The translations under genes and the position numbers were made by a program. From Candidatus Cloacimonadota bacterium (lineage in GTDB: Bacteria; Cloacimonadota; Cloacimonadia; Cloacimonadales; TCS61): a stretch of 54,342 nucleotides of DNA. Shown here one piece after another: positions 1 to 54,342 of the stretch (position 1 is its first letter; each line of letters begins with the position of its first letter). Under the pieces are notes generated by a model. That model was given only the letters and a program-made list of their open reading frames with translations. It ran no database searches and was not told the origin of the DNA. The stretch covers positions 1 through 54,342 of the forward strand of contig JAIPGP010000014.1 in the NCBI GenBank assembly GCA_021735645.1, in the 5' to 3' direction.

Positions 1-489
1 GTAATGTTATGACGCTCCTCGTTGCAGCCCTTATTGCTTGCCCCTAAGATAGTTAGATATTATTTACTACTGAATATTAATCAAAAAGAAAGATTTCTGA
101 AATTGGTGATTATTTTTCAGATAAACCTGCTTAAGATTTTGCTGTAATTTACATTGATTTTTTTTTATTTTTGCACTTTTTCCTGAATGAACAAACGCAA
201 CTAAAATCTGATTAAGATTTGAGCATCGAACAATACCAACAAAACAGCGAACAGCGAACTAAAAAATCAGCAATAATACTCCACTCATCCAGGCTGGACT
301 GACAGATTATTCGTACCTGCCTGATGCACCTTTACCCCGTAGCGGTTAGTAATTTGTAGAAAATTGAAAAACCCGAAACTCATTTCCCTGTAATGGATAT
401 AATCATACATCGCTTTATAACCCTTACTTGATAAAGGTCGTTGTAAATAATCCCCAGCCAAGGTTCACATCACTTTTAAACAGCTCTAC
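1..489. other. non-coding leader region, no gene recognised
   Basis: No open reading frame here looks like a real protein. The stretch is AT-rich. A segment around 210-236 contains GATTTGAGCATCGAACAA, which reappears in inverted orientation and slightly changed around 6208-6235, so it may be an old dispersed repeat. Nothing else could be assigned. Confidence 0.5.
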
Positions 490-830
490 ATGTTATTATT
501 AAAATTTGAGCGCTACTTCGTGCAGAACTCACGGAATCAACCCAGGAAACTCATTTTCCAAATTTCATACCGTCGCTTTGTCGCTATGTCGTTCCCTCAA
601 TCCCTTTTCCTCTTCACCTCTTCTTCAATCCGTCTATCCGTCCATCTGTCCATCAGTCTAATCCTCTCATCTTCGTTTTCCTGTCCTAACAAACTACTAA
701 CTATTAACACTTAATCTGAACGAAGTGATGGAATCATTTTCCCAATTTCTCAATTTCCCAGTTTCGGCGAAGCCAGATATTCCCCTCTTCCCGCATTTCC
801 ACCATCCTGAGACTAAATTACTTCTCATCA
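490..830. repeat. pyrimidine-rich low-complexity tract
   Basis: The tract is dominated by short runs such as CCGTCTATCCGTCCATCTGTCC and TCTTC. The same style of sequence occurs at 35.6-35.8 kb. Two short open frames that cross it (490-714 and 725-949) have compositions dictated by the repeat and no proper ribosome binding site, so I do not treat them as genes. The second frame ends in a real integrase fragment, which is listed separately. Confidence 0.55.
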
Positions 831-992
831 AAAAAGTAAATATTGACAAAAAGACAATGATTAATACATTAAGGCACAGCTTCGCGAATCATTTGATGGA
901 GCAGGGAGAAGATTTGAGAGATATACTTATAATAATAAAACAGGAATAAAAAAATATAAAGACCTCTTGATGAATTAGAAGGTGAGGAATGA
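831..992 (+). pseudogene. IntI-like tyrosine recombinase C-terminal remnant, copy 1
   Basis: The frame encodes TLRHSFANHLMEQGEDLR, the conserved arginine/histidine (box II) block of tyrosine recombinases. After a frame change it encodes NKTGIKKYK and then PLDELEGEE with a stop. Integron integrases end in a similar way (YTH..., a glycine-rich stretch, then SPLD-L). The LLGH segment that should lie between these blocks is missing and the N-terminal two thirds of the enzyme are absent. It is therefore inactive. A second copy with the same internal deletion lies at 1282-1442. Confidence 0.7.
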
Positions 993-995
993 TGA

Positions 996-1002
996 GTTAT
1001 GT
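996..1002 (+). other. GTTATGT, possible attI/attC core after integrase remnant 1
   Basis: GTTATGT lies four bases after the stop of the first integrase remnant. The same heptamer lies four bases after the stop of the second remnant. Integron recombination points have the form GTTRRRY; this heptamer departs from that consensus at one position. Calling it a core site is inference. Confidence 0.3.
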
Positions 1003-1084
1003 AGTAAAGGAATTGGCGTAATTACGTATGATACTGGTAATACGTTTCCAAATATAGTCGTAAAGGTAAATAAAAGGAGAAAAA

Positions 1085-1285
1085 ATGTTAATGTTATTTA
1101 AAAAGAAACTCTATAAAAATCTGGCATTTGCATCTTGGGTGTTGTGTGTTATTTTGCTGATTCTGAAGATAATGAACTATGAAAACTTAATGTCTCCTGA
1201 ATCACCATTGATTATGTTTATTATCGTAGAAGCTATCTTTTTTATAAGTGGGCTTTGGCTTATCTTTGAATCAAAGAAAATGTAA
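1085..1285 (+). CDS. small membrane protein, 66 residues
   Basis: A good ribosome binding site (AAAAGGAG) precedes the ATG. The product has a short basic N-terminus (KKKLYK) and two hydrophobic segments, about residues 10-29 and 40-60, and ends in ESKKM. It is probably a two-pass inner-membrane protein. No family was recognised. Its stop codon falls exactly where the second integrase remnant begins, so the gene lies between two direct copies of that remnant, like a captured cassette. The function is unknown. Confidence 0.55.
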   Translation: MLMLFKKKLYKNLAFASWVLCVILLILKIMNYENLMSPESPLIMFIIVEAIFFISGLWLIFESKKM

Positions 1286-1442
1286 ATATTGACAAAAAAA
1301 CATTGGTTCATACATTAAGGTTGAGCTTCGCGAAACATTTGTTGGAGCAGGGAGAAGATTTGAGATATATACTCATATTACTAAAACAGGAATTTAAAAA
1401 AAAATGAAAAGTCCTTTTGATGAATTAGAACTTGAGGAATAA
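1282..1442 (+). pseudogene. IntI-like tyrosine recombinase C-terminal remnant, copy 2
   Basis: This copy encodes TLRLSFAKHLLEQGEDLRY and, in another frame, YTHITKTGI, then KSPFDELELEE and a stop. Like copy 1 it lacks the LLGH block and the whole N-terminal part. Because both copies share the same internal deletion, the deletion probably came before the duplication. The conserved histidine of the RH pair is replaced by L in this copy, so the remnant has drifted further. Confidence 0.7.
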
Positions 1443-1445
1443 TTA

Positions 1446-1452
1446 GTTATGT
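1446..1452 (+). other. GTTATGT, possible cassette insertion core after integrase remnant 2
   Basis: This is the second GTTATGT and sits at the same distance from the remnant stop as the first. Its reverse complement ACATAAC matches the start of the attC-like element at 3930 (CCATAGC) at five of seven positions. That is the relation expected between the two ends of one integron cassette, here holding the SIR2-kinase gene. Confidence 0.3.
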
Positions 1453-1579
1453 AATAATGTAGAATTTTTAGATTATTGTACAAAAACAGCCACACATATA
1501 GATCGTAATGTACAATATAGTAAATGGCGGGAGTAATAATGTTAATGGTAAAAAGGAATATTTAAGGGAGTAATTATAT

Positions 1580-3916
1580 ATGGCAATAGATCTAAATCAA
1601 TCTTCGTATATTGAACTAAGAGACATAATCAAGAAAAGAATTGGGTCAGTTGTTTTCTGGGTAGGTTCTGGCATTAGTTCACCTTATGGCCTTCCTACAT
1701 GGAATGAATTGAAAGAAAAACTGATAAAAGAACTTGATAAGAAAATTGAAAATATTGATGAAAATGATATTGAAAAACTTACTAAAAAGAAAGATGGAGT
1801 TTTAGCATCTCCAAATAATTGGATAGCTTTTGAGAGACTTAAAAAAGCTCTAGGAAAAACTACTTATAATAGTAGAATAAGAGAACTGCTATCACACCCC
1901 CAAAAAGAATCAGATTTATATAAAAGAATATGGTCATTAGGGATATCGGGAATGATAAATCTAAATATAGATAAACTTGCATCAATTGGATTTCAAAATG
2001 TTTTTAATAATAACGTTTTGTCATCATTTGCAGGAAATTCAATAGATAAATACTGTCATACAATTAATAATCCGAACAAATTTCTGCTGAATTTGCATGG
2101 CAATCTCGAAGATACTTCTTCGTGGGTTTTTACGCACAATGAATTGAAAGAACTAATGGAATCTGATGCATATACTTCTTTTCTTGATGCAGTAATTATT
2201 AGTAAAACAATTGTGTTCATTGGTATTTCTGCTGATGATGTTTCTACAGGTGGTCATATCGAGAAGTTTGTAAAAAAAGAAATCAATTTATCTCAACATT
2301 TTTGGATAACGAATCGTCGTGACTTAAAAACTGATGAATGGGCAGAAAAAACCGGAATACATTTAATTAAATATAAGAATGAGAAGAATCATTCAGAAAT
2401 ATTGGAACTACTTTCAGATATTTCTAATTACAAACCTAAAGAACAAGATGCACCAGTTGTAGTTTCTAAGACAAATGATACAAAGTATGATGATTTACCA
2501 AGTCCCAAAGACTTATTAAAAGAGGAAGATGCAGAAATTATAAGACTTTATTTAAATGAAGAAGCATCAAGGATTTTCAATAGTAATAAAATTAATCCTT
2601 ATGATGAGTTTTCAGATTTTATAAAGAAATATGATCAAGCTCTACACAGAGCATGGTATACGAGTATCAACGAACCTGATAATGAATTATTGGGTTATAC
2701 GTTAATTGAAGAGAAACATAACGGTAATTTTGGTGATGTTTTCAAAGCAAAAGATGATTTAGGTAATTCTTTAGCAATAAAACTTCTTCAAAACAGTGTT
2801 AGGAAAAAAGAAGAATATATTCAAGGTTTTCGAAGAGGAATCAAGTCGATGAAAATCTTAAATAAACATAACATAGATGGAATGGCAAAATTAATAGATG
2901 CTTCCGAAATACCAGCAATAATAATAATGGACTGGATTAATGGTTCAAATTTAAAAGAAGTCGTTCAACAAAATCAATTAACAAATGATATAGATTTTTT
3001 AAGTTTCTTCATTAAATTGACTAAAATCATAAATTCAGCCCATCTCTTACCGGAAAATGTTTTACATAGAGATATCAGACCTACAAACATCATGATTGGT
3101 TGGCATGATGGTGAACTTGATCTTAATGATATCCATGTTTTAGATTTTGATTTAGCTTGGTACAAATCTTCAATTGAGTCGAAAGAGGTTTCATTCAGTA
3201 TTGGTAATGGATATTTAGCACCAGAACAACTAGTGAGTAATTCCAATATATCTACAATCAATGCAGCTGTTGATTCATTTGGTGTTGGAATGACTTTATT
3301 TTTTGTTATTTGCGGAAAAGATCCTCAACCTTCACAGCAAAAACACAGTGATTGGTATGAATTGTTAAATAAATATTCACGTAAATACTTCAGTAGAAGT
3401 AATTGGAAATCGATGGGTAACAGAATGGGCAGGTTAGTAAGGAATTGCACTATGAATACTCAATCAAAAAGATGGGATTTCTCACAAATAATAGATGAGC
3501 TAAAAAGATTAAAAATCGCTGCTTTGAAACCTAATAAAGTATTATCATGTGATTTAATCGCTGAAGAAATATGTTTTAGAAGTCGTTATAAAGACGAATA
3601 TGAATGGGATGAAGATAAGCTAAAGGCTATTATCAAAGTATTAAGTGGCACTGAAATTGAAGTTATTGGTAATGAAAACACTAGATCTATTGATATTACT
3701 TTTAACTGGGTGAGTGTTAATAATCTTAAATCCAAAACTAGATCAAACGCTAAATCATATATCGAATATTTGATTAGTAAAAATTTCACTAATATTGAAG
3801 AAAATATACAATCAAATCAGTTATGTATATCAGCGAGCATTTCATCATCAAATGTTTCCCAAAATTACAAGAAGTATGCTGAGGTGATTTCAACACTTTC
3901 TAGTTTTTTCATATAA
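1580..3916 (+). CDS. SIR2-like NADase / Ser-Thr protein kinase fusion
   Basis: The first ~280 residues form a SIR2-like domain: a GSGIS nucleotide-binding motif at 29-33, NID at 129-131 and the catalytic-type histidine in NLHGN at 173. Residues about 370-660 form a protein kinase: a glycine-rich loop NGNFGDVF at 381-388, lysine 401, HRD at 497-499 with asparagine 503, DFD (in place of DFG) at 522-524, and an APEQL activation-segment end. The last ~110 residues are unassigned. GGGAG precedes the ATG. In phage-defence proteins SIR2 domains deplete NAD, and kinases can sense or relay infection, so a defence role is plausible but inferred. It stands alone and is followed by an attC-like site. Confidence 0.88.
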   Translation: MAIDLNQSSYIELRDIIKKRIGSVVFWVGSGISSPYGLPTWNELKEKLIKELDKKIENIDENDIEKLTKKKDGVLASPNNWIAFERLKKALGKTTYNSRIRELLSHPQKESDLYKRIWSLGISGMINLNIDKLASIGFQNVFNNNVLSSFAGNSIDKYCHTINNPNKFLLNLHGNLEDTSSWVFTHNELKELMESDAYTSFLDAVIISKTIVFIGISADDVSTGGHIEKFVKKEINLSQHFWITNRRDLKTDEWAEKTGIHLIKYKNEKNHSEILELLSDISNYKPKEQDAPVVVSKTNDTKYDDLPSPKDLLKEEDAEIIRLYLNEEASRIFNSNKINPYDEFSDFIKKYDQALHRAWYTSINEPDNELLGYTLIEEKHNGNFGDVFKAKDDLGNSLAIKLLQNSVRKKEEYIQGFRRGIKSMKILNKHNIDGMAKLIDASEIPAIIIMDWINGSNLKEVVQQNQLTNDIDFLSFFIKLTKIINSAHLLPENVLHRDIRPTNIMIGWHDGELDLNDIHVLDFDLAWYKSSIESKEVSFSIGNGYLAPEQLVSNSNISTINAAVDSFGVGMTLFFVICGKDPQPSQQKHSDWYELLNKYSRKYFSRSNWKSMGNRMGRLVRNCTMNTQSKRWDFSQIIDELKRLKIAALKPNKVLSCDLIAEEICFRSRYKDEYEWDEDKLKAIIKVLSGTEIEVIGNENTRSIDITFNWVSVNNLKSKTRSNAKSYIEYLISKNFTNIEENIQSNQLCISASISSSNVSQNYKKYAEVISTLSSFFI

Positions 3917-3929
3917 TGAATATAAATGC

Positions 3930-4081
3930 CATAGCAAGCGCGTCGGCAGTTCGGTTTTGCAGTACTTTTTGCTTGAACAAGCCATTGGCTTACAAGCCTT
4001 AGGTTCAAGGATTTGTTTGTTTGTTGTGCTACGTCCCAAAAAATCGGGATGATCCCTCGCATACGTCTTACATTGTTAGCA
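3930..4081 (+). repeat. attC-like cassette recombination site 1
   Basis: The element begins ATAGCAAGCG, continues with GGCAGTTCGGTTTTGCAGTA and CTTTTTGC, then an imperfect hairpin (TTGAAC pairing with GTTCAA around nested AAGCC/GGCTT stems), a TTGTTGTG segment, and ends GTTAGCA at 4075-4081. The first ~40 bases are nearly the same as in the element at 5869. Length (~150 bp), position directly after a gene and imperfect dyad symmetry fit integron attC sites. The left core (CCATAGC) is degenerate. Confidence 0.5.
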
Positions 4082-4114
4082 TTTGTGCAATTTGATAATT
4101 GATAGGAGGTTAAT

Positions 4115-4402
4115 TTGGGAACAGGTACAAAATTAGTTAACTTGGCAATTCGAGAAATGAAAAGAGCTAATAAAGAGCGAGAAAGACAAGAACGAGAACG
4201 AATCAGACAACTAAAACAGCTTGATCGTGAAAGAGTTAGACAAAAAAAAGAAGAGCTTAGATTACAGATGCAATTTGAAAGAGAACAAATAAGTGCAAAC
4301 AAAGAAAAAATTAAGAATGATTTGGAAAAAGAAAAACGTGAATTCGAGCTTCGCATAAAACAAAGAAGAACTGTACGGCTTGAATTCCTAAACAGAATAT
4401 AG
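4115..4402 (+). CDS. charged coiled-coil protein, 95 residues
   Basis: The start is TTG at 4115, chosen because AGGAGG lies five bases upstream and no ATG is better placed. From about residue 15 the product is an almost unbroken charged helix rich in R, E, K and Q, with no membrane segment. It ends 11 bases before the next gene, which also contains long coiled coils, so the two probably form one transcription unit and may interact. No family was recognised. Confidence 0.6.
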   Translation: MGTGTKLVNLAIREMKRANKERERQERERIRQLKQLDRERVRQKKEELRLQMQFEREQISANKEKIKNDLEKEKREFELRIKQRRTVRLEFLNRI

Positions 4403-4413
4403 CTGGAGGAAAA

Positions 4414-5841
4414 ATGGAACTTAATACATTATCAATATTATTGTTAATAATTTCAATAGTTTTCTTGGTTCTTGTTATTTACCTATTTATCCAATTAAAA
4501 TTGAAGAGAAAAGATGGTAAAACTTTGGACCAACAATTGCAGAGCTTAACAAACACGATAGAAGACAAAAACTCTACACTTTCAGATATAACAGAAAAAC
4601 TAACAAATCTAAACAATGAATTGAGTCACCTTCTGGAACTTGAAAAAAATGAGAATACAATAAAAGCAAATGTGGAAGAATCAAAACAGAGGCTTGATGA
4701 ACTTACTAAAGAAATTGAAATTCTGGAGAGTTCCAAAACCGAATTATCGGATAATTTAATTAGTATAAAGCATGATGTGTCAATTTTTGAGCCTTTATTG
4801 GATTTAATTAACGTTGGCTTCGTCGATGAGCCTGAATACCTTTTTGACACAAGTGAAAGATTCAAAGAGGAAATAAAAATTATTCGTGAAAATCAAAAGA
4901 CCCTTATAAGTGAAAAAAAAGCGATAATTATTCCAGATCAAATAGCCTTAACATCTAATAATACTTATGCAAAAAAAATATTGAATGCCCAATCTCAGTT
5001 AATGCTAAAAGCGTTTAATGTTGAGTGTGATAATTTAATGGAAAAAGTTAGAACTAGTAATTACGCGAAAATTCTTGAGAGAATTGATAAATTAGCAGCA
5101 ACAATTGAGCAATTATCAATATCTCTAAAATGTGGTTTCAATAAAGAATACGTTGAGTTAAAGTTCAAAGAATGCGAATTACAATATCAATTTAAGTTGA
5201 AAGATGCCCGAGAAAAAGAAGAACAAGCAATGATAAAAGAACAAATGAGAGAAGAGCAAAAGGCTATTAGAGATTTTGAAAGAGCATTAGCAAAAGCCCA
5301 GAAAGAAGAAAAAATGTATAAAGATGCTCTTGAAGAAGCCAGAAAAGAATTTGAAATTTCAAATGACAATGATAAGGAAAAATTAAGGGAGAAAATTGCT
5401 CTTCTTGAGAAAAAATTGGAAGAAGCAGAAGAAAATGAAAAGCGAGCAAAAAGTATGGCAGAACAAACCAAACGAGGACATGTATATATAATCAGTAATA
5501 TTGGTTCTTTTGGTGAGGATGTATACAAAATTGGGCTAACAAGAAGACTAGATCCTTTAGAAAGAGTTAATGAATTGGGGGGTGCAAGTGTTCCATTTTC
5601 ATTTGATGTTCACGCGATGATTTATAGTGAGGATGCGCCAGCCCTTGAAACAAAACTGCATAGAGAATTTTCTCGATTTAGATTAAATCAAGTTAAATTA
5701 AGGAAAGAATTTTTCCGTGTAAATTTGTTAGATATAAAAGAAAAAGCTGTGGAAATTACCGGTAATGAGTTAGATTTTAAAATTACAGCATTAGCAGAAG
5801 ATTATTATGAATCATTGAAATTACAAAGTCAATATTCGTAG
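4414..5841 (+). CDS. membrane-anchored coiled-coil protein with C-terminal GIY-YIG (T5orf172/MUG113-type) domain
   Basis: A single membrane segment (about residues 5-27) is followed by coiled coil (28-110), a middle region resembling DUF4041, and another long coiled coil (250-350). The final ~100 residues match the T5orf172/MUG113 branch of the GIY-YIG superfamily: GHVYIISN near 354, YKIG near 371, ALETKLHREF near 410 and KEFFRV near 430. The DUF4041 plus T5orf172 combination is known from phages and mobile islands, where a DNA-binding or nicking role is supposed. GGAGG precedes the ATG. The whole unit sits between two attC-like sites. Confidence 0.82.
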   Translation: MELNTLSILLLIISIVFLVLVIYLFIQLKLKRKDGKTLDQQLQSLTNTIEDKNSTLSDITEKLTNLNNELSHLLELEKNENTIKANVEESKQRLDELTKEIEILESSKTELSDNLISIKHDVSIFEPLLDLINVGFVDEPEYLFDTSERFKEEIKIIRENQKTLISEKKAIIIPDQIALTSNNTYAKKILNAQSQLMLKAFNVECDNLMEKVRTSNYAKILERIDKLAATIEQLSISLKCGFNKEYVELKFKECELQYQFKLKDAREKEEQAMIKEQMREEQKAIRDFERALAKAQKEEKMYKDALEEARKEFEISNDNDKEKLREKIALLEKKLEEAEENEKRAKSMAEQTKRGHVYIISNIGSFGEDVYKIGLTRRLDPLERVNELGGASVPFSFDVHAMIYSEDAPALETKLHREFSRFRLNQVKLRKEFFRVNLLDIKEKAVEITGNELDFKITALAEDYYESLKLQSQYS

Positions 5842-5868
5842 TTATAGTGCTGTGATTTTGAAAATTGC

Positions 5869-5953
5869 TGCTAACAAGCGTTCAGCAGTTCGGTCTTGCA
5901 GTGCTTTTTGCCGAAACATACCTGTTCATGTTTGGGCTGTTGTTTGATAACTA
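5869..5953 (+). repeat. attC-like cassette recombination site 2
   Basis: The site starts TGCTAACAAGCG, followed by CAGCAGTTCGGTCTTGCAGT and GCTTTTTGC, as in the element at 3930. An imperfect hairpin comes next (GCCGAAACAT pairing with ATGTTTGGGC, nine of ten), then TGTTGTTTGATAAC. TGCTAAC is the exact reverse complement of GTTAGCA at 4075-4081, as expected for the two ends of one integron cassette carrying the genes at 4115-5841. The right-hand core is not clear. Confidence 0.5.
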
Positions 5954-5991
5954 GACTTGAATATGATTTTAATTAAAAAAGGAGTAGTGAA

Positions 5992-6156
5992 ATGGTTGAA
6001 GATAAACATAAACTGAGTGAAAAAGAAGAAATGGCATTAGCTAGGAGATTACATGATGCAGTGGATTGGAAGCAAGCAAGAATAGAAAGCGAGAAGAAAT
6101 TAGCAACCGCCAAAGATCAGGAGCATCTTAAAAAAGAGGAAAAAGTGAGAAATTAA
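5992..6156 (+). CDS. small charged protein, 54 residues
   Basis: AAAAAAGGAG lies about eight bases before the ATG. The product is very hydrophilic and helical, with segments such as KLSEKEEMALARRL and KKEEKVRN. It has one tryptophan and no cysteine. No family was recognised. It follows directly on the second attC-like site, where the next cassette gene would be expected. Confidence 0.5.
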   Translation: MVEDKHKLSEKEEMALARRLHDAVDWKQARIESEKKLATAKDQEHLKKEEKVRN

Positions 6157-6176
6157 ACAAGGGAGGTTGATAAGTT

Positions 6177-6260
6177 ATGAAACAGACTGCATATGGAAAA
6201 CCAATTCTTCAGTTCGTTTTGTTCGATGCTCGAAATCTCTTTATTCTCACCTTACATTGA
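6177..6260 (+). CDS. 27-residue reading frame, possible gene fragment
   Basis: A strong GGGAGG stands eight bases before the ATG, 16 bases after the preceding stop. The peptide begins MKQTAYGKPILQFV and ends soon after. The good initiation signal with a very short product suggests either a truncated gene or a leader peptide. No homology could be assigned. Confidence 0.25.
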   Translation: MKQTAYGKPILQFVLFDARNLFILTLH

Positions 6261-6362
6261 ACAGTTTCCTGCTGATTCTCGAAAGATGAGCTTAGATTTT
6301 CGTTGACTGAATCAGGTAGGCAAATTATATTTTAAAAAAAAATAAATGAGAGAGAAATAATC

Positions 6363-6782
6363 ATGATCAGTTATGAAGAAGAGATTAAAAGGTATGAAGA
6401 AATACTGGGTGTTAGTGGTGAGAAAATTGTAGTTAGTATGGCAACATTAAGAAAGTATATCAAATATCTTCAAAAAGAGCTGGAGATGCCCTGTGAATTA
6501 ACCGGCATAGATGATTTTCAATGGGAAGAATATTATGTTCTTGGACCTGGTGATAGCGATGAATATGAGAAATTGAAAAAAACTCGACCATCTTATACTG
6601 ATACTTTCAAGCTGATAGCTGTAGAAAATGACATTACAGATAAAAGACTTGGTATCATGGTAAGCGTAAGAAGGGGACGGCAAAAATTTTATTTACCTTT
6701 GCAGGATTTAGAAGCAACAGATAAGAAATCCCTAAATTACAAGTTAATTGATGAGTATTGTTCCTGGATAGTGAACTACTAA
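6363..6782 (+). CDS. hypothetical protein with CcbP-like C-terminal region
   Basis: The 139-residue product is soluble and acidic. Its C-terminal part (RGRQKFYLPLQDLEA, then DKKSLNYKLIDEYCSWIVNY) resembles, from memory, the end of CcbP-type calcium-binding proteins and small relatives with LPL-LEV...SPNYQLLDDYSVWFVN. The N-terminal ~55 residues are predicted helical. GAGAGAA before the ATG is only a weak ribosome binding site. The function is unknown and calcium binding is not shown by the sequence itself. Confidence 0.6.
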   Translation: MISYEEEIKRYEEILGVSGEKIVVSMATLRKYIKYLQKELEMPCELTGIDDFQWEEYYVLGPGDSDEYEKLKKTRPSYTDTFKLIAVENDITDKRLGIMVSVRRGRQKFYLPLQDLEATDKKSLNYKLIDEYCSWIVNY

Positions 6783-6905
6783 TTTATTTTATTAACGCTA
6801 TAGACGTAAAATATTACTTTTATAAAATTAAGATAATTATAAACCCATCTTGTGCAATTGGATTTCACAAATAGCAGTACCGATATATAGGGAGCACCGG
6901 GAAAA

Positions 6906-6980
6906 TTACAAAATTATTATAAATATCTCTTCTTCGGCATAATCGTATTTTAAGACTTTCAACGGTTCTTTCTCATAATC
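6906..6980 (-). pseudogene. 3' remnant of a second PNGase F-like gene
   Basis: On the minus strand this stretch encodes DYEKEPLKVLKYDYAEEE followed by a short tail and a stop. It closely matches the C-terminus of the intact gene just upstream (DLEKEPLKTLKYDFAEEE). Only the last ~25 codons remain. The duplicated segment breaks off next to the inverted repeat at 6983-7022. Confidence 0.65.
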
Positions 6981-6982
6981 AC

Positions 6983-7022
6983 CTGCCTAACATTTCCGAA
7001 ATTAAGATATCTTGTTAGGCAG
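6983..7022. repeat. 10-bp perfect inverted repeat with GCCTAAC/GTTAGGC arms
   Basis: CTGCCTAACA at 6983-6992 and TGTTAGGCAG at 7013-7022 are exact reverse complements, separated by 20 bases. The arms contain GCCTAAC and GTTAGGC, which fit the integron core consensus RYYYAAC/GTTRRRY. The element is far shorter than a normal attC. It lies between convergent genes, so a simple bidirectional terminator is the main alternative, although no T-tract follows. Confidence 0.45.
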
Positions 7023-7056
7023 TCCCATCCAGCTTAGCTGAGTGGTTATATTTATC

Positions 7057-8691
7057 TTATTCCACCCTGAATCGGAATACCTCTTCTTCTGCAAAATCAT
7101 ATTTTAAGGTTTTTAGCGGTTCTTTCTCAAGATCAAGCAGCTCTATTTTGCCATTTTCTCCCATTAATTCGGGATTGGATTGGCTATACCACCAATGCCT
7201 CATCATGCCATCTTCCGCTCTGTCTATAATTCGTAATTCATAATTCCCAGGTTCCAGTTCGATCAATTTCAGAAAGTCCTCATTATCTTCAAAGGCTGCT
7301 TTTTCATATAATACTCCTCCCACATCATTAGTAATATAAAAGGCATTTTCCTTTGCCCTGCCCAGTCCCTGGGCTTTTATGTGCAGATAGAATTTATTCG
7401 GTATGATCTCCGGTGCTACCACCTTTGAACTCAGGTAGTTATTATCAGGGTATACATCCTCTACCCCATTTGGCAGAGAGCATTTGGCATAGAAATCAAG
7501 ATTTGTGAAATCCAGCCAGTCTATGATCGGCAGGATAAGTGTATCTTTCTCAGTGAATTCCAAAACACCATTCCAGGTGTATTCGTATTTCTCTTCACCT
7601 TTTAATCCATAATCAATTTTAAGTGTTCTCAAGGTCTGGCTGCCGGAATTCCTGATCACTACCATAGGGTCTTTGATAATGGGGTTCACTCTACTGTATT
7701 CATCTTTTGCTGATGGGGCAATAATGTCATAAACCTCAGGATTTATCTCAAAATTAGGAGGTCCATAAGTGATAAGCTGATGCGTCTGTCGGAAATATCC
7801 ATTCTTCTCACCATTATCCCGGTACATTTCTATACTATAATCCAGGTGTAGTGTATCTCCTGGAGCAACTTGATCTGTGATCTCAAAGTCATATGTATCC
7901 ACCGAAGTCCCGGGACACCAGCCTGCGCGGTCAAACTGCCAGGTACCACCTTGTGGATAGACAGGATTATCTCCACAATTCTTCCAGACTATCCAGCGAG
8001 TGAGCACGTAGCCATCCACGTAATAGGTATGAGTTTTACGATCCCATTCACAGCAATTGCGCGGTCCTTCATGCCCATGCCCGGATATCCTTGCTCGCAG
8101 TTTATAGCCATAAGCCTGGGGATTTAAGATAATTTCTGTTTCTTTGAAGATGCTGTCCCTGGCGATAAGTTCATATTTATAATTTCCCCATTCATAAATA
8201 TTCTCCACGGAGATCACATCGCGAGGAGGAGTTCCCTCTATAAAGATAAATTTAAGGTCCAGAAGCTCTGACTGGCTCCCGGAGGACAGATCAACTTTAC
8301 CGCGCAGGAGTGGGGCGTAATCCGTAACATCATAGATATATGTAAAGCCGCATTCACCATTCAGATCAAGCCCGTTCCCATAAGGGGTAATGTAATTATC
8401 CAGTTCAAATACCTCCACAGTATCACCCACCGGCTTATGGATCAAAGTATAGGTGCAGTAATCCCATTCCCCGCAGGGAAAGCTGTCCTGCTTAGTGCGC
8501 TCATCACATTTCAAGGTGCGATACATCCAGATCTTTTCCCAGGTGCGCTCATCATCAGGAAATTCAAACACGTCCCGCCGCTTTTCTATATCATCAAATG
8601 TAATTGTCTGCACTATCAAAGAGTCACCCGCAGCGGAAAATAATGATCCAGTAATTTGCATCAAAAAAAGAAATATGATCAAGCTCTTCAT
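7057..8691 (-). CDS. secreted PNGase F-like peptide-N-glycosidase family protein
   Basis: A signal peptide (about residues 1-19) leads into a PNGase F-like fold: TWEKIWMYRTLKC near 50, CGEWDYCTYT near 73, ISGHGHEGPRNCCEWD near 205 and GTWQFDRAGWCPG near 250 all have counterparts in the N- and C-terminal jelly-roll domains of Flavobacterium PNGase F. That enzyme removes N-glycans from asparagine. A further ~200 residues form a C-terminal extension, probably beta-sandwich. The cysteine content fits an exported protein. With the fucosidase and GH3 enzyme at 27.8-31.9 kb it suggests glycoprotein glycan use. Exact substrate specificity is not established. Confidence 0.82.
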   Translation of the reverse strand: MKSLIIFLFLMQITGSLFSAAGDSLIVQTITFDDIEKRRDVFEFPDDERTWEKIWMYRTLKCDERTKQDSFPCGEWDYCTYTLIHKPVGDTVEVFELDNYITPYGNGLDLNGECGFTYIYDVTDYAPLLRGKVDLSSGSQSELLDLKFIFIEGTPPRDVISVENIYEWGNYKYELIARDSIFKETEIILNPQAYGYKLRARISGHGHEGPRNCCEWDRKTHTYYVDGYVLTRWIVWKNCGDNPVYPQGGTWQFDRAGWCPGTSVDTYDFEITDQVAPGDTLHLDYSIEMYRDNGEKNGYFRQTHQLITYGPPNFEINPEVYDIIAPSAKDEYSRVNPIIKDPMVVIRNSGSQTLRTLKIDYGLKGEEKYEYTWNGVLEFTEKDTLILPIIDWLDFTNLDFYAKCSLPNGVEDVYPDNNYLSSKVVAPEIIPNKFYLHIKAQGLGRAKENAFYITNDVGGVLYEKAAFEDNEDFLKLIELEPGNYELRIIDRAEDGMMRHWWYSQSNPELMGENGKIELLDLEKEPLKTLKYDFAEEEVFRFRVE

Positions 8692-8785
8692 GATCCCCCC
8701 GTTTTTTATCTATTGAAGTTATTGAAATCCCCATTCTTCGATAATTGTCAATAATTTTGTCTAATGCTCTTGAATCACCAGCTAA

Positions 8786-8925
8786 GTGCACGTGCACCGC
8801 CGGGTATTTCCAGGTGGGGTGCAGATAACGACCACTATCAATCGCTGAAAATATTACTGCTGATAACTGCCCGTAGTTCTCGCCCCACTTCCGGAATACC
8901 GTTAGCGGTGCAGGTCCTACTTAAT
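8786..8925. repeat. long imperfect inverted repeat with GTGCACGTGCAC palindrome
   Basis: A 12-bp perfect palindrome GTGCACGTGCAC (8786-8797) opens the element. The following arm GCACCGC...GGGTATTTCC...TGGGG (8794-8823) is the imperfect reverse complement of CCCCAC...GGAATACC...GCGGTGC (about 8891-8919), leaving about 65 bases between the arms. Such a fold suggests a structured RNA, a MITE-like element or a recombination site. No coding function is evident. Confidence 0.5.
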
Positions 8926-8945
8926 TAGTCAATTATCTTCAAAGT

Positions 8946-8998
8946 AACCCATTCTTCCCCAAACACTGGCTGCGTCGGTGTTTGGGGGAGGATGGGTT
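8946..8998. repeat. 21-bp stem hairpin
   Basis: The arm at 8946-8966 and the arm at 8978-8998 can pair over all 21 positions if two G-U wobbles are allowed, with an 11-base loop. Each arm contains a CCCCAAACAC or GTGTTTGGGG core. There is no T-run after it. It could be a terminator for an upstream transcript, a structured RNA or a palindromic repeat. Confidence 0.7.
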
Positions 8999-9130
8999 GA
9001 GAATATAATAAAATCCCAGGTAGTCGTTGCACTTCAACCAGGGGCTACAAATATATATCACCTGTGGTGAAAGCACTCAACATATATTGAACAGTATATA
9101 AATTCATTGAGAATAATATTTTTATAATTA

Positions 9131-9157
9131 TTGACATGTATCATATTGATATATAAT
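9131..9157 (+). promoter_or_regulatory. candidate sigma70-type promoter
   Basis: TTGACA at 9131-9136 and TATAAT at 9152-9157 are separated by 15 bases; alternatively TAATTT two bases further gives a 17-base spacer. It lies about 35 bases before the ATG at 9190. The match is good but the DNA is AT-rich, so confidence is moderate. Confidence 0.5.
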
Positions 9158-9189
9158 TTTAGATTAAGTTAAGAATAAAGGAAAAAGAT

Positions 9190-10539
9190 ATGACAGAAAA
9201 TAAAAGGCAGGCACTGATCAAACTTGGGGCAGATAAATTAGCTGATACGCTGATAGAGCTGGCAGAATCCTCCAATGAAGTTTATGAAATGATAGAAAAC
9301 CTTACAGCAACACCGGAAGAAAAAGTAAAGATTTTTAATAAGAAACTTGCCAGTCTTAAACGCTCAAAGAGAGTTATCTGGGAGAGAGAAAGTTTTAATC
9401 TTGCCAATGAACTTCAGCGACTGCTGGAAAATCTGGAAAATGTTGTAAAAGATCCTCTTACAGGTGTAAAACTTGTAACAAAGTTTATTGAAGCTGATGA
9501 ATATATTTTTAGTAGATGTGACGATTCCAGTGGAGTCGTTGGAGATGTTTTCGCAATTGAAGCTGTTGATCTTTTTTCTCAGTATGCTTCTCAATTACCT
9601 GATAAGGATAAACTGGAGAAGATTGTTCTTAAATTATTCAATAATAACGAATATGGAGTACGTGATACACTTATTGATCGTGCTGCTGAATACCTTCCTG
9701 AGAGGAATATCCGCAAAATGATCACTTACCTTCAGAAAAAGGCTGATAAAGAAACTGTTGAATGCGATAAAAGGCATTATTTATATCCAATTGAATCACT
9801 GGCAAAGCAAATAAGAGATGCAAAACTATTTGAAGAAACTAGAATTGAAAATTGGGGTGAATTGAAAATACCGGGAACCCTCGAACTTGCCCAAATACAT
9901 ATCAAAAATGAAGAGTTTGATAAAGCCCTTAACTTACTTAACATGATTCCTGCTGATAATGAATATATGAAGCATGAAAAAGATGAATTATTGAAAGAAA
10001 TTTATGCTAAAACAGGTGATAAAGCAGATTTGAAAGAACTGCTCTTTAACATTTTAAGAGAATCGCATCATATTGATAACCTTGATCAATACCTGAAACT
10101 TATCGGTAATGATAAACGTGACCAAGTGATAAATGACGAAATTGCTGTAATTATGAATTCTCTCTCTTTAAACTATGCAGATATTGAATTTCTACTTGAT
10201 ACAGATAAATTTGAGGAAGCGGAAGAATATATCCTAAAATGGTCTGATCAATTAAATGGCAGCTTTTATCATATTTTGATTCCCTTAGCAGAACAAATGG
10301 AATCCCAAAACCGTTATCTTGCTGCCACTACCCTCTATCGCAGCCTCTTGATCTCGATCCTGGAGCGTGGCTTTAACAAAGCATATTCACATGCGGTTAA
10401 ATACCTGAAAAAATTAGATATACTGGCACCAAAAATAATTGACTGGAAAGATAAAATGAACCACAAAGATTTCCTTGTTTTATTAAACAAAGATCATGGA
10501 CGCAAATCCAGCTTCTGGGAAAAATACAATCAGAAATGA
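9190..10539 (+). CDS. DUF6880-type helical repeat protein
   Basis: The 449-residue soluble protein is all helical. The block RCDDSSGVVGDVFAIEAVDL near residues 113-132 and YGVRDTLID near 155-165 are typical of DUF6880 proteins, some of which are linked to SWIM zinc-finger proteins. The second half contains TPR-like helix pairs (LELAQIHIKNEEFDKALNLL) and ends FWEKYNQK, the usual family ending. AAGGA precedes the ATG and a promoter candidate lies just upstream. No biochemical role is known to me. Confidence 0.72.
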   Translation: MTENKRQALIKLGADKLADTLIELAESSNEVYEMIENLTATPEEKVKIFNKKLASLKRSKRVIWERESFNLANELQRLLENLENVVKDPLTGVKLVTKFIEADEYIFSRCDDSSGVVGDVFAIEAVDLFSQYASQLPDKDKLEKIVLKLFNNNEYGVRDTLIDRAAEYLPERNIRKMITYLQKKADKETVECDKRHYLYPIESLAKQIRDAKLFEETRIENWGELKIPGTLELAQIHIKNEEFDKALNLLNMIPADNEYMKHEKDELLKEIYAKTGDKADLKELLFNILRESHHIDNLDQYLKLIGNDKRDQVINDEIAVIMNSLSLNYADIEFLLDTDKFEEAEEYILKWSDQLNGSFYHILIPLAEQMESQNRYLAATTLYRSLLISILERGFNKAYSHAVKYLKKLDILAPKIIDWKDKMNHKDFLVLLNKDHGRKSSFWEKYNQK

Positions 10540-10727
10540 AACAACAATTTCCCTACCGAAGATAAACTTGATAAATTAGCTAAGAAAACACACCTGACAA
10601 TATATTATTGATATATCTATAGCAGATACCAGTATTCTCTATAGCTGACATCCCCCAATATTTTCTTAAATCTTATCCTCTACAACTTGTTTCATCACTT
10701 CATTTCTATAAACAGTAAGGGATATTA

Positions 10728-11951
10728 TTATTCAGACCACTTTTCTTCTATTATAAACCTCAATTTCACACCCAGCAATTCTCCAACCTCGATTACCACA
10801 GCAACTTGAGGATATTTGTCGGTAGTACTGATCATTTTGAAAACATATTTCTCATCATCGATCTCTTTCCAATCACCACCACCAATATTTTCATATTTGA
10901 TCTCATTCAACTCATTGATAAGCTTTATATAGCAGGCTTTCATTTTATCTTTATCATTTTCGATAATTCCGTAGGCAGCCAATGCACTGTTTTCTTTAAC
11001 AGTATTGTAATCTATTTGTATCACATGCTTTTCCCCAACGGGTGGATCATCCATATATTCCCCAGGCAAATAATCATGACGATAATAAGTGGATTCATAT
11101 TCTTCCGGAAAATGTACTTTCAATTTCTGCAGCTTGTTATTATCATCCACATATTGATCTTCGTTATATAAACCTGTAAAATACACATTTGCAGCATCGA
11201 TGACTTTTCTAAAGGCTTTTTGGAAATTCTCCCGATATTCATCTTCTTCATTAGAGTTACTTGTTGAAGCATTATTCTCTGAACTACCTGTAAATAAATA
11301 ACTCGGCAGTATATCCTTATCAGCCTGAGAAATATGTCTCAATTCAATATAATCAGCTTCAAAAGCTTGAGCATTAAATACATTAAAGCCTAATTTGAAA
11401 CCTTGCAAAGTTTGTTCACCGAGCATAGTAACAAGTTCATCGTTTACAGCAAAATAGTAAACAGTAGAGAATTTAATAATTGTAAGCTTATTTGGTTTAT
11501 CTATATTTAAAGCATCCGAGGATGACCATTCCAAGACCTTTTTATGATCACCGTCTTCGTATTTTGTAATTCGGAAATATCCGTTATTCGTAATATCAAA
11601 AGTGTAATAATTATTCCCGTCTTTCACTCCAAATATCAAGCCAATAGCGTATTCATTTACACCACTGACATGCTGAATACTGGTTTCAATTACATATTGG
11701 TCCAGATTTTGGGTTGTAAGATCACTGTTAAAAATATGGAGGTTGCCAGATGCATCTTTTCCTTCATAATAAAATTTGCCATCTCTAATTTCAGCTTTTC
11801 CGCTTTCATCATTAAACAGATCCCAGTTATAGTTGTTGTTGTTAAAATCTTCTCTCAGAATTATTCCCTGTTTACTATCCTGTGGGCTCATTTGTGAAAA
11901 CAAAAATAATATTGAACCTAAAATCAAAATAATAATCAAAGTCTTTTTCAT
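10728..11951 (-). CDS. secreted protein with DUF1080/LamG-like N-terminal domain
   Basis: The ATG at 11951 was chosen over an upstream start because GGGGGAAATC precedes it and the next residues (KKTLIIILILGSILFLFSQ) form a clear signal peptide. Residues about 35-210 look like a concanavalin-type jelly roll of the DUF1080 kind (REDFNNNNYNWDL, AIGLIFGVKDGNNYYTF, YIELRHIS). A short low-complexity linker (SSENNASTSNSNEEDEY) leads to an unassigned ~160-residue C-terminal domain. It is probably periplasmic or outer-surface. Carbohydrate binding is a guess from the fold. Confidence 0.65.
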   Translation of the reverse strand: MKKTLIIILILGSILFLFSQMSPQDSKQGIILREDFNNNNYNWDLFNDESGKAEIRDGKFYYEGKDASGNLHIFNSDLTTQNLDQYVIETSIQHVSGVNEYAIGLIFGVKDGNNYYTFDITNNGYFRITKYEDGDHKKVLEWSSSDALNIDKPNKLTIIKFSTVYYFAVNDELVTMLGEQTLQGFKLGFNVFNAQAFEADYIELRHISQADKDILPSYLFTGSSENNASTSNSNEEDEYRENFQKAFRKVIDAANVYFTGLYNEDQYVDDNNKLQKLKVHFPEEYESTYYRHDYLPGEYMDDPPVGEKHVIQIDYNTVKENSALAAYGIIENDKDKMKACYIKLINELNEIKYENIGGGDWKEIDDEKYVFKMISTTDKYPQVAVVIEVGELLGVKLRFIIEEKWSE

Positions 11952-12039
11952 GATTTCCCCCTTTTTAGTCTGCTTCAGTAAATTTTTATGATAGATTTTG
12001 TAAAGTTTTTTATCGGAAAGAGTTAATGATGAATCCATA

Positions 12040-12132
12040 AGCCCCGATTGTGCGGGGGCTGCAAGGCCTGTTAGTACTTTTTACCTTAATCATAACGATT
12101 CTGGGCTATAGTTTCTTGTTACGAAGAATCGT
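12040..12132. repeat. two small hairpins in a divergent intergenic region
   Basis: AGCCCC at 12040-12045 pairs with GGGGCT at 12055-12060. ACGATTCT at 12095-12102 pairs with AGAATCGT at 12125-12132. They lie between the diverging genes starting at 11951 and 12225 and could form leader RNA structure. Neither is followed by a T-run. Confidence 0.4.
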
Positions 12133-12224
12133 CTGGTTCCGTCTTTCACGATAAATAAAAAAACGCAGGTAATTTTAATATTAGGTGTCTTAGATAATAG
12201 TTATGAAAAAATAAGGAGAAAGAA

Positions 12225-13454
12225 ATGAACTGTAAAAATTTTCCTGCCTTTCTTATTATATTGATCTTGCTAACTATCTCAGCAAGTTGTAGTAAGAGTA
12301 CCACCGAACCAAATGATAATAATATGTCAGATTTTCCTATTGCAGGGACAAATCAAACAACGTTTTATAACAATTTAGGAGAAATCTCTACCCCCGGACC
12401 TAATGACCCTTTTTATGGTCAGGATGCCACTTACCCCGATGCAGGAACGAGTTATACTGATAATGGTGACGGTACAATTACTGATAATATCACTGGACTA
12501 ATGTGGGTAAAAGCACGCGGCTCAAAAATGACCTGGGACGAAGCAGTTGCAGGTGCGTCTGCTAATGATACTGGTGGCTATGACGATTGGCGTATGCCCT
12601 CTATCCAGGAATTATATTCACTATTCCTGTTTAGCGGCAAGAATGGAAATAGTGTTTATTCAACCGAAGGATATGTGCCGTTTATAGATACTGATTATTT
12701 TGATTTTGAATATGGCAGCGGTATTGGCGACGAACGAATTATCGATTGTCAGGACTGGTCTGGTACGGAATACGTAAGCACTACTCAATACGATCAGCCT
12801 ACCGTATTTGGCGTAAACTTTGCCGATGGTCGCAGCAAAGGCTATAAGAAATTCCTCCCGCCAACCTGGACTGAACTGAACGACGAACTTTATGTTAGAT
12901 ATGTTCGCGGTAATACAGGATACGGTAATAACAATTTCCATAATAACAATGACGGTACTATCTCTGACCTGGCAACGGAGCTGATGTGGTCACAAAATGA
13001 CAGCAGTGAAGGGCTTGACTGGCAAGAAGCATTGGCTTGGGTTCAGACTCAAAACACAGCGAGTTATCTTGGTTACAACGACTGGCGGCTTCCCAATATA
13101 AAGGAACTCCACAGCATCATAGATTATACCAGATCACCAGAATCAACATCCTCAGCAGCAATCGACATCGATTATTTTACTTGTAGTACAATTACGAATG
13201 AAGCCGGTGAAGAAGATTATCCTTATTTCTGGTCTGGTACCGTTTTAGTTGATGGTCCAAGTAGAATGGGATGCTATATTCCCTTTGGAAGAGCAATGGC
13301 ATATATGGATGGTGTCTGGCAGGATGTTCATGGCGCAGGTTCACAAAAATCTGATTTTATGATTGGTGACCCGGCTAACTATCCTGAAGGGCATGGACCT
13401 CAAAATGATGCTGTCAGAATCTATAATTACGTGAGACTGGTAAGAGATATATGA
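12225..13454 (+). CDS. lipoprotein with two Lcl/DUF1566 domains
   Basis: A signal sequence ends in the lipobox-like ISASC followed by SKSTTEP, so the mature protein is probably lipid-anchored. Two DUF1566-type modules follow: GTITDNITGLMWVKA...YDDWRMPSIQEL (about 85-135) and GTISDLATELMWSQN...YNDWRLPNIKEL (about 245-300). This domain occurs in Legionella collagen-like protein C-termini and many surface proteins, probably for binding. AAGGAG precedes the ATG. The same kind of domain occurs without a signal peptide in the two large proteins at 22.6-26.9 kb. Confidence 0.82.
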   Translation: MNCKNFPAFLIILILLTISASCSKSTTEPNDNNMSDFPIAGTNQTTFYNNLGEISTPGPNDPFYGQDATYPDAGTSYTDNGDGTITDNITGLMWVKARGSKMTWDEAVAGASANDTGGYDDWRMPSIQELYSLFLFSGKNGNSVYSTEGYVPFIDTDYFDFEYGSGIGDERIIDCQDWSGTEYVSTTQYDQPTVFGVNFADGRSKGYKKFLPPTWTELNDELYVRYVRGNTGYGNNNFHNNNDGTISDLATELMWSQNDSSEGLDWQEALAWVQTQNTASYLGYNDWRLPNIKELHSIIDYTRSPESTSSAAIDIDYFTCSTITNEAGEEDYPYFWSGTVLVDGPSRMGCYIPFGRAMAYMDGVWQDVHGAGSQKSDFMIGDPANYPEGHGPQNDAVRIYNYVRLVRDI

Positions 13455-13524
13455 GATAAACTCAATTAACGAAAAAGGGCATTGATAAATGAGTATTAAT
13501 GTTTAAAGTAATAGAAAGGTTATT

Positions 13525-14079
13525 ATGAAAATAAAGCTATATTTAATTTTTGTCATTTTGGCAGTGTTATCACTCAATTTATATTCACAATCATCAGATA
13601 AAGAACAAGAATATCATTATAAAAACTCCCTGGAATTAAGTCCAATCTCTCCTTTAGTAAACATATATGGCATACAGTATCTTTATCAGGTAAATGATAA
13701 AGATGAACTGATCGCAGGATTATCATATATGAAAATAAAGTATGATTTTGGGAATACAAATGCCTCAGCATTAATTTTAGGATATAGGAGATACTTATGG
13801 AAAAATCTTCATATTGAATATCAATTATGGCCCACTTATGATAATTTTTATGAAAAAATTGAAGATAAATATTATCAAAGCTTTGATATTTGGAATGAAT
13901 TTAGATTAGGATATCAGTTTGATTTCAATATTGGGAATATTCCGTTTTACTCTACTTTGCAATGGCCTTTCGGTTTTGGATTATATGCAGGAAATAAGCC
14001 TGAAAGTTTTAAAGACTTTGAACAGGATAACAGATTCTTTTATCAATATCCATTAATATTTATTGGGATTAAGTTTTAA
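13525..14079 (+). CDS. exported beta-rich protein, probable small outer-membrane protein
   Basis: The 184-residue product has a signal peptide (KIKLYLIFVILAVLSLNLYS) and then alternating amphipathic strands with many aromatic residues, ending in a terminal phenylalanine (GIKF), as in small outer-membrane beta barrels. AAAGG precedes the ATG. It lies 70 bases after the lipoprotein gene on the same strand, so they may be co-transcribed. No family was assigned. Confidence 0.6.
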   Translation: MKIKLYLIFVILAVLSLNLYSQSSDKEQEYHYKNSLELSPISPLVNIYGIQYLYQVNDKDELIAGLSYMKIKYDFGNTNASALILGYRRYLWKNLHIEYQLWPTYDNFYEKIEDKYYQSFDIWNEFRLGYQFDFNIGNIPFYSTLQWPFGFGLYAGNKPESFKDFEQDNRFFYQYPLIFIGIKF

Positions 14080-14479
14080 TACTGCAACCGATTGTTAGCT
14101 AACCAGAAATAGCAGAATGAATCATATCCCACTTCTGCGAACAGTGTCACCTGCACCCAAATTGATATGTCCGCTAAGTCCTTAATGTCTGCATGCATCT
14201 ACGCGAAAATTGAGCCACCCTTTCTTAACTTCGTGTGTTAATCCGTGTTAATCTGTCTGATCCGCGTTATCTGTGTTCTATACTCACTCCAAATGAGACT
14301 CGGCAGGTGCAAGAAGAAACTTATTGACATTATAGTATTATTTTCCTATTTAAGATATTTTTAAAAATGGATTTGAAGATGGCTGGCTCAGTTGATAATG
14401 ATAATGAAAGGATTCTGAATTTTTGAATCCAGGTTTATTTAAATTATCAAGTTATAAGAGATGAAGCAGGAGTTGATTT
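14080..14479. other. 400-bp intergenic region with dispersed GTG-type repeat
   Basis: A 10-bp palindrome GTTAGCTAAC lies at 14094-14103. At 14228-14282 there is a copy of the dispersed repeat type (GTTAATCCGTGTTAATCTG...GTGTTCTAT) that also occurs at 41640-41685. No gene was seen. AGGAG about eight bases before 14480 serves the next gene. Confidence 0.45.
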
Positions 14480-15967
14480 GTGAATATAATAAAAAAATAT
14501 TTAGAAGATCGAAATCCAGAAGTAACCTTATTCTTTGGGTATGTGTCCTATATTATAATAGGAGTTATTTTTCTCTCTATATCTTTCTTTCGGCTTGCTC
14601 ATATCCCTTTCTTGGATAATTTATTCATCACTGTCTCAGCAATATCAACAACCGGATTAGCGACTATAAATATTGCAGAAAATTACAGTATTCTGGGACA
14701 AATTGTAATTTTGATCTTAATCCAGTTCGGTGGAATCGGGTACATGACTTTTGGTTCATTCATTATCCTTTCAACTAAACATAGTCTTTCGCAGGATCGT
14801 GAAGTAGTTCATAAAACTGCTTTCAGTCTCCCCAAAGAATTCAAGATCAGCAAATTCATCAAGAGCATTGTAGTTTATACTTTATCGATCGAGGTTATTG
14901 GTACAATATTATTATATTTCGCTTTTCGTGGTGATCCGCGGGTTAATCCTGTATGGAGTGCCTTCTTTCACAGTGTCTCCTCATTTTGTACTGCTGGCTT
15001 TAGCCTCTATAGCAATAGTTTTGAGTCTTACGCCAATAATACTTTTTTAAATCTTATAGTTTTTGCATTGAGTTTTCTTGGAGCAATTGGATATATTGTT
15101 ATGGTTGATGTCTGGCTTGTATTAAAAGGGAAAAAGGATAATATTACTTTCACGAGTAAGGTTATCATTACTACCACTATTACCCTTCTGATTTTAGGTA
15201 CTTTATTTCTTTTTACTGAAGCTTTTTTTAAGAATGATACAAGTTTAATCCGCGCCAATGTGTTGCTGCAATCTTTTTTTCAGACAATGACAGCTCTTAC
15301 TACTGTAGGTTTCAATACCGTTCCCATTGGTGCTCTAAAATCTTCATCCCTGTTTATCCTCACCCTGCTTATGATAATTGGTGCTTCCCCTTCAGGAACT
15401 GGTGGTGGTATTAAATCTACTACCCTAAGTGCGCTATTTGGAATCTTAGGCAGTATTTTCTCCTATAAAAAAGAATTTGTAAATTATAAAATTAAGCAGG
15501 ATAAGAAAGTTATTACAAGAAGCACTAAACATAATAAACTTCTTGGGGTTTTCTCTATAAAAAAACCAGAAGTTACTACCGAAGAAATCATTGAAAATGC
15601 TGATGATCTTGATTCTATATTTGGTGAAATATTCAAGATCAAACTGATGAATAGAACAATTCCTTTTGATAGAGTAATTTATGCAATTGCTAATTTCACC
15701 TTTTATTTTATCATCTTATTTTTCGGTGTATTTTTACTACTCACAATTGAAGATTTCAGCTTTGAAGCTATCTTCTTTGAGTCCGCCTCAGCACTCGGGA
15801 CTGTAGGCCTTAGCACGGGAATAACGTCTTCGCTTTCCGGGTTAGGCAAATTTGTTATTATTATTTTGATGTTTATCGGACGTATTGGTCCTCTTACATT
15901 TGGCATTGTTTTATTGAATCGAAGAAAAATCAGAACTATTAAAGAATATGAAGATATTGTAATTTAA
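14480..15967 (+). CDS. TrkH/KtrB-family potassium uptake protein
   Basis: The 495-residue integral membrane protein has about ten hydrophobic segments and the four pore loops of the superfamily: STTGLATI, SFCTAGFSLYS, TALTTVGFNTVP and SALGTVGLSTGI, each with the selectivity-filter glycine. It should carry K+ (with Na+ or H+ coupling) across the inner membrane together with a cytosolic TrkA/KtrA regulator, which is not in this window. The start is GTG at 14480 with AGGAG upstream. A long cytoplasmic loop (about residues 330-380) is charged and less conserved. Confidence 0.9.
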   Translation: MNIIKKYLEDRNPEVTLFFGYVSYIIIGVIFLSISFFRLAHIPFLDNLFITVSAISTTGLATINIAENYSILGQIVILILIQFGGIGYMTFGSFIILSTKHSLSQDREVVHKTAFSLPKEFKISKFIKSIVVYTLSIEVIGTILLYFAFRGDPRVNPVWSAFFHSVSSFCTAGFSLYSNSFESYANNTFLNLIVFALSFLGAIGYIVMVDVWLVLKGKKDNITFTSKVIITTTITLLILGTLFLFTEAFFKNDTSLIRANVLLQSFFQTMTALTTVGFNTVPIGALKSSSLFILTLLMIIGASPSGTGGGIKSTTLSALFGILGSIFSYKKEFVNYKIKQDKKVITRSTKHNKLLGVFSIKKPEVTTEEIIENADDLDSIFGEIFKIKLMNRTIPFDRVIYAIANFTFYFIILFFGVFLLLTIEDFSFEAIFFESASALGTVGLSTGITSSLSGLGKFVIIILMFIGRIGPLTFGIVLLNRRKIRTIKEYEDIVI

Positions 15968-16068
15968 AGTTCTTCACTCTGCCAGTCCAGCAAACTTTCC
16001 TTTGACACTACACCCTTCTTTTGTTTCCTTGATAAAGTATTGTTTAATAGTCTTTTCAAGGAGGATAG

Positions 16069-17943
16069 ATGATTTCAACTATTAGAGTATTACAGGTTAA
16101 TGTAAATACTTCATTTTACCGTACAGACCGTTATAAAGTAGGAGATTTCTTTGGACCTGTTGACCTTGGTTTGCATTTATCAGGCAAGCTTAATAGTCTC
16201 AATATTGGGGTCGGATTATTTGCAGGTTCCATCCTCCCGGGTTCTAATCGACTTATTTTCTCCGGTTTTTCTCCCTGCTGGGGCGGATTCTATATTTCTT
16301 CCATGGGCGGTGCCGGTCTCGAATTCAATAATTTAGGAATTAATCTCTTATCTATTATCGGCAAAGCTCCCACTCCTTCCATTTTATACTTAAACCGTAA
16401 CCATGGAGAAGAAATCCAGGTTGAGCTATTCCCCATCCAGATAGCAGATATCTGGCAATCTGGCAGAAAGGGTGTTTATTCCTTAATGGATTACGTCTAT
16501 CAGGAATTTGCTGATAAATATAGTTCTACTCCTCGGATATTAGCTACTGGTCCCGCAGCCTCAGCCACTGATATGGGCGGCATTTGTTCCGTTCCCATTC
16601 GGGATAATAAATTAACTAATGTCGATACCTGGGCTGGTCGGGGTGGATTAGGCTCAAAGCTCTTTCAGGAACATGGCATTGCCGCAATAATTTATGGCGG
16701 AACCCATCTGGAAGAAGATTTTCGGGATCGCACTGTTGCTAATAAGTGGTTTAAGGATAAATATGATCAAATCCTGGCTGTAAAAGATTTTGAAGCAACC
16801 ACCAAATATAGATTTGATCCCAAATTCCAGACTGGTGGTACGCTGGGCGTTAATTATGCCAATGTAGCGGGAAGATTGCTGGCATTTAATTATAAAAGCA
16901 TCTATTATAAAGAAGAAGAGAGATTAGATCTTCACCAGAAATTCATTATCGATCACTACCTGAAACAATTCAATGAAGAAACTATCATAACCAAACAGCA
17001 AAAAACCTGCGGAGAACCCTGCTCAGCACTATGCAAAAAATTGAATGGTGAATTTAAAAAAGATTACGAACCCTATCAAACCCTGGGTCCACTTTGCGGG
17101 ATATTCGATCAACGCTCAGCAGAAAAACTGGTTCATCATGCCGATATATTAGGATTTGATGCCATTTCCGCAGGTGGAGTCCTTTCCTGGCTGATGGAAT
17201 GCCTGGATGAAGGTCTATTATCAATGGAAGAAGCTGGCGTTACTGCCAAGCCTGTATTTGACTTCCCTAATTTCGATCTGATAAATGATTCTGCCAAAAA
17301 TGCCGATATTGGAATTGAACTGCTGGACAGCATCATCCAGAATCGCGGTATATTGAATTTCTCCGAAGGTGCCCGAAAGTTTGGCAGAAAGCTCACGCGC
17401 TTGAAAGGAAAACAAGTTCTTGATAAATTCCTCTATATTGCCTTTGCCCGTAAAGGCTGGATGGTGCCTAATCAATACTGGACACCGGGAGTGCTGTCCC
17501 CTATGGCTATTATGGGCAAATATTACATGTATTATGGCAATGAATTTTTCCGCCCCCGTGACCTGGGCATCCTTTCAGCAGAGCGATTCCAGGCAGAACT
17601 GGTTATGGATAATTTAGGTGTATGCCGTTTCCATAGAGGCTGGGCAGAAGAAATGCTTCCGGAGATCATGGATAAAATTTATAACTTGAAAGACGAATTT
17701 CTCCATAATATTAATATGACCGCCTCACGTATCAATAGTCGAAATGCCGGAGTATTCTGGGAATCTGAACGTAATCTGGACTTCATACTGAGCTTTCTAA
17801 AACGTAAAGTTGAAGTCGATAAAGCCGATGACCCCCAGCTGTTACACTGGCTTAAGCGCTTTGAAGAAAATAAAGCAGAAGCCGCTCTCGATTTCTGGTA
17901 TGAAATTCATAAAGGCATCCAGGAATCACTTAAGGAATTCTAA
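16069..17943 (+). CDS. aldehyde ferredoxin oxidoreductase (AOR) family protein
   Basis: The 624-residue protein matches tungsten-pterin AOR-family enzymes. The N-terminal part has the cofactor-binding region including WAGRGGLGSKLF near 185. Four cysteines for a [4Fe-4S] cluster are visible at about 314, 318, 322 and 343 (TCGEPCSALC and GPLCG). Such enzymes oxidise aldehydes to acids with ferredoxin as acceptor and are typical of anaerobes; the exact substrate cannot be told. AAGGAGG stands five bases before the ATG. The spacing in the cysteine motif (C-x3-C-x3-C) differs slightly from classic AOR. It is followed after 26 bases by tag. Confidence 0.85.
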   Translation: MISTIRVLQVNVNTSFYRTDRYKVGDFFGPVDLGLHLSGKLNSLNIGVGLFAGSILPGSNRLIFSGFSPCWGGFYISSMGGAGLEFNNLGINLLSIIGKAPTPSILYLNRNHGEEIQVELFPIQIADIWQSGRKGVYSLMDYVYQEFADKYSSTPRILATGPAASATDMGGICSVPIRDNKLTNVDTWAGRGGLGSKLFQEHGIAAIIYGGTHLEEDFRDRTVANKWFKDKYDQILAVKDFEATTKYRFDPKFQTGGTLGVNYANVAGRLLAFNYKSIYYKEEERLDLHQKFIIDHYLKQFNEETIITKQQKTCGEPCSALCKKLNGEFKKDYEPYQTLGPLCGIFDQRSAEKLVHHADILGFDAISAGGVLSWLMECLDEGLLSMEEAGVTAKPVFDFPNFDLINDSAKNADIGIELLDSIIQNRGILNFSEGARKFGRKLTRLKGKQVLDKFLYIAFARKGWMVPNQYWTPGVLSPMAIMGKYYMYYGNEFFRPRDLGILSAERFQAELVMDNLGVCRFHRGWAEEMLPEIMDKIYNLKDEFLHNINMTASRINSRNAGVFWESERNLDFILSFLKRKVEVDKADDPQLLHWLKRFEENKAEAALDFWYEIHKGIQESLKEF

Positions 17944-17969
17944 GATATTAAATATTGTAGGAGTATAAT

Positions 17970-18530
17970 ATGAGATGTCCGTGGGGAGATAAGGATGAGC
18001 TTTACCGCAATTATCATGACAAGGAGTGGGGTGTTCCTGCCAGAGATGACCGCACTCAATTTGAATTTCTGGTGCTGGAATCTGCTCAGGCTGGTTTAAG
18101 CTGGTACACGATCTTAAAGAAACGGGAAAACTATCGCAGGGCTTATGATAACTTTGAGCCGGAACTGATAGCAGCGTATGATGAGTTTAAATTCAATGAA
18201 TTGATGGCAAATGCCGGTATTGTGCGCAATAAACTGAAGATTGCAGCTTCTATTAATAATGCCCAGAGGTTTTTGGAGACACAAAAGGAGTTTGGGAGTT
18301 TCTGTAATTATATCTGGGGTTTTGTAGATGGCAAACCGATAGTCAATCACTGGGAAACGATGAGAGAAATACCGGCTCATACTGAATTATCTGACAGAAT
18401 AAGCAAAGACTTGAAGAAAAGAGGGTTTAAGTTTCTGGGCAGCACAATCATCTATTCTCACTTGCAGGCAACCGGGCTGGTCAATGATCATCTGGTTTCC
18501 TGTTTTCGCTGGCAGGAATGTCAGAAATAA
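17970..18530 (+). CDS. tag: DNA-3-methyladenine glycosylase I
   Basis: The 186-residue length and sequence match Tag. The zinc ligands are present: Cys3 (RCPWG), a histidine in YHDKEWGVP, and the C-terminal NDHLVSC pair. The helix-hairpin block QAGLSWYTILKKRENYR and KKRGFKFLGSTIIYS are diagnostic. Tag removes 3-methyladenine from alkylated DNA in base excision repair. GGAG precedes the ATG. The last ~45 bases of the gene plus ~65 bases downstream reappear at 27664-27766, suggesting that the DNA in between inserted at this gene's 3' end. Confidence 0.95.
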   Translation: MRCPWGDKDELYRNYHDKEWGVPARDDRTQFEFLVLESAQAGLSWYTILKKRENYRRAYDNFEPELIAAYDEFKFNELMANAGIVRNKLKIAASINNAQRFLETQKEFGSFCNYIWGFVDGKPIVNHWETMREIPAHTELSDRISKDLKKRGFKFLGSTIIYSHLQATGLVNDHLVSCFRWQECQK

Positions 18531-18596
18531 TATAAAAGCGGAGACCTTGCGGATGGTTTTATCCTCCGCAATGGTTGTCCTGTTGCTTCGTCCGCT
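18487..18596 (+). repeat. left direct repeat (3' end of tag), possible attL
   Basis: The segment from ATCATCTGGTTTC through GTTGCTTCGTCCGCT reappears at 27664-27766 in the same orientation, with one 7-base gap and three substitutions. It includes the tag stop codon and a GC-rich hairpin (GCGGATGG...CCTCCGC) that may terminate tag. The repeat brackets the WYL/LRAT gene block. Confidence 0.75.
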
Positions 18597-18642
18597 ATAA
18601 GTTTTTGCCTTTATCAGACAGTCCATGACAATATTTTTACGT

Positions 18643-18658
18643 ATTGCCCTAATCTGTC
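18643..18658 (+). promoter_or_regulatory. shared upstream motif, left copy (possible operator or inverted repeat end)
   Basis: ATTGCCCTAATCTGTC lies 82 bases before the zinc-ribbon gene. The inverted copy at 27633-27648 matches at 15 of 16 positions and lies upstream of the opposing seven-gene operon. Relative to transcription both copies have the same orientation, as expected for a common operator, but they also form an inverted repeat just inside the direct repeats. Confidence 0.5.
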
Positions 18659-18740
18659 AATAGTGAAAACTATCCTTGTTTCAAGTTCAGATCAAGGAAA
18701 TATTAGCCTTGATTGAAGAAAATTAACCAAGGAGATGATT

Positions 18741-19106
18741 ATGTTTTGTCCAGGATGTGGAAACGAAGTAGCAAATGATGCGGTAATTTGCGTGAAATGT
18801 GGCAGAAGAGTAGGTAAAGAAGCAATTGCAGGAGCAGAAGATGGCAAGTGGACTACAGGAGTTTTTGTAGCTTTGATTTTGGTAACGGTACTGGTACCTT
18901 ATGTGGGGGGATTGATAGGGTTAATATTCGGGATCATAGGGCTCACAAAGCCAGCCAAAAAGAAGCAGGGATTAATACTGATTCTCACAGCAGTGGGTGG
19001 TTTCATTTTATCAATGGCTTTCTGGGGAGCAGTAATTGGCTCAATGTTTTTAGCAGATTCTTATGATTACTATGGAGTACTGGATATAATTTATTTAATA
19101 GCTTAG
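18741..19106 (+). CDS. zinc-ribbon protein with two membrane segments
   Basis: The ATG at 18741 was chosen because AAGGAG ends six bases before it; an ATG at 18735 abuts the binding site. The N-terminus is a zinc ribbon (CPGCGNE...CVKCGRR). Two hydrophobic helices follow, about residues 37-63 and 73-100, with a KPAKKKQ loop between them. Such small zinc-ribbon/DUF4190-like proteins are common and poorly understood. It is the only plus-strand gene inside the block bracketed by the tag repeats. Confidence 0.72.
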   Translation: MFCPGCGNEVANDAVICVKCGRRVGKEAIAGAEDGKWTTGVFVALILVTVLVPYVGGLIGLIFGIIGLTKPAKKKQGLILILTAVGGFILSMAFWGAVIGSMFLADSYDYYGVLDIIYLIA

Positions 19107-19114
19107 TATCTGAT

Positions 19115-19151
19115 GGCTTGCCCTGTTTATATTCAATAAACAGGGCTAGCC
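19115..19151. terminator. bidirectional terminator hairpin
   Basis: GGCTTGCCCTGTTTAT and ATAAACAGGGCTAGCC pair over 16 positions with one mismatch around a five-base loop (ATTCA). It lies between the convergent zinc-ribbon gene and the WYL regulator, so it can end transcripts from both sides. Confidence 0.8.
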
Positions 19152-19183
19152 GATTTTGAGAACTTCTATATAGCGAATAACGA

Positions 19184-20173
19184 TCACATATTAGAGAGCA
19201 TTTCAGTTAGCTCATTTTTAATTAACTGCTTTAATTCTTCGGGTTCAATAACTCTGGCATTTACACCGTAACTTAAAACCACTTTTTTAATTTCCGACAA
19301 GCTGCTCACAGGGATTTCCAGAAGAACAGAACCATTATCACAATCAGTAAATTTCTGATCTTTATGCCAGACTCGTTCTTTAATAAAGGGAGCAATATCT
19401 TTTGAGAATTCGATTTTTACATTTATTATATTACCGCTATAAACTCCAAATCCACTATCAAAGTATTTTTCTGCATCAAACTTGATCGCTGTTCGTTTCT
19501 GTGTTGTTTGATTGAAATTGGAAATCCGGTTGCATGCCCAGGTATAAACCTTGCTGGTTTCATCTAAATATCCTGCAATATAATAATTCTGATTAAAATA
19601 TTTGATAGCCAGCGGAGAAATAGTCACTTTTTTGGTATCTTTCCTCTTCATGCTGAAATAATCAAAGGTTACTTTTACATCATCGCGAATAGCTTCAAAA
19701 ATCAAAAACAGGGTTTCTTCCATTTCTTCATCGTATTTAATCGGAGAGTATGTATCAGAAAAGAAAATCTTATCAGCATCTTTGAAAAATGAATTCATTT
19801 CATGCCCGATAGAATATTTCACTTTCTGAAAAAATCTCTGAAATGAATTCTTTAAAAACGGACTCTTGCTCACTATTGAATAATAAAGATTAAATAAATT
19901 CATCAATTCTTCTATTTCAAAATTGATGGATGGAAATTTATATTTATTCTCTATTTTATAAAGTACCTGTCCATATTCATCACTTTCATAATCTTCATAA
20001 ATAGGGAAACCGCAACTTGATAATGTAGAAATGTCCCTGGCAATTGTCCTTTTAGAAACATTGTGGTCAAGGGCAAGTTCGCCTTTAGTCACCCCATTTG
20101 AGGAGTTATTGATTTTCAACAAAACCTGCCATTGCCTGATCAGAGGGGTATTTCTACCTTGGATATATTTCAT
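19184..20173 (-). CDS. WYL-domain transcriptional regulator with N-terminal HTH
   Basis: Residues about 10-65 form a winged helix-turn-helix (VTKGELALDHNVSKRTIARD). Residues about 150-240 carry a WYL domain (KVTISPLAIKYFNQNYYIAGYLDE) and the last ~80 residues a WCX-like part (VWHKDQKFTD...ELKQLIKNEL). WYL proteins sense ligands and often control phage-defence operons (BrxR/CapW type). It is the last gene of a seven-gene operon, 12 bases after the previous stop, and has no obvious ribosome binding site of its own. It probably autoregulates the operon. Confidence 0.88.
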   Translation of the reverse strand: MKYIQGRNTPLIRQWQVLLKINNSSNGVTKGELALDHNVSKRTIARDISTLSSCGFPIYEDYESDEYGQVLYKIENKYKFPSINFEIEELMNLFNLYYSIVSKSPFLKNSFQRFFQKVKYSIGHEMNSFFKDADKIFFSDTYSPIKYDEEMEETLFLIFEAIRDDVKVTFDYFSMKRKDTKKVTISPLAIKYFNQNYYIAGYLDETSKVYTWACNRISNFNQTTQKRTAIKFDAEKYFDSGFGVYSGNIINVKIEFSKDIAPFIKERVWHKDQKFTDCDNGSVLLEIPVSSLSEIKKVVLSYGVNARVIEPEELKQLIKNELTEMLSNM

Positions 20174-20185
20174 TTATATAGTACG

Positions 20186-20893
20186 CTAATCATTGTTTAT
20201 TAGCTTCGGATTATCTTGTTTTATCGCTTCAATCCGCTTTTTTGAATTTGGCAGTTGCTTGAAATCTACGTCGCCTTGGATTGTTTTTGTCATCGATTCC
20301 ACCCTGTTCATCACAATTTGCGTGACTTCACTATTGATCGCATCAATAGAATCTATACTTGACTGCATCAATATTTCCTGCTGTTTTCGATAAGACTTTG
20401 TCATTTCTTTCTTGTCTTCTATATAACTCGCGATGTACTTATCAATGCTATTCTGGTAACTTTTTCGAGAATCAGGATCTTTGAGTTTCTCTGATGTTTC
20501 AAGCATTTTGGGAATTTTATTCAATTGAAATTCAAAAGAATCTTCATCTACTTTGGAGATCAATTCGGAATACAGGTTATTTATTTTTACTGCTACATCA
20601 AATTTTGCATTGTTCATAAAGGCAATTCTTTGCTCACCCAGGATATTCCATTCTTTCATCATCTCAGTAAGTGCTGAGACAACGTTCGTGAACCCTTCTT
20701 CCTTAGCTTTCATAATGTCTAACTGAAAATTGGCATTCGCCTGCATCAGCTCAAATTCAGCCTGCTTGTTTTTATCTATGTTTTCCTGCTGCAGCTTAGC
20801 GATAATGATCGCCTTTTCTTTTTCGATTTCCGCCGCTTTCACCCTATCGGGTTCATAATTATATGAATATGTTGTTCTTGATCCACCGCCCAT
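20186..20893 (-). CDS. helical coiled-coil protein paralogous to the C-terminus of the LRAT fusion protein
   Basis: The 235-residue protein begins MGGGSR, has an acidic/basic helix rich in EIEKEKAIIIAKLQQ, and is helical throughout. It aligns with the C-terminal ~230 residues of the 21364-22581 product (EPDRVKAAEIEKEK against EPSKVEIAQIEKMK; LMQANANF against LMQAGSEEF). AAGGAG lies seven bases before the ATG. It sits four bases after the separate LRAT gene, so the pair recreates the neighbouring fusion as two chains and the two products very likely interact. Confidence 0.75.
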   Translation of the reverse strand: MGGGSRTTYSYNYEPDRVKAAEIEKEKAIIIAKLQQENIDKNKQAEFELMQANANFQLDIMKAKEEGFTNVVSALTEMMKEWNILGEQRIAFMNNAKFDVAVKINNLYSELISKVDEDSFEFQLNKIPKMLETSEKLKDPDSRKSYQNSIDKYIASYIEDKKEMTKSYRKQQEILMQSSIDSIDAINSEVTQIVMNRVESMTKTIQGDVDFKQLPNSKKRIEAIKQDNPKLINND

Positions 20894-20897
20894 TATT

Positions 20898-21404
20898 CTA
20901 CTCCTTTATTTTTGTCATTTCTATATAAATATTATTTAGTAAATTATTTATCCCTGTTTCTTTGCTTTTCACAATCGGTTTATCTACCAGGATATTTATC
21001 TGCCTGCTTTCAAATTTTCCCATCGTGAAAAAACTGATATAATGCTCACAATTGCTGAATAAAACATCATATTGCTTTCTGCCAATTGCTGCCAGAGCAT
21101 TTTTTATCCTTATTTCTACTGGAAAAAGACATTTCTGCTCTTCTTCACTATATACTCTTACTTCAACTTTTCTTTTCCCCTTAAAATCCTCTAAACTGGT
21201 TAGCTCAAGAAATCCTTCTTTGCCCATAATCCCATTTTTGCCATAAGTAAAATGAATCACTTCTCCATCTGAAATATATAAGGCATGGTGGTTGAAGATG
21301 CCACCTCTCCGGCGAATATGATCTCCGGGTTCGGGATTCTTTTCAATCCAGAATTCTGAGTCTTTAATTCGATTCAGTTCTTGCTTCAATTTGCCGTATT
21401 TCAT
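20898..21404 (-). CDS. LRAT-like (NlpC/P60-superfamily) domain protein
   Basis: The product is almost a single LRAT-type domain: GDHIRRRGGIFNHHALYISDG, EVIHF and the cysteine motif FSNCEHYISF, giving the His-His-Cys set used by LRAT/H-rev107 thiol acyltransferases and phospholipases. There is no signal peptide, so it acts in the cytoplasm, perhaps on membrane lipids. The ATG at 21404 was preferred to 21410 because of spacing from a weak AACAGG. The 5' end overlaps the preceding gene by about 40 bases. Acyl transfer or lipid hydrolysis is inferred from the family. Confidence 0.78.
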   Translation of the reverse strand: MKYGKLKQELNRIKDSEFWIEKNPEPGDHIRRRGGIFNHHALYISDGEVIHFTYGKNGIMGKEGFLELTSLEDFKGKRKVEVRVYSEEEQKCLFPVEIRIKNALAAIGRKQYDVLFSNCEHYISFFTMGKFESRQINILVDKPIVKSKETGINNLLNNIYIEMTKIKE

Positions 21405-22581
21405 TTGCATCCTGTTCTTTATGTTTATCAGCCAAACGTTTCTGAGGTTTCTGGGATGTGAAATCTAATTTTATTTTCTGTGACTCCTGGATCGCTCTTT
21501 CCAGTATGTCCATCCGCTTTTCAATCAGCTTATTAGAATTAATCAGTATTTTTTCTTTGGTGGCATCCGAAGATTGTATCAATTGCCTTTGATTATCATG
21601 CAGCATTTTAATTCTGGTTTGAATTCTATCCATGAAACTCTCTTTATAATGTAAAATACTCTTTTCATAGTTATCATATATCCCGCTTCCCGGTTGATAT
21701 TCTTCCAGTTTTTTTAGTAATTGCGGTAGTCTTCTTTCTATAAAATCAAATTCGTACTCATCAATTTCCTTGCCGAAACTCTTGTAATAGGATTCAATCT
21801 TTTCCCGAATTTCCAGACTGGCACTTTCAAATAATTGATATTTCTCTATTTCCATCTGCTGAGCTTCTTTAGCAATTTCTAACATTTTCTGGTTCAATTT
21901 AACAAATTCTTCCGACCCGGCTTGCATTAACTGTATTGCCAGCTTGGTATTAAATTCGTTTAACTTACCCTCTAATTCGGCAGAAAGCACTATTTTCTCT
22001 TTTTCAATTTCGGCAAGTTCAATGGCTTTCATTTTTTCTATTTGTGCAATTTCCACTTTCGAGGGCTCTTCTAATATCCGTCTCTTCGTATTTACTTTCT
22101 CAATTAAATTACCAACTTTTTCTAATAATCCCATTTTATCATCTCCTTTTTCCATTGGCTTGATTACAGCATCCACCTGTGTGCTTCTATGCTCTGCAAA
22201 AGTGCATTCATTACAAAAATGCTCACAATTGTTAAATACCAGATTATACCCTGCATCTCCTACACATGATCTGGCATAAGAAATAATGGCATCTTTGTCA
22301 AATAACCTGCTCTGCTCCTCAGTATTATATATCCTTACAAATAATTCTCCACCTCTGAGAAATGTTTTCAGATCAGTATTAATTATCTCATTGCCGGCAC
22401 CAGTAAGATTGTCAGAATCTTCAGAAGCAAAGTGAATTACCTCCCCATCAGATATATAAATCCCATGGTGCGTGTATATCCCCCCAGCCCGTGGTGTTTT
22501 TATGTGGTCTGCCGGCTGAGGAGGATTCTTTTCCCATTGTTCTTCATCAAAATGTAGATGATTTATGATTTCACGATTCAT
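21364..22581 (-). CDS. LRAT-like domain fused to a long coiled-coil region
   Basis: The N-terminal ~150 residues are an LRAT-like domain with the motif residues intact (PADHIKTPRAGGIYTHHGIY, EVIHF, NNCEHFC). A linker leads into ~240 residues of coiled coil homologous to the separate 20186-20893 product. The ATG at 22581 is taken as start; a TTG 12 bases upstream is possible but too close to AAGGAG. The fusion, next to a split copy of itself, shows that the two modules work together. It probably is a cytosolic effector or scaffold on the membrane; no function is proven. Confidence 0.78.
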   Translation of the reverse strand: MNREIINHLHFDEEQWEKNPPQPADHIKTPRAGGIYTHHGIYISDGEVIHFASEDSDNLTGAGNEIINTDLKTFLRGGELFVRIYNTEEQSRLFDKDAIISYARSCVGDAGYNLVFNNCEHFCNECTFAEHRSTQVDAVIKPMEKGDDKMGLLEKVGNLIEKVNTKRRILEEPSKVEIAQIEKMKAIELAEIEKEKIVLSAELEGKLNEFNTKLAIQLMQAGSEEFVKLNQKMLEIAKEAQQMEIEKYQLFESASLEIREKIESYYKSFGKEIDEYEFDFIERRLPQLLKKLEEYQPGSGIYDNYEKSILHYKESFMDRIQTRIKMLHDNQRQLIQSSDATKEKILINSNKLIEKRMDILERAIQESQKIKLDFTSQKPQKRLADKHKEQDANEIRQIEARTESN

Positions 22582-22597
22582 AATTCTTCCCAAACTC

Positions 22598-22790
22598 CTT
22601 AGCTCTATTTATTCTCATTTCTTCTTCCCTTTCATCAGTTCCTTTCTCATTTTGAACATGAGAGCATTGTATTCGTCATTTCTCTTTTTCACCTTCTTCG
22701 AGAAAGTCTGGATGTCATTTAAAAATACTTCCATATTCTGGGTTTGCAATTTTCGCAGTTTATTTACTGCATCCCTGAAAACAGGTGTAA
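22598..22790 (-). repeat. near-identical 3'-end segment, copy 1 (pairs with 24803-24995)
   Basis: From CTTAGCTCTRTTTATTCTCATTT through about 190 bases, the 3' end of the 22615 gene and a little downstream DNA are about 94% the same as 24803-24995. The rest of the two genes has diverged to roughly half identical residues. This points to gene conversion or a later partial duplication. Confidence 0.7.
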
Positions 22791-24726
22791 TATCAGTTAA
22801 GTTACTTTTTTCAGCAAATAGCACAATTGATTCTATTTGATTGTCCAGCCATTCTTTAGCCCAGCGGATCAATAGTATTTTTTGTACCGATGAGGTGTTG
22901 TCAAACATAAGGCTCTGCAATATTGCAGTAAACTTGTCTGTGATCTTTGCCAATCCCATTTCTTGTTCAAATTTTTCCTGAAGCTCTCCACCAGCCTGAA
23001 ACGCATATTTCTGATGGATATTCAGAGGCTCATCAACATAGAAAGCATCAAGTTGTGCCCTATAGTCTTTGGCAATGTTAATGATATCGAGAATCATCTC
23101 TTCACTGAGTTTTCGTGGTAGTATGCTATCAGATACCAGATTGAAAACCTTCACAAGTAATAAAAACCGCTCTTTTCGCCAATCAGCAAACCATTGCCTG
23201 GCTTTTTCTTTTTCACAGCTTTCCTGGTCGCATTTTTCATAGAAGTCATCTTTTGTCTTATCAACAAAAATGAGAGTGTCATCAAACCACTCCTCCAACT
23301 GGGCTATAATCAATTCAATTTGCTCACCTTTTCCCTGATACCAGACAAACTTCTTTAATTTATCCTGGATTAACTCACCAGTGTATTCTGCCATAAAACG
23401 GAATTCGGGACGCTGCTGTTTCTCTATTGAGGCTAATTGTATCAGTTTGTCAGAAGAAAAACCAACATTATCAAGTGCTTTCAGTTGCGCTTCTGCTTCG
23501 CTTTTAAATCCAATAAGTTTTAGTTTTACTATATCAAAGTCAAAATCAAAGACTTCCTGCCAACGAGTATGTTGTTGCCCAAAAAACTTGTTCTCCTCTT
23601 CAGTTAAATCAGAAACAGGCTCATATTCCCGGGAAATCTTCTCCTGTATTATTTTTGTCTTTGCAATAAACTGAGATTCCTCTTTGGCAAAATCGTCTAA
23701 ACCTATTAGTAAATTGTCTATCCATTGCACTGTTTTACGGTAGTATTGCAAAGCAGAATCACTGATTTCTGCTAGATTATAGCTTAACAAGGGAACATGG
23801 TAATCAAAATTGGCAGTAATTACTTTACGGGTTGTTTCCTTATTTAATCTGGCAAGCTGAGATTTTACTTCTGTAAGCTCTTGCAGTAGTTTCGGCTTGT
23901 TTGTGTAATCCTTATATATCTTAGCCAGGGAATCATCTTCAAAGCTTGGTATCCAGCCTTGAGTATTAAAAAATTCTATTAATGCTATTGGTATCTTCAT
24001 TTCTGCTACCGTTCGCGTCATTCCCGATTTTGAGCATGTATTTATATCTTCATCAAGAGATACAAACTTTGTCGTTGCATAGGTGGAATTGCAAGGAATG
24101 AAGCATGTAGTGTTTTTGGTATAGCGTTTTATATATGAGTAAGGACTAACGTCGAAGTCTGATATCCTCATATATGAATCCCTAGACAATGAAATATGAT
24201 AAAACCCACTTAGTTCTTTTGTGTTAACTTCCTTAAATGACTCACTTCTTAATACCTCCTCCAACTCTTCTCTGGAAGGTAAATTCCAACCAGTAAGACC
24301 ATGCCAGGCTATTTTTTTAACTTCTTTTTTTGCTGTTTCATAATTAGCTTCGTAAGTTTTAAACTGTCTCAAATTTGCCCAAATCATTCCAGTCTGCTTA
24401 TCAAACACAAACATTTTCCTGTTTTCAAAGAAGTACCAGCGTTTGCTATTTAAAGAAGAAAACAGTTTTTTTAAAAGAGCGTCATCGCTGATATCAGAAA
24501 TCTTAGAATTAAGTTTATCAATTTTTGAGTTTAATTCTGCCGCCTGAGCGTTCACCCCTCCCAGATTCTTTGCCAACACTGCCTTTTCTGTTTCCAGTTC
24601 GGTTATCTTTAAAACATTCTCAGGATGCTCTGCCCCAAGTAAAGTTTCATTGCATTTATTCAACTCTATTTGCAGTGTCTCTATTTTTTCTTCTAACGCC
24701 TTTATTTCAACGGCAACTTTTTTCAT
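22615..24726 (-). CDS. large coiled-coil / Lcl(DUF1566)-like / helical protein, paralogue B
   Basis: The 703-residue protein has an N-terminal coiled coil (about 1-75), then a DUF1566-like module (WYFFENRKMFVFDKQTGMIW ... GWNLPSREELEEV, about 90-165), and a long helical part with YYRKTVQWIDNLLIGLDDF, RPEFRFMAEYTGELIQDK and the ending MRKELMKGKKK. It has no signal peptide or membrane segment. The second ATG (24726) is used since it sits six bases after GGGGAGG. The downstream paralogue at 24820-26943 has the same layout. The function is unknown; the architecture suggests a cytosolic structural or sensor protein. Confidence 0.72.
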   Translation of the reverse strand: MKKVAVEIKALEEKIETLQIELNKCNETLLGAEHPENVLKITELETEKAVLAKNLGGVNAQAAELNSKIDKLNSKISDISDDALLKKLFSSLNSKRWYFFENRKMFVFDKQTGMIWANLRQFKTYEANYETAKKEVKKIAWHGLTGWNLPSREELEEVLRSESFKEVNTKELSGFYHISLSRDSYMRISDFDVSPYSYIKRYTKNTTCFIPCNSTYATTKFVSLDEDINTCSKSGMTRTVAEMKIPIALIEFFNTQGWIPSFEDDSLAKIYKDYTNKPKLLQELTEVKSQLARLNKETTRKVITANFDYHVPLLSYNLAEISDSALQYYRKTVQWIDNLLIGLDDFAKEESQFIAKTKIIQEKISREYEPVSDLTEEENKFFGQQHTRWQEVFDFDFDIVKLKLIGFKSEAEAQLKALDNVGFSSDKLIQLASIEKQQRPEFRFMAEYTGELIQDKLKKFVWYQGKGEQIELIIAQLEEWFDDTLIFVDKTKDDFYEKCDQESCEKEKARQWFADWRKERFLLLVKVFNLVSDSILPRKLSEEMILDIINIAKDYRAQLDAFYVDEPLNIHQKYAFQAGGELQEKFEQEMGLAKITDKFTAILQSLMFDNTSSVQKILLIRWAKEWLDNQIESIVLFAEKSNLTDITPVFRDAVNKLRKLQTQNMEVFLNDIQTFSKKVKKRNDEYNALMFKMRKELMKGKKK

Positions 24727-24802
24727 CATAGTCCTCCCCTTTCTTCACAATATCATAGTTAGAGCCCTGATTATTACAAATGACAATATCGTGAGAATGA
24801 TA

Positions 24803-24995
24803 CTTAGCTCTGTTTATTCTCATTTCTTTTTCCCTTTCATCAGTTCCTTTCTCATTTTAAACATGAGAGCATTGTATTCGTCATTTCTCTTTTTTACCAT
24901 CTTAGAGAAAGTCTGGATGTCATTTAAAAATACTTCCATATTCTGCTTTTGCAATATTCGCAGTTTATTTACTGCATCCGTGAAAACAGGTGTGA
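24803..24995 (-). repeat. near-identical 3'-end segment, copy 2
   Basis: This is the partner of 22598-22790. The match starts outside the coding region, before the stop codon, and runs through the last ~58 codons (ending in KRNDEYNALMFKMRKELM). Confidence 0.7.
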
Positions 24996-26943
24996 ATTCT
25001 GACAGCTGGTTTTGTTCGGCAAACAGTACGATTTGCTCTATCTGTGAATCAAACCAGGCATTTGCCCAGCGTAAAATAAATATCTTCTCAGCTGATGAAC
25101 CTTCAAACATTATCTTTTGCAGTTTCTCCGTAAATTTTGAAGTGATTTTTGCTAACTCTATCTCTTTTTCAAATTTGTCCTGTAATTCACCACCAGCTTG
25201 AAAAGCAAACTTCTGATATATATTTGTTCTCTCTGACTCATAAAAACTATCTAACTGCTCCCGGTAATCAACCGCAGCCTCCATAATTGATAATACTACA
25301 CTCTCAGCTAATCTACGAGGCATAAAACTTTCTGAAACTAAGGAAAAGACCTTTGTAATTACTAAAAACCGCTCCTTTCTCCAATCTTCAAACCAGAGTG
25401 TATAGCTCTCTTTGTCAATATGATCTGCTTCGCACTTTTCAAAGTAATCCTGCTTCGTCTTGTCTGCAAATACCTGATAATCTTCATACCACTCTTTTAT
25501 CTGAGCTAATATCTGATCTATCTGCTTATTTTCTTCCTGATACCAGACAAATTTCTTTAGTTTCTCCTGTAACATTTCCCCTGTATATTCTGCAAAAAAA
25601 CGGAAATCGGGACGCTCCTGCTTTTCAATCCTCGCCAGTGATGTTATTTTATCTTTTGCTGAACTAACAGCCTTCAAAAGAGTTAACTGAGTCTCAGCTT
25701 CTTCTTTAAAACCATATAATTGCTGCTTTACAATATCAAAATCAAAATCGAATATGCTTTGAAAACTGCTATGATAATGGCTGAATAACTTGTTTTCTGC
25801 TTCTGTGAAATCAGGCTCAGGCTGATACTTCTTAGTCATTTCAACTTGAATTTGCTCAATTTTAGAGAAAAACTCGTTATTTTCATTGCCAAAATCATCT
25901 AAGCCCTTTATCAGATTATTTATCCATTTCACGCTGCTGCGATAATACTGCAAAGCGGAATTATTGATCTCGTCTAATTTGTAATTCAGCAGCGGTACCT
26001 GATAATCATATTCTGCTGTGATCGTCTTGCTCTTCGTCTCTTTGCTCAATGATGCTATTTGTTCATTTATTGCTGCCAGCTTTTCTAATAATATCGGCTT
26101 TTCTACATAAGCTTTATATACTGCTGCAAGTTCTTTATCCTTAAATTTCGGAACCCAGTCCTGCTCAATAAAAAATGAGATTAAGGCAAATACTTTTCTT
26201 TCTTCATCTTCGATTTTTTTCTTCTCATCCTTATCGCTGATAAAATCACTTTTGGGAGCTGGTTTATACTTGTTTGTCTTAAATTTTGGATTACAGGGAT
26301 TATATGTTGAGGTATAATAGGAAACAGCGCTGCGATTATTTTTTCTTGTGTCAACCCAACCTTGGTTTGTTAAAATAGTATAGGATCCACGCCCAAATGC
26401 TATTAGCAAATCAGCCTTAACAATCTCTTTACTACTATCTAAACAATTTATTTGGGGAAGGTCATCATTATATTCCGGAACTTCATCGACCTCAGGAAGT
26501 CGCCATCCAGCAAGATTATGCCATTTGATTTTTTTTATTAACTCGGCAGCTTGACCATATAGCGTTTCCTCAGGACAATCAAAATTCTCCACATTACCCC
26601 AGAGCATTCCCGTCCATTTATCAAAGATCAGCATTTTCTTATTCTCAAAAAAGAACCAGCGGGTATCTTTAAAATAAGCCAATAACTTATTAACCTGTTC
26701 ATCACTGCTAATATCAGAAATTTGCTTCTTCAAATCATCTATTTTCGCAATAAGCGCTTTCCTTTCTGAGGTAACTGCCTCAAACTTCCTGTTTAGTATT
26801 GACTTTTCTTCTTCTAAAGCTCCGATAGTTTTGGCATTTTCTGGATCATTAGCATCAAGTAATATTTTATTGAGATCATATATTTTCCCCAAAAGAGAAG
26901 CTTTCTCTTTATCTAAGGCTAATAATTTCTCCTTCAATTTCAC
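24820..26943 (-). CDS. large coiled-coil / Lcl(DUF1566)-like / helical protein, paralogue A
   Basis: The start is GTG with AAGGAGG seven bases upstream. The 707-residue product has a coiled coil (about 1-75), a DUF1566-like module (WFFFENKKMLIFDKWTGMLW near 93-112 and GWRLPEVDEV near 146), a variable insertion with KKIEDEERK, then ~400 residues of helix (YYRSSVKWINNLIKGLDDF; RPDFRFFAEYTGEMLQEK). The last 58 residues are nearly identical to paralogue B. DUF1566 modules usually occur in exported proteins, so two large cytosolic versions are unusual. No function could be assigned. Confidence 0.72.
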   Translation of the reverse strand: MKLKEKLLALDKEKASLLGKIYDLNKILLDANDPENAKTIGALEEEKSILNRKFEAVTSERKALIAKIDDLKKQISDISSDEQVNKLLAYFKDTRWFFFENKKMLIFDKWTGMLWGNVENFDCPEETLYGQAAELIKKIKWHNLAGWRLPEVDEVPEYNDDLPQINCLDSSKEIVKADLLIAFGRGSYTILTNQGWVDTRKNNRSAVSYYTSTYNPCNPKFKTNKYKPAPKSDFISDKDEKKKIEDEERKVFALISFFIEQDWVPKFKDKELAAVYKAYVEKPILLEKLAAINEQIASLSKETKSKTITAEYDYQVPLLNYKLDEINNSALQYYRSSVKWINNLIKGLDDFGNENNEFFSKIEQIQVEMTKKYQPEPDFTEAENKLFSHYHSSFQSIFDFDFDIVKQQLYGFKEEAETQLTLLKAVSSAKDKITSLARIEKQERPDFRFFAEYTGEMLQEKLKKFVWYQEENKQIDQILAQIKEWYEDYQVFADKTKQDYFEKCEADHIDKESYTLWFEDWRKERFLVITKVFSLVSESFMPRRLAESVVLSIMEAAVDYREQLDSFYESERTNIYQKFAFQAGGELQDKFEKEIELAKITSKFTEKLQKIMFEGSSAEKIFILRWANAWFDSQIEQIVLFAEQNQLSEFTPVFTDAVNKLRILQKQNMEVFLNDIQTFSKMVKKRNDEYNALMFKMRKELMKGKKK

Positions 26944-27007
26944 TGATAAACCTCCTTAGTATTCTCATAGAACCTATCATATTTTTAAAAAGTACTAAAA
27001 AATACAT

Positions 27008-27586
27008 TTATTCTTTTTCTGACAATAACAAAATAAATATTTCCTGCAATAATTCTTTAGTGTCATTTATATTTCCTGTAATCGTATAACTTGTAAGCCG
27101 TGCTTGTTCAGCATCAATTTCGGCTATTTCAGCATTTACATGCTCAATCTTCCGCAAAATCGGGGCTTCTAACCTCTCTCTTCGTTTGTCCATATCTTCA
27201 TGGAAAAACTGGTATAATTCAGATTGCATCATATAGTTCATGTCATATTCATCACATCCTGTATGAGCAAGTTTAGATTGCAGTTCAAAATATTTCTTAT
27301 TTAATTGCAACCACTTAACCTGCAATTCATTCCAGCGATCTTCATCAGTTATCAATTCATTTTTTGTATAATGCTTTTTCGCCAAAAAATCCAGCTCAAA
27401 TTTACTGATCTCTGTTCTGGAAATATTACATACAGTGTTGCAATAATTGATCATTTTTTCAAATTCAACTTTCAGTTTTTCATTCAACTTGTTGATTTCC
27501 TGGTCTATCTCCTCTTCTGTACCAGATGTTTCTGGAATCGCCGGAATGATTATTCCTATTTCTTCAAATCTGTTTTCTGCATTCAT
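27008..27586 (-). CDS. acidic helical protein, first gene of the LRAT/WYL operon
   Basis: The ATG at 27586 was chosen because GGAG stands six bases upstream; a longer frame starts at 27637 without such a site. The 192-residue product is soluble, strongly helical and acidic (GTEEEIDQEINKLNEKLK near the N-terminus, HEDMDKRRERLEAPILRK near 125, HVNAEIAEIDAEQARL near 147). No family was recognised. It lies 64 bases before the GTG of the next gene and is the promoter-proximal gene of the operon. Confidence 0.65.
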   Translation of the reverse strand: MNAENRFEEIGIIIPAIPETSGTEEEIDQEINKLNEKLKVEFEKMINYCNTVCNISRTEISKFELDFLAKKHYTKNELITDEDRWNELQVKWLQLNKKYFELQSKLAHTGCDEYDMNYMMQSELYQFFHEDMDKRRERLEAPILRKIEHVNAEIAEIDAEQARLTSYTITGNINDTKELLQEIFILLLSEKE

Positions 27587-27632
27587 AACTTTCTCCTTTT
27601 TCTTTATTGATGACACCTTACAAATGCAGGTG

Positions 27633-27648
27633 GACAAATTAGGGCAAT
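27633..27648 (-). promoter_or_regulatory. shared upstream motif, right copy
   Basis: Read on the minus strand this is ATTGCCCTAATTTGTC, one base different from the copy at 18643-18658. It ends 46 bases before the start of the seven-gene operon, where promoter or operator sequences are expected. Similarity continues weakly on the far side (AATATT...TGT). Confidence 0.5.
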
Positions 27649-27663
27649 GGGGAATATTTTGTT

Positions 27664-27766
27664 ATCATCTGGTTTCCGCTGGCAGCAATGTCAGAAATAA
27701 TATAGAAGCGGAGACCTTGCGGATGGTTTTATCCTCCGCAATGGTTGTCCTGTTGCTTCGTACGCT
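27664..27766 (+). repeat. right direct repeat (truncated copy of tag 3' end), possible attR
   Basis: The segment repeats 18487-18596 with a 7-base deletion inside the former coding part, so it reads RWQQCQK and a stop but no longer encodes a working tag end. It begins 15 bases beyond the shared motif at 27633-27648. Confidence 0.75.
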
Positions 27767-27855
27767 CTGCGTTTGTAAAGTAAACTTCTTTACAAAACCT
27801 GCCGGGTTTTAGGTTTTAGATTGTTTTCAGGAATTTAAATTTCAGGGAGAATATT

Positions 27856-29289
27856 ATGAGAATATGGTTAGTAATTTTGATTTTGGTGTGTTCTGTTACT
27901 TTATCTGCTTTCACCAGGGAATATCATAAGCCAAAAGATGAGAATCTCAATAAAAAGATCAGTCAGTGGCAGGATTATAAGTTTGGGCTGATGATGCACT
28001 GGGGACCTTATTCACAATGGGGTGTGATGGAATCGTGGACGATCTGTTCCGAAGACTGGATAGGTAGAGACCTGGCAAGATGGGAGAATTATTCTGATTA
28101 TCTGGAAGATTATGAGAATCTGCAGCGCACCTTTAATCCTTTTGATTTTGATCCCCAGAAATGGGTTAAGGCAGCTAAAAACGCAGGAATGAAATACGTG
28201 GTATTTACCACTAAACATCATGACGGGTTCTGTATGTTTGATACTAAAACTACTGACTATAAAATAACTTCTGAGAAATGTCCTTTTTCGTCTAATCCAC
28301 AGGCTGATGTTACGAAAGAGATATTTGATGCTTTCCGGAAAGAGAATTTCTGGATCGGGGCATATTTCTCCAAGCCGGACTGGCATTGTGAGGATTACTG
28401 GTGGCCCTTTTATCCCAAAGGGAGCAGACATGTGAATTATGACCCTGCCAAGCATCCCGAGAAATGGGAAAACTATAAAAAGTTTACTTATGATCAGATA
28501 GAAGAGCTGATGACTAATTATGGTAAAATAGACATTCTCTGGCTGGATGGTGCCTGGGTGCGGCCCCGGGAAAATACTCCTGAAGAATTTAAGGACTGGG
28601 CAATTACCAAAGACTATGATCAGGATATAGATATGCCAAAGCTGGCAAAAATTGCCAGAAGCCATCAGAAAGATTTGATAATTGTCGATAGATGGGTAGA
28701 AGGTGATTATGAGAATTATCTAACGCCCGAGAACAAAGTACCTGATGAAGCTCTATTAGTTCCCTGGGAAGCTTGCGTGCCTCTGGCTGCCGGCTGGTCA
28801 TATAATAAACGTCATCAATATAAGAGCACCATGGAAGTCGTGCAGCTTCTGGTTAATGTAGTTTCTAAAGGTGGAAATCTACTCTTGAATATTGGTCCTT
28901 CACCTTATGGAGACTGGGATCCGGTTGCCTATGAAAGACTGGAAGGTGTGGCAGAATGGATGAAGATAAACAGCGAAGGTATTTATAACAGCAAAGCCCT
29001 TGCTCCTTATAAAGAGAATAATATCTGCCTGACCCAGCAGGATAATGGTAATACTTATTTCTTTTATCTCTGTGAAGCAGAGGAAACAGTGCTTCCGGCT
29101 AAGATCAGGATAGGTTCTCACCGTCCCACTGATGATGCTCTGGTAACTTTATCCGGCTGGAATGAACCTCTAACGTGGGAGAAAACTCAAAATGGTGGTT
29201 TTGAGATTACTATACCGGAAAATCTGAGAAACAATCCGCCTTGTAATTATGTTTGGACTTTTAAAGTAACTGAAATCGTGAGTCGTTAA
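27856..29289 (+). CDS. secreted GH29 alpha-L-fucosidase
   Basis: The product has a signal peptide (about residues 1-19) and a GH29 TIM barrel: FGLMMHWGPYSQWGV near 43, KYVVFTTKHHDGFCMFDTKT near 114 and ILWLDGAW with the catalytic nucleophile Asp near 231. The HWG and HHDGF blocks bind fucose. The enzyme cleaves terminal alpha-linked fucose outside the cytoplasm. GGGAG precedes the ATG. The last residues (EIVSR) come from a dispersed GTGAGTCGT repeat that continues into the next gene's start, so the native C-terminus may have been altered. Confidence 0.92.
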   Translation: MRIWLVILILVCSVTLSAFTREYHKPKDENLNKKISQWQDYKFGLMMHWGPYSQWGVMESWTICSEDWIGRDLARWENYSDYLEDYENLQRTFNPFDFDPQKWVKAAKNAGMKYVVFTTKHHDGFCMFDTKTTDYKITSEKCPFSSNPQADVTKEIFDAFRKENFWIGAYFSKPDWHCEDYWWPFYPKGSRHVNYDPAKHPEKWENYKKFTYDQIEELMTNYGKIDILWLDGAWVRPRENTPEEFKDWAITKDYDQDIDMPKLAKIARSHQKDLIIVDRWVEGDYENYLTPENKVPDEALLVPWEACVPLAAGWSYNKRHQYKSTMEVVQLLVNVVSKGGNLLLNIGPSPYGDWDPVAYERLEGVAEWMKINSEGIYNSKALAPYKENNICLTQQDNGNTYFFYLCEAEETVLPAKIRIGSHRPTDDALVTLSGWNEPLTWEKTQNGGFEITIPENLRNNPPCNYVWTFKVTEIVSR

Positions 29290-29291
29290 TC

Positions 29292-31853
29292 GTGAGTAGT
29301 GAGTTGAAATATAAAGATAAAAATCTTACTGTTGCGGAAAGAGTGGCTGATCTGCTTTCCAGAATGACTATTGAAGAGAAATTCTGGCAATTATTTATGA
29401 TCCCTGGTGATCTTTCTGAGGGGAAAGAGAAATATAAAAACGGCATTTTTGGTTTGCAGGTGCACACGAAAGGTAATTCTGAATATCAGGTGGAACAGCT
29501 TCTGGACTATTCATTAGAAGCTTCTGCGGAAGATACGGCAAGAACCATTAATCAAATTCAGAGATTCTTTGTGGAAGAAACCAGACTCGGCATTCCGATG
29601 ATACCCTTTGATGAAGCTCTGCATGGCTTGATCCGTCAGGGAGCTACTACATTCCCGCAATCAATCGGTCTGGCAGCTACCTGGGATATTGACCTGATGC
29701 GGGAAGTGTCTGAGGCAATAGCAATAGAAACTAAAAGCAGAGGGATCAGGCAGGTGCTTTCTCCAGTGATAAATATTGCCCGTGATGTACGTTGGGGTAG
29801 AACCGAAGAAACCTATGGTGAAGATACATTTCTCACAACGCAGATGGCACTTGGTTTTGTGGAAAGCTTTGAACAAAATGGCATAATTACCACACCTAAG
29901 CATTTTGTGGCAAATGTGGGCGATGGAGGCAGAGACAGCTACCCCATCCACTTCAATGAGCGACTTCTGGAGGAAATCTGTTTTCCTGCCTTTAAAGCCT
30001 GTATCACCAAAGCAGGTTCACGCTCACTAATGACTGCTTATAACTCCTTAGATGGCAGATCATGTACTGCTAATAACTGGCTGCTGAATGAGAAATTGAA
30101 AAAGGAATGGGGATTTGCAGGATTTGTGATCACTGATGCCGGAGCAATCGGCGGTGCTGACGTATTGCATCACACTGCCTCAGGCTTCACTGATGCCACC
30201 ACTCAGGCTTTTACCGGAGGACTGGATGTGATATTTCAGACTTCTTATGACCACTATCCATTATTCTTTGAGGCGTTTAAGGAAGGGAATATCGCTGAGG
30301 ATATTATTGATCAGGCAGTTAGCAGAGTTTTACGGGCAAAATTTGAGCTTGGTTTATTTGAAAAGCCCTATGTGGATGAAAAGGCAGCAAAAATGCTCAA
30401 TGGCTGCCAGACTCATAGAAATATTGCCAGAAAAGCAGCTTGTGAATCAATAGTGCTATTGAAAAATGAAAACAGTATCCTGCCTTTAAATAAAGAAATT
30501 TCTTCTATTGCAGTAATTGGCTCTGATGCTGTGGATGCAAGACTGGGTGGTTATTCCGGTCCGGGAAATAATAGCGTAAGTATTCTGGCAGGAATCCAAG
30601 CCCAGGCTGGGGAAAACTGCCGGATCAAATATGCCAAAGGCTGCTCACGAATTAGCAATGACTACGTGTTTATAACTGCTGCCAGTCTGCTCCATCTTAA
30701 AGGCGAATACTATAACAATATCACGATGGAAGGAAAACCTGCCTTAACCAGATTTGATGATAAAATTGATTTCAACTGGACATTATTTTCTCCAGAACCT
30801 GAGAAAGTTAATTACGATTTCTTTTCGGTGCGCTGGACAGGAATACTAAAACCGGCAGCTTCCGGGATATTTAATATTGGAATTGAAGGAGATGACGGCT
30901 ATCGACTGTATCTTGATAATGAACTGATCATAGATAACTGGCACAAGCAGACTTATCAGCAAATCACCAAACATTTTAGTTTTGTGAAAGATCATGAATA
31001 CGACCTTAAACTGGAATTTTATGAGACAACCGGAAATGTGAAACTTAAGCTGATCTGGGATCTGGGAGTGGAAAATAACTGGCAGCAAAACATAGCAGAA
31101 GCAGTTGAAATTGTCAGTAGTAGCGAAGTCTGCCTGATAGCTGCCGGCATAGAGGAAGGAGAATTCAGAGATAGAGCACTATTACGCCTGCCGGGTCATC
31201 AGGAGGAATTGATCAATAATGTGGCAGCCACGGGAACACCGGTGATCGTGCTCATTGTAGGTGGCAGTGCTGTAACTATGGTTAACTGGCAAAACTCTGC
31301 CAAGGCCATACTTGAGGTCTGGTATCCAGGAGATGAAGGGGGTAATGCAGTAGCTGATATTCTCTTTGGTGATTATAATCCAGCCGGGCGTTTACCCATC
31401 ACATTCCCGGTCCATGAAGCGCAATTGCCCCTGTATTATAATCATAAACCTACCGGAAGAGGTGATAATTATCTTAATCTTACTGGCAAACCTCTATTTC
31501 CCTTTGGCTATGGACTTAGTTATACAGATTTTGCTTACAGCGACTTGAAGATTGAGCAAAAGCGTGTCAGTTGCATTATTACCAATACCGGTGAATGTGA
31601 TGGTGATGAAGTAGTTCAACTCTATATCCAGGATATATTAGCCTCGGTAGCCAGACCAGTACTCGAGTTAAAAGGCTTTCAGCGTATTCATCTACTGAAA
31701 GGCGAAAGCAGAAAAGTGAGTTTTGAAATAACACCAGAAATGCTGACTATGCTGAATGAGAACCTGAATCAGGTCTTAGAACCCGGTGATTTTAAAATAA
31801 TGATCGCTGCTTCCTCAAATGATATCAGACTGCAAGGTGTATTTACCATGTAG
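29292..31853 (+). CDS. GH3 beta-glycosidase with inserted PA14 domain and C-terminal Fn3-like domain
   Basis: The N-terminal GH3 barrel carries LSPVINIARDVRWGRTEETY and the nucleophile region GFVITDAGA (Asp near 282). A PA14 domain is inserted in the second domain (LKGEYYNN near 475 to GNVKLKLIWDLG near 595), as in BglX-like and DesR-like enzymes. The ending LLKGESRKVSFEIT belongs to the Fn3-like domain. No signal peptide is seen, so it may act inside the cell on imported oligosaccharides. The GTG start is only three bases after the fucosidase stop, within a GTGAGT repeat, and has no good ribosome binding site; TTG at 29304 is an alternative. Confidence 0.9.
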   Translation: MSSELKYKDKNLTVAERVADLLSRMTIEEKFWQLFMIPGDLSEGKEKYKNGIFGLQVHTKGNSEYQVEQLLDYSLEASAEDTARTINQIQRFFVEETRLGIPMIPFDEALHGLIRQGATTFPQSIGLAATWDIDLMREVSEAIAIETKSRGIRQVLSPVINIARDVRWGRTEETYGEDTFLTTQMALGFVESFEQNGIITTPKHFVANVGDGGRDSYPIHFNERLLEEICFPAFKACITKAGSRSLMTAYNSLDGRSCTANNWLLNEKLKKEWGFAGFVITDAGAIGGADVLHHTASGFTDATTQAFTGGLDVIFQTSYDHYPLFFEAFKEGNIAEDIIDQAVSRVLRAKFELGLFEKPYVDEKAAKMLNGCQTHRNIARKAACESIVLLKNENSILPLNKEISSIAVIGSDAVDARLGGYSGPGNNSVSILAGIQAQAGENCRIKYAKGCSRISNDYVFITAASLLHLKGEYYNNITMEGKPALTRFDDKIDFNWTLFSPEPEKVNYDFFSVRWTGILKPAASGIFNIGIEGDDGYRLYLDNELIIDNWHKQTYQQITKHFSFVKDHEYDLKLEFYETTGNVKLKLIWDLGVENNWQQNIAEAVEIVSSSEVCLIAAGIEEGEFRDRALLRLPGHQEELINNVAATGTPVIVLIVGGSAVTMVNWQNSAKAILEVWYPGDEGGNAVADILFGDYNPAGRLPITFPVHEAQLPLYYNHKPTGRGDNYLNLTGKPLFPFGYGLSYTDFAYSDLKIEQKRVSCIITNTGECDGDEVVQLYIQDILASVARPVLELKGFQRIHLLKGESRKVSFEITPEMLTMLNENLNQVLEPGDFKIMIAASSNDIRLQGVFTM

Positions 31854-31889
31854 TTCAAACTTTGCCTGTCGATCAAACTTTAATGTAGA

Positions 31890-31985
31890 CCAAACTTTCC
31901 AGTTTGATGGAAAAAATGCTTAATCCGGAAGGATTAAGCTACGAAAAAAAAACAACCCTTAATCTGGAAAGATTAAGCTACATTC
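31890..31985. repeat. cluster of three short hairpin repeats
   Basis: Three palindromes follow each other: CAAACTTTCCAGTTTG, GCTTAATCCGGAAGGATTAAGC and CTTAATCTGGAAAGATTAAG, the last two followed by CTACG or CTACA. Each has a purine- or pyrimidine-only loop of the GGAA/TTCC type. Related units occur at 34265, 36262, 36539, 36954, 41468 and 46301. Confidence 0.7.
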
Positions 31986-32091
31986 AGCATTTACCTTGAC
32001 ACCAAACAAGTTAGGTTATTTGTATGTTTTTAGAAGAGAAATGATTAGAATAAAATACTGGCAAGTAATGCGGGTATTACAAGGAGGCAGT

Positions 32092-33018
32092 TTGAAAACA
32101 TTTTGTCCTCTGCTTTGGGAAGAGATGTATATTAACGAGAAGGGAGATGTATATACCTGCTGCCATCAGTTTCCCGGCAAACTAGGTAATATTAAAAAGA
32201 GTACCCTAAAAGAAATTTATAATAGCAGAAAATTACAGAAATATCGCAGGCAGTCCATACAAAACCGCTTGCTATGTGCCCATTTCTGCACCTTACTATC
32301 TCCTGCTCAACGGGCAAAGGCGACCCGTGATGATATTAAGGCAGATTACACTTCACTGAAGCGCTTGAAAATATGTATCGGCACCGGCTGCAATATCCGC
32401 TGTACCATGTGCTGGCAGGATCATGACCATCCAAAAGTGTTGGAAACCGAAATGCTCAGGCAGCAGATTGACCTTGATTCTGTAGATCGCATTGATATTC
32501 AAGGTGGAGAACCGCTCTATATACGCCAGGCTCGCGAGTTTTATGATCATTGTGCCGCTCATAATGTGTCTATTAGTTTTCTCACAAATGGCATGCTGCT
32601 GAATGATGAATGGATAAATAAGGTTATAAAACACTCTCACATGATCTCCATCTCTGTTAATGCTGCCACAGCCAGAACCCATGAAATGGTCAATCGAGGC
32701 TCAAAATGGGATACAGTTATATCCAATCTCCATAACCTGCGTCAGAAAAGAGATGAAGCAGGGTCAAACCTGCGAATATTGGCGCACATGACTATTATCC
32801 GCCAGAATGTGCTTGAAATCCCGCAATTCATTAGTATGATTGACGATTTTGCAGTTGATGAAGTTAAATTTGGCTTTGATCCCAGACTAAAATTATATCT
32901 CCTGCTGCACCCCGCCTTGCGGAAAAAACTTAAACAGCAGGTACGGAAAGCAATGGAGAATACTCCAGATAATCACCGCATAGACACTTCACGGCTCAGG
33001 ATCCTGAAGCTGATATGA
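32092..33018 (+). CDS. radical SAM protein with N-terminal SPASM-like cysteine domain
   Basis: The core CNIRCTMC is the radical SAM C-x3-C-x2-C motif, about 105 residues in, followed by DIQGGEPLY and FLTNGMLL blocks. Unusually the cysteine-rich part (CPLLWEEMYINEKGDVYTCC ... LCAHFC), which looks like a SPASM/twitch cluster-binding region, stands before the radical SAM core. A TTG at 32092 is taken as start because AAGGAGG is just upstream; ATG at 32041 or TTG at 31996 would add 17 or 32 residues. It should use [4Fe-4S] clusters and S-adenosylmethionine; the substrate is unknown. Confidence 0.8.
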   Translation: MKTFCPLLWEEMYINEKGDVYTCCHQFPGKLGNIKKSTLKEIYNSRKLQKYRRQSIQNRLLCAHFCTLLSPAQRAKATRDDIKADYTSLKRLKICIGTGCNIRCTMCWQDHDHPKVLETEMLRQQIDLDSVDRIDIQGGEPLYIRQAREFYDHCAAHNVSISFLTNGMLLNDEWINKVIKHSHMISISVNAATARTHEMVNRGSKWDTVISNLHNLRQKRDEAGSNLRILAHMTIIRQNVLEIPQFISMIDDFAVDEVKFGFDPRLKLYLLLHPALRKKLKQQVRKAMENTPDNHRIDTSRLRILKLI

Positions 33019-33097
33019 TATGCCTGCCTAAACCAAATCCCTGTTAGTAGATAATATCTTTCAAACTGCTAATCAACGGCATTTTTACGCACTCCAT

Positions 33098-33435
33098 AAT
33101 CATGACAACCTTACCGTTACTGCCTTACATTCTTTCGTGTCATTTCGTGCTTTTCGTGGTTGATAATTTCTTACATTACATTTTCCGTGTCGTCCGTGCT
33201 TTCCTTGGTTAAAATTCTTACATTACACCAGCTAAGCAAGAGTGAACTATATTCGGGACAATACTAAGGTGACCATATATTCTAACCAATCCCACTTACA
33301 CAGCCAAATCATGACAACCTTACCGATACTGCCTTACATTCTTTCGTGTCATTTCGTGCTTTTCGTGGTTGATAATTTCTTACATTACATTTTCCGTGTC
33401 GTCCGTGCTTTCCGTGGTTAAAATTCTTACATTAT
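33098..33435. repeat. two direct copies of a ~128-bp GTG-rich repeat
   Basis: The segments 33098-33226 and 33307-33435 are about 98% the same (CATGACAACCTTACCG, then TTTCGTGTCATTTCGTGC, then CGTGTCGTCCGTGCTTTCC). The separating ~80 bases are unrelated. This 33019-33447 gap holds no gene. Confidence 0.75.
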
Positions 33436-33447
33436 ATTTTTTCACGG

Positions 33448-34005
33448 CTATAAACTATTACCCAGATTCGTTGCATCTATAACAATTTGCGAATCGACTT
33501 TCAATAAACCGCTCTCATACATGCTGCCGAAGTGAAATGACCCTATTTGCTCCATCTTAAAAAATGTGGTTAACCAGTAATTAAGATAATCTGAGACAGA
33601 CTTGAAAACGTCGTCAGGAGCTGCTGATGAAGTGATAGTAATAAATTTCTTACCGGGTAGTATCCTGATATTAAAATCATCCTCAATATAAGTGTACCAG
33701 CGATCAATAAACGTTTTCAAGGTTCCTGTAATCTGACCGAACCATACTGGAGAGCTGATTATTATAAGATCAGCAGTATTTATCAAAGGGATTAATTCCC
33801 GAGTGAAGTCGTCATCAAACTGGCAGTATTTTTCCTTATGAAATTCTTTTGCTTCCTCGCAGGCAAGGCAATCATGGAAAACTTTATCATAAAGATATAC
33901 TCTATCTACCTGATTTTTTTTGCAGAGACCGGTCAGAATTGCGTCCGTAACAGTTGCCGTATTACCATGCTTATTTGGACTTCCATAAACAGCTAATATA
34001 TTCAT
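33448..34005 (-). CDS. NADPH-dependent FMN reductase / flavodoxin-like iron-sulfur flavoprotein family
   Basis: The ATG at 34005 was chosen because AAGGAG ends six bases upstream. The product begins NILAVYGSPNKHGNT, the FMN phosphate-binding loop. It contains CLACEEAKEFHKEKYCQFDDD, the short cysteine segment of this family, and LIIISSPVWFGQITGTLKTFIDRW, the second flavin-binding segment. It is a cytosolic flavin-dependent oxidoreductase with unknown electron acceptor. A short copy of the radical SAM gene's 3' end lies just beyond its 5' end (34131-34165). Confidence 0.88.
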   Translation of the reverse strand: MNILAVYGSPNKHGNTATVTDAILTGLCKKNQVDRVYLYDKVFHDCLACEEAKEFHKEKYCQFDDDFTRELIPLINTADLIIISSPVWFGQITGTLKTFIDRWYTYIEDDFNIRILPGKKFITITSSAAPDDVFKSVSDYLNYWLTTFFKMEQIGSFHFGSMYESGLLKVDSQIVIDATNLGNSL

Positions 34006-34130
34006 AATCATCTCCTTCAAATCATTTTTCTGCTATATAACTTTAGTTAATCAAGTAAATCACTGTCATCAAGTCAAGGAAAACTTCTATGGGCCAAACC
34101 CGGATAGCTGATTGATACGATGTCAATAAA

Positions 34131-34165
34131 CTTCACGGCTGAGAATCCTGAAGCTGATTTGAAGC
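34131..34165 (+). repeat. short copy of the radical SAM gene 3' end
   Basis: ACTTCACGGCTGAGAATCC and TGAAGCTGAT match the last ~30 bases of the gene ending at 33018 (ACTTCACGGCTCAGGATCCTGAAGCTGATATGA) with few changes and in the same orientation. The flavoprotein gene and the GTG-rich repeats lie between the two copies. Confidence 0.55.
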
Positions 34166-34254
34166 ACCCCAGGCAAAGAGTTAGTAATGGAAAATGGGAA
34201 ATTAAATGTAATACAACTCAATAATTAACAAGCTTAAATGCTATAAAATCAAAC

Positions 34255-34320
34255 CTTGCTGTAGATCAAACATTCCAGTTTGATGGAAATAAAGCCTTAA
34301 TCCAGGATTAAGCTACATCT
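34255..34320. repeat. pair of short hairpin repeats
   Basis: CAAACATTCCAGTTTG and CTTAATCCAGGATTAAG, each with a GATGG or CTACA tail, belong to the family seen at 31890. The CTA of the last tail supplies the stop codon (minus strand) of the gene at 34313. Confidence 0.65.
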
Positions 34321-35359
34321 CGGTCGTTTTATGTCTTCGACTAAGCCTTAATTTCTGCTTTGCTAATTTTGTTTCCGTTTTCTTCAGCGTTGCTTTAAAA
34401 AATAGCTTCTTAAATATTGCAGATTCTTCTATTGCTAAAGTCCTGATCTGGGTAACTGCCTTTTTGGAAGCACTTTTCACAGTTCGCGATTTATCATACT
34501 TTTCCGAATATTTGCAGTAATCCAGGGCAATATAGCCAACCCTTAAAGTCAGCAGACCATTCAGAGTCCCTTCAAACAAGCTGTCCGCCAAAAGAGAAGT
34601 AACTGATGAGGCAATATCAACTCCCGGGATTTTGGCAAAAATACTCTGCTCAAATGATTTTGCTGAAATCTTCTTAACTAATTCATCTATGGGAATATCC
34701 GAAATCCCGATCGCCATCAGACCGCTGGCAAACACATTCAGATATATTTCCAGCATTTCTTTCCAGTGCGGTTTTTGATTATATAAATGAGCAATAGACC
34801 AGATCATCTCAATCTGGATTTTGAGTAACAATACAGCATCTAACCCCGAATTTTGCGAAATCGCCGTAAATATAAAGACGTCATTAGCAAATTTCCGTAT
34901 CCGCTTATTAGCTTCTTTATCAATCACTTCCTCAATTCTTTTCAATATTTCCTGGATCTCACTAACTTCTTCAGCAGCCAGCAATTCCTCTTTCAATTCC
35001 ACAGCAATATCAAAATTCTTCACATAGCTCTTGAAATTACGTAACAGCCGCTTTTTATAATTACTATAGAATTTAAGATCAGCCCTACTATATTCCACTA
35101 ATTCATTGTCTAAGGCTAATTCACTGTTCCTCTTTTTGGGTCGTCGCAGTGGTTTAGGCAAAAATAGTAACTGTAAAACAGGATAGATTATAAAAAATAG
35201 TATCGCAAAAAACACCAGCCAGGCAATAACAGCCCCGCCTTTGACAGTATTTTCAGCCATCACCGCAAACTGGTTCACCTGATTGATCAGCACTAACATA
35301 AAAAACAATGACAAGCCAGCAATTATCGGAACCAATATCCGCTTTATTTTCTTTATCAT
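34313..35359 (-). CDS. DUF697-like inner-membrane protein
   Basis: The third possible ATG (35359) is used because GGGAG ends six bases before it. Two membrane helices occupy about residues 8-28 and 41-62, followed by a basic segment (PKPLRRPKKR). The cytoplasmic part is helical and contains the DUF697-type block NDVFIFTAISQNSGLDAVLLLKIQ and a second block with GISDIPIDELVKK and IPGVDIASSVTSLLADSLFEGT, the usual position of the family's hydrophobic helices. Related proteins are often near GTPases, but none is nearby here. The role is unknown. Confidence 0.72.
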   Translation of the reverse strand: MIKKIKRILVPIIAGLSLFFMLVLINQVNQFAVMAENTVKGGAVIAWLVFFAILFFIIYPVLQLLFLPKPLRRPKKRNSELALDNELVEYSRADLKFYSNYKKRLLRNFKSYVKNFDIAVELKEELLAAEEVSEIQEILKRIEEVIDKEANKRIRKFANDVFIFTAISQNSGLDAVLLLKIQIEMIWSIAHLYNQKPHWKEMLEIYLNVFASGLMAIGISDIPIDELVKKISAKSFEQSIFAKIPGVDIASSVTSLLADSLFEGTLNGLLTLRVGYIALDYCKYSEKYDKSRTVKSASKKAVTQIRTLAIEESAIFKKLFFKATLKKTETKLAKQKLRLSRRHKTTEM

Positions 35360-35560
35360 AACCATCTCCCGGTTTTGCAAAACTTTATATCCAAAATCTT
35401 AACCTTTCCCCAGAATCATAATTTCAATTCCTGTCAATTAATTCATAACATCTGATGGTATCCTCAAGTAATTAAAATAATATCTGCAACTAATTCTTAT
35501 GTGCATCGCAGAGTATTTCCAAGCCCATCCTTCGTACTCTCGCACCTTCTCACTTTCATG

Positions 35561-35640
35561 TTTTCATGCTTTCGTGTTTTCATGCTTTCGTGTTTTCATG
35601 CTTTCGTGTTTTCATGCTTTCGTGTTTTCATGCTTTCGTG
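35561..35640. repeat. 16-bp tandem repeat, five exact copies
   Basis: TTTTCATGCTTTCGTG occurs five times without a change, followed by degenerate pieces (CTGTCAATGCTTTCGTGC). The perfect copies suggest recent expansion or contraction by slippage. Confidence 0.95.
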
Positions 35641-35888
35641 CTGTCAATGCTTTCGTGCTTTCATTCCCTCTATCCCTCTAACTTTCAAACCTTCCAACCT
35701 TCCAACCTTCACCTCTTCTCCCCTTCCCGTCTCCCTCTTTAATTTTACATTTTACATTACGAAGTCGCTCCCCATTCACCGTGCGAAGCACAGATTACAT
35801 TTAATTTTCAATTTTACATTTTCAATTTTCAATTTAATTTCTCTCCCATAAACCTCTATTTAATAATATAATACACTTATCAAATAAA

Positions 35889-36252
35889 GTGTGACAAAAA
35901 AGTGACAGCCTATTTATATAATTCATATAACTTTAACCCCTACCTGTCACTCTTTTACCGTTTTTGGAAGATACATACCCCTATATTTAACTTTTAGAAA
36001 ACAGCTCTCTTCACTAATACTGATTTCCCAAGTTCTTAATTCCAAGTTCTGAACTATTAACAACTTGCGACTAACAACTAACGACAATAAATAGGTAAAT
36101 GTTAGAAATGTTAGGAAAATGTTAGGTCTTATCTATATCCTATTATGTTAGTTACATCATATTCTAACATTTTTGCCCCTTTTTTGGAAATACATACCCC
36201 TATATTTAACTTTTAAGAAAAAGCTCTCTTCACTAATACAGATTTCCAAGAT
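35889..36252. repeat. two copies of an element with variable inverted motif and conserved right end
   Basis: Copy 1 has GTGACA at 35891 and 35902 and CTGTCAC at 35944. Copy 2 has ATGTTAG at 36099, 36108, 36119 and 36155 and CTAACAT at 36174. Both then share TTTTTGGAA, ATACATACCCCTATATTTAA and AGCTCTCTTCACTAATAC (35961-36031 and 36181-36250). Confidence 0.7.
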
Positions 36253-36259
36253 CTGAATT

Positions 36260-36325
36260 ATTAACCCAATCTTTCTAGATTAAGCTCTTTATTTAATGTC
36301 AATCTGGAAAGATTGACCTACATCC
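36260..36325. repeat. short hairpin repeats
   Basis: CAATCTTTCTAGATTAAG and CAATCTGGAAAGATTG followed by ACCTACA are further members of the family described at 31890. Confidence 0.6.
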
Positions 36326-36497
36326 CAGCTAAGGATATCGAGTTGAGATGATGTACCATCAGAAACGCCTGCCCCGGTCCGTCGGGGACTTGAGAATCCG
36401 ACCACATACAACCCAGCCCTTGAATGGTCGACATTTAATGTAGCTTAACAACAATCGACAACAGCCTTATGCGAAAAGGTACGAATATGAGAAGATG

Positions 36498-36609
36498 TGA
36501 AGATGAGAAAATAAGCGAAAGATAATTCAACAACAATCCCAGACCAAGATGGTCTGGATACAATGAATCAGTCTTCTCCTCCTCTGTGCTCTCTGTGCTC
36601 TCTGTGGTG
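36498..36609. repeat. 112-bp dispersed repeat, copy A
   Basis: The unit runs from TGAAGATGAGAAAAT through the hairpin CCAGACCAAGATGGTCTGG (36539-36557) to CTCTGTGCTCTCTGTGGTG. Copies B and C are at 36913-37024 and 41427-41538. Confidence 0.85.
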
Positions 36610-36842
36610 AAAATCTTCTCTTCTTCTCCAATTGATAATTTTACATTTTACATTTTCAATTTTACATTACTTCATGTGCTCTCTGTGGTGAAAACCTTCT
36701 CTTCTTCTCCAATTGATAATTTTACATTTTACATTTTCAATTTTACATTACTTCATGTGCCCTCTGTGGTGAAAATCTTCTCTTCTTCTCCAATTGATAA
36801 TTTTACATTTTACATTTTCAATTTTACATTACTTCATGTGCT
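36600..36842. repeat. 81-bp tandem repeat, three copies
   Basis: Each unit consists of CTCTGTGGTGAAAA, TCTTCTCTTCTTCTCC, an AT-rich part (AATTGATAATTTTACATTTT) and TACTTCATGTG. Unit starts are at 36600, 36681 and 36762. A fourth, degenerate start is at 36843. Confidence 0.9.
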
Positions 36843-36912
36843 CTCAGTGGTTAAAAATCGTGAGTCGAGATTCGTGAGTCGTGAGTCGAAAACATCCGAA
36901 GATAAGAAGATG

Positions 36913-37024
36913 TGAAGATGAGAAAATGAGCGAAAGATAATTCAACAACAATCCCAGACCAGGATGGTCTGGATACAATGAATCAGTCTTCTCCTCCTCT
37001 GTGCTCTCTGTGCTCTCTGTGGTG
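36913..37024. repeat. 112-bp dispersed repeat, copy B
   Basis: It is nearly identical to copy A (AGGA in place of AAGA in the hairpin loop) and is followed by another AT-rich unit up to the stop codon of the RND pump gene, whose last codons overlap the repeat. Confidence 0.85.
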
Positions 37025-37086
37025 GAAACCATCTCTTCTTCTCCAATTGATAATTTTACATTTTACATTTTCAATTTTACATTACT

Positions 37087-40000
37087 TCATATGTCCTCCG
37101 TGGCTAAATCTTCCTCTTCTATTCTTTTTTTCTTCTCAAAGATGCTGTAGATCACGGGTACCAGCACCAGTGTAATAAATGTAGAGCTCAGCAGACCGCC
37201 GATCACCACGCGAGCCATCGGTGCCTGAGTCTCTCCACCCTCGCCTAATCCTAATGATAACGGCAGCAGCCCTAACGAGGTAGTAAAAGTAGTCATCAGG
37301 ATAGGTCGTAATCTTCTGGAGCCGGAAGCTACTATCGCATCAAAAAGCTGCATTCCTTTTTTCCGGCGTAGCCGGTTGGTGTAATCCACCAGCAGAATGG
37401 CATTATTGACCACGATCCCTGCCAGCATAATACAGCCGATCAGTGCCTGAATACTGAAAACCGTCTTAGTAAGCAGCATAGTGATCACAATCCCAACCAG
37501 AGCCATAGGAATGGAAAATAGTATCACAAAGGGGTCCCTGAATGACTCGAATTGTCCTGCCATCACCAGATATACTAATACCACTGCCAGAATAAATCCA
37601 AAGATCAATTCCCGGAAAGATTTCTGCTGCTCCTCATAATCACCACCCAGCATTATAGAAAAATCCTTGGGCACCGGCACTTCCGGCAATTTTTCTCTGA
37701 TATCTGCGATTACTGAGCCCATATCTCTATCCGTGAAATTAGCCGTCACATAGATCACTCTTTCCTGATCCTTGCGTTCCAGAAGCTTTGGCCCCTCCTG
37801 CTCTTCAGTATTGACCACATTTCTGAGAATTACGGGTTCACTGCGATTATTCAAAACCTTAAGGTCGAGTATTTTATCAAGACTGCTGCGGTCTTCTTCC
37901 GGCAGACGGATCATTATCCGGTATTGTTTTCCTGCTTCCCGAAAATAGGAAACCTGCGAACCACTGACGGCTGTCTGCAAAGTTTCTCCAATATCAGAAA
38001 CGGATAATCCCAGGTCAGCAGCTTTTTGTCTATCTACTCTGATAACCTGTTCCGGCATTCCTTCCTCGCGGCTGATCCGCGTATCCGTGATGCCTGGTAC
38101 GGATTTAATGATTTTCTCTACTTCTATTGCCAGTTTATTGGCTATTTCCAGATCATGCCCCCGCACTTCCAGACTGATATTATCATCAGAGCTACCCATC
38201 CTCAATATCCATAATCCACCTGCAGGACGCGTTGTGATCTTGGCACCCGGTATATTCTGCAGATCAGCTCTCAATTTATCAGCTATTTGCCTGCTGCTCC
38301 TTTTCCTTTCACCTTTGCCTGTTAACATGACCTGGATGGAAGAGCTGTTACCACCTGAGCCCCGCCAGCCGGAACCGCCTATTCTGGATAATAATGAAAC
38401 CATTTCCGGTACATTATCTTTTATGATACCCTCTATCTCAGCAGTGAGAGTATCCATCACTGCCAGTTTTGTTCCCAGTGCAGCTTCAACACTTACCCGC
38501 ACTTCGCCTTCATCCGTTTCCGGCATTAATTCCACTCCGATATAGCGGACTAAAATAAACGCCATGGCAAAAAGCGTCAGCGAGCCCACTATCACAGTCC
38601 TGCGGTGAACCAGTGCCCAGCGGAGAATATTGCCATACCGGTTTTCCACGGCGATGAATATACTCTCGCTGCGGCGGAAGAGTTTTTCCTGCCAGGTATC
38701 AGCTCTGGCTGCTTTCGTTTTCAGGAATTGCGAGGACAGCATGGGCACCAGAGTGAGTGATACTATCAGCGAACACAACAAAGAAAAACTTACCACAATA
38801 GCCATCTGCTGAAACATTATCCCGGACATCCCCCGCACGAATACTACCGGTAGAAATACTACTATAGTGGTTAACACACTCGCCACAATAGCTGACCAGA
38901 CTTCATCTGTACCCAGTAGTGCACTTTCTTTGCTGGAATAGCCCTGCTCAGTATGCCGGAATATGTTTTCCAGCACCACAATTGAGCTGTCCATCAGCAT
39001 GCCAATCCCCAGTGCCAGCCCACCAAATGTCATAATATTAAGGGTTAAACCATTGAAATATAACAGACCAAAGGCAGCTATAATGGATACTGGAATTGCC
39101 GTAGTGATGATAGCTGTGCTGGTGACATTACGCAGGAACAGAAATAATATGATGATCGCCAGCAATCCGCCTATCAAAATGGTATAACTCATATTATTGA
39201 TGGAATTCTTGATATATTTAGAAGAATCTATTAGCGGTATTATCTGGATATTTGAGTAATCCTGGCGTATCTTTGCCAATTCCGCATTTACGGCATCAGC
39301 GATTTTCACTGTATTGGCACCGGATTGTTTACTGATCGATAGACGTAGTCCCGGTTCCAGGTTAATACGGTTTATCGAGGTGATCTCTTCATGGCTATCT
39401 TCCACTTCGGCTATATCGGAAACGAGAATGGGCTGATTGTTTCTGGTAGCAATGACCGTATTTCTGATTTCCTGCAGGGACGAGAATTCGCCCTGGGTAC
39501 GCAACAGGATATCATGCTCATTCTGCGGATATATGCCTGCCGGAATATTTCTATTCTCGTTTTTTAATGCTGATATCACATTATCTATGGAAAGAGAGTA
39601 AGCATCCAGTTTTCCTGCCGAAGGAAAAATATGTATTTCCCGGCTCAAACCTCCCCGAATATCTACGGAGGCTACACCTGGTATCCGTTCCAACCTGTAT
39701 TTCAATTGATCTTCCACTAATTGACGCAGGTCTATGGAACGCATATCGCTGGAAACACCGAGTACTAATACCGGAAAGGCTGAAAGATCAAATTTACGGA
39801 TTGAAGGTCGCTCCACTTCTTCCGGTAATCTTGATAAAATGCGGTCAATTCTATCCCGCAGATCATTTGCAGCCACATCAAGATCGGTACCCCATTTAAA
39901 CGATAACCGCACATTGCTTCTACCTTCAGAAGATGTGGAAGTGATCTCAACCACACCCTGCACTGCAGCTATTGCCTCTTCAATGGGTCGCGTTATCTGG

Positions 40001-40182
40001 TCTTCTATTTCCCGGGGTCCCACATTAGAATAATTGGTAGATATCGAAAGCGTGGGGTTTGTGATCTCAGGCATCAAGTCTATGGGCAATCTGCTGAATG
40101 CCACCAGTCCCAGAATTACAACTATAAAGAATATTATAAAGGTCAAGACGGGTCTTTCTACAGGTCCTCTGGCTATGCTCAT
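37087..40182 (-). CDS. RND efflux pump inner-membrane subunit (HAE1/AcrB-like)
   Basis: The 1031-residue length and layout match hydrophobe/amphiphile RND transporters: a first helix after RPVLTFIIFFIVVILGLVAF, the porter-domain block LPIDLMPEITNPT, and the proton-relay helix GGLALGIGMLMDSSIVVLEN near 395. The second half repeats the pattern (GCIMLAGIVVNNAILLVDYT near 925). It exports drugs, lipids or similar molecules with proton drive, together with the adaptor encoded 19 bases upstream. AAGGA precedes the ATG. No TolC-like outer-membrane gene is adjacent. The last codons lie in a dispersed repeat. Confidence 0.95.
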   Translation of the reverse strand: MSIARGPVERPVLTFIIFFIVVILGLVAFSRLPIDLMPEITNPTLSISTNYSNVGPREIEDQITRPIEEAIAAVQGVVEITSTSSEGRSNVRLSFKWGTDLDVAANDLRDRIDRILSRLPEEVERPSIRKFDLSAFPVLVLGVSSDMRSIDLRQLVEDQLKYRLERIPGVASVDIRGGLSREIHIFPSAGKLDAYSLSIDNVISALKNENRNIPAGIYPQNEHDILLRTQGEFSSLQEIRNTVIATRNNQPILVSDIAEVEDSHEEITSINRINLEPGLRLSISKQSGANTVKIADAVNAELAKIRQDYSNIQIIPLIDSSKYIKNSINNMSYTILIGGLLAIIILFLFLRNVTSTAIITTAIPVSIIAAFGLLYFNGLTLNIMTFGGLALGIGMLMDSSIVVLENIFRHTEQGYSSKESALLGTDEVWSAIVASVLTTIVVFLPVVFVRGMSGIMFQQMAIVVSFSLLCSLIVSLTLVPMLSSQFLKTKAARADTWQEKLFRRSESIFIAVENRYGNILRWALVHRRTVIVGSLTLFAMAFILVRYIGVELMPETDEGEVRVSVEAALGTKLAVMDTLTAEIEGIIKDNVPEMVSLLSRIGGSGWRGSGGNSSSIQVMLTGKGERKRSSRQIADKLRADLQNIPGAKITTRPAGGLWILRMGSSDDNISLEVRGHDLEIANKLAIEVEKIIKSVPGITDTRISREEGMPEQVIRVDRQKAADLGLSVSDIGETLQTAVSGSQVSYFREAGKQYRIMIRLPEEDRSSLDKILDLKVLNNRSEPVILRNVVNTEEQEGPKLLERKDQERVIYVTANFTDRDMGSVIADIREKLPEVPVPKDFSIMLGGDYEEQQKSFRELIFGFILAVVLVYLVMAGQFESFRDPFVILFSIPMALVGIVITMLLTKTVFSIQALIGCIMLAGIVVNNAILLVDYTNRLRRKKGMQLFDAIVASGSRRLRPILMTTFTTSLGLLPLSLGLGEGGETQAPMARVVIGGLLSSTFITLVLVPVIYSIFEKKKRIEEEDLATEDI

Positions 40183-40201
40183 AAGTTTTATCCTTAGCTG
40201 A

Positions 40202-41305
40202 TTATTTGGAAATTGTTTGGACTTTGCTGCCGTCTTTAACCTGATACTGCCCCAGAGTAATAACCGGTTTATCTATCTTTGGTGTCAGGATTTCCGTTCT
40301 ATATTCATCCGATATGCCGGTTTTCACCAGAATATAATGAGCGATATCATCATCCACTACATAAATTCCGCTCTTGCCATTTTCCTTTAGAATCGCTTTA
40401 TTAGGTACTGTCTGAGCATTCTCACTGGCTGATAAAATAAGCTTTATCTTGCAGAACATGCCCGGCTTAAGTTTATAATTATCATTTTCTACTTCTATTT
40501 CCATCTCCGCCATCCGGGATTCTTCATTCAATACCGGAGCGATAACGCTTACTGTACCTGAAAATATCTCACCGGCATAAGCATCAGTCTCAATTGTTGC
40601 CAATTGTCCAATATTAATGCGACCATATACACTTTCCACCAGATTGGATTTTATCCGCACTGTCTCAATCCCCACCACCGTGACGACTGCTGAATTGACA
40701 GTTAAAAAATTGCCTTCATCATAATACCGCTCGGCAATAAAACCCGCCTTGGAAGCTCGCAATTGCGTATATTTCAGCTTGAGTTCCGCTAATCCATGCC
40801 CCGCTTCTGCCAGTTTCAGCTTTGCCTCTACCGAATTGTAAGCTGATTGAGCCTGTTCAAATTCACTTAACGTTATATATTCTTTATCAAATAAGTTCTG
40901 TGATCTTTTAAAATCCTGTTCTTCAGCAAACTTTTGGCTTTCCGCATCTGCCAGATTAGCTTCTGCCTGACGTAAGGACAATTGATATTCCGTATCATCC
41001 AGTACAGCGATCAGCTCATTTGCCTTCACGTAATCACCCGCCTGCTTATATACTTCGTCCAGCCTGCCGGCTACTTTGGCAGTGATAATATATTGATAAG
41101 CAGGTCTCACACTCCCCGAAAATTCCCTGACCTCCCGCACAGTTTCTCGCCGCATAAGCTCAGTCTCAACTGCCAAAGCTCCACCAAAACCACCCCGGGA
41201 AACACTTTCATCTTTTCGTACTAATTCAAAGACCCGCCAGCCCAAAAGAGTAACAAATATCAATAACACCACCCAGATAATCACTTTCTTAACTTTATTT
41301 TTCAT
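40202..41305 (-). CDS. RND efflux periplasmic adaptor (membrane fusion protein)
   Basis: One N-terminal membrane anchor (about residues 6-26) is followed by a barrel-sandwich (lipoyl-like) half AKVAGRLDEVYKQAGDYVKAN, a helical hairpin (about 105-175, EANLADAESQKFAEEQDF), the second lipoyl half and a beta-barrel (IGQLATIETDAYAGEIFSGT). The ATG at 41305, seven bases after AAAGG, is preferred to the TTG just before. It links the RND pump to an outer-membrane channel. The two genes form an operon. Confidence 0.92.
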   Translation of the reverse strand: MKNKVKKVIIWVVLLIFVTLLGWRVFELVRKDESVSRGGFGGALAVETELMRRETVREVREFSGSVRPAYQYIITAKVAGRLDEVYKQAGDYVKANELIAVLDDTEYQLSLRQAEANLADAESQKFAEEQDFKRSQNLFDKEYITLSEFEQAQSAYNSVEAKLKLAEAGHGLAELKLKYTQLRASKAGFIAERYYDEGNFLTVNSAVVTVVGIETVRIKSNLVESVYGRINIGQLATIETDAYAGEIFSGTVSVIAPVLNEESRMAEMEIEVENDNYKLKPGMFCKIKLILSASENAQTVPNKAILKENGKSGIYVVDDDIAHYILVKTGISDEYRTEILTPKIDKPVITLGQYQVKDGSKVQTISK

Positions 41306-41426
41306 CAATCTACCTTTCTCTTATTTTTTTCCAACTTTCTAAATCAAAATTTAACGTCAAGAAAACCATTACCAAACTCGAGGGAGCGAGGGAATGAGGG
41401 AGAGAGGGAGCGAAGATGCGAAGGTT

Positions 41427-41690
41427 TGAAGATGAGAAAATGAGCGAAAGATAATTCAACAACAATCCCAGACCAAGATGGTCTGGATACAATGAATCAG
41501 TCTTCTCCTCCTCTGTGCTCTCTGTGCCCTCTGTGGTGAAAACCTTCTCTTCTTCTCATTGATAATTTTACATTTTACATTTTCAATTTTACATTACTTC
41601 ATATGTCCTCTGTGCTCTCTGTGGTGAAAAAAATCTCTTATCCGTGTTATTCCGTGTAATCCGTCCAATCCGTGTTCTATCTTAGAATAT
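41427..41690. repeat. 112-bp dispersed repeat, copy C, plus AT-rich and GTG-type repeat tail
   Basis: 41427-41538 matches copies A and B, including the hairpin at 41468-41486. It continues with the AT-rich unit (TTGATAATTTTACATTTTAC) to 41601 and a GTG-type tail (TATCCGTGTTATTCCGTGTA) to about 41680, reaching the 3' end of the next gene. Confidence 0.8.
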
Positions 41691-42713
41691 CTTCACACCC
41701 CTTTCCACCTGGCTCAAGCCATAGCTTCCAAATCCTGCCCTGTCCAGCAAATCTCCCAAAGTTGTAATCCCCGGCAGCCAGTTCTCCTGGCTAAGTGTTT
41801 TCAAGTCAAAACCCAATAACTGGGCAGCTTTGAATACTGCTTTGCTCCAGAGATGATGTCTGCCTATGGCTTTGCAGCATTTTCTTTTTCGATAATTCGA
41901 CGGAAACCAGCGAGCATAGTATTCCTGCCATACTTCGGTAAATTGAGGACTTACTTCCTGCCAGCATGCCAGCACCCGTGGCATCACAGCACAGAAATAC
42001 TGGGTCTGGTGGTTATTCTCATAACTGCCTATCTTGTGGGAATACATATATTTAAGCTTGCAGGAAGGATAAATCACGAAATCTTCCACTTTGCCAGAGA
42101 AATCCAGATAAATACTTTCACTTTTAAGATAGCGCCGGTAGATGGGCAGAGTGGCAAAAGCGGGGTCTGGCTGAGAAAGCAGTTCTGCCAGGTGCAGATC
42201 ATACCAGTCATCATACGCTTCTTCCAGGCTGATATCCTCTGGGATCACGATCACCTGCCGTTCACTGTATAAGGTAGTTCCATTATAACAGCGCAGCCAG
42301 TGAACGCCTTCTTCCATTAAAGAATATCCAGCCATTGTCCGTGGTGCCAGTTTCTGCCTTTGCACCACTCCCCCATCGATAGATATACCATAATTCCCTT
42401 TTTGCCTTATCATATAAAATGTATTGCAGCGAAATTCATATTCACCAGGATAGATAAAGAAGGGTGTGTAATAATACATCTTGCGGATGATGCTTTTAAA
42501 GCCTTCATACTGCGGGTTAGTGAATTCTGCTGCCTTTCTGATGATGCAGTCGCTGCGTCTGCTCAGTACTGTAGGCTCATATTTTGCCTGAAAGCTGTAG
42601 GGATAAGTATATTTCACCCCGTTACGCTTCCTGCGATACACGGTATCTCCCAGCCTGCCATGAATATCGCAGTTATGCTCCAGAAATTTATGCGACCCGC
42701 CCGTCTCTGGCAT
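41682..42713 (-). CDS. unrecognised protein, 343 residues
   Basis: The ATG at 42713 is used since GGAGG ends five bases upstream; an in-frame GTG abuts that site. The soluble product has an N-terminal segment (GRLGDTVYRRKRNGVKYTYP) recalling small Bacteroidetes proteins of the DUF6266 type or phage structural proteins, a central beta-rich part, and a basic C-terminal part (NYRKRKCCKAIGRHHLWSKA). Cysteine and aromatic content are high. I do not recognise a family. It is flanked by repeats on one side and a strong hairpin on the other, and it may have been acquired. Confidence 0.6.
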   Translation of the reverse strand: MPETGGSHKFLEHNCDIHGRLGDTVYRRKRNGVKYTYPYSFQAKYEPTVLSRRSDCIIRKAAEFTNPQYEGFKSIIRKMYYYTPFFIYPGEYEFRCNTFYMIRQKGNYGISIDGGVVQRQKLAPRTMAGYSLMEEGVHWLRCYNGTTLYSERQVIVIPEDISLEEAYDDWYDLHLAELLSQPDPAFATLPIYRRYLKSESIYLDFSGKVEDFVIYPSCKLKYMYSHKIGSYENNHQTQYFCAVMPRVLACWQEVSPQFTEVWQEYYARWFPSNYRKRKCCKAIGRHHLWSKAVFKAAQLLGFDLKTLSQENWLPGITTLGDLLDRAGFGSYGLSQVERGVKIF

Positions 42714-42926
42714 ATTCACCTCCGAAAATGCTGATATCTGTAATTAAAAATCTAATTCAAAAGTTTTATTAGCCAATATATTTATTAAACAAATATTCAT
42801 TTTTTTCTACTGTATATCCACTAAACCCCTCAACTACCTCAATTCCTGCTATAGAAACATCCCCCATTTCTGCCCATAAATCCCCTTCCACCCTCTATCC
42901 AGCCTCCTCTATAGCACCCATAAACC

Positions 42927-42980
42927 ACCTAAACTGCACTCAGCATAACATCATAATGTCATGCTGAGTGCAGTTTAGGT
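42927..42980. repeat. 20-bp perfect inverted repeat (54-bp hairpin)
   Basis: The arm at 42927-42946 (ACCTAAACTGCACTCAGCAT) is the exact reverse complement of 42961-42980. Within the 14-base centre ACAT and ATGT can pair again, leaving a four-base loop. It lies in a divergent promoter region and has no T-run, so it is probably not a terminator. Confidence 0.9.
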
Positions 42981-43032
42981 ACGTTAGGGATATTTTATTG
43001 CCGATTAGGGATAATTTTGAGGTAAAATTGTT

Positions 43033-43194
43033 GTGAATATGGTAATCGCAGTGAACAAAATTAACATAGTGGACAGTGTTAACCCAGTGAACAAAATTAA
43101 CATAGTGGACAGTGTTAACCCAGTGAACAAAATTAACATAGTGGACAGTGTTAACCCAGTGAACAATATTAACGCAATGGTAAGTGCAGGTATA
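43033..43194. repeat. 18-bp tandem array organised as 36-bp dimers
   Basis: Units GTGAACAAAATTAACATA and GTGGACAGTGTTAACCCA alternate three times (43051-43158). They are flanked by degenerate units GTGAATATGGTAATCGCA (43033), GTGAACAATATTAACGCA (43159) and ATGGTAAGTGCAGGTATA (43177). The common skeleton is GTGRACA...TTAAC. Since 18 and 36 are multiples of three, both strands stay open. Confidence 0.92.
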
Positions 43195-43305
43195 GAGGAA
43201 AGTATGAGGTGGAGATAGATTATCAATTTCAGGTTTTTCTTTACAAATTATTTGTGATTTTTAGTAATGAATCAATATTCTAAGTTTTCCTCTAACGGAG
43301 GCATG

Positions 43306-46011
43306 ATGCTACTGATTAAGAAAGTTATTTTTCTTCTGGTAATATTGAGCGTAATGCAACTGAGTTCCAAAGGGCTAAACCCGATTTCACCTGAAATCCA
43401 TGATCTGATCGGACTTAAAGCTGATAATCCTCTCCTCCTGTATTATTTTAATGAGATTGGGATTCAATATGAAGAATTTGCTGATAATAATGATCGTGCC
43501 AAGAAAGACTTTGGAGGTATTATCTGTGAATACTGGATGCCCTTACATGATTCACTGGAATCTATCGATATTTCTATAGAAGAACCTCTTCAGGCTGAGG
43601 AGAAACTGAGTGAATTATTGAAATTTTACAGACTGCCTGTCAATTACAGTGATTTTGATATTGATGCTTACACCCGTAGTGAAACAGATGAATATCAGGC
43701 ATTGAAGGATGAGCTGGAAGAGATTTACGGTGAAGATACTGACTGGGAGAATTTTGACTGGGAGGCTTTTGGTATGAGCGTAGCGTCTGATGACGAGTCT
43801 GAATATCTAAGTGTCTGGCAGGTTGATTCTTTGGAGATAGAAGTAATTAATAATGATGAAAATGCTGAATATTATTTAAAAACAGAAACTGTCAGGTTTA
43901 TTTACTATGTACTGCCTGGTGAATATAACCGAAATATAGAGGCTACGTACACTATTAATGGAGACCAGTACCTGATCTCCCGAATACTCATAACCGGTGA
44001 TTTTTATGAGCCAGTTGAATCTACCTGGGATAAAGCGGCTGACAAGTATTTCGGCAGACTATCGGCAGCAGAGAAAACCCGGATCCATGATCTAATAGCT
44101 CAATCACAGAGCAAAAACGAAGAGGAAGAGGCTGTATATGCGGAAATAAGAGCTCAAGTGGAGAAGGAAAAGGCAGAAGAAGAGGAAAAATTAAGAATAG
44201 AGAAGCAGGAAATGATAACAGTGTGGGATGAATACCTTGAAACTGCCGATGATCTTTCTAAGATGATGTATATGTTAAATTTAAGTGATCTTACGTGGCA
44301 GGACGTGGCAGATCTGCAGAAGAAATATGAATACTCAGATAATTATACCGGTTTTTATAGTTCATATTATCATCAGGTGGGAATAAATTTCTTTGAGTAT
44401 GAGGTAGGAAAATACCGGGTAAACGGACTAAAATTTGAGATCAGGGAGAATCAGGAAATCCCTTTTCTGGGTATCAATCAAGCAATTTCCTGGAATGATC
44501 TGCTGGCAAAATTTGGACATAACTATTTTTTAAAAAGCTTAGCTCCCAGCTATGAGGTGCTGGCATCCACGCATGATGCGGAAGCTCGGGAACTGGATTT
44601 AGCAATAGAATTCAAGTTCATTTATGAAGAGATTTCAGAGATAATTGTCAGAAAAACCAGTACGGATAATTTTAATTATCAGGGAGTATTGTATTTCATC
44701 CAAAGCGGAGCAGTTACCAGAGACTGTATAAATGGGAGGGGGATATATCAATTTGCCAATGGAGTATGGGTTGACGGCTATTTTAAAGATGGTAAACTAA
44801 CAGGTGGAGTTGGTAAGGAACTAAATTTCGTGCAGCGTGATCTGGCAAGCATTGAGCTTTTGTGGGATGGAGACCTTCTTTATAAATCAAAAGATAAGTC
44901 TGTCTGGAAAGAATATTTTCAGGGAGATGAGAGCAGTAATCTTCTGCAGATATTCAATAAAAAAGATTATACTGCTGACGATTGGACTGCCCTGAAAGAA
45001 AATTATTTTTATAGTGAAGATCACAACTATTTCCTTTCATCGGAGGATTTTCTTCAGATAGAAGCCAGTTGGGATAAAACCTATATAAAGTCGCTAAGAA
45101 TTAAAATAAATACTGCTGCTGATCTGATGACTCTAGGATTGGATAATCAGATGAGTTATAATGAATTAACCCGCAGATTCGGGACTGAATATATAGAAGA
45201 CAAACAGAGATACGAGGCTATTCTAATTCCTAAGGGTGATTATAACAAAAAAAATCACCTGAATGGATATTTTGAGATGAATGAAGATTATACTGAGATC
45301 AGATATATAAAACTTGCTCCGCGTCATGCTGAAGAAATAATGGTCAATGGACAAATTGCCTTTCTTCCTGCTGGAGCAAATGCCCGGGATGGAGTGGATT
45401 ATCAATGGATAGACGGTTACTGGTTCAGCGGGAGATTGAAAGGTGGCATACCCTGGGAAGGAAGCGTTTACTATTATTTCAGCGATACACCTTTTGACTA
45501 TATATCTGAAGGACAAATAACCAAAGGAGAATCACCAACGATACTAACAGACCCTTCTGCTCACAGCAATACAGTGAAAAATCTCCTGGATGAAGTTACC
45601 GGCTGCCTTAATGCCTTTGATGATAGTCAGGTTTTGATGCTGATGTATATAGACAACATGATAGAGGACGATGAAAGAGCAAAATATGAGACAAACTGGG
45701 AGATGCTGGATTATTATGTAAATAAGGGGAATGATTCCCTGGATGAAGCTTTCAATGCCATTTATTCACTGATCTGCAAACTTGATGAGAAGGAAGGAAC
45801 CGGAGCAGCGAAGCAGCAGGCAAGGGCAATTTTAACTAATATTTCTAACCTGGAGAAAGTGGTTAAGGCGTATAGAAATATTGGTTTGCGATTTGGTAAT
45901 GGAGCAGAAGAAGATATCCAGGAGATGAACAATTACTCAAGCTACATTGCTGATATTGAGCAGGCACATGCAGAATTACTTACAGAACTGACAAAATGCG
46001 GTTACTATTAG
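43306..46011 (+). CDS. large exported protein with MORN-like segments
   Basis: The ATG at 43306 is taken as start because GGAGG ends four bases before it. A signal peptide (LLIKKVIFLLVILSVMQLSS) is followed by a ~880-residue acidic protein. A charged helix (EEEEAVYAEIRAQVEKEKAE) lies near 285. Two segments resemble MORN repeats: GIYQFANGVWVDGYFKDGKL near 487 and YQWIDGYWFSGRLKGG near 705. The C-terminal ~130 residues are helical. It is probably periplasmic or surface-exposed. The family is not recognised, and the repeated SSDNYTGFY / YSEDHNYFL parts suggest an internal duplication. Confidence 0.65.
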   Translation: MLLIKKVIFLLVILSVMQLSSKGLNPISPEIHDLIGLKADNPLLLYYFNEIGIQYEEFADNNDRAKKDFGGIICEYWMPLHDSLESIDISIEEPLQAEEKLSELLKFYRLPVNYSDFDIDAYTRSETDEYQALKDELEEIYGEDTDWENFDWEAFGMSVASDDESEYLSVWQVDSLEIEVINNDENAEYYLKTETVRFIYYVLPGEYNRNIEATYTINGDQYLISRILITGDFYEPVESTWDKAADKYFGRLSAAEKTRIHDLIAQSQSKNEEEEAVYAEIRAQVEKEKAEEEEKLRIEKQEMITVWDEYLETADDLSKMMYMLNLSDLTWQDVADLQKKYEYSDNYTGFYSSYYHQVGINFFEYEVGKYRVNGLKFEIRENQEIPFLGINQAISWNDLLAKFGHNYFLKSLAPSYEVLASTHDAEARELDLAIEFKFIYEEISEIIVRKTSTDNFNYQGVLYFIQSGAVTRDCINGRGIYQFANGVWVDGYFKDGKLTGGVGKELNFVQRDLASIELLWDGDLLYKSKDKSVWKEYFQGDESSNLLQIFNKKDYTADDWTALKENYFYSEDHNYFLSSEDFLQIEASWDKTYIKSLRIKINTAADLMTLGLDNQMSYNELTRRFGTEYIEDKQRYEAILIPKGDYNKKNHLNGYFEMNEDYTEIRYIKLAPRHAEEIMVNGQIAFLPAGANARDGVDYQWIDGYWFSGRLKGGIPWEGSVYYYFSDTPFDYISEGQITKGESPTILTDPSAHSNTVKNLLDEVTGCLNAFDDSQVLMLMYIDNMIEDDERAKYETNWEMLDYYVNKGNDSLDEAFNAIYSLICKLDEKEGTGAAKQQARAILTNISNLEKVVKAYRNIGLRFGNGAEEDIQEMNNYSSYIADIEQAHAELLTELTKCGYY

Positions 46012-46423
46012 TCAGATAAACTGAGCTGTAAATTTACAATCAGGAAGAAATATTTACACATTTCAAAGTGAAAAAGTCATATATGGTTTAGATGTAGGCT
46101 TATAGGTCTAATAGGACGTATAGTACTTATATTTTAATCCTGTTAATATCTTAAATCCTGATTATTATATTCAATGCAAATCTGACATCTCACTGTAATA
46201 CTTTAATCGTGAATGGTATAAGAGGTGAATAGTGAATGGAGGGACACGGAATCAGGGACTTGGAACTGGGGAATAACTGAAAATTAAGTGTAATATAATC
46301 CCAGAGCTGGAAGCACTGGCTACAATCTTCGTATCGCTAGCGACTAACCAGCTAAAATTATCTTTTCTTTTGACACTAAAACACTGCTTTGTAAACCTGC
46401 AATAAGAAATGGAGGGGAATAAT
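46012..46423. other. 412-bp intergenic region with one hairpin repeat
   Basis: No gene is seen. A dispersed AT-rich segment (TAGGCTTATAGGTCTAATAG) lies at 46096-46115. The hairpin CCAGAGCTGGAAGCACTGG followed by CTACAAT (46301-46326) belongs to the short hairpin family. GGAGGGG at 46411-46417 serves the next gene. Confidence 0.5.
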
Positions 46424-47680
46424 ATGGACGATCATCCTCAGGACTGGTTGAAGCTTGATAATGCAGCCAAGATATATCCTGCTACTTCCAGCAGGAAATC
46501 ACCAGCCCAATTCCGTTTGAGCGTGAGGATGAAAGAAAATATCAATTATAATGCCTTATATACTGCCTGGGAGTTAATGCTTAAACGTTGTCCTTATTTC
46601 CAGGTTCATTTGAAGAAGGGCTTTTTCTGGTATTACCTGCAGTATTATGATCAAACTCCCCCGATTAAGTTATGGCATAAATTCCCTGATATTTTTGAGA
46701 CTCAGCTTAATACTGTTGAACTTATCAGGCTCAGCATTCGAGATAATATAATATCTCTTGATTTTTCGCATGTATTAACTGATGGTAGTGGCAGTATGCG
46801 TTTTTTCTTGGGCTTGATCTACGAATATCTTCGTCAGTCAGGTTTTCAGATAAAGAACCCTGATCAGATACCTTATCCGGGCGAAGAAGTTCTGCTTTCT
46901 GAGATAGAAGATGCTCATCGCAAATATTTTCCTGGTAATCTGCCTAATCCTGAAAATCTCTCGGCTGCTTATTATTTACCCGGTAAACCTGGGGAAGAAT
47001 ATGATTTTATCACGGGTGAGATGCCACTTTCTGATGTCCTGCAACTTGCCCATGATAATAAAGTATCGCTTACTACATATCTTACTGCGGAATATATGAA
47101 CTGTTTAAAGATCATGGCAGAAAAATATAAGACTGGAAAGTCCTCAACTATTCGCGTGCAGGTTCCCGTTAATATGCGCCGGTTCTTTTCCTCAAATACC
47201 ATGCGTAATTTTTCACTTTATGTATCACCGGAAATTGATTTAAAACTGGGAGATTATGATTTTCAGGAGATCCTGGGAAAAGTGGATTTGAGTGTGAAGC
47301 TGCAGACAGATCCAAAGGAACTATCCCGTCAAATATCCCGAAATGTGGGGGGAGAACTTAATCCCATCGTGCGCCTGGTACCCCGACTTTTCAAAAATCT
47401 ATACCTGGCTGGACTTTACAGTCGACTGGGCGAACGCTGTTATTCCGGGATAATATCCAATCTGGGTAAAATAGATATAACATCCTCTGCCCTCCCCCAT
47501 ATCAGCTCATTTGAAGTATTAGTCCTGCCGAATTATAAGATAAAAAAAGCCTGTGCTGCTTATTCGTTTGCAGATAGACTGACCGTAAGTTTCTGCAGTG
47601 TAGTGCAAAACAGAGAACTGGAGCGTTCTTTCTTCTCGCATTTTGCGAGTAGAGGGATAGATGTAACTATCAGGGAGTAA
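46424..47680 (+). CDS. condensation-fold / alcohol acetyltransferase-like protein
   Basis: The ATG at 46424 is correct by position: GGAGGGG ends six bases upstream, and an ATG at 46409 overlaps that site. The product has the HxxxDG active-site motif of the CoA-dependent acyltransferase/condensation superfamily (FSHVLTDGSG near 120) and the second conserved block (IRVQVPVNMRRFF near 245, then SNLGKIDI near 345). It transfers an acyl group to an alcohol or amine; the substrate is unknown. The next gene, six bases downstream, is a DUF6320-like membrane protein that commonly accompanies this family. Confidence 0.8.
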   Translation: MDDHPQDWLKLDNAAKIYPATSSRKSPAQFRLSVRMKENINYNALYTAWELMLKRCPYFQVHLKKGFFWYYLQYYDQTPPIKLWHKFPDIFETQLNTVELIRLSIRDNIISLDFSHVLTDGSGSMRFFLGLIYEYLRQSGFQIKNPDQIPYPGEEVLLSEIEDAHRKYFPGNLPNPENLSAAYYLPGKPGEEYDFITGEMPLSDVLQLAHDNKVSLTTYLTAEYMNCLKIMAEKYKTGKSSTIRVQVPVNMRRFFSSNTMRNFSLYVSPEIDLKLGDYDFQEILGKVDLSVKLQTDPKELSRQISRNVGGELNPIVRLVPRLFKNLYLAGLYSRLGERCYSGIISNLGKIDITSSALPHISSFEVLVLPNYKIKKACAAYSFADRLTVSFCSVVQNRELERSFFSHFASRGIDVTIRE

Positions 47681-47685
47681 ATATT

Positions 47686-48348
47686 ATGCAAACATGTCCA
47701 AAATGTGGAATCAGATTTGAGGATAAAGACGGAAAATGTCCCCTTTGCGAGAAAGATGGCAGTGAAATAGAACTTCGCAAGACTGCGGCATTTACCAGAG
47801 AATTTTATTGGAGATTATACTGGATCATCACAATGGTTGCTTTATTGATAATTCTGGTGATAGACCTGGTATATTCTCCCGGATTAAGCTGGTCGATAAT
47901 TCCCTTTATATCGGTTTTATATATCTGGTTATCGCTCTTTTTGATCATAAAAATAAAATTGAGATCATTTATCCTGATCTTAATGGAATGGCTGGCAACA
48001 GTAATACTGCTCGCAATTTTAGACACATTTATCCCGGGAAGACCGTGGTTTATGGGCTTTGCCTTTCCGGCGATGGTCACTTTATATATATTATTTAATC
48101 TAACTTTAATAATCTTCAAGCTAACTCATCTGACCATTTTGCTAAGAACGGCGTTAAACGTTATCATTGCCGGCATTTATCTTATATCCCTGGAATTGCT
48201 TCTGGATAATTATAAACACGAAATTATCGCCCTAAGCTGGTCATTAATTGCTTTCGTCTGTATCTTGCCACTCAGCTTCTTCCTGATATACTTAGATAAA
48301 AAAATTAAACGAAGTGGAGCAGAGCTGAAGAAATATTTCCATTTCTAA
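47686..48348 (+). CDS. zinc-ribbon, six-helix membrane protein (DUF6320-like)
   Basis: An N-terminal zinc ribbon (CPKCGIRF...CPLCEKDG) is followed by six hydrophobic helices between about residues 40 and 205, ending with a basic tail (DKKIKRSGAELKKYFHF). It is an inner-membrane protein. The arrangement with the acyltransferase gene six bases upstream matches pairs seen in anaerobes, so the two probably act on a membrane-related substrate. The biochemical role is unknown. Confidence 0.75.
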   Translation: MQTCPKCGIRFEDKDGKCPLCEKDGSEIELRKTAAFTREFYWRLYWIITMVALLIILVIDLVYSPGLSWSIIPFISVLYIWLSLFLIIKIKLRSFILILMEWLATVILLAILDTFIPGRPWFMGFAFPAMVTLYILFNLTLIIFKLTHLTILLRTALNVIIAGIYLISLELLLDNYKHEIIALSWSLIAFVCILPLSFFLIYLDKKIKRSGAELKKYFHF

Positions 48349-48752
48349 AGGGGGAAGACGGGAATTCGTAGGGGCAGGCCCTAGTGTCTGTCCACATGTT
48401 CAAGTTAAGCAATTGATAAATAGACAAAGTAGAAAATTTGATGTAGGAAAAGTTTCACTTGCGTGGTACAGCCCTTCAGGGCTGAGTTTGGGTTTACTAT
48501 AACCCATGGGTCTCACTCATGGCTATTATAGTACTGCCCCTTCAGGGCAATTTGAAATCCGTTTTCATTTTAACTCCGGGGGAATACCGGGCGGAAGGAA
48601 AAACTATTGACAGAAAATATTACGAATAGGTAAATATGAATAGAGAGAACATTGATGAGTGATCATCCTGTGAATTCAGTATTTAAATGATTTCTTTTCA
48701 GTAAATTAGAAAATTACGAAATGTAAAATTTATAAAAAAAAAGGAGTAAATT
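48349..48752. other. 404-bp intergenic region with a nested palindromic element
   Basis: Apart from the palindromic element at 48470-48549, no gene is visible. AAAAAAAAGGAG just before 48753 is the ribosome binding site of the next gene. Confidence 0.5.
48470..48549. repeat. nested palindromic repeat element
   Basis: Two outer hairpins (AGCCCTTCAGGGCT and TGCCCCTTCAGGGCA) enclose an inverted repeat (TACTATAA...TTATAGTA with CCATG...CATGG inside). Similar GCCCTTCAGGGC / CCATGG units are widespread between genes in Bacteroidetes-like genomes. Confidence 0.75.
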
Positions 48753-49997
48753 ATGAAGTACAAATTATTATCCAATTGCGACTTAAAGGCGATTGATGCT
48801 TTGAAGGAATTTCACGGTGGAGCAGCAAAGATAGGCAGTACCATCAAAGAGATGAGGAAATTTGAGACCAGAAAGAGAATACTGGCAGAGAAAGGTTTTG
48901 GTGATATGATAGCAGATGCGGAAGTTTTAGTGAAGAGATTTCCGAAAGTTACTGATTTCATACAGCAGAATAATATTTCCTTCAATGACAAATTAGGTGT
49001 AGCCACCAGTCAGGTATCCGGCTGGCAGGGAGCAAAAGTAACTCATAATGCCATGCAGCGGATAGCAGCCACTGCCAATACGACTAATCCGTGTTATATA
49101 CCCTCGGAGTGTATATCAGTAGTTGCCCTCACGGATAATTATATTTATAATGGTGATTTGATGGCGACTTTGGCAATGACAGAGAATATAATGGGAGCAG
49201 CCAAATTTTGCAGCACTAACCTGATTGGTATTCCGCACCCGACTTCCCGTTTTAAGGAACTGGAGAAAGTAACCGGTAAGACCTTTGAAGCAGATTGTGC
49301 AGGCGAGAATTGTTCAGCTTTGATCCTGAAAAATCAGGGAACCTTTTTTGGCAATTTTGGTGGAATTGAAGTAGCAAATGACAATCACCTTTTTTATCTG
49401 GATGGTATCACACGCACAGCACTTTCAACCGGAAATGATTTTTTCCTTAATCCGAGCTGGAGTTCGATCATAGCAGCCTGTTACTACGCCAGAGAAATAC
49501 CGGAACTCACTTTCAAAGTATCCATGCTGCTGGCAACGCAGAATTTGATGCAATTCAGGATGCTGCTTAATATTATTAATGAATATATCCGTGATGACGG
49601 CACAACTCCTATCTATGAAATTAACGTAGGTAATGGAGCCACGGCAGAGACATTTATCAAATGTGCCAAAGCACTTGATGAGAGCGGGATCAAGGGAGTG
49701 AGTCTTTCAGCTCATATGTATATAAATCCAGATTTAGGTATGGCAGGCTTTAACTGGACACCGAACGCCTATAAAGTACTGGAAAATGGCACAAATCTTA
49801 CTTACAAGTATGAGAGCGATGGCACAGCCCGTGATATGGATACAATGGCAGCCTACTTCCTTTCGGAAGAGGATAGAGAGCTTAATGCCGAAAAGATTGG
49901 AGAAGTGATATATTATAAGTCATTAAAAGCCTCTCAGGATGGAATGGACTTTATGAAGAAAGGCATTAAAGTTATATTTGGTGAGGGTTCATATTAA
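48753..49997 (+). CDS. unrecognised protein in a threonine-type operon, 414 residues
   Basis: AAGGAG precedes the ATG by seven bases. The soluble protein is well-ordered in appearance, with cysteines at TNPCYIPSECIS, FCSTN and DCAGENCSALI, and motifs VATSQVSGWQGAKVTHNAMQ, GIPHPTSRF and EINVGNGATAET. It looks like an enzyme and I cannot place it in a family. It begins a tight operon with an aminotransferase, threonine synthase and an ApgM-type kinase-like protein, so a role in aspartate-family amino-acid metabolism is likely by context only. Confidence 0.68.
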   Translation: MKYKLLSNCDLKAIDALKEFHGGAAKIGSTIKEMRKFETRKRILAEKGFGDMIADAEVLVKRFPKVTDFIQQNNISFNDKLGVATSQVSGWQGAKVTHNAMQRIAATANTTNPCYIPSECISVVALTDNYIYNGDLMATLAMTENIMGAAKFCSTNLIGIPHPTSRFKELEKVTGKTFEADCAGENCSALILKNQGTFFGNFGGIEVANDNHLFYLDGITRTALSTGNDFFLNPSWSSIIAACYYAREIPELTFKVSMLLATQNLMQFRMLLNIINEYIRDDGTTPIYEINVGNGATAETFIKCAKALDESGIKGVSLSAHMYINPDLGMAGFNWTPNAYKVLENGTNLTYKYESDGTARDMDTMAAYFLSEEDRELNAEKIGEVIYYKSLKASQDGMDFMKKGIKVIFGEGSY

Positions 49998-50038
49998 TAA
50001 AGAGAAGAACCGGAAGTAAATAAATACGAGGAGGCACA

Positions 50039-51271
50039 ATGATCAAAGATTGGCAAGACCGGTTTTCCGATAATATCAAAGAATTTGAGGGTTATTCTAT
50101 AGGAAAGATATTTAAGTATCTGAATAATCCTGAGATAATATCACTGGCAGGTGGACTGCCTTCACCGGATATGTTCCAAAAACATGAAATGCGTCTGGCA
50201 TCGCGGAAACGTCTGGAAGATGATATTGATGTTATTATGCAATATACAGGAGTGCCTGGTGAACAGAGTTTGATAAATGCCGTGAAAGGGTTTTTATTAC
50301 GGGATGATATCCGGGTAAATGATGAAAATATAGTTATCACCTCTTCCGGTCAGCATGGACTAGATCTTACCGGCAGGCTCTTTATCAATCCGGGCGATAT
50401 TGTAATGCTGGACAGACCTACATTTGCGGGAGCGATAGTAGCCTTTCAGATGCAGCGACCACGAATAGCAGGATATGATATAGAAGATGACGGACCCAAT
50501 GTGGAGGAATACCGCAAAAAGCTCATAGAATTGCAATCAGAAGGTAAAAAGCCGAAATTCATCTATGTAATACCGGATTTTCAAAATCCTACCGGGATAA
50601 CCACGAGTTTACGCAAGCGGGAGATATTACTTGATCTCAGCTACGAATTTGATGTACCTATCGTGGAAGACAGTCCTTATCGTGATCTGAGATATTCCGG
50701 GAAAAGCATACCATCGATATTTTCTCTGGACCAAAAAAGAGAAGGGACAAATGTGATCGGTTTATATACTTTCTCCAAGATATTCTGTCCCGGGATCAGG
50801 GTAGGATTTAATATTGGCCCGACAGATGTGATCGGCAGAATGATCAATATCAAAGAGGGCAATGTATTGAACACACCCAAATATAATCAGGATATGTGTA
50901 CTGAATTTCTTACAGAGATGGGTCTGGAAGCCCATATGGAGAAATGTCGCAAGTATTATGGCGAGAAGCTGGATGTATTTCTGGAAACAATGAAGCAGTA
51001 TTTTCCGCCCGAACTGGGAGTGAAATGGACAAAGCCACAGGGCGGTCTTTTTTTATGGGTAACAGTTCCGGCGGGAATTGATACCAATAAGCTGTTTTAT
51101 GAGGCGATCAAATATAAGGTTGCATTTGTACCTGGAGAGGTGTTTTATGGAGAGAATCCAGCCACAAATGCCATGCGGATAAACTTTTCTTATGCGAGCA
51201 AGGCGCAACTCACTGAGGCAGTGAAAAGATTGTCTGAGTGTATTAGGGCAGAAGTGAGTCGTGAGTCGTGA
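50039..51271 (+). CDS. PLP-dependent class I/II aminotransferase (LysN/2-aminoadipate type)
   Basis: GGAGG precedes the ATG. The fold-type I pattern is clear: LAGGLPSPDMF near 37, YTGVPGEQSL near 65, YVIPDFQNPTG near 180, EDSPYRDLRY near 215 and the cofactor lysine in FSKIFCPGIRVGF at about 247, then an arginine in NAMRINFSYA near 384. Substrates of this subgroup are 2-aminoadipate, aromatic or branched amino acids; here the operon suggests an aspartate-family substrate. The last residues (EVSRES) are encoded by a GTGAGTCGTGAGTCG dispersed repeat that may have replaced the original end. Confidence 0.9.
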   Translation: MIKDWQDRFSDNIKEFEGYSIGKIFKYLNNPEIISLAGGLPSPDMFQKHEMRLASRKRLEDDIDVIMQYTGVPGEQSLINAVKGFLLRDDIRVNDENIVITSSGQHGLDLTGRLFINPGDIVMLDRPTFAGAIVAFQMQRPRIAGYDIEDDGPNVEEYRKKLIELQSEGKKPKFIYVIPDFQNPTGITTSLRKREILLDLSYEFDVPIVEDSPYRDLRYSGKSIPSIFSLDQKREGTNVIGLYTFSKIFCPGIRVGFNIGPTDVIGRMINIKEGNVLNTPKYNQDMCTEFLTEMGLEAHMEKCRKYYGEKLDVFLETMKQYFPPELGVKWTKPQGGLFLWVTVPAGIDTNKLFYEAIKYKVAFVPGEVFYGENPATNAMRINFSYASKAQLTEAVKRLSECIRAEVSRES

Positions 51272-51299
51272 ATCGAAAAATAAAAAAGGGAATTTAGAG

Positions 51300-52670
51300 A
51301 TGATAAAACCGGTAAAATATTACTCAACAAATTTAAGGGCAGCAGAGGTTGGCTTCAGGGAGGCGTTACTTAAGGGAATCGCACCGGATGGCGGACTTTA
51401 TATGCCAAAGGAAATACCTGTAATTCCAGCAGAGCTGATCAGGAAGTTTTCTGAACTGGAATATTATGAGATCGCTTATCAGGTAACACGTCATTTTCTG
51501 CAGGGTCAGATATCTGATGTAGAACTGCTTGCCATCACAAAGGATGCTTATAATTATGAAGTACCGCTGGAACATGTATATGAGCGGAAATACGTGATGC
51601 GTCTGGATCAGGGACCCACGGCATCCTTCAAGGATTTTGCAGCCCGGATGATGGGCAGATTGATGCAGTATTACCTTGATAAGGAGAAGCGGGAACTGCT
51701 GATACTCACAGCAACATCGGGAGATACAGGCAGTGCGATTGCTAATGCTTTTTATGGACTTGATAATATAGAATGCGTAGTACTTTTTCCGGAAAAAGAA
51801 GTTACAGACAGACAGCGAAAACAGATGACCACCTTAGGAAAAAATGTGCAGATAGTCGGTCTGGATGCCAAGTTTGATGATTGCCAGTATCTGGTGAAAC
51901 GGGCATTTGCTGATCCTGATCTGGATTTTCTGCATCTATCTTCTGCAAATTCCATTAATATTGGCAGAATATTACCTCAGATTGTCTATTACTTCTATGC
52001 TTATGCCAGATTGAGTAATGGAGCAGAAGATAAAGCAATCTTTTCTGTTCCATCGGGAAATTTCGGGGATATGATGGGTGGAATGATCGCCTGGAAGATG
52101 GGCTTGCCGGTAGAGAAATTCGTGATCGCCTGCAACGAAAATGATGAATTTCCTGATTTCGTTCATACCGGGCATTACAATAAAATAGAACCCTCCAAGA
52201 ATTGTCTTTCCAGTGCCATGAACGTGGGACATCCCAGTAATCTATCCAGATTTGTAGCTCTGTATGGCGGAGTGATGGACGAGAAAGGGCATATAAATAA
52301 AGCACCTGATATGGAAAAAATCCGCCAGGAAGTATTCACAGTGAGCATCAGTGATTCAGAAACAAAAAAAATGATTGCCAGAGCTTATGAAGAACATAAA
52401 CTGCTGCTTGAACCGCATGGTTCAGTGGGATGGTATGGTCTGAAAAAATATCTGACTGAAAATCCTGGGCAGAATACTCCTGAGCAGTTATGCGTATCTT
52501 TGGAAACTGCGCACCCGGCGAAATTTCCGCAGCAGATACAGGAAATCCTGAAAATTGATCCTGCTCTCCCCCCCAGCTTAGTGGGACTGGAAGAAAAGGA
52601 AGAATCTTATGATCACTTGAAAAATGAATATGACTTCTTTAAAGATTACCTGATAAGGAATTATTCATGA
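51300..52670 (+). CDS. thrC: threonine synthase
   Basis: The ATG at 51300 is used; an in-frame start at 51261 lies inside a dispersed repeat overlapping the previous gene. Diagnostic parts are KGIAPDGGLYMPKEIP near 22, the PLP lysine in TASFKDFA at about 111, the TATSGDTGSAIA phosphate-binding loop near 142, and ETAHPAKFP near 416. It converts O-phosphohomoserine to threonine. The stop overlaps the start of the next gene (ATGA), which is probably the enzyme that makes its substrate. Confidence 0.95.
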   Translation: MIKPVKYYSTNLRAAEVGFREALLKGIAPDGGLYMPKEIPVIPAELIRKFSELEYYEIAYQVTRHFLQGQISDVELLAITKDAYNYEVPLEHVYERKYVMRLDQGPTASFKDFAARMMGRLMQYYLDKEKRELLILTATSGDTGSAIANAFYGLDNIECVVLFPEKEVTDRQRKQMTTLGKNVQIVGLDAKFDDCQYLVKRAFADPDLDFLHLSSANSINIGRILPQIVYYFYAYARLSNGAEDKAIFSVPSGNFGDMMGGMIAWKMGLPVEKFVIACNENDEFPDFVHTGHYNKIEPSKNCLSSAMNVGHPSNLSRFVALYGGVMDEKGHINKAPDMEKIRQEVFTVSISDSETKKMIARAYEEHKLLLEPHGSVGWYGLKKYLTENPGQNTPEQLCVSLETAHPAKFPQQIQEILKIDPALPPSLVGLEEKEESYDHLKNEYDFFKDYLIRNYS

Positions 52671-53875
52671 AATATATAATCATACTTGGCGATGGCATGG
52701 CAGACCTGCCCATTCAGTCCAGAGAAAATAAAACTCCTTTGATGCTGGCGGACATTCCCAATATAGACAAACTATGTAAACTGGGCAGAACCGGACAACT
52801 GGTTACAGTGCCAGCAGATATGCCTCCGGGCAGTGAAGTGGCAAATCTGGCAGTTCTGGGCTATGATGTGCACAAGGTATATCAGGGACGAGGTGTTCTA
52901 GAAGGTGCCAGTATAGGCGTAACCATTGAAGAAGGCGATCTGGCAATGAGATGCAACCTGCTCTGTATTGAAGATGATAAAATAAAAAATCATTCTGCGG
53001 GACATATCAGTACAGCCGAATCTCATCAACTAATAGATGCATTGAACAAAAGCTTAGCCACAGATAGAGTGCGTTTCTATAAAGGAGTGAGTTTCAGGCA
53101 TCTGCTGGTAGTGAAAAACGGCAATAATGACCTGAACTTTACACCACCGCACGATGTGCCGGGCACACCCTGGCGGGATGTGCTGATAACACCTGCCAGT
53201 AAAGCGGGTGAAGAAACAGCTGAGCTTTTAAATAAGCTGATATGTGATTCTCAGAAAATACTGGTAGAACATCCGGTTAATCAGCAAAGAATAAAGCAGG
53301 GAAAAGACCCGGCTAATTCTGCCTGGTTCTGGTCATCTGGATATAAGCCTGCAATGCGGACACTTCAGGAGAAATATAAGATAAAAGGGGCAGCGATTTC
53401 CGCAGTGGATATCATCAAAGGATTAGGCATTTATGCCGGCATGGACGTGATTGAGGTGGAAGGCGCTACTGGTCTTATTGATACTAATTATGAGGGCAAA
53501 GCTGAAGCTGCCATTGCTGCTCTTGCTAATCATGATCTGGTGTTTTTGCATGTGGAAGCCACCGATGAAGCCGGGCATGAAGGTAATATTGATAAAAAAA
53601 TCACAGCCCTGGAATATCTGGATCACAGGCTGGTTAAGTATATTATGAAGCATACCGGGAAAATGATGACTCCTGTGACAATTGCCCTGCTTCCCGATCA
53701 TGCTACTCCCTGCGAATTACGAACCCATACACACGATGCCGTGCCCTTCATTATCTATAATCCCACTCTGTCTGCGGATAAAGTTAAAGAGTATAATGAA
53801 TTCTCAGTGGAAAAGGGCTATTATGGAGTTATAAAGGGCGACGAATTTATTAAAACTTTACTGGGACTACGTTAA
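52667..53875 (+). CDS. ApgM-type protein, probable homoserine kinase
   Basis: The 402-residue protein belongs to the archaeal-type cofactor-independent phosphoglycerate mutase (ApgM) family of the alkaline phosphatase superfamily: metal-binding ILGDGMAD at 5-12, PPGSEVANLAVLGYD near 50 with the catalytic serine, HVEATDEAGHEG near 305 and LLPDHATPCE near 344. A branch of this family has been proposed to act as homoserine kinase. Coupling to thrC by an ATGA overlap strongly supports that role here. Phosphoglycerate mutase activity cannot be excluded from sequence alone. Confidence 0.88.
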   Translation: MKYIIILGDGMADLPIQSRENKTPLMLADIPNIDKLCKLGRTGQLVTVPADMPPGSEVANLAVLGYDVHKVYQGRGVLEGASIGVTIEEGDLAMRCNLLCIEDDKIKNHSAGHISTAESHQLIDALNKSLATDRVRFYKGVSFRHLLVVKNGNNDLNFTPPHDVPGTPWRDVLITPASKAGEETAELLNKLICDSQKILVEHPVNQQRIKQGKDPANSAWFWSSGYKPAMRTLQEKYKIKGAAISAVDIIKGLGIYAGMDVIEVEGATGLIDTNYEGKAEAAIAALANHDLVFLHVEATDEAGHEGNIDKKITALEYLDHRLVKYIMKHTGKMMTPVTIALLPDHATPCELRTHTHDAVPFIIYNPTLSADKVKEYNEFSVEKGYYGVIKGDEFIKTLLGLR

Positions 53876-54216
53876 GAAATACTAAGGCAGGCTCAAAAAA
53901 CGCACTGGAACTGAAATGGTTAAAATATCAGCACGATGTGAAGAAGAAAAAAATTCCAGCTAAGTCAGTAGCCGATACATCGGGATTGGCTCGCCTTTGT
54001 TTTTTACATTACATTCCTCTGAGTTATCTCTACCTCTGTGGTAAAGAATCTTACATTATATTTTTAAGATGATTCAAGGTTAATAATGCAGACAAATCAA
54101 ATAAAAATGTAAATATTCTCATAACTTCCTCTATTATTGACGTTTGGGCGCAGTATTTAGGTATTAGAAATATCAAATTTACCCAATTGAAATATGTTTA
54201 CACCCTGCATTCCCGC
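53876..54216. other. 341-bp intergenic region, no gene seen
   Basis: A short repeat-like segment (TTTTTTACATTACATTCC...CTCTGTGGTAAAGAATC) lies at about 54000-54050 and resembles the dispersed GTG-type repeats. No terminator hairpin is obvious after 53875. The region lies between convergent genes. Confidence 0.45.
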
Positions 54217-54342
54217 CTATTGTAACGATGGTGGATTGACTCCCATTGCATGATAGAGTTCGATTTGCTTTTTTGTCATTTCTCCCCAGCGTAATTCTCT
54301 TCCCTGCTGTTCAAAACATTCAATAACATCAAATTCATCAAG
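54217..54342 (-). CDS. partial gene, C-terminal 41 residues, cut by the window edge
   Basis: On the minus strand an open frame enters from the right edge and ends with a TAG at 54217-54219. It encodes an acidic then helical tail (ECFEQQGRELRWGEMTKKQI, ending MGVNPPSLQ). The composition is protein-like. No family could be named from so short a piece. Confidence 0.5.
   Translation of the reverse strand, partial: LDEFDVIECFEQQGRELRWGEMTKKQIELYHAMGVNPPSLQ

Follow-up and report, generated by a model that had tools for sequence, protein, structure and literature searches.

The window, a 54,342-nucleotide stretch of Candidatus Cloacimonadota DNA that forms one entire contig of a draft genome, carries an intact open reading frame on the forward strand running from an ATG at 1580 to a stop codon at 3916 and encoding a 778-amino-acid protein. 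The gene is AT-rich (29.7% GC vs 37.9% for the window), and its product is arranged in the order SIR2 domain, helical linker, kinase domain and C-terminal domain. The next gene downstream is also intact and belongs to the known defence family PD-Lambda-1. The features of the locus are:

1564-1570, forward strand: Shine-Dalgarno-like AAGGGAG, 9 nt 5′ of the ATG (sequence)
1580-3916, forward strand: SIR2-kinase fusion gene, 778 aa (open reading frame, Pfam, full-length relatives)
1637-2449, forward strand: SIR2_2 domain, residues ~20-290 (Pfam, profile match, family alignment, structure model)
2495-2659, forward strand: helical linker, residues ~306-360 (structure model)
2690-3514, forward strand: protein kinase domain, residues ~371-645 (Pfam, family alignment, structure model)
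3533-3913, forward strand: C-terminal domain, residues 652-778 (alpha/beta fold match, own model)
3943-3979, forward strand: 37-bp repeat, copy 1, just 3′ of the SIR2-kinase gene (sequence)
4414-5841, forward strand: PD-Lambda-1 defence gene (DUF4041 + T5orf172/MUG113), 475 aa (PADLOC, E = 2e-156)
5882-5918, forward strand: 37-bp repeat, copy 2, 84% identical, just 3′ of PD-Lambda-1 (sequence)

An initial annotation made from the sequence had read this protein as a SIR2 domain and a protein kinase in one chain. Pfam places both SIR2_2 (residues 152-263, E = 4.8e-13) and Pkinase (residues 381-639, E = 2.9e-28) on the single uninterrupted frame, confirming both domains, and a third domain at about residues 652-778 had been overlooked. 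The full-length structure model has a mean pLDDT of 85.7 and a pTM of 0.86.

A single-sequence search returned no relative in about 85,000 species genomes or viral contigs. There was likewise none among 125 genomes of the same phylum, no kinase fusion among the SIR2 proteins of that phylum checked by Pfam, and no relative spanning most of the protein among 72,556 plasmids and 50,697 phage records, where tblastn gave kinases only. The family was opened by a degenerate DNA pattern encoding [V]LDFDL[SA]W[HY]K, a kinase motif chosen partly on the model of similar kinases; this pattern recovered two viral contigs (L013 and L014), both with a complete SIR2-kinase fusion co-linear with the window protein at 31-37% identity across the full length. 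We used an alignment of these three proteins as a profile to scan genome contigs, an alignment of remote SIR2 proteins being too diverse for scanning, and identified, besides the viral contigs, 32 loci in 11 phyla: Ignavibacteriota, Bacteroidota, Planctomycetota, Pseudomonadota, Acidobacteriota, Armatimonadota, Myxococcota, Actinomycetota, Chloroflexota, Hydrogenedentota and Verrucomicrobiota. Both domains are spanned by 30 of the 32 matches, the partial ones (L040 and L043) lying on short contigs, so that all relatives with this kinase motif that are sufficiently complete are SIR2 fusions. One stop or frameshift breaks the gene at each of five loci (L020, L031, L038, L044 and L046), which may reflect decay, assembly error or switching. 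Phyla are intermixed in a tree of low resolution, in line with horizontal spread without proving it. Distance matrices of the SIR2, kinase and C-terminal domains correlate (r 0.73-0.76), indicating that the three have been inherited as one unit. Residue conservation was counted over 30 aligned members.

The SIR2 domain contains the motifs G29-S-G-I-S33, N129-I-D131 and H173, all as initially annotated, and GxGxS and the three residues N129, D131 and H173 are kept in 28-30 of the 30 members (N129 in 29, D131 and H173 in every one). Its profile matches DSR2 (E = 4e-37), ThsA (5e-33) and KomC (8e-26), all with solved structures, and also human FAM118B. N129 and H173 align with DSR2 N133 and H171, whose joint mutation (N133A/H171A) gives the catalytically inactive protein used as control when NAD+ degradation is assayed (PMC10973363). 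The class features of defence SIR2 NADases, a Rossmann SIR2_2 domain with GxGxS, NxD and a catalytic His, are thus all present, and a single Cys, read from the sequence, leaves the domain without a zinc ribbon, which disfavours a canonical deacylase. Homology to DSR2, ThsA and KomC therefore gives good grounds for predicting that the domain cleaves NAD, as had been proposed. One member, from Spirilliplanes (L025, 9674-12349), has degraded SIR2 motifs (GSQFV in place of GxGxS, and N129S) together with an intact kinase; this natural effector-dead variant implies that the effector is not required everywhere.

The kinase domain combines strong catalytic conservation with an atypical architecture. 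Its motifs are K401, H496-R-D498, N503, D522-F-D524 and PEQ at 548-550; K401, D498, N503, D522 and the complete DFD, as well as the APE-like PEQ and D565, are present in all 30 members, in agreement with the lysine, HRD, asparagine and DFD initially reported. The beta3 Lys, HRD Asp, Asn and DFG Asp of eukaryotic-like kinases are therefore in place, but the alpha-C Glu is missing: an invariant Gly stands in its place (G420 of the FRRG at 417-420, 30/30), where PknB-type kinases show FERE. DFG is likewise replaced by an invariant DFD, HRDxK has become HRDxR in 27 of 30 members, with R500 in place of the catalytic-loop Lys, and E443 is an additional invariant acidic residue; in the preceding linker, R322 is invariant. 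The family thus represents an atypical kinase group in which the catalytic residues persist despite the missing alpha-C Glu, useful for the study of kinase mechanism. With this Glu missing, the kinase may, but need not, be active as initially described. The same absence makes a pseudokinase switch the main rival to gating by phosphorylation: the domain would bind ATP, or sense a fall in ATP, and, transferring no phosphate, act only as an allosteric switch or as a scaffold that supports SIR2 oligomers. The loss of the Glu that pairs with K401 and the invariant DFD favour such a switch, but true pseudokinase families usually lose some of the residues that are kept here in every member (K401, D498, N503, D522, PEQ and D565), and we regard this alternative as serious though rather unlikely.

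The C-terminal domain, modelled alone with a pLDDT of 92.8, finds its matches among class-I type III secretion chaperones, including Spa15 and ExsC, and in YbjN, with E values down to 3.6e-4 and TM scores up to 0.63; the match is structural only, at 11% identity. Chaperones of this fold bind polypeptides, making the role of a protein sensor plausible for the domain. Mean pairwise identity within the family is 20% for the C-terminal domain, 33% for SIR2 and 43% for the kinase, so that the C-terminal domain is the fastest evolving part of the protein and the kinase the most conserved. Such rapid divergence is as expected for a domain that faces changing phage proteins.

The three-domain architecture, the spread over 11 phyla, the conservation of both active sites, the lack of a conserved partner and the presence of defence neighbours are observed features of this family, NADase activity is predicted by homology, and the C-terminal sensor, the kinase as gate and abortive infection are inferences. 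With moderate confidence, we propose that the SIR2-kinase fusion protects against phage by abortive infection and acts on its own, its SIR2 NADase being gated by the C-terminal domain and the kinase. The chaperone-like domain would bind a cue of infection, most likely a polypeptide of the phage; the kinase would relay the signal, either by phosphorylating itself or by changing shape in an ATP-dependent manner; this step would open the SIR2 active site; and the released SIR2 would cleave NAD+, causing the infected cell to stop growing or die. The cue-sensing and SIR2-opening steps are proposed on the basis of the mode of action of DSR2, whose sensor domain displaces the lid of SIR2 (PMC10973363). 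In place of phosphorylation, which the initial annotation suggested as the gate, it may be ATP binding or the binding of a ligand by the C-terminal domain. A bolder and distinctly speculative version would make this the first immune protein to unite a kinase and an NADase in one chain, with the chaperone-like domain catching a phage polypeptide and the atypical kinase phosphorylating its own SIR2 in trans to deplete NAD+; if true, it would be a bacterial one-protein counterpart of a receptor-kinase-executioner cascade. If phosphorylation does control an NAD-depleting immune effector, it would join cyclic nucleotides, oligomerisation and ligand binding as a new activation principle. With members in 11 phyla, clean catalytic residues for mutation in both enzymes and, if functional, a single gene, the family lends itself to testing.

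Known defence systems account for parts of this architecture. DSR2 is likewise a single large protein with an N-terminal SIR2 domain of the same group and a catalytic Asn and His, and its C-terminal part is the sensor (PMC10973363), to which we liken the C-terminal part of the fusion; however, the C-terminal region of DSR2 is large (~700 aa) and helical and there is no kinase, whereas the window protein has a kinase and a chaperone-like domain instead. ThsA of Thoeris and KomC of Kongming are SIR2 NADase effectors as predicted here, but neither has a kinase, ThsA using a SLOG sensor and a TIR partner and KomC acting with other Kom proteins. The PADLOC model for LmuA of Lamassu matches residues 22-291 (E = 6.7e-20); LmuA lacks a kinase and requires LmuB, and the LmuB SMC gene had no strong match in the window neighbours tested (best E = 0.0015), so the protein does not qualify as Lamassu. 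On the kinase side, the domain is related to those of the antiphage kinases MAD6 (MADS), PD-T4-6, MkoA and Stk2-type enzymes, none of which, to our knowledge, has a SIR2 domain. The PADLOC MAD6 model matches the window protein (E = 8.9e-28) and all 28 members tested, but the NCBIfam MAD6 score is 57.9 bits vs a cut-off of 460 and no mad cluster occurs among the window genes tested; MAD6 and MkoA are parts of multi-gene systems, and FRRG/DFD is the signature of the SIR2-kinase family. PD-T4-6 is a stand-alone kinase, and the kinase match here covers only part of a SIR2 fusion.

KKP is a Ser/Thr kinase-based phage defence carried on prophages (PMC11341870) and resembles the fusion in its use of a kinase, but comprises three genes, two kinases and a PP2C phosphatase antitoxin, with no NADase. 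Its precedent as an antiphage kinase (PMC11341870) lends some weight to an inverted arrangement, in which the effector role falls to the kinase, acting on a host factor by phosphorylation as Stk2 or KKP does, while SIR2 is a sensor or brake reading NAD+ or ADP-ribose. The kinase being the most conserved part and L025 having lost its SIR2 motifs with the kinase retained both suit this arrangement. By contrast, SIR2 catalytic residues are kept in nearly all members and match those of NAD+-degrading defence enzymes, and no phosphatase, PP2C included, was found among the window neighbours tested, making the arrangement unlikely.

No model in PADLOC or NCBIfam covers the SIR2-kinase fusion, and among the SIR2 systems listed in a 2023 review on domains that defence systems have in common, none is a kinase fusion (PMC10952713). 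We found no description of such a fusion in defence in a literature search that reached few subscription papers and no bioRxiv preprints, which leaves its absence unproven. The individual parts are known; new, as far as tested, are their combination, the kinase with FRRG/DFD and the chaperone-like domain at the tail.

The genomic neighbourhoods of relatives reveal a real but partial association with defence genes. In L015 and L016 the gene lies inside a type I restriction-modification (R-M) operon, flanked by hsdR and hsdM and followed by hsdS-like genes, and L015 additionally has a SoFic-like gene. L042 is flanked by Wadjet JetABC at a distance of ~250 bp, JetA is found near L028 and MkoC near L038, L048 sits in a prophage beside a late tail gene and a tape measure gene, and L049 adjoins a terminase gene. 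Nearby, 126 open reading frames match 52 PADLOC families with E values down to 0, compared with 6 mostly generic families (best E = 2.5e-32) for 129 open reading frames elsewhere on those contigs, at a distance of 5.5 kb or more, a control that covers ~130 open reading frames on each side and in which a few strong loci supply most of the families. Many, perhaps most, relatives lie among ordinary genes such as those for ribonucleotide reductase and UvrB. The loci have no conserved neighbour family in common, in line with the initial remark that no partner gene is obvious, indicating a self-contained, single-gene unit. That annotation had also suggested a single-gene defence protein and had named metabolic operons as the setting that would speak against it; several relatives and the window are in defence settings and the near/far control agrees, lending the suggestion support that the many relatives among ordinary genes temper. 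Separately, just upstream of the family member in L036, a ribonucleotide reductase (5642-9664) carries a LAGLIDADG_3-containing insertion that is probably an intein.

The members that stand alone among housekeeping genes would fit a non-defence stress-signalling enzyme that modifies proteins by ADP-ribosylation or deacylation together with phosphorylation. Against such a role, the domain has one Cys and no zinc ribbon of canonical deacylases, SIR2 groups with defence SIR2 proteins, the distribution is patchy over 11 phyla, GC content is low, and genes of the family are met beside PD-Lambda-1, in R-M operons, in a prophage and near Wadjet or Mokosh genes, and we judge it improbable. Most doubtful is a guard of other defences that fires once a phage disables a neighbouring system, for example type I R-M: the placement within the hsdR-hsdM operon in L015 and L016 suggests it, but these are just two closely related members of 32 loci and no R-M gene is shared elsewhere.

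For the self-contained antiphage protein that we favour, PD-Lambda-1 in the window is best seen as context rather than partner. The initial account of the setting was right that there is no obvious partner gene and overlooked this adjoining defence gene, which is preceded by a small coiled-coil-like open reading frame (4115-4402). Its term cassette-like finds weak backing in the 37-bp repeat, shared at 84% identity after both genes, which is possibly a cassette boundary; the repeat stretches fold no better than shuffled sequences (z = -0.23 and -0.78), and the genome holds no further strong copies. An attC-type integron cassette is unsupported by this folding, and an integron check upstream of the SIR2-kinase gene found only decayed recombinase tails. 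In a synteny comparison with two related genomes, their contigs end too early to place an insertion boundary.

Several minor features accompany the locus. Just upstream, 831-1007 and 1277-1457 are two 85-87% identical decayed tyrosine-recombinase 3′ ends (TLRHSFANHLMEQGEDLR-type), ~450 bp apart, with merely weak traces elsewhere in the genome. A 139-aa open reading frame at 6363-6782 has a marginal match to the calcium-binding protein CcbP (E = 1.2e-4). Further along the window, an identical 31-mer recurs at 36638-36830, 37053 and 41565, with a period of 81 bp across its first three copies, and the same 31-mer is present at 100% identity in the congeneric genome G088.
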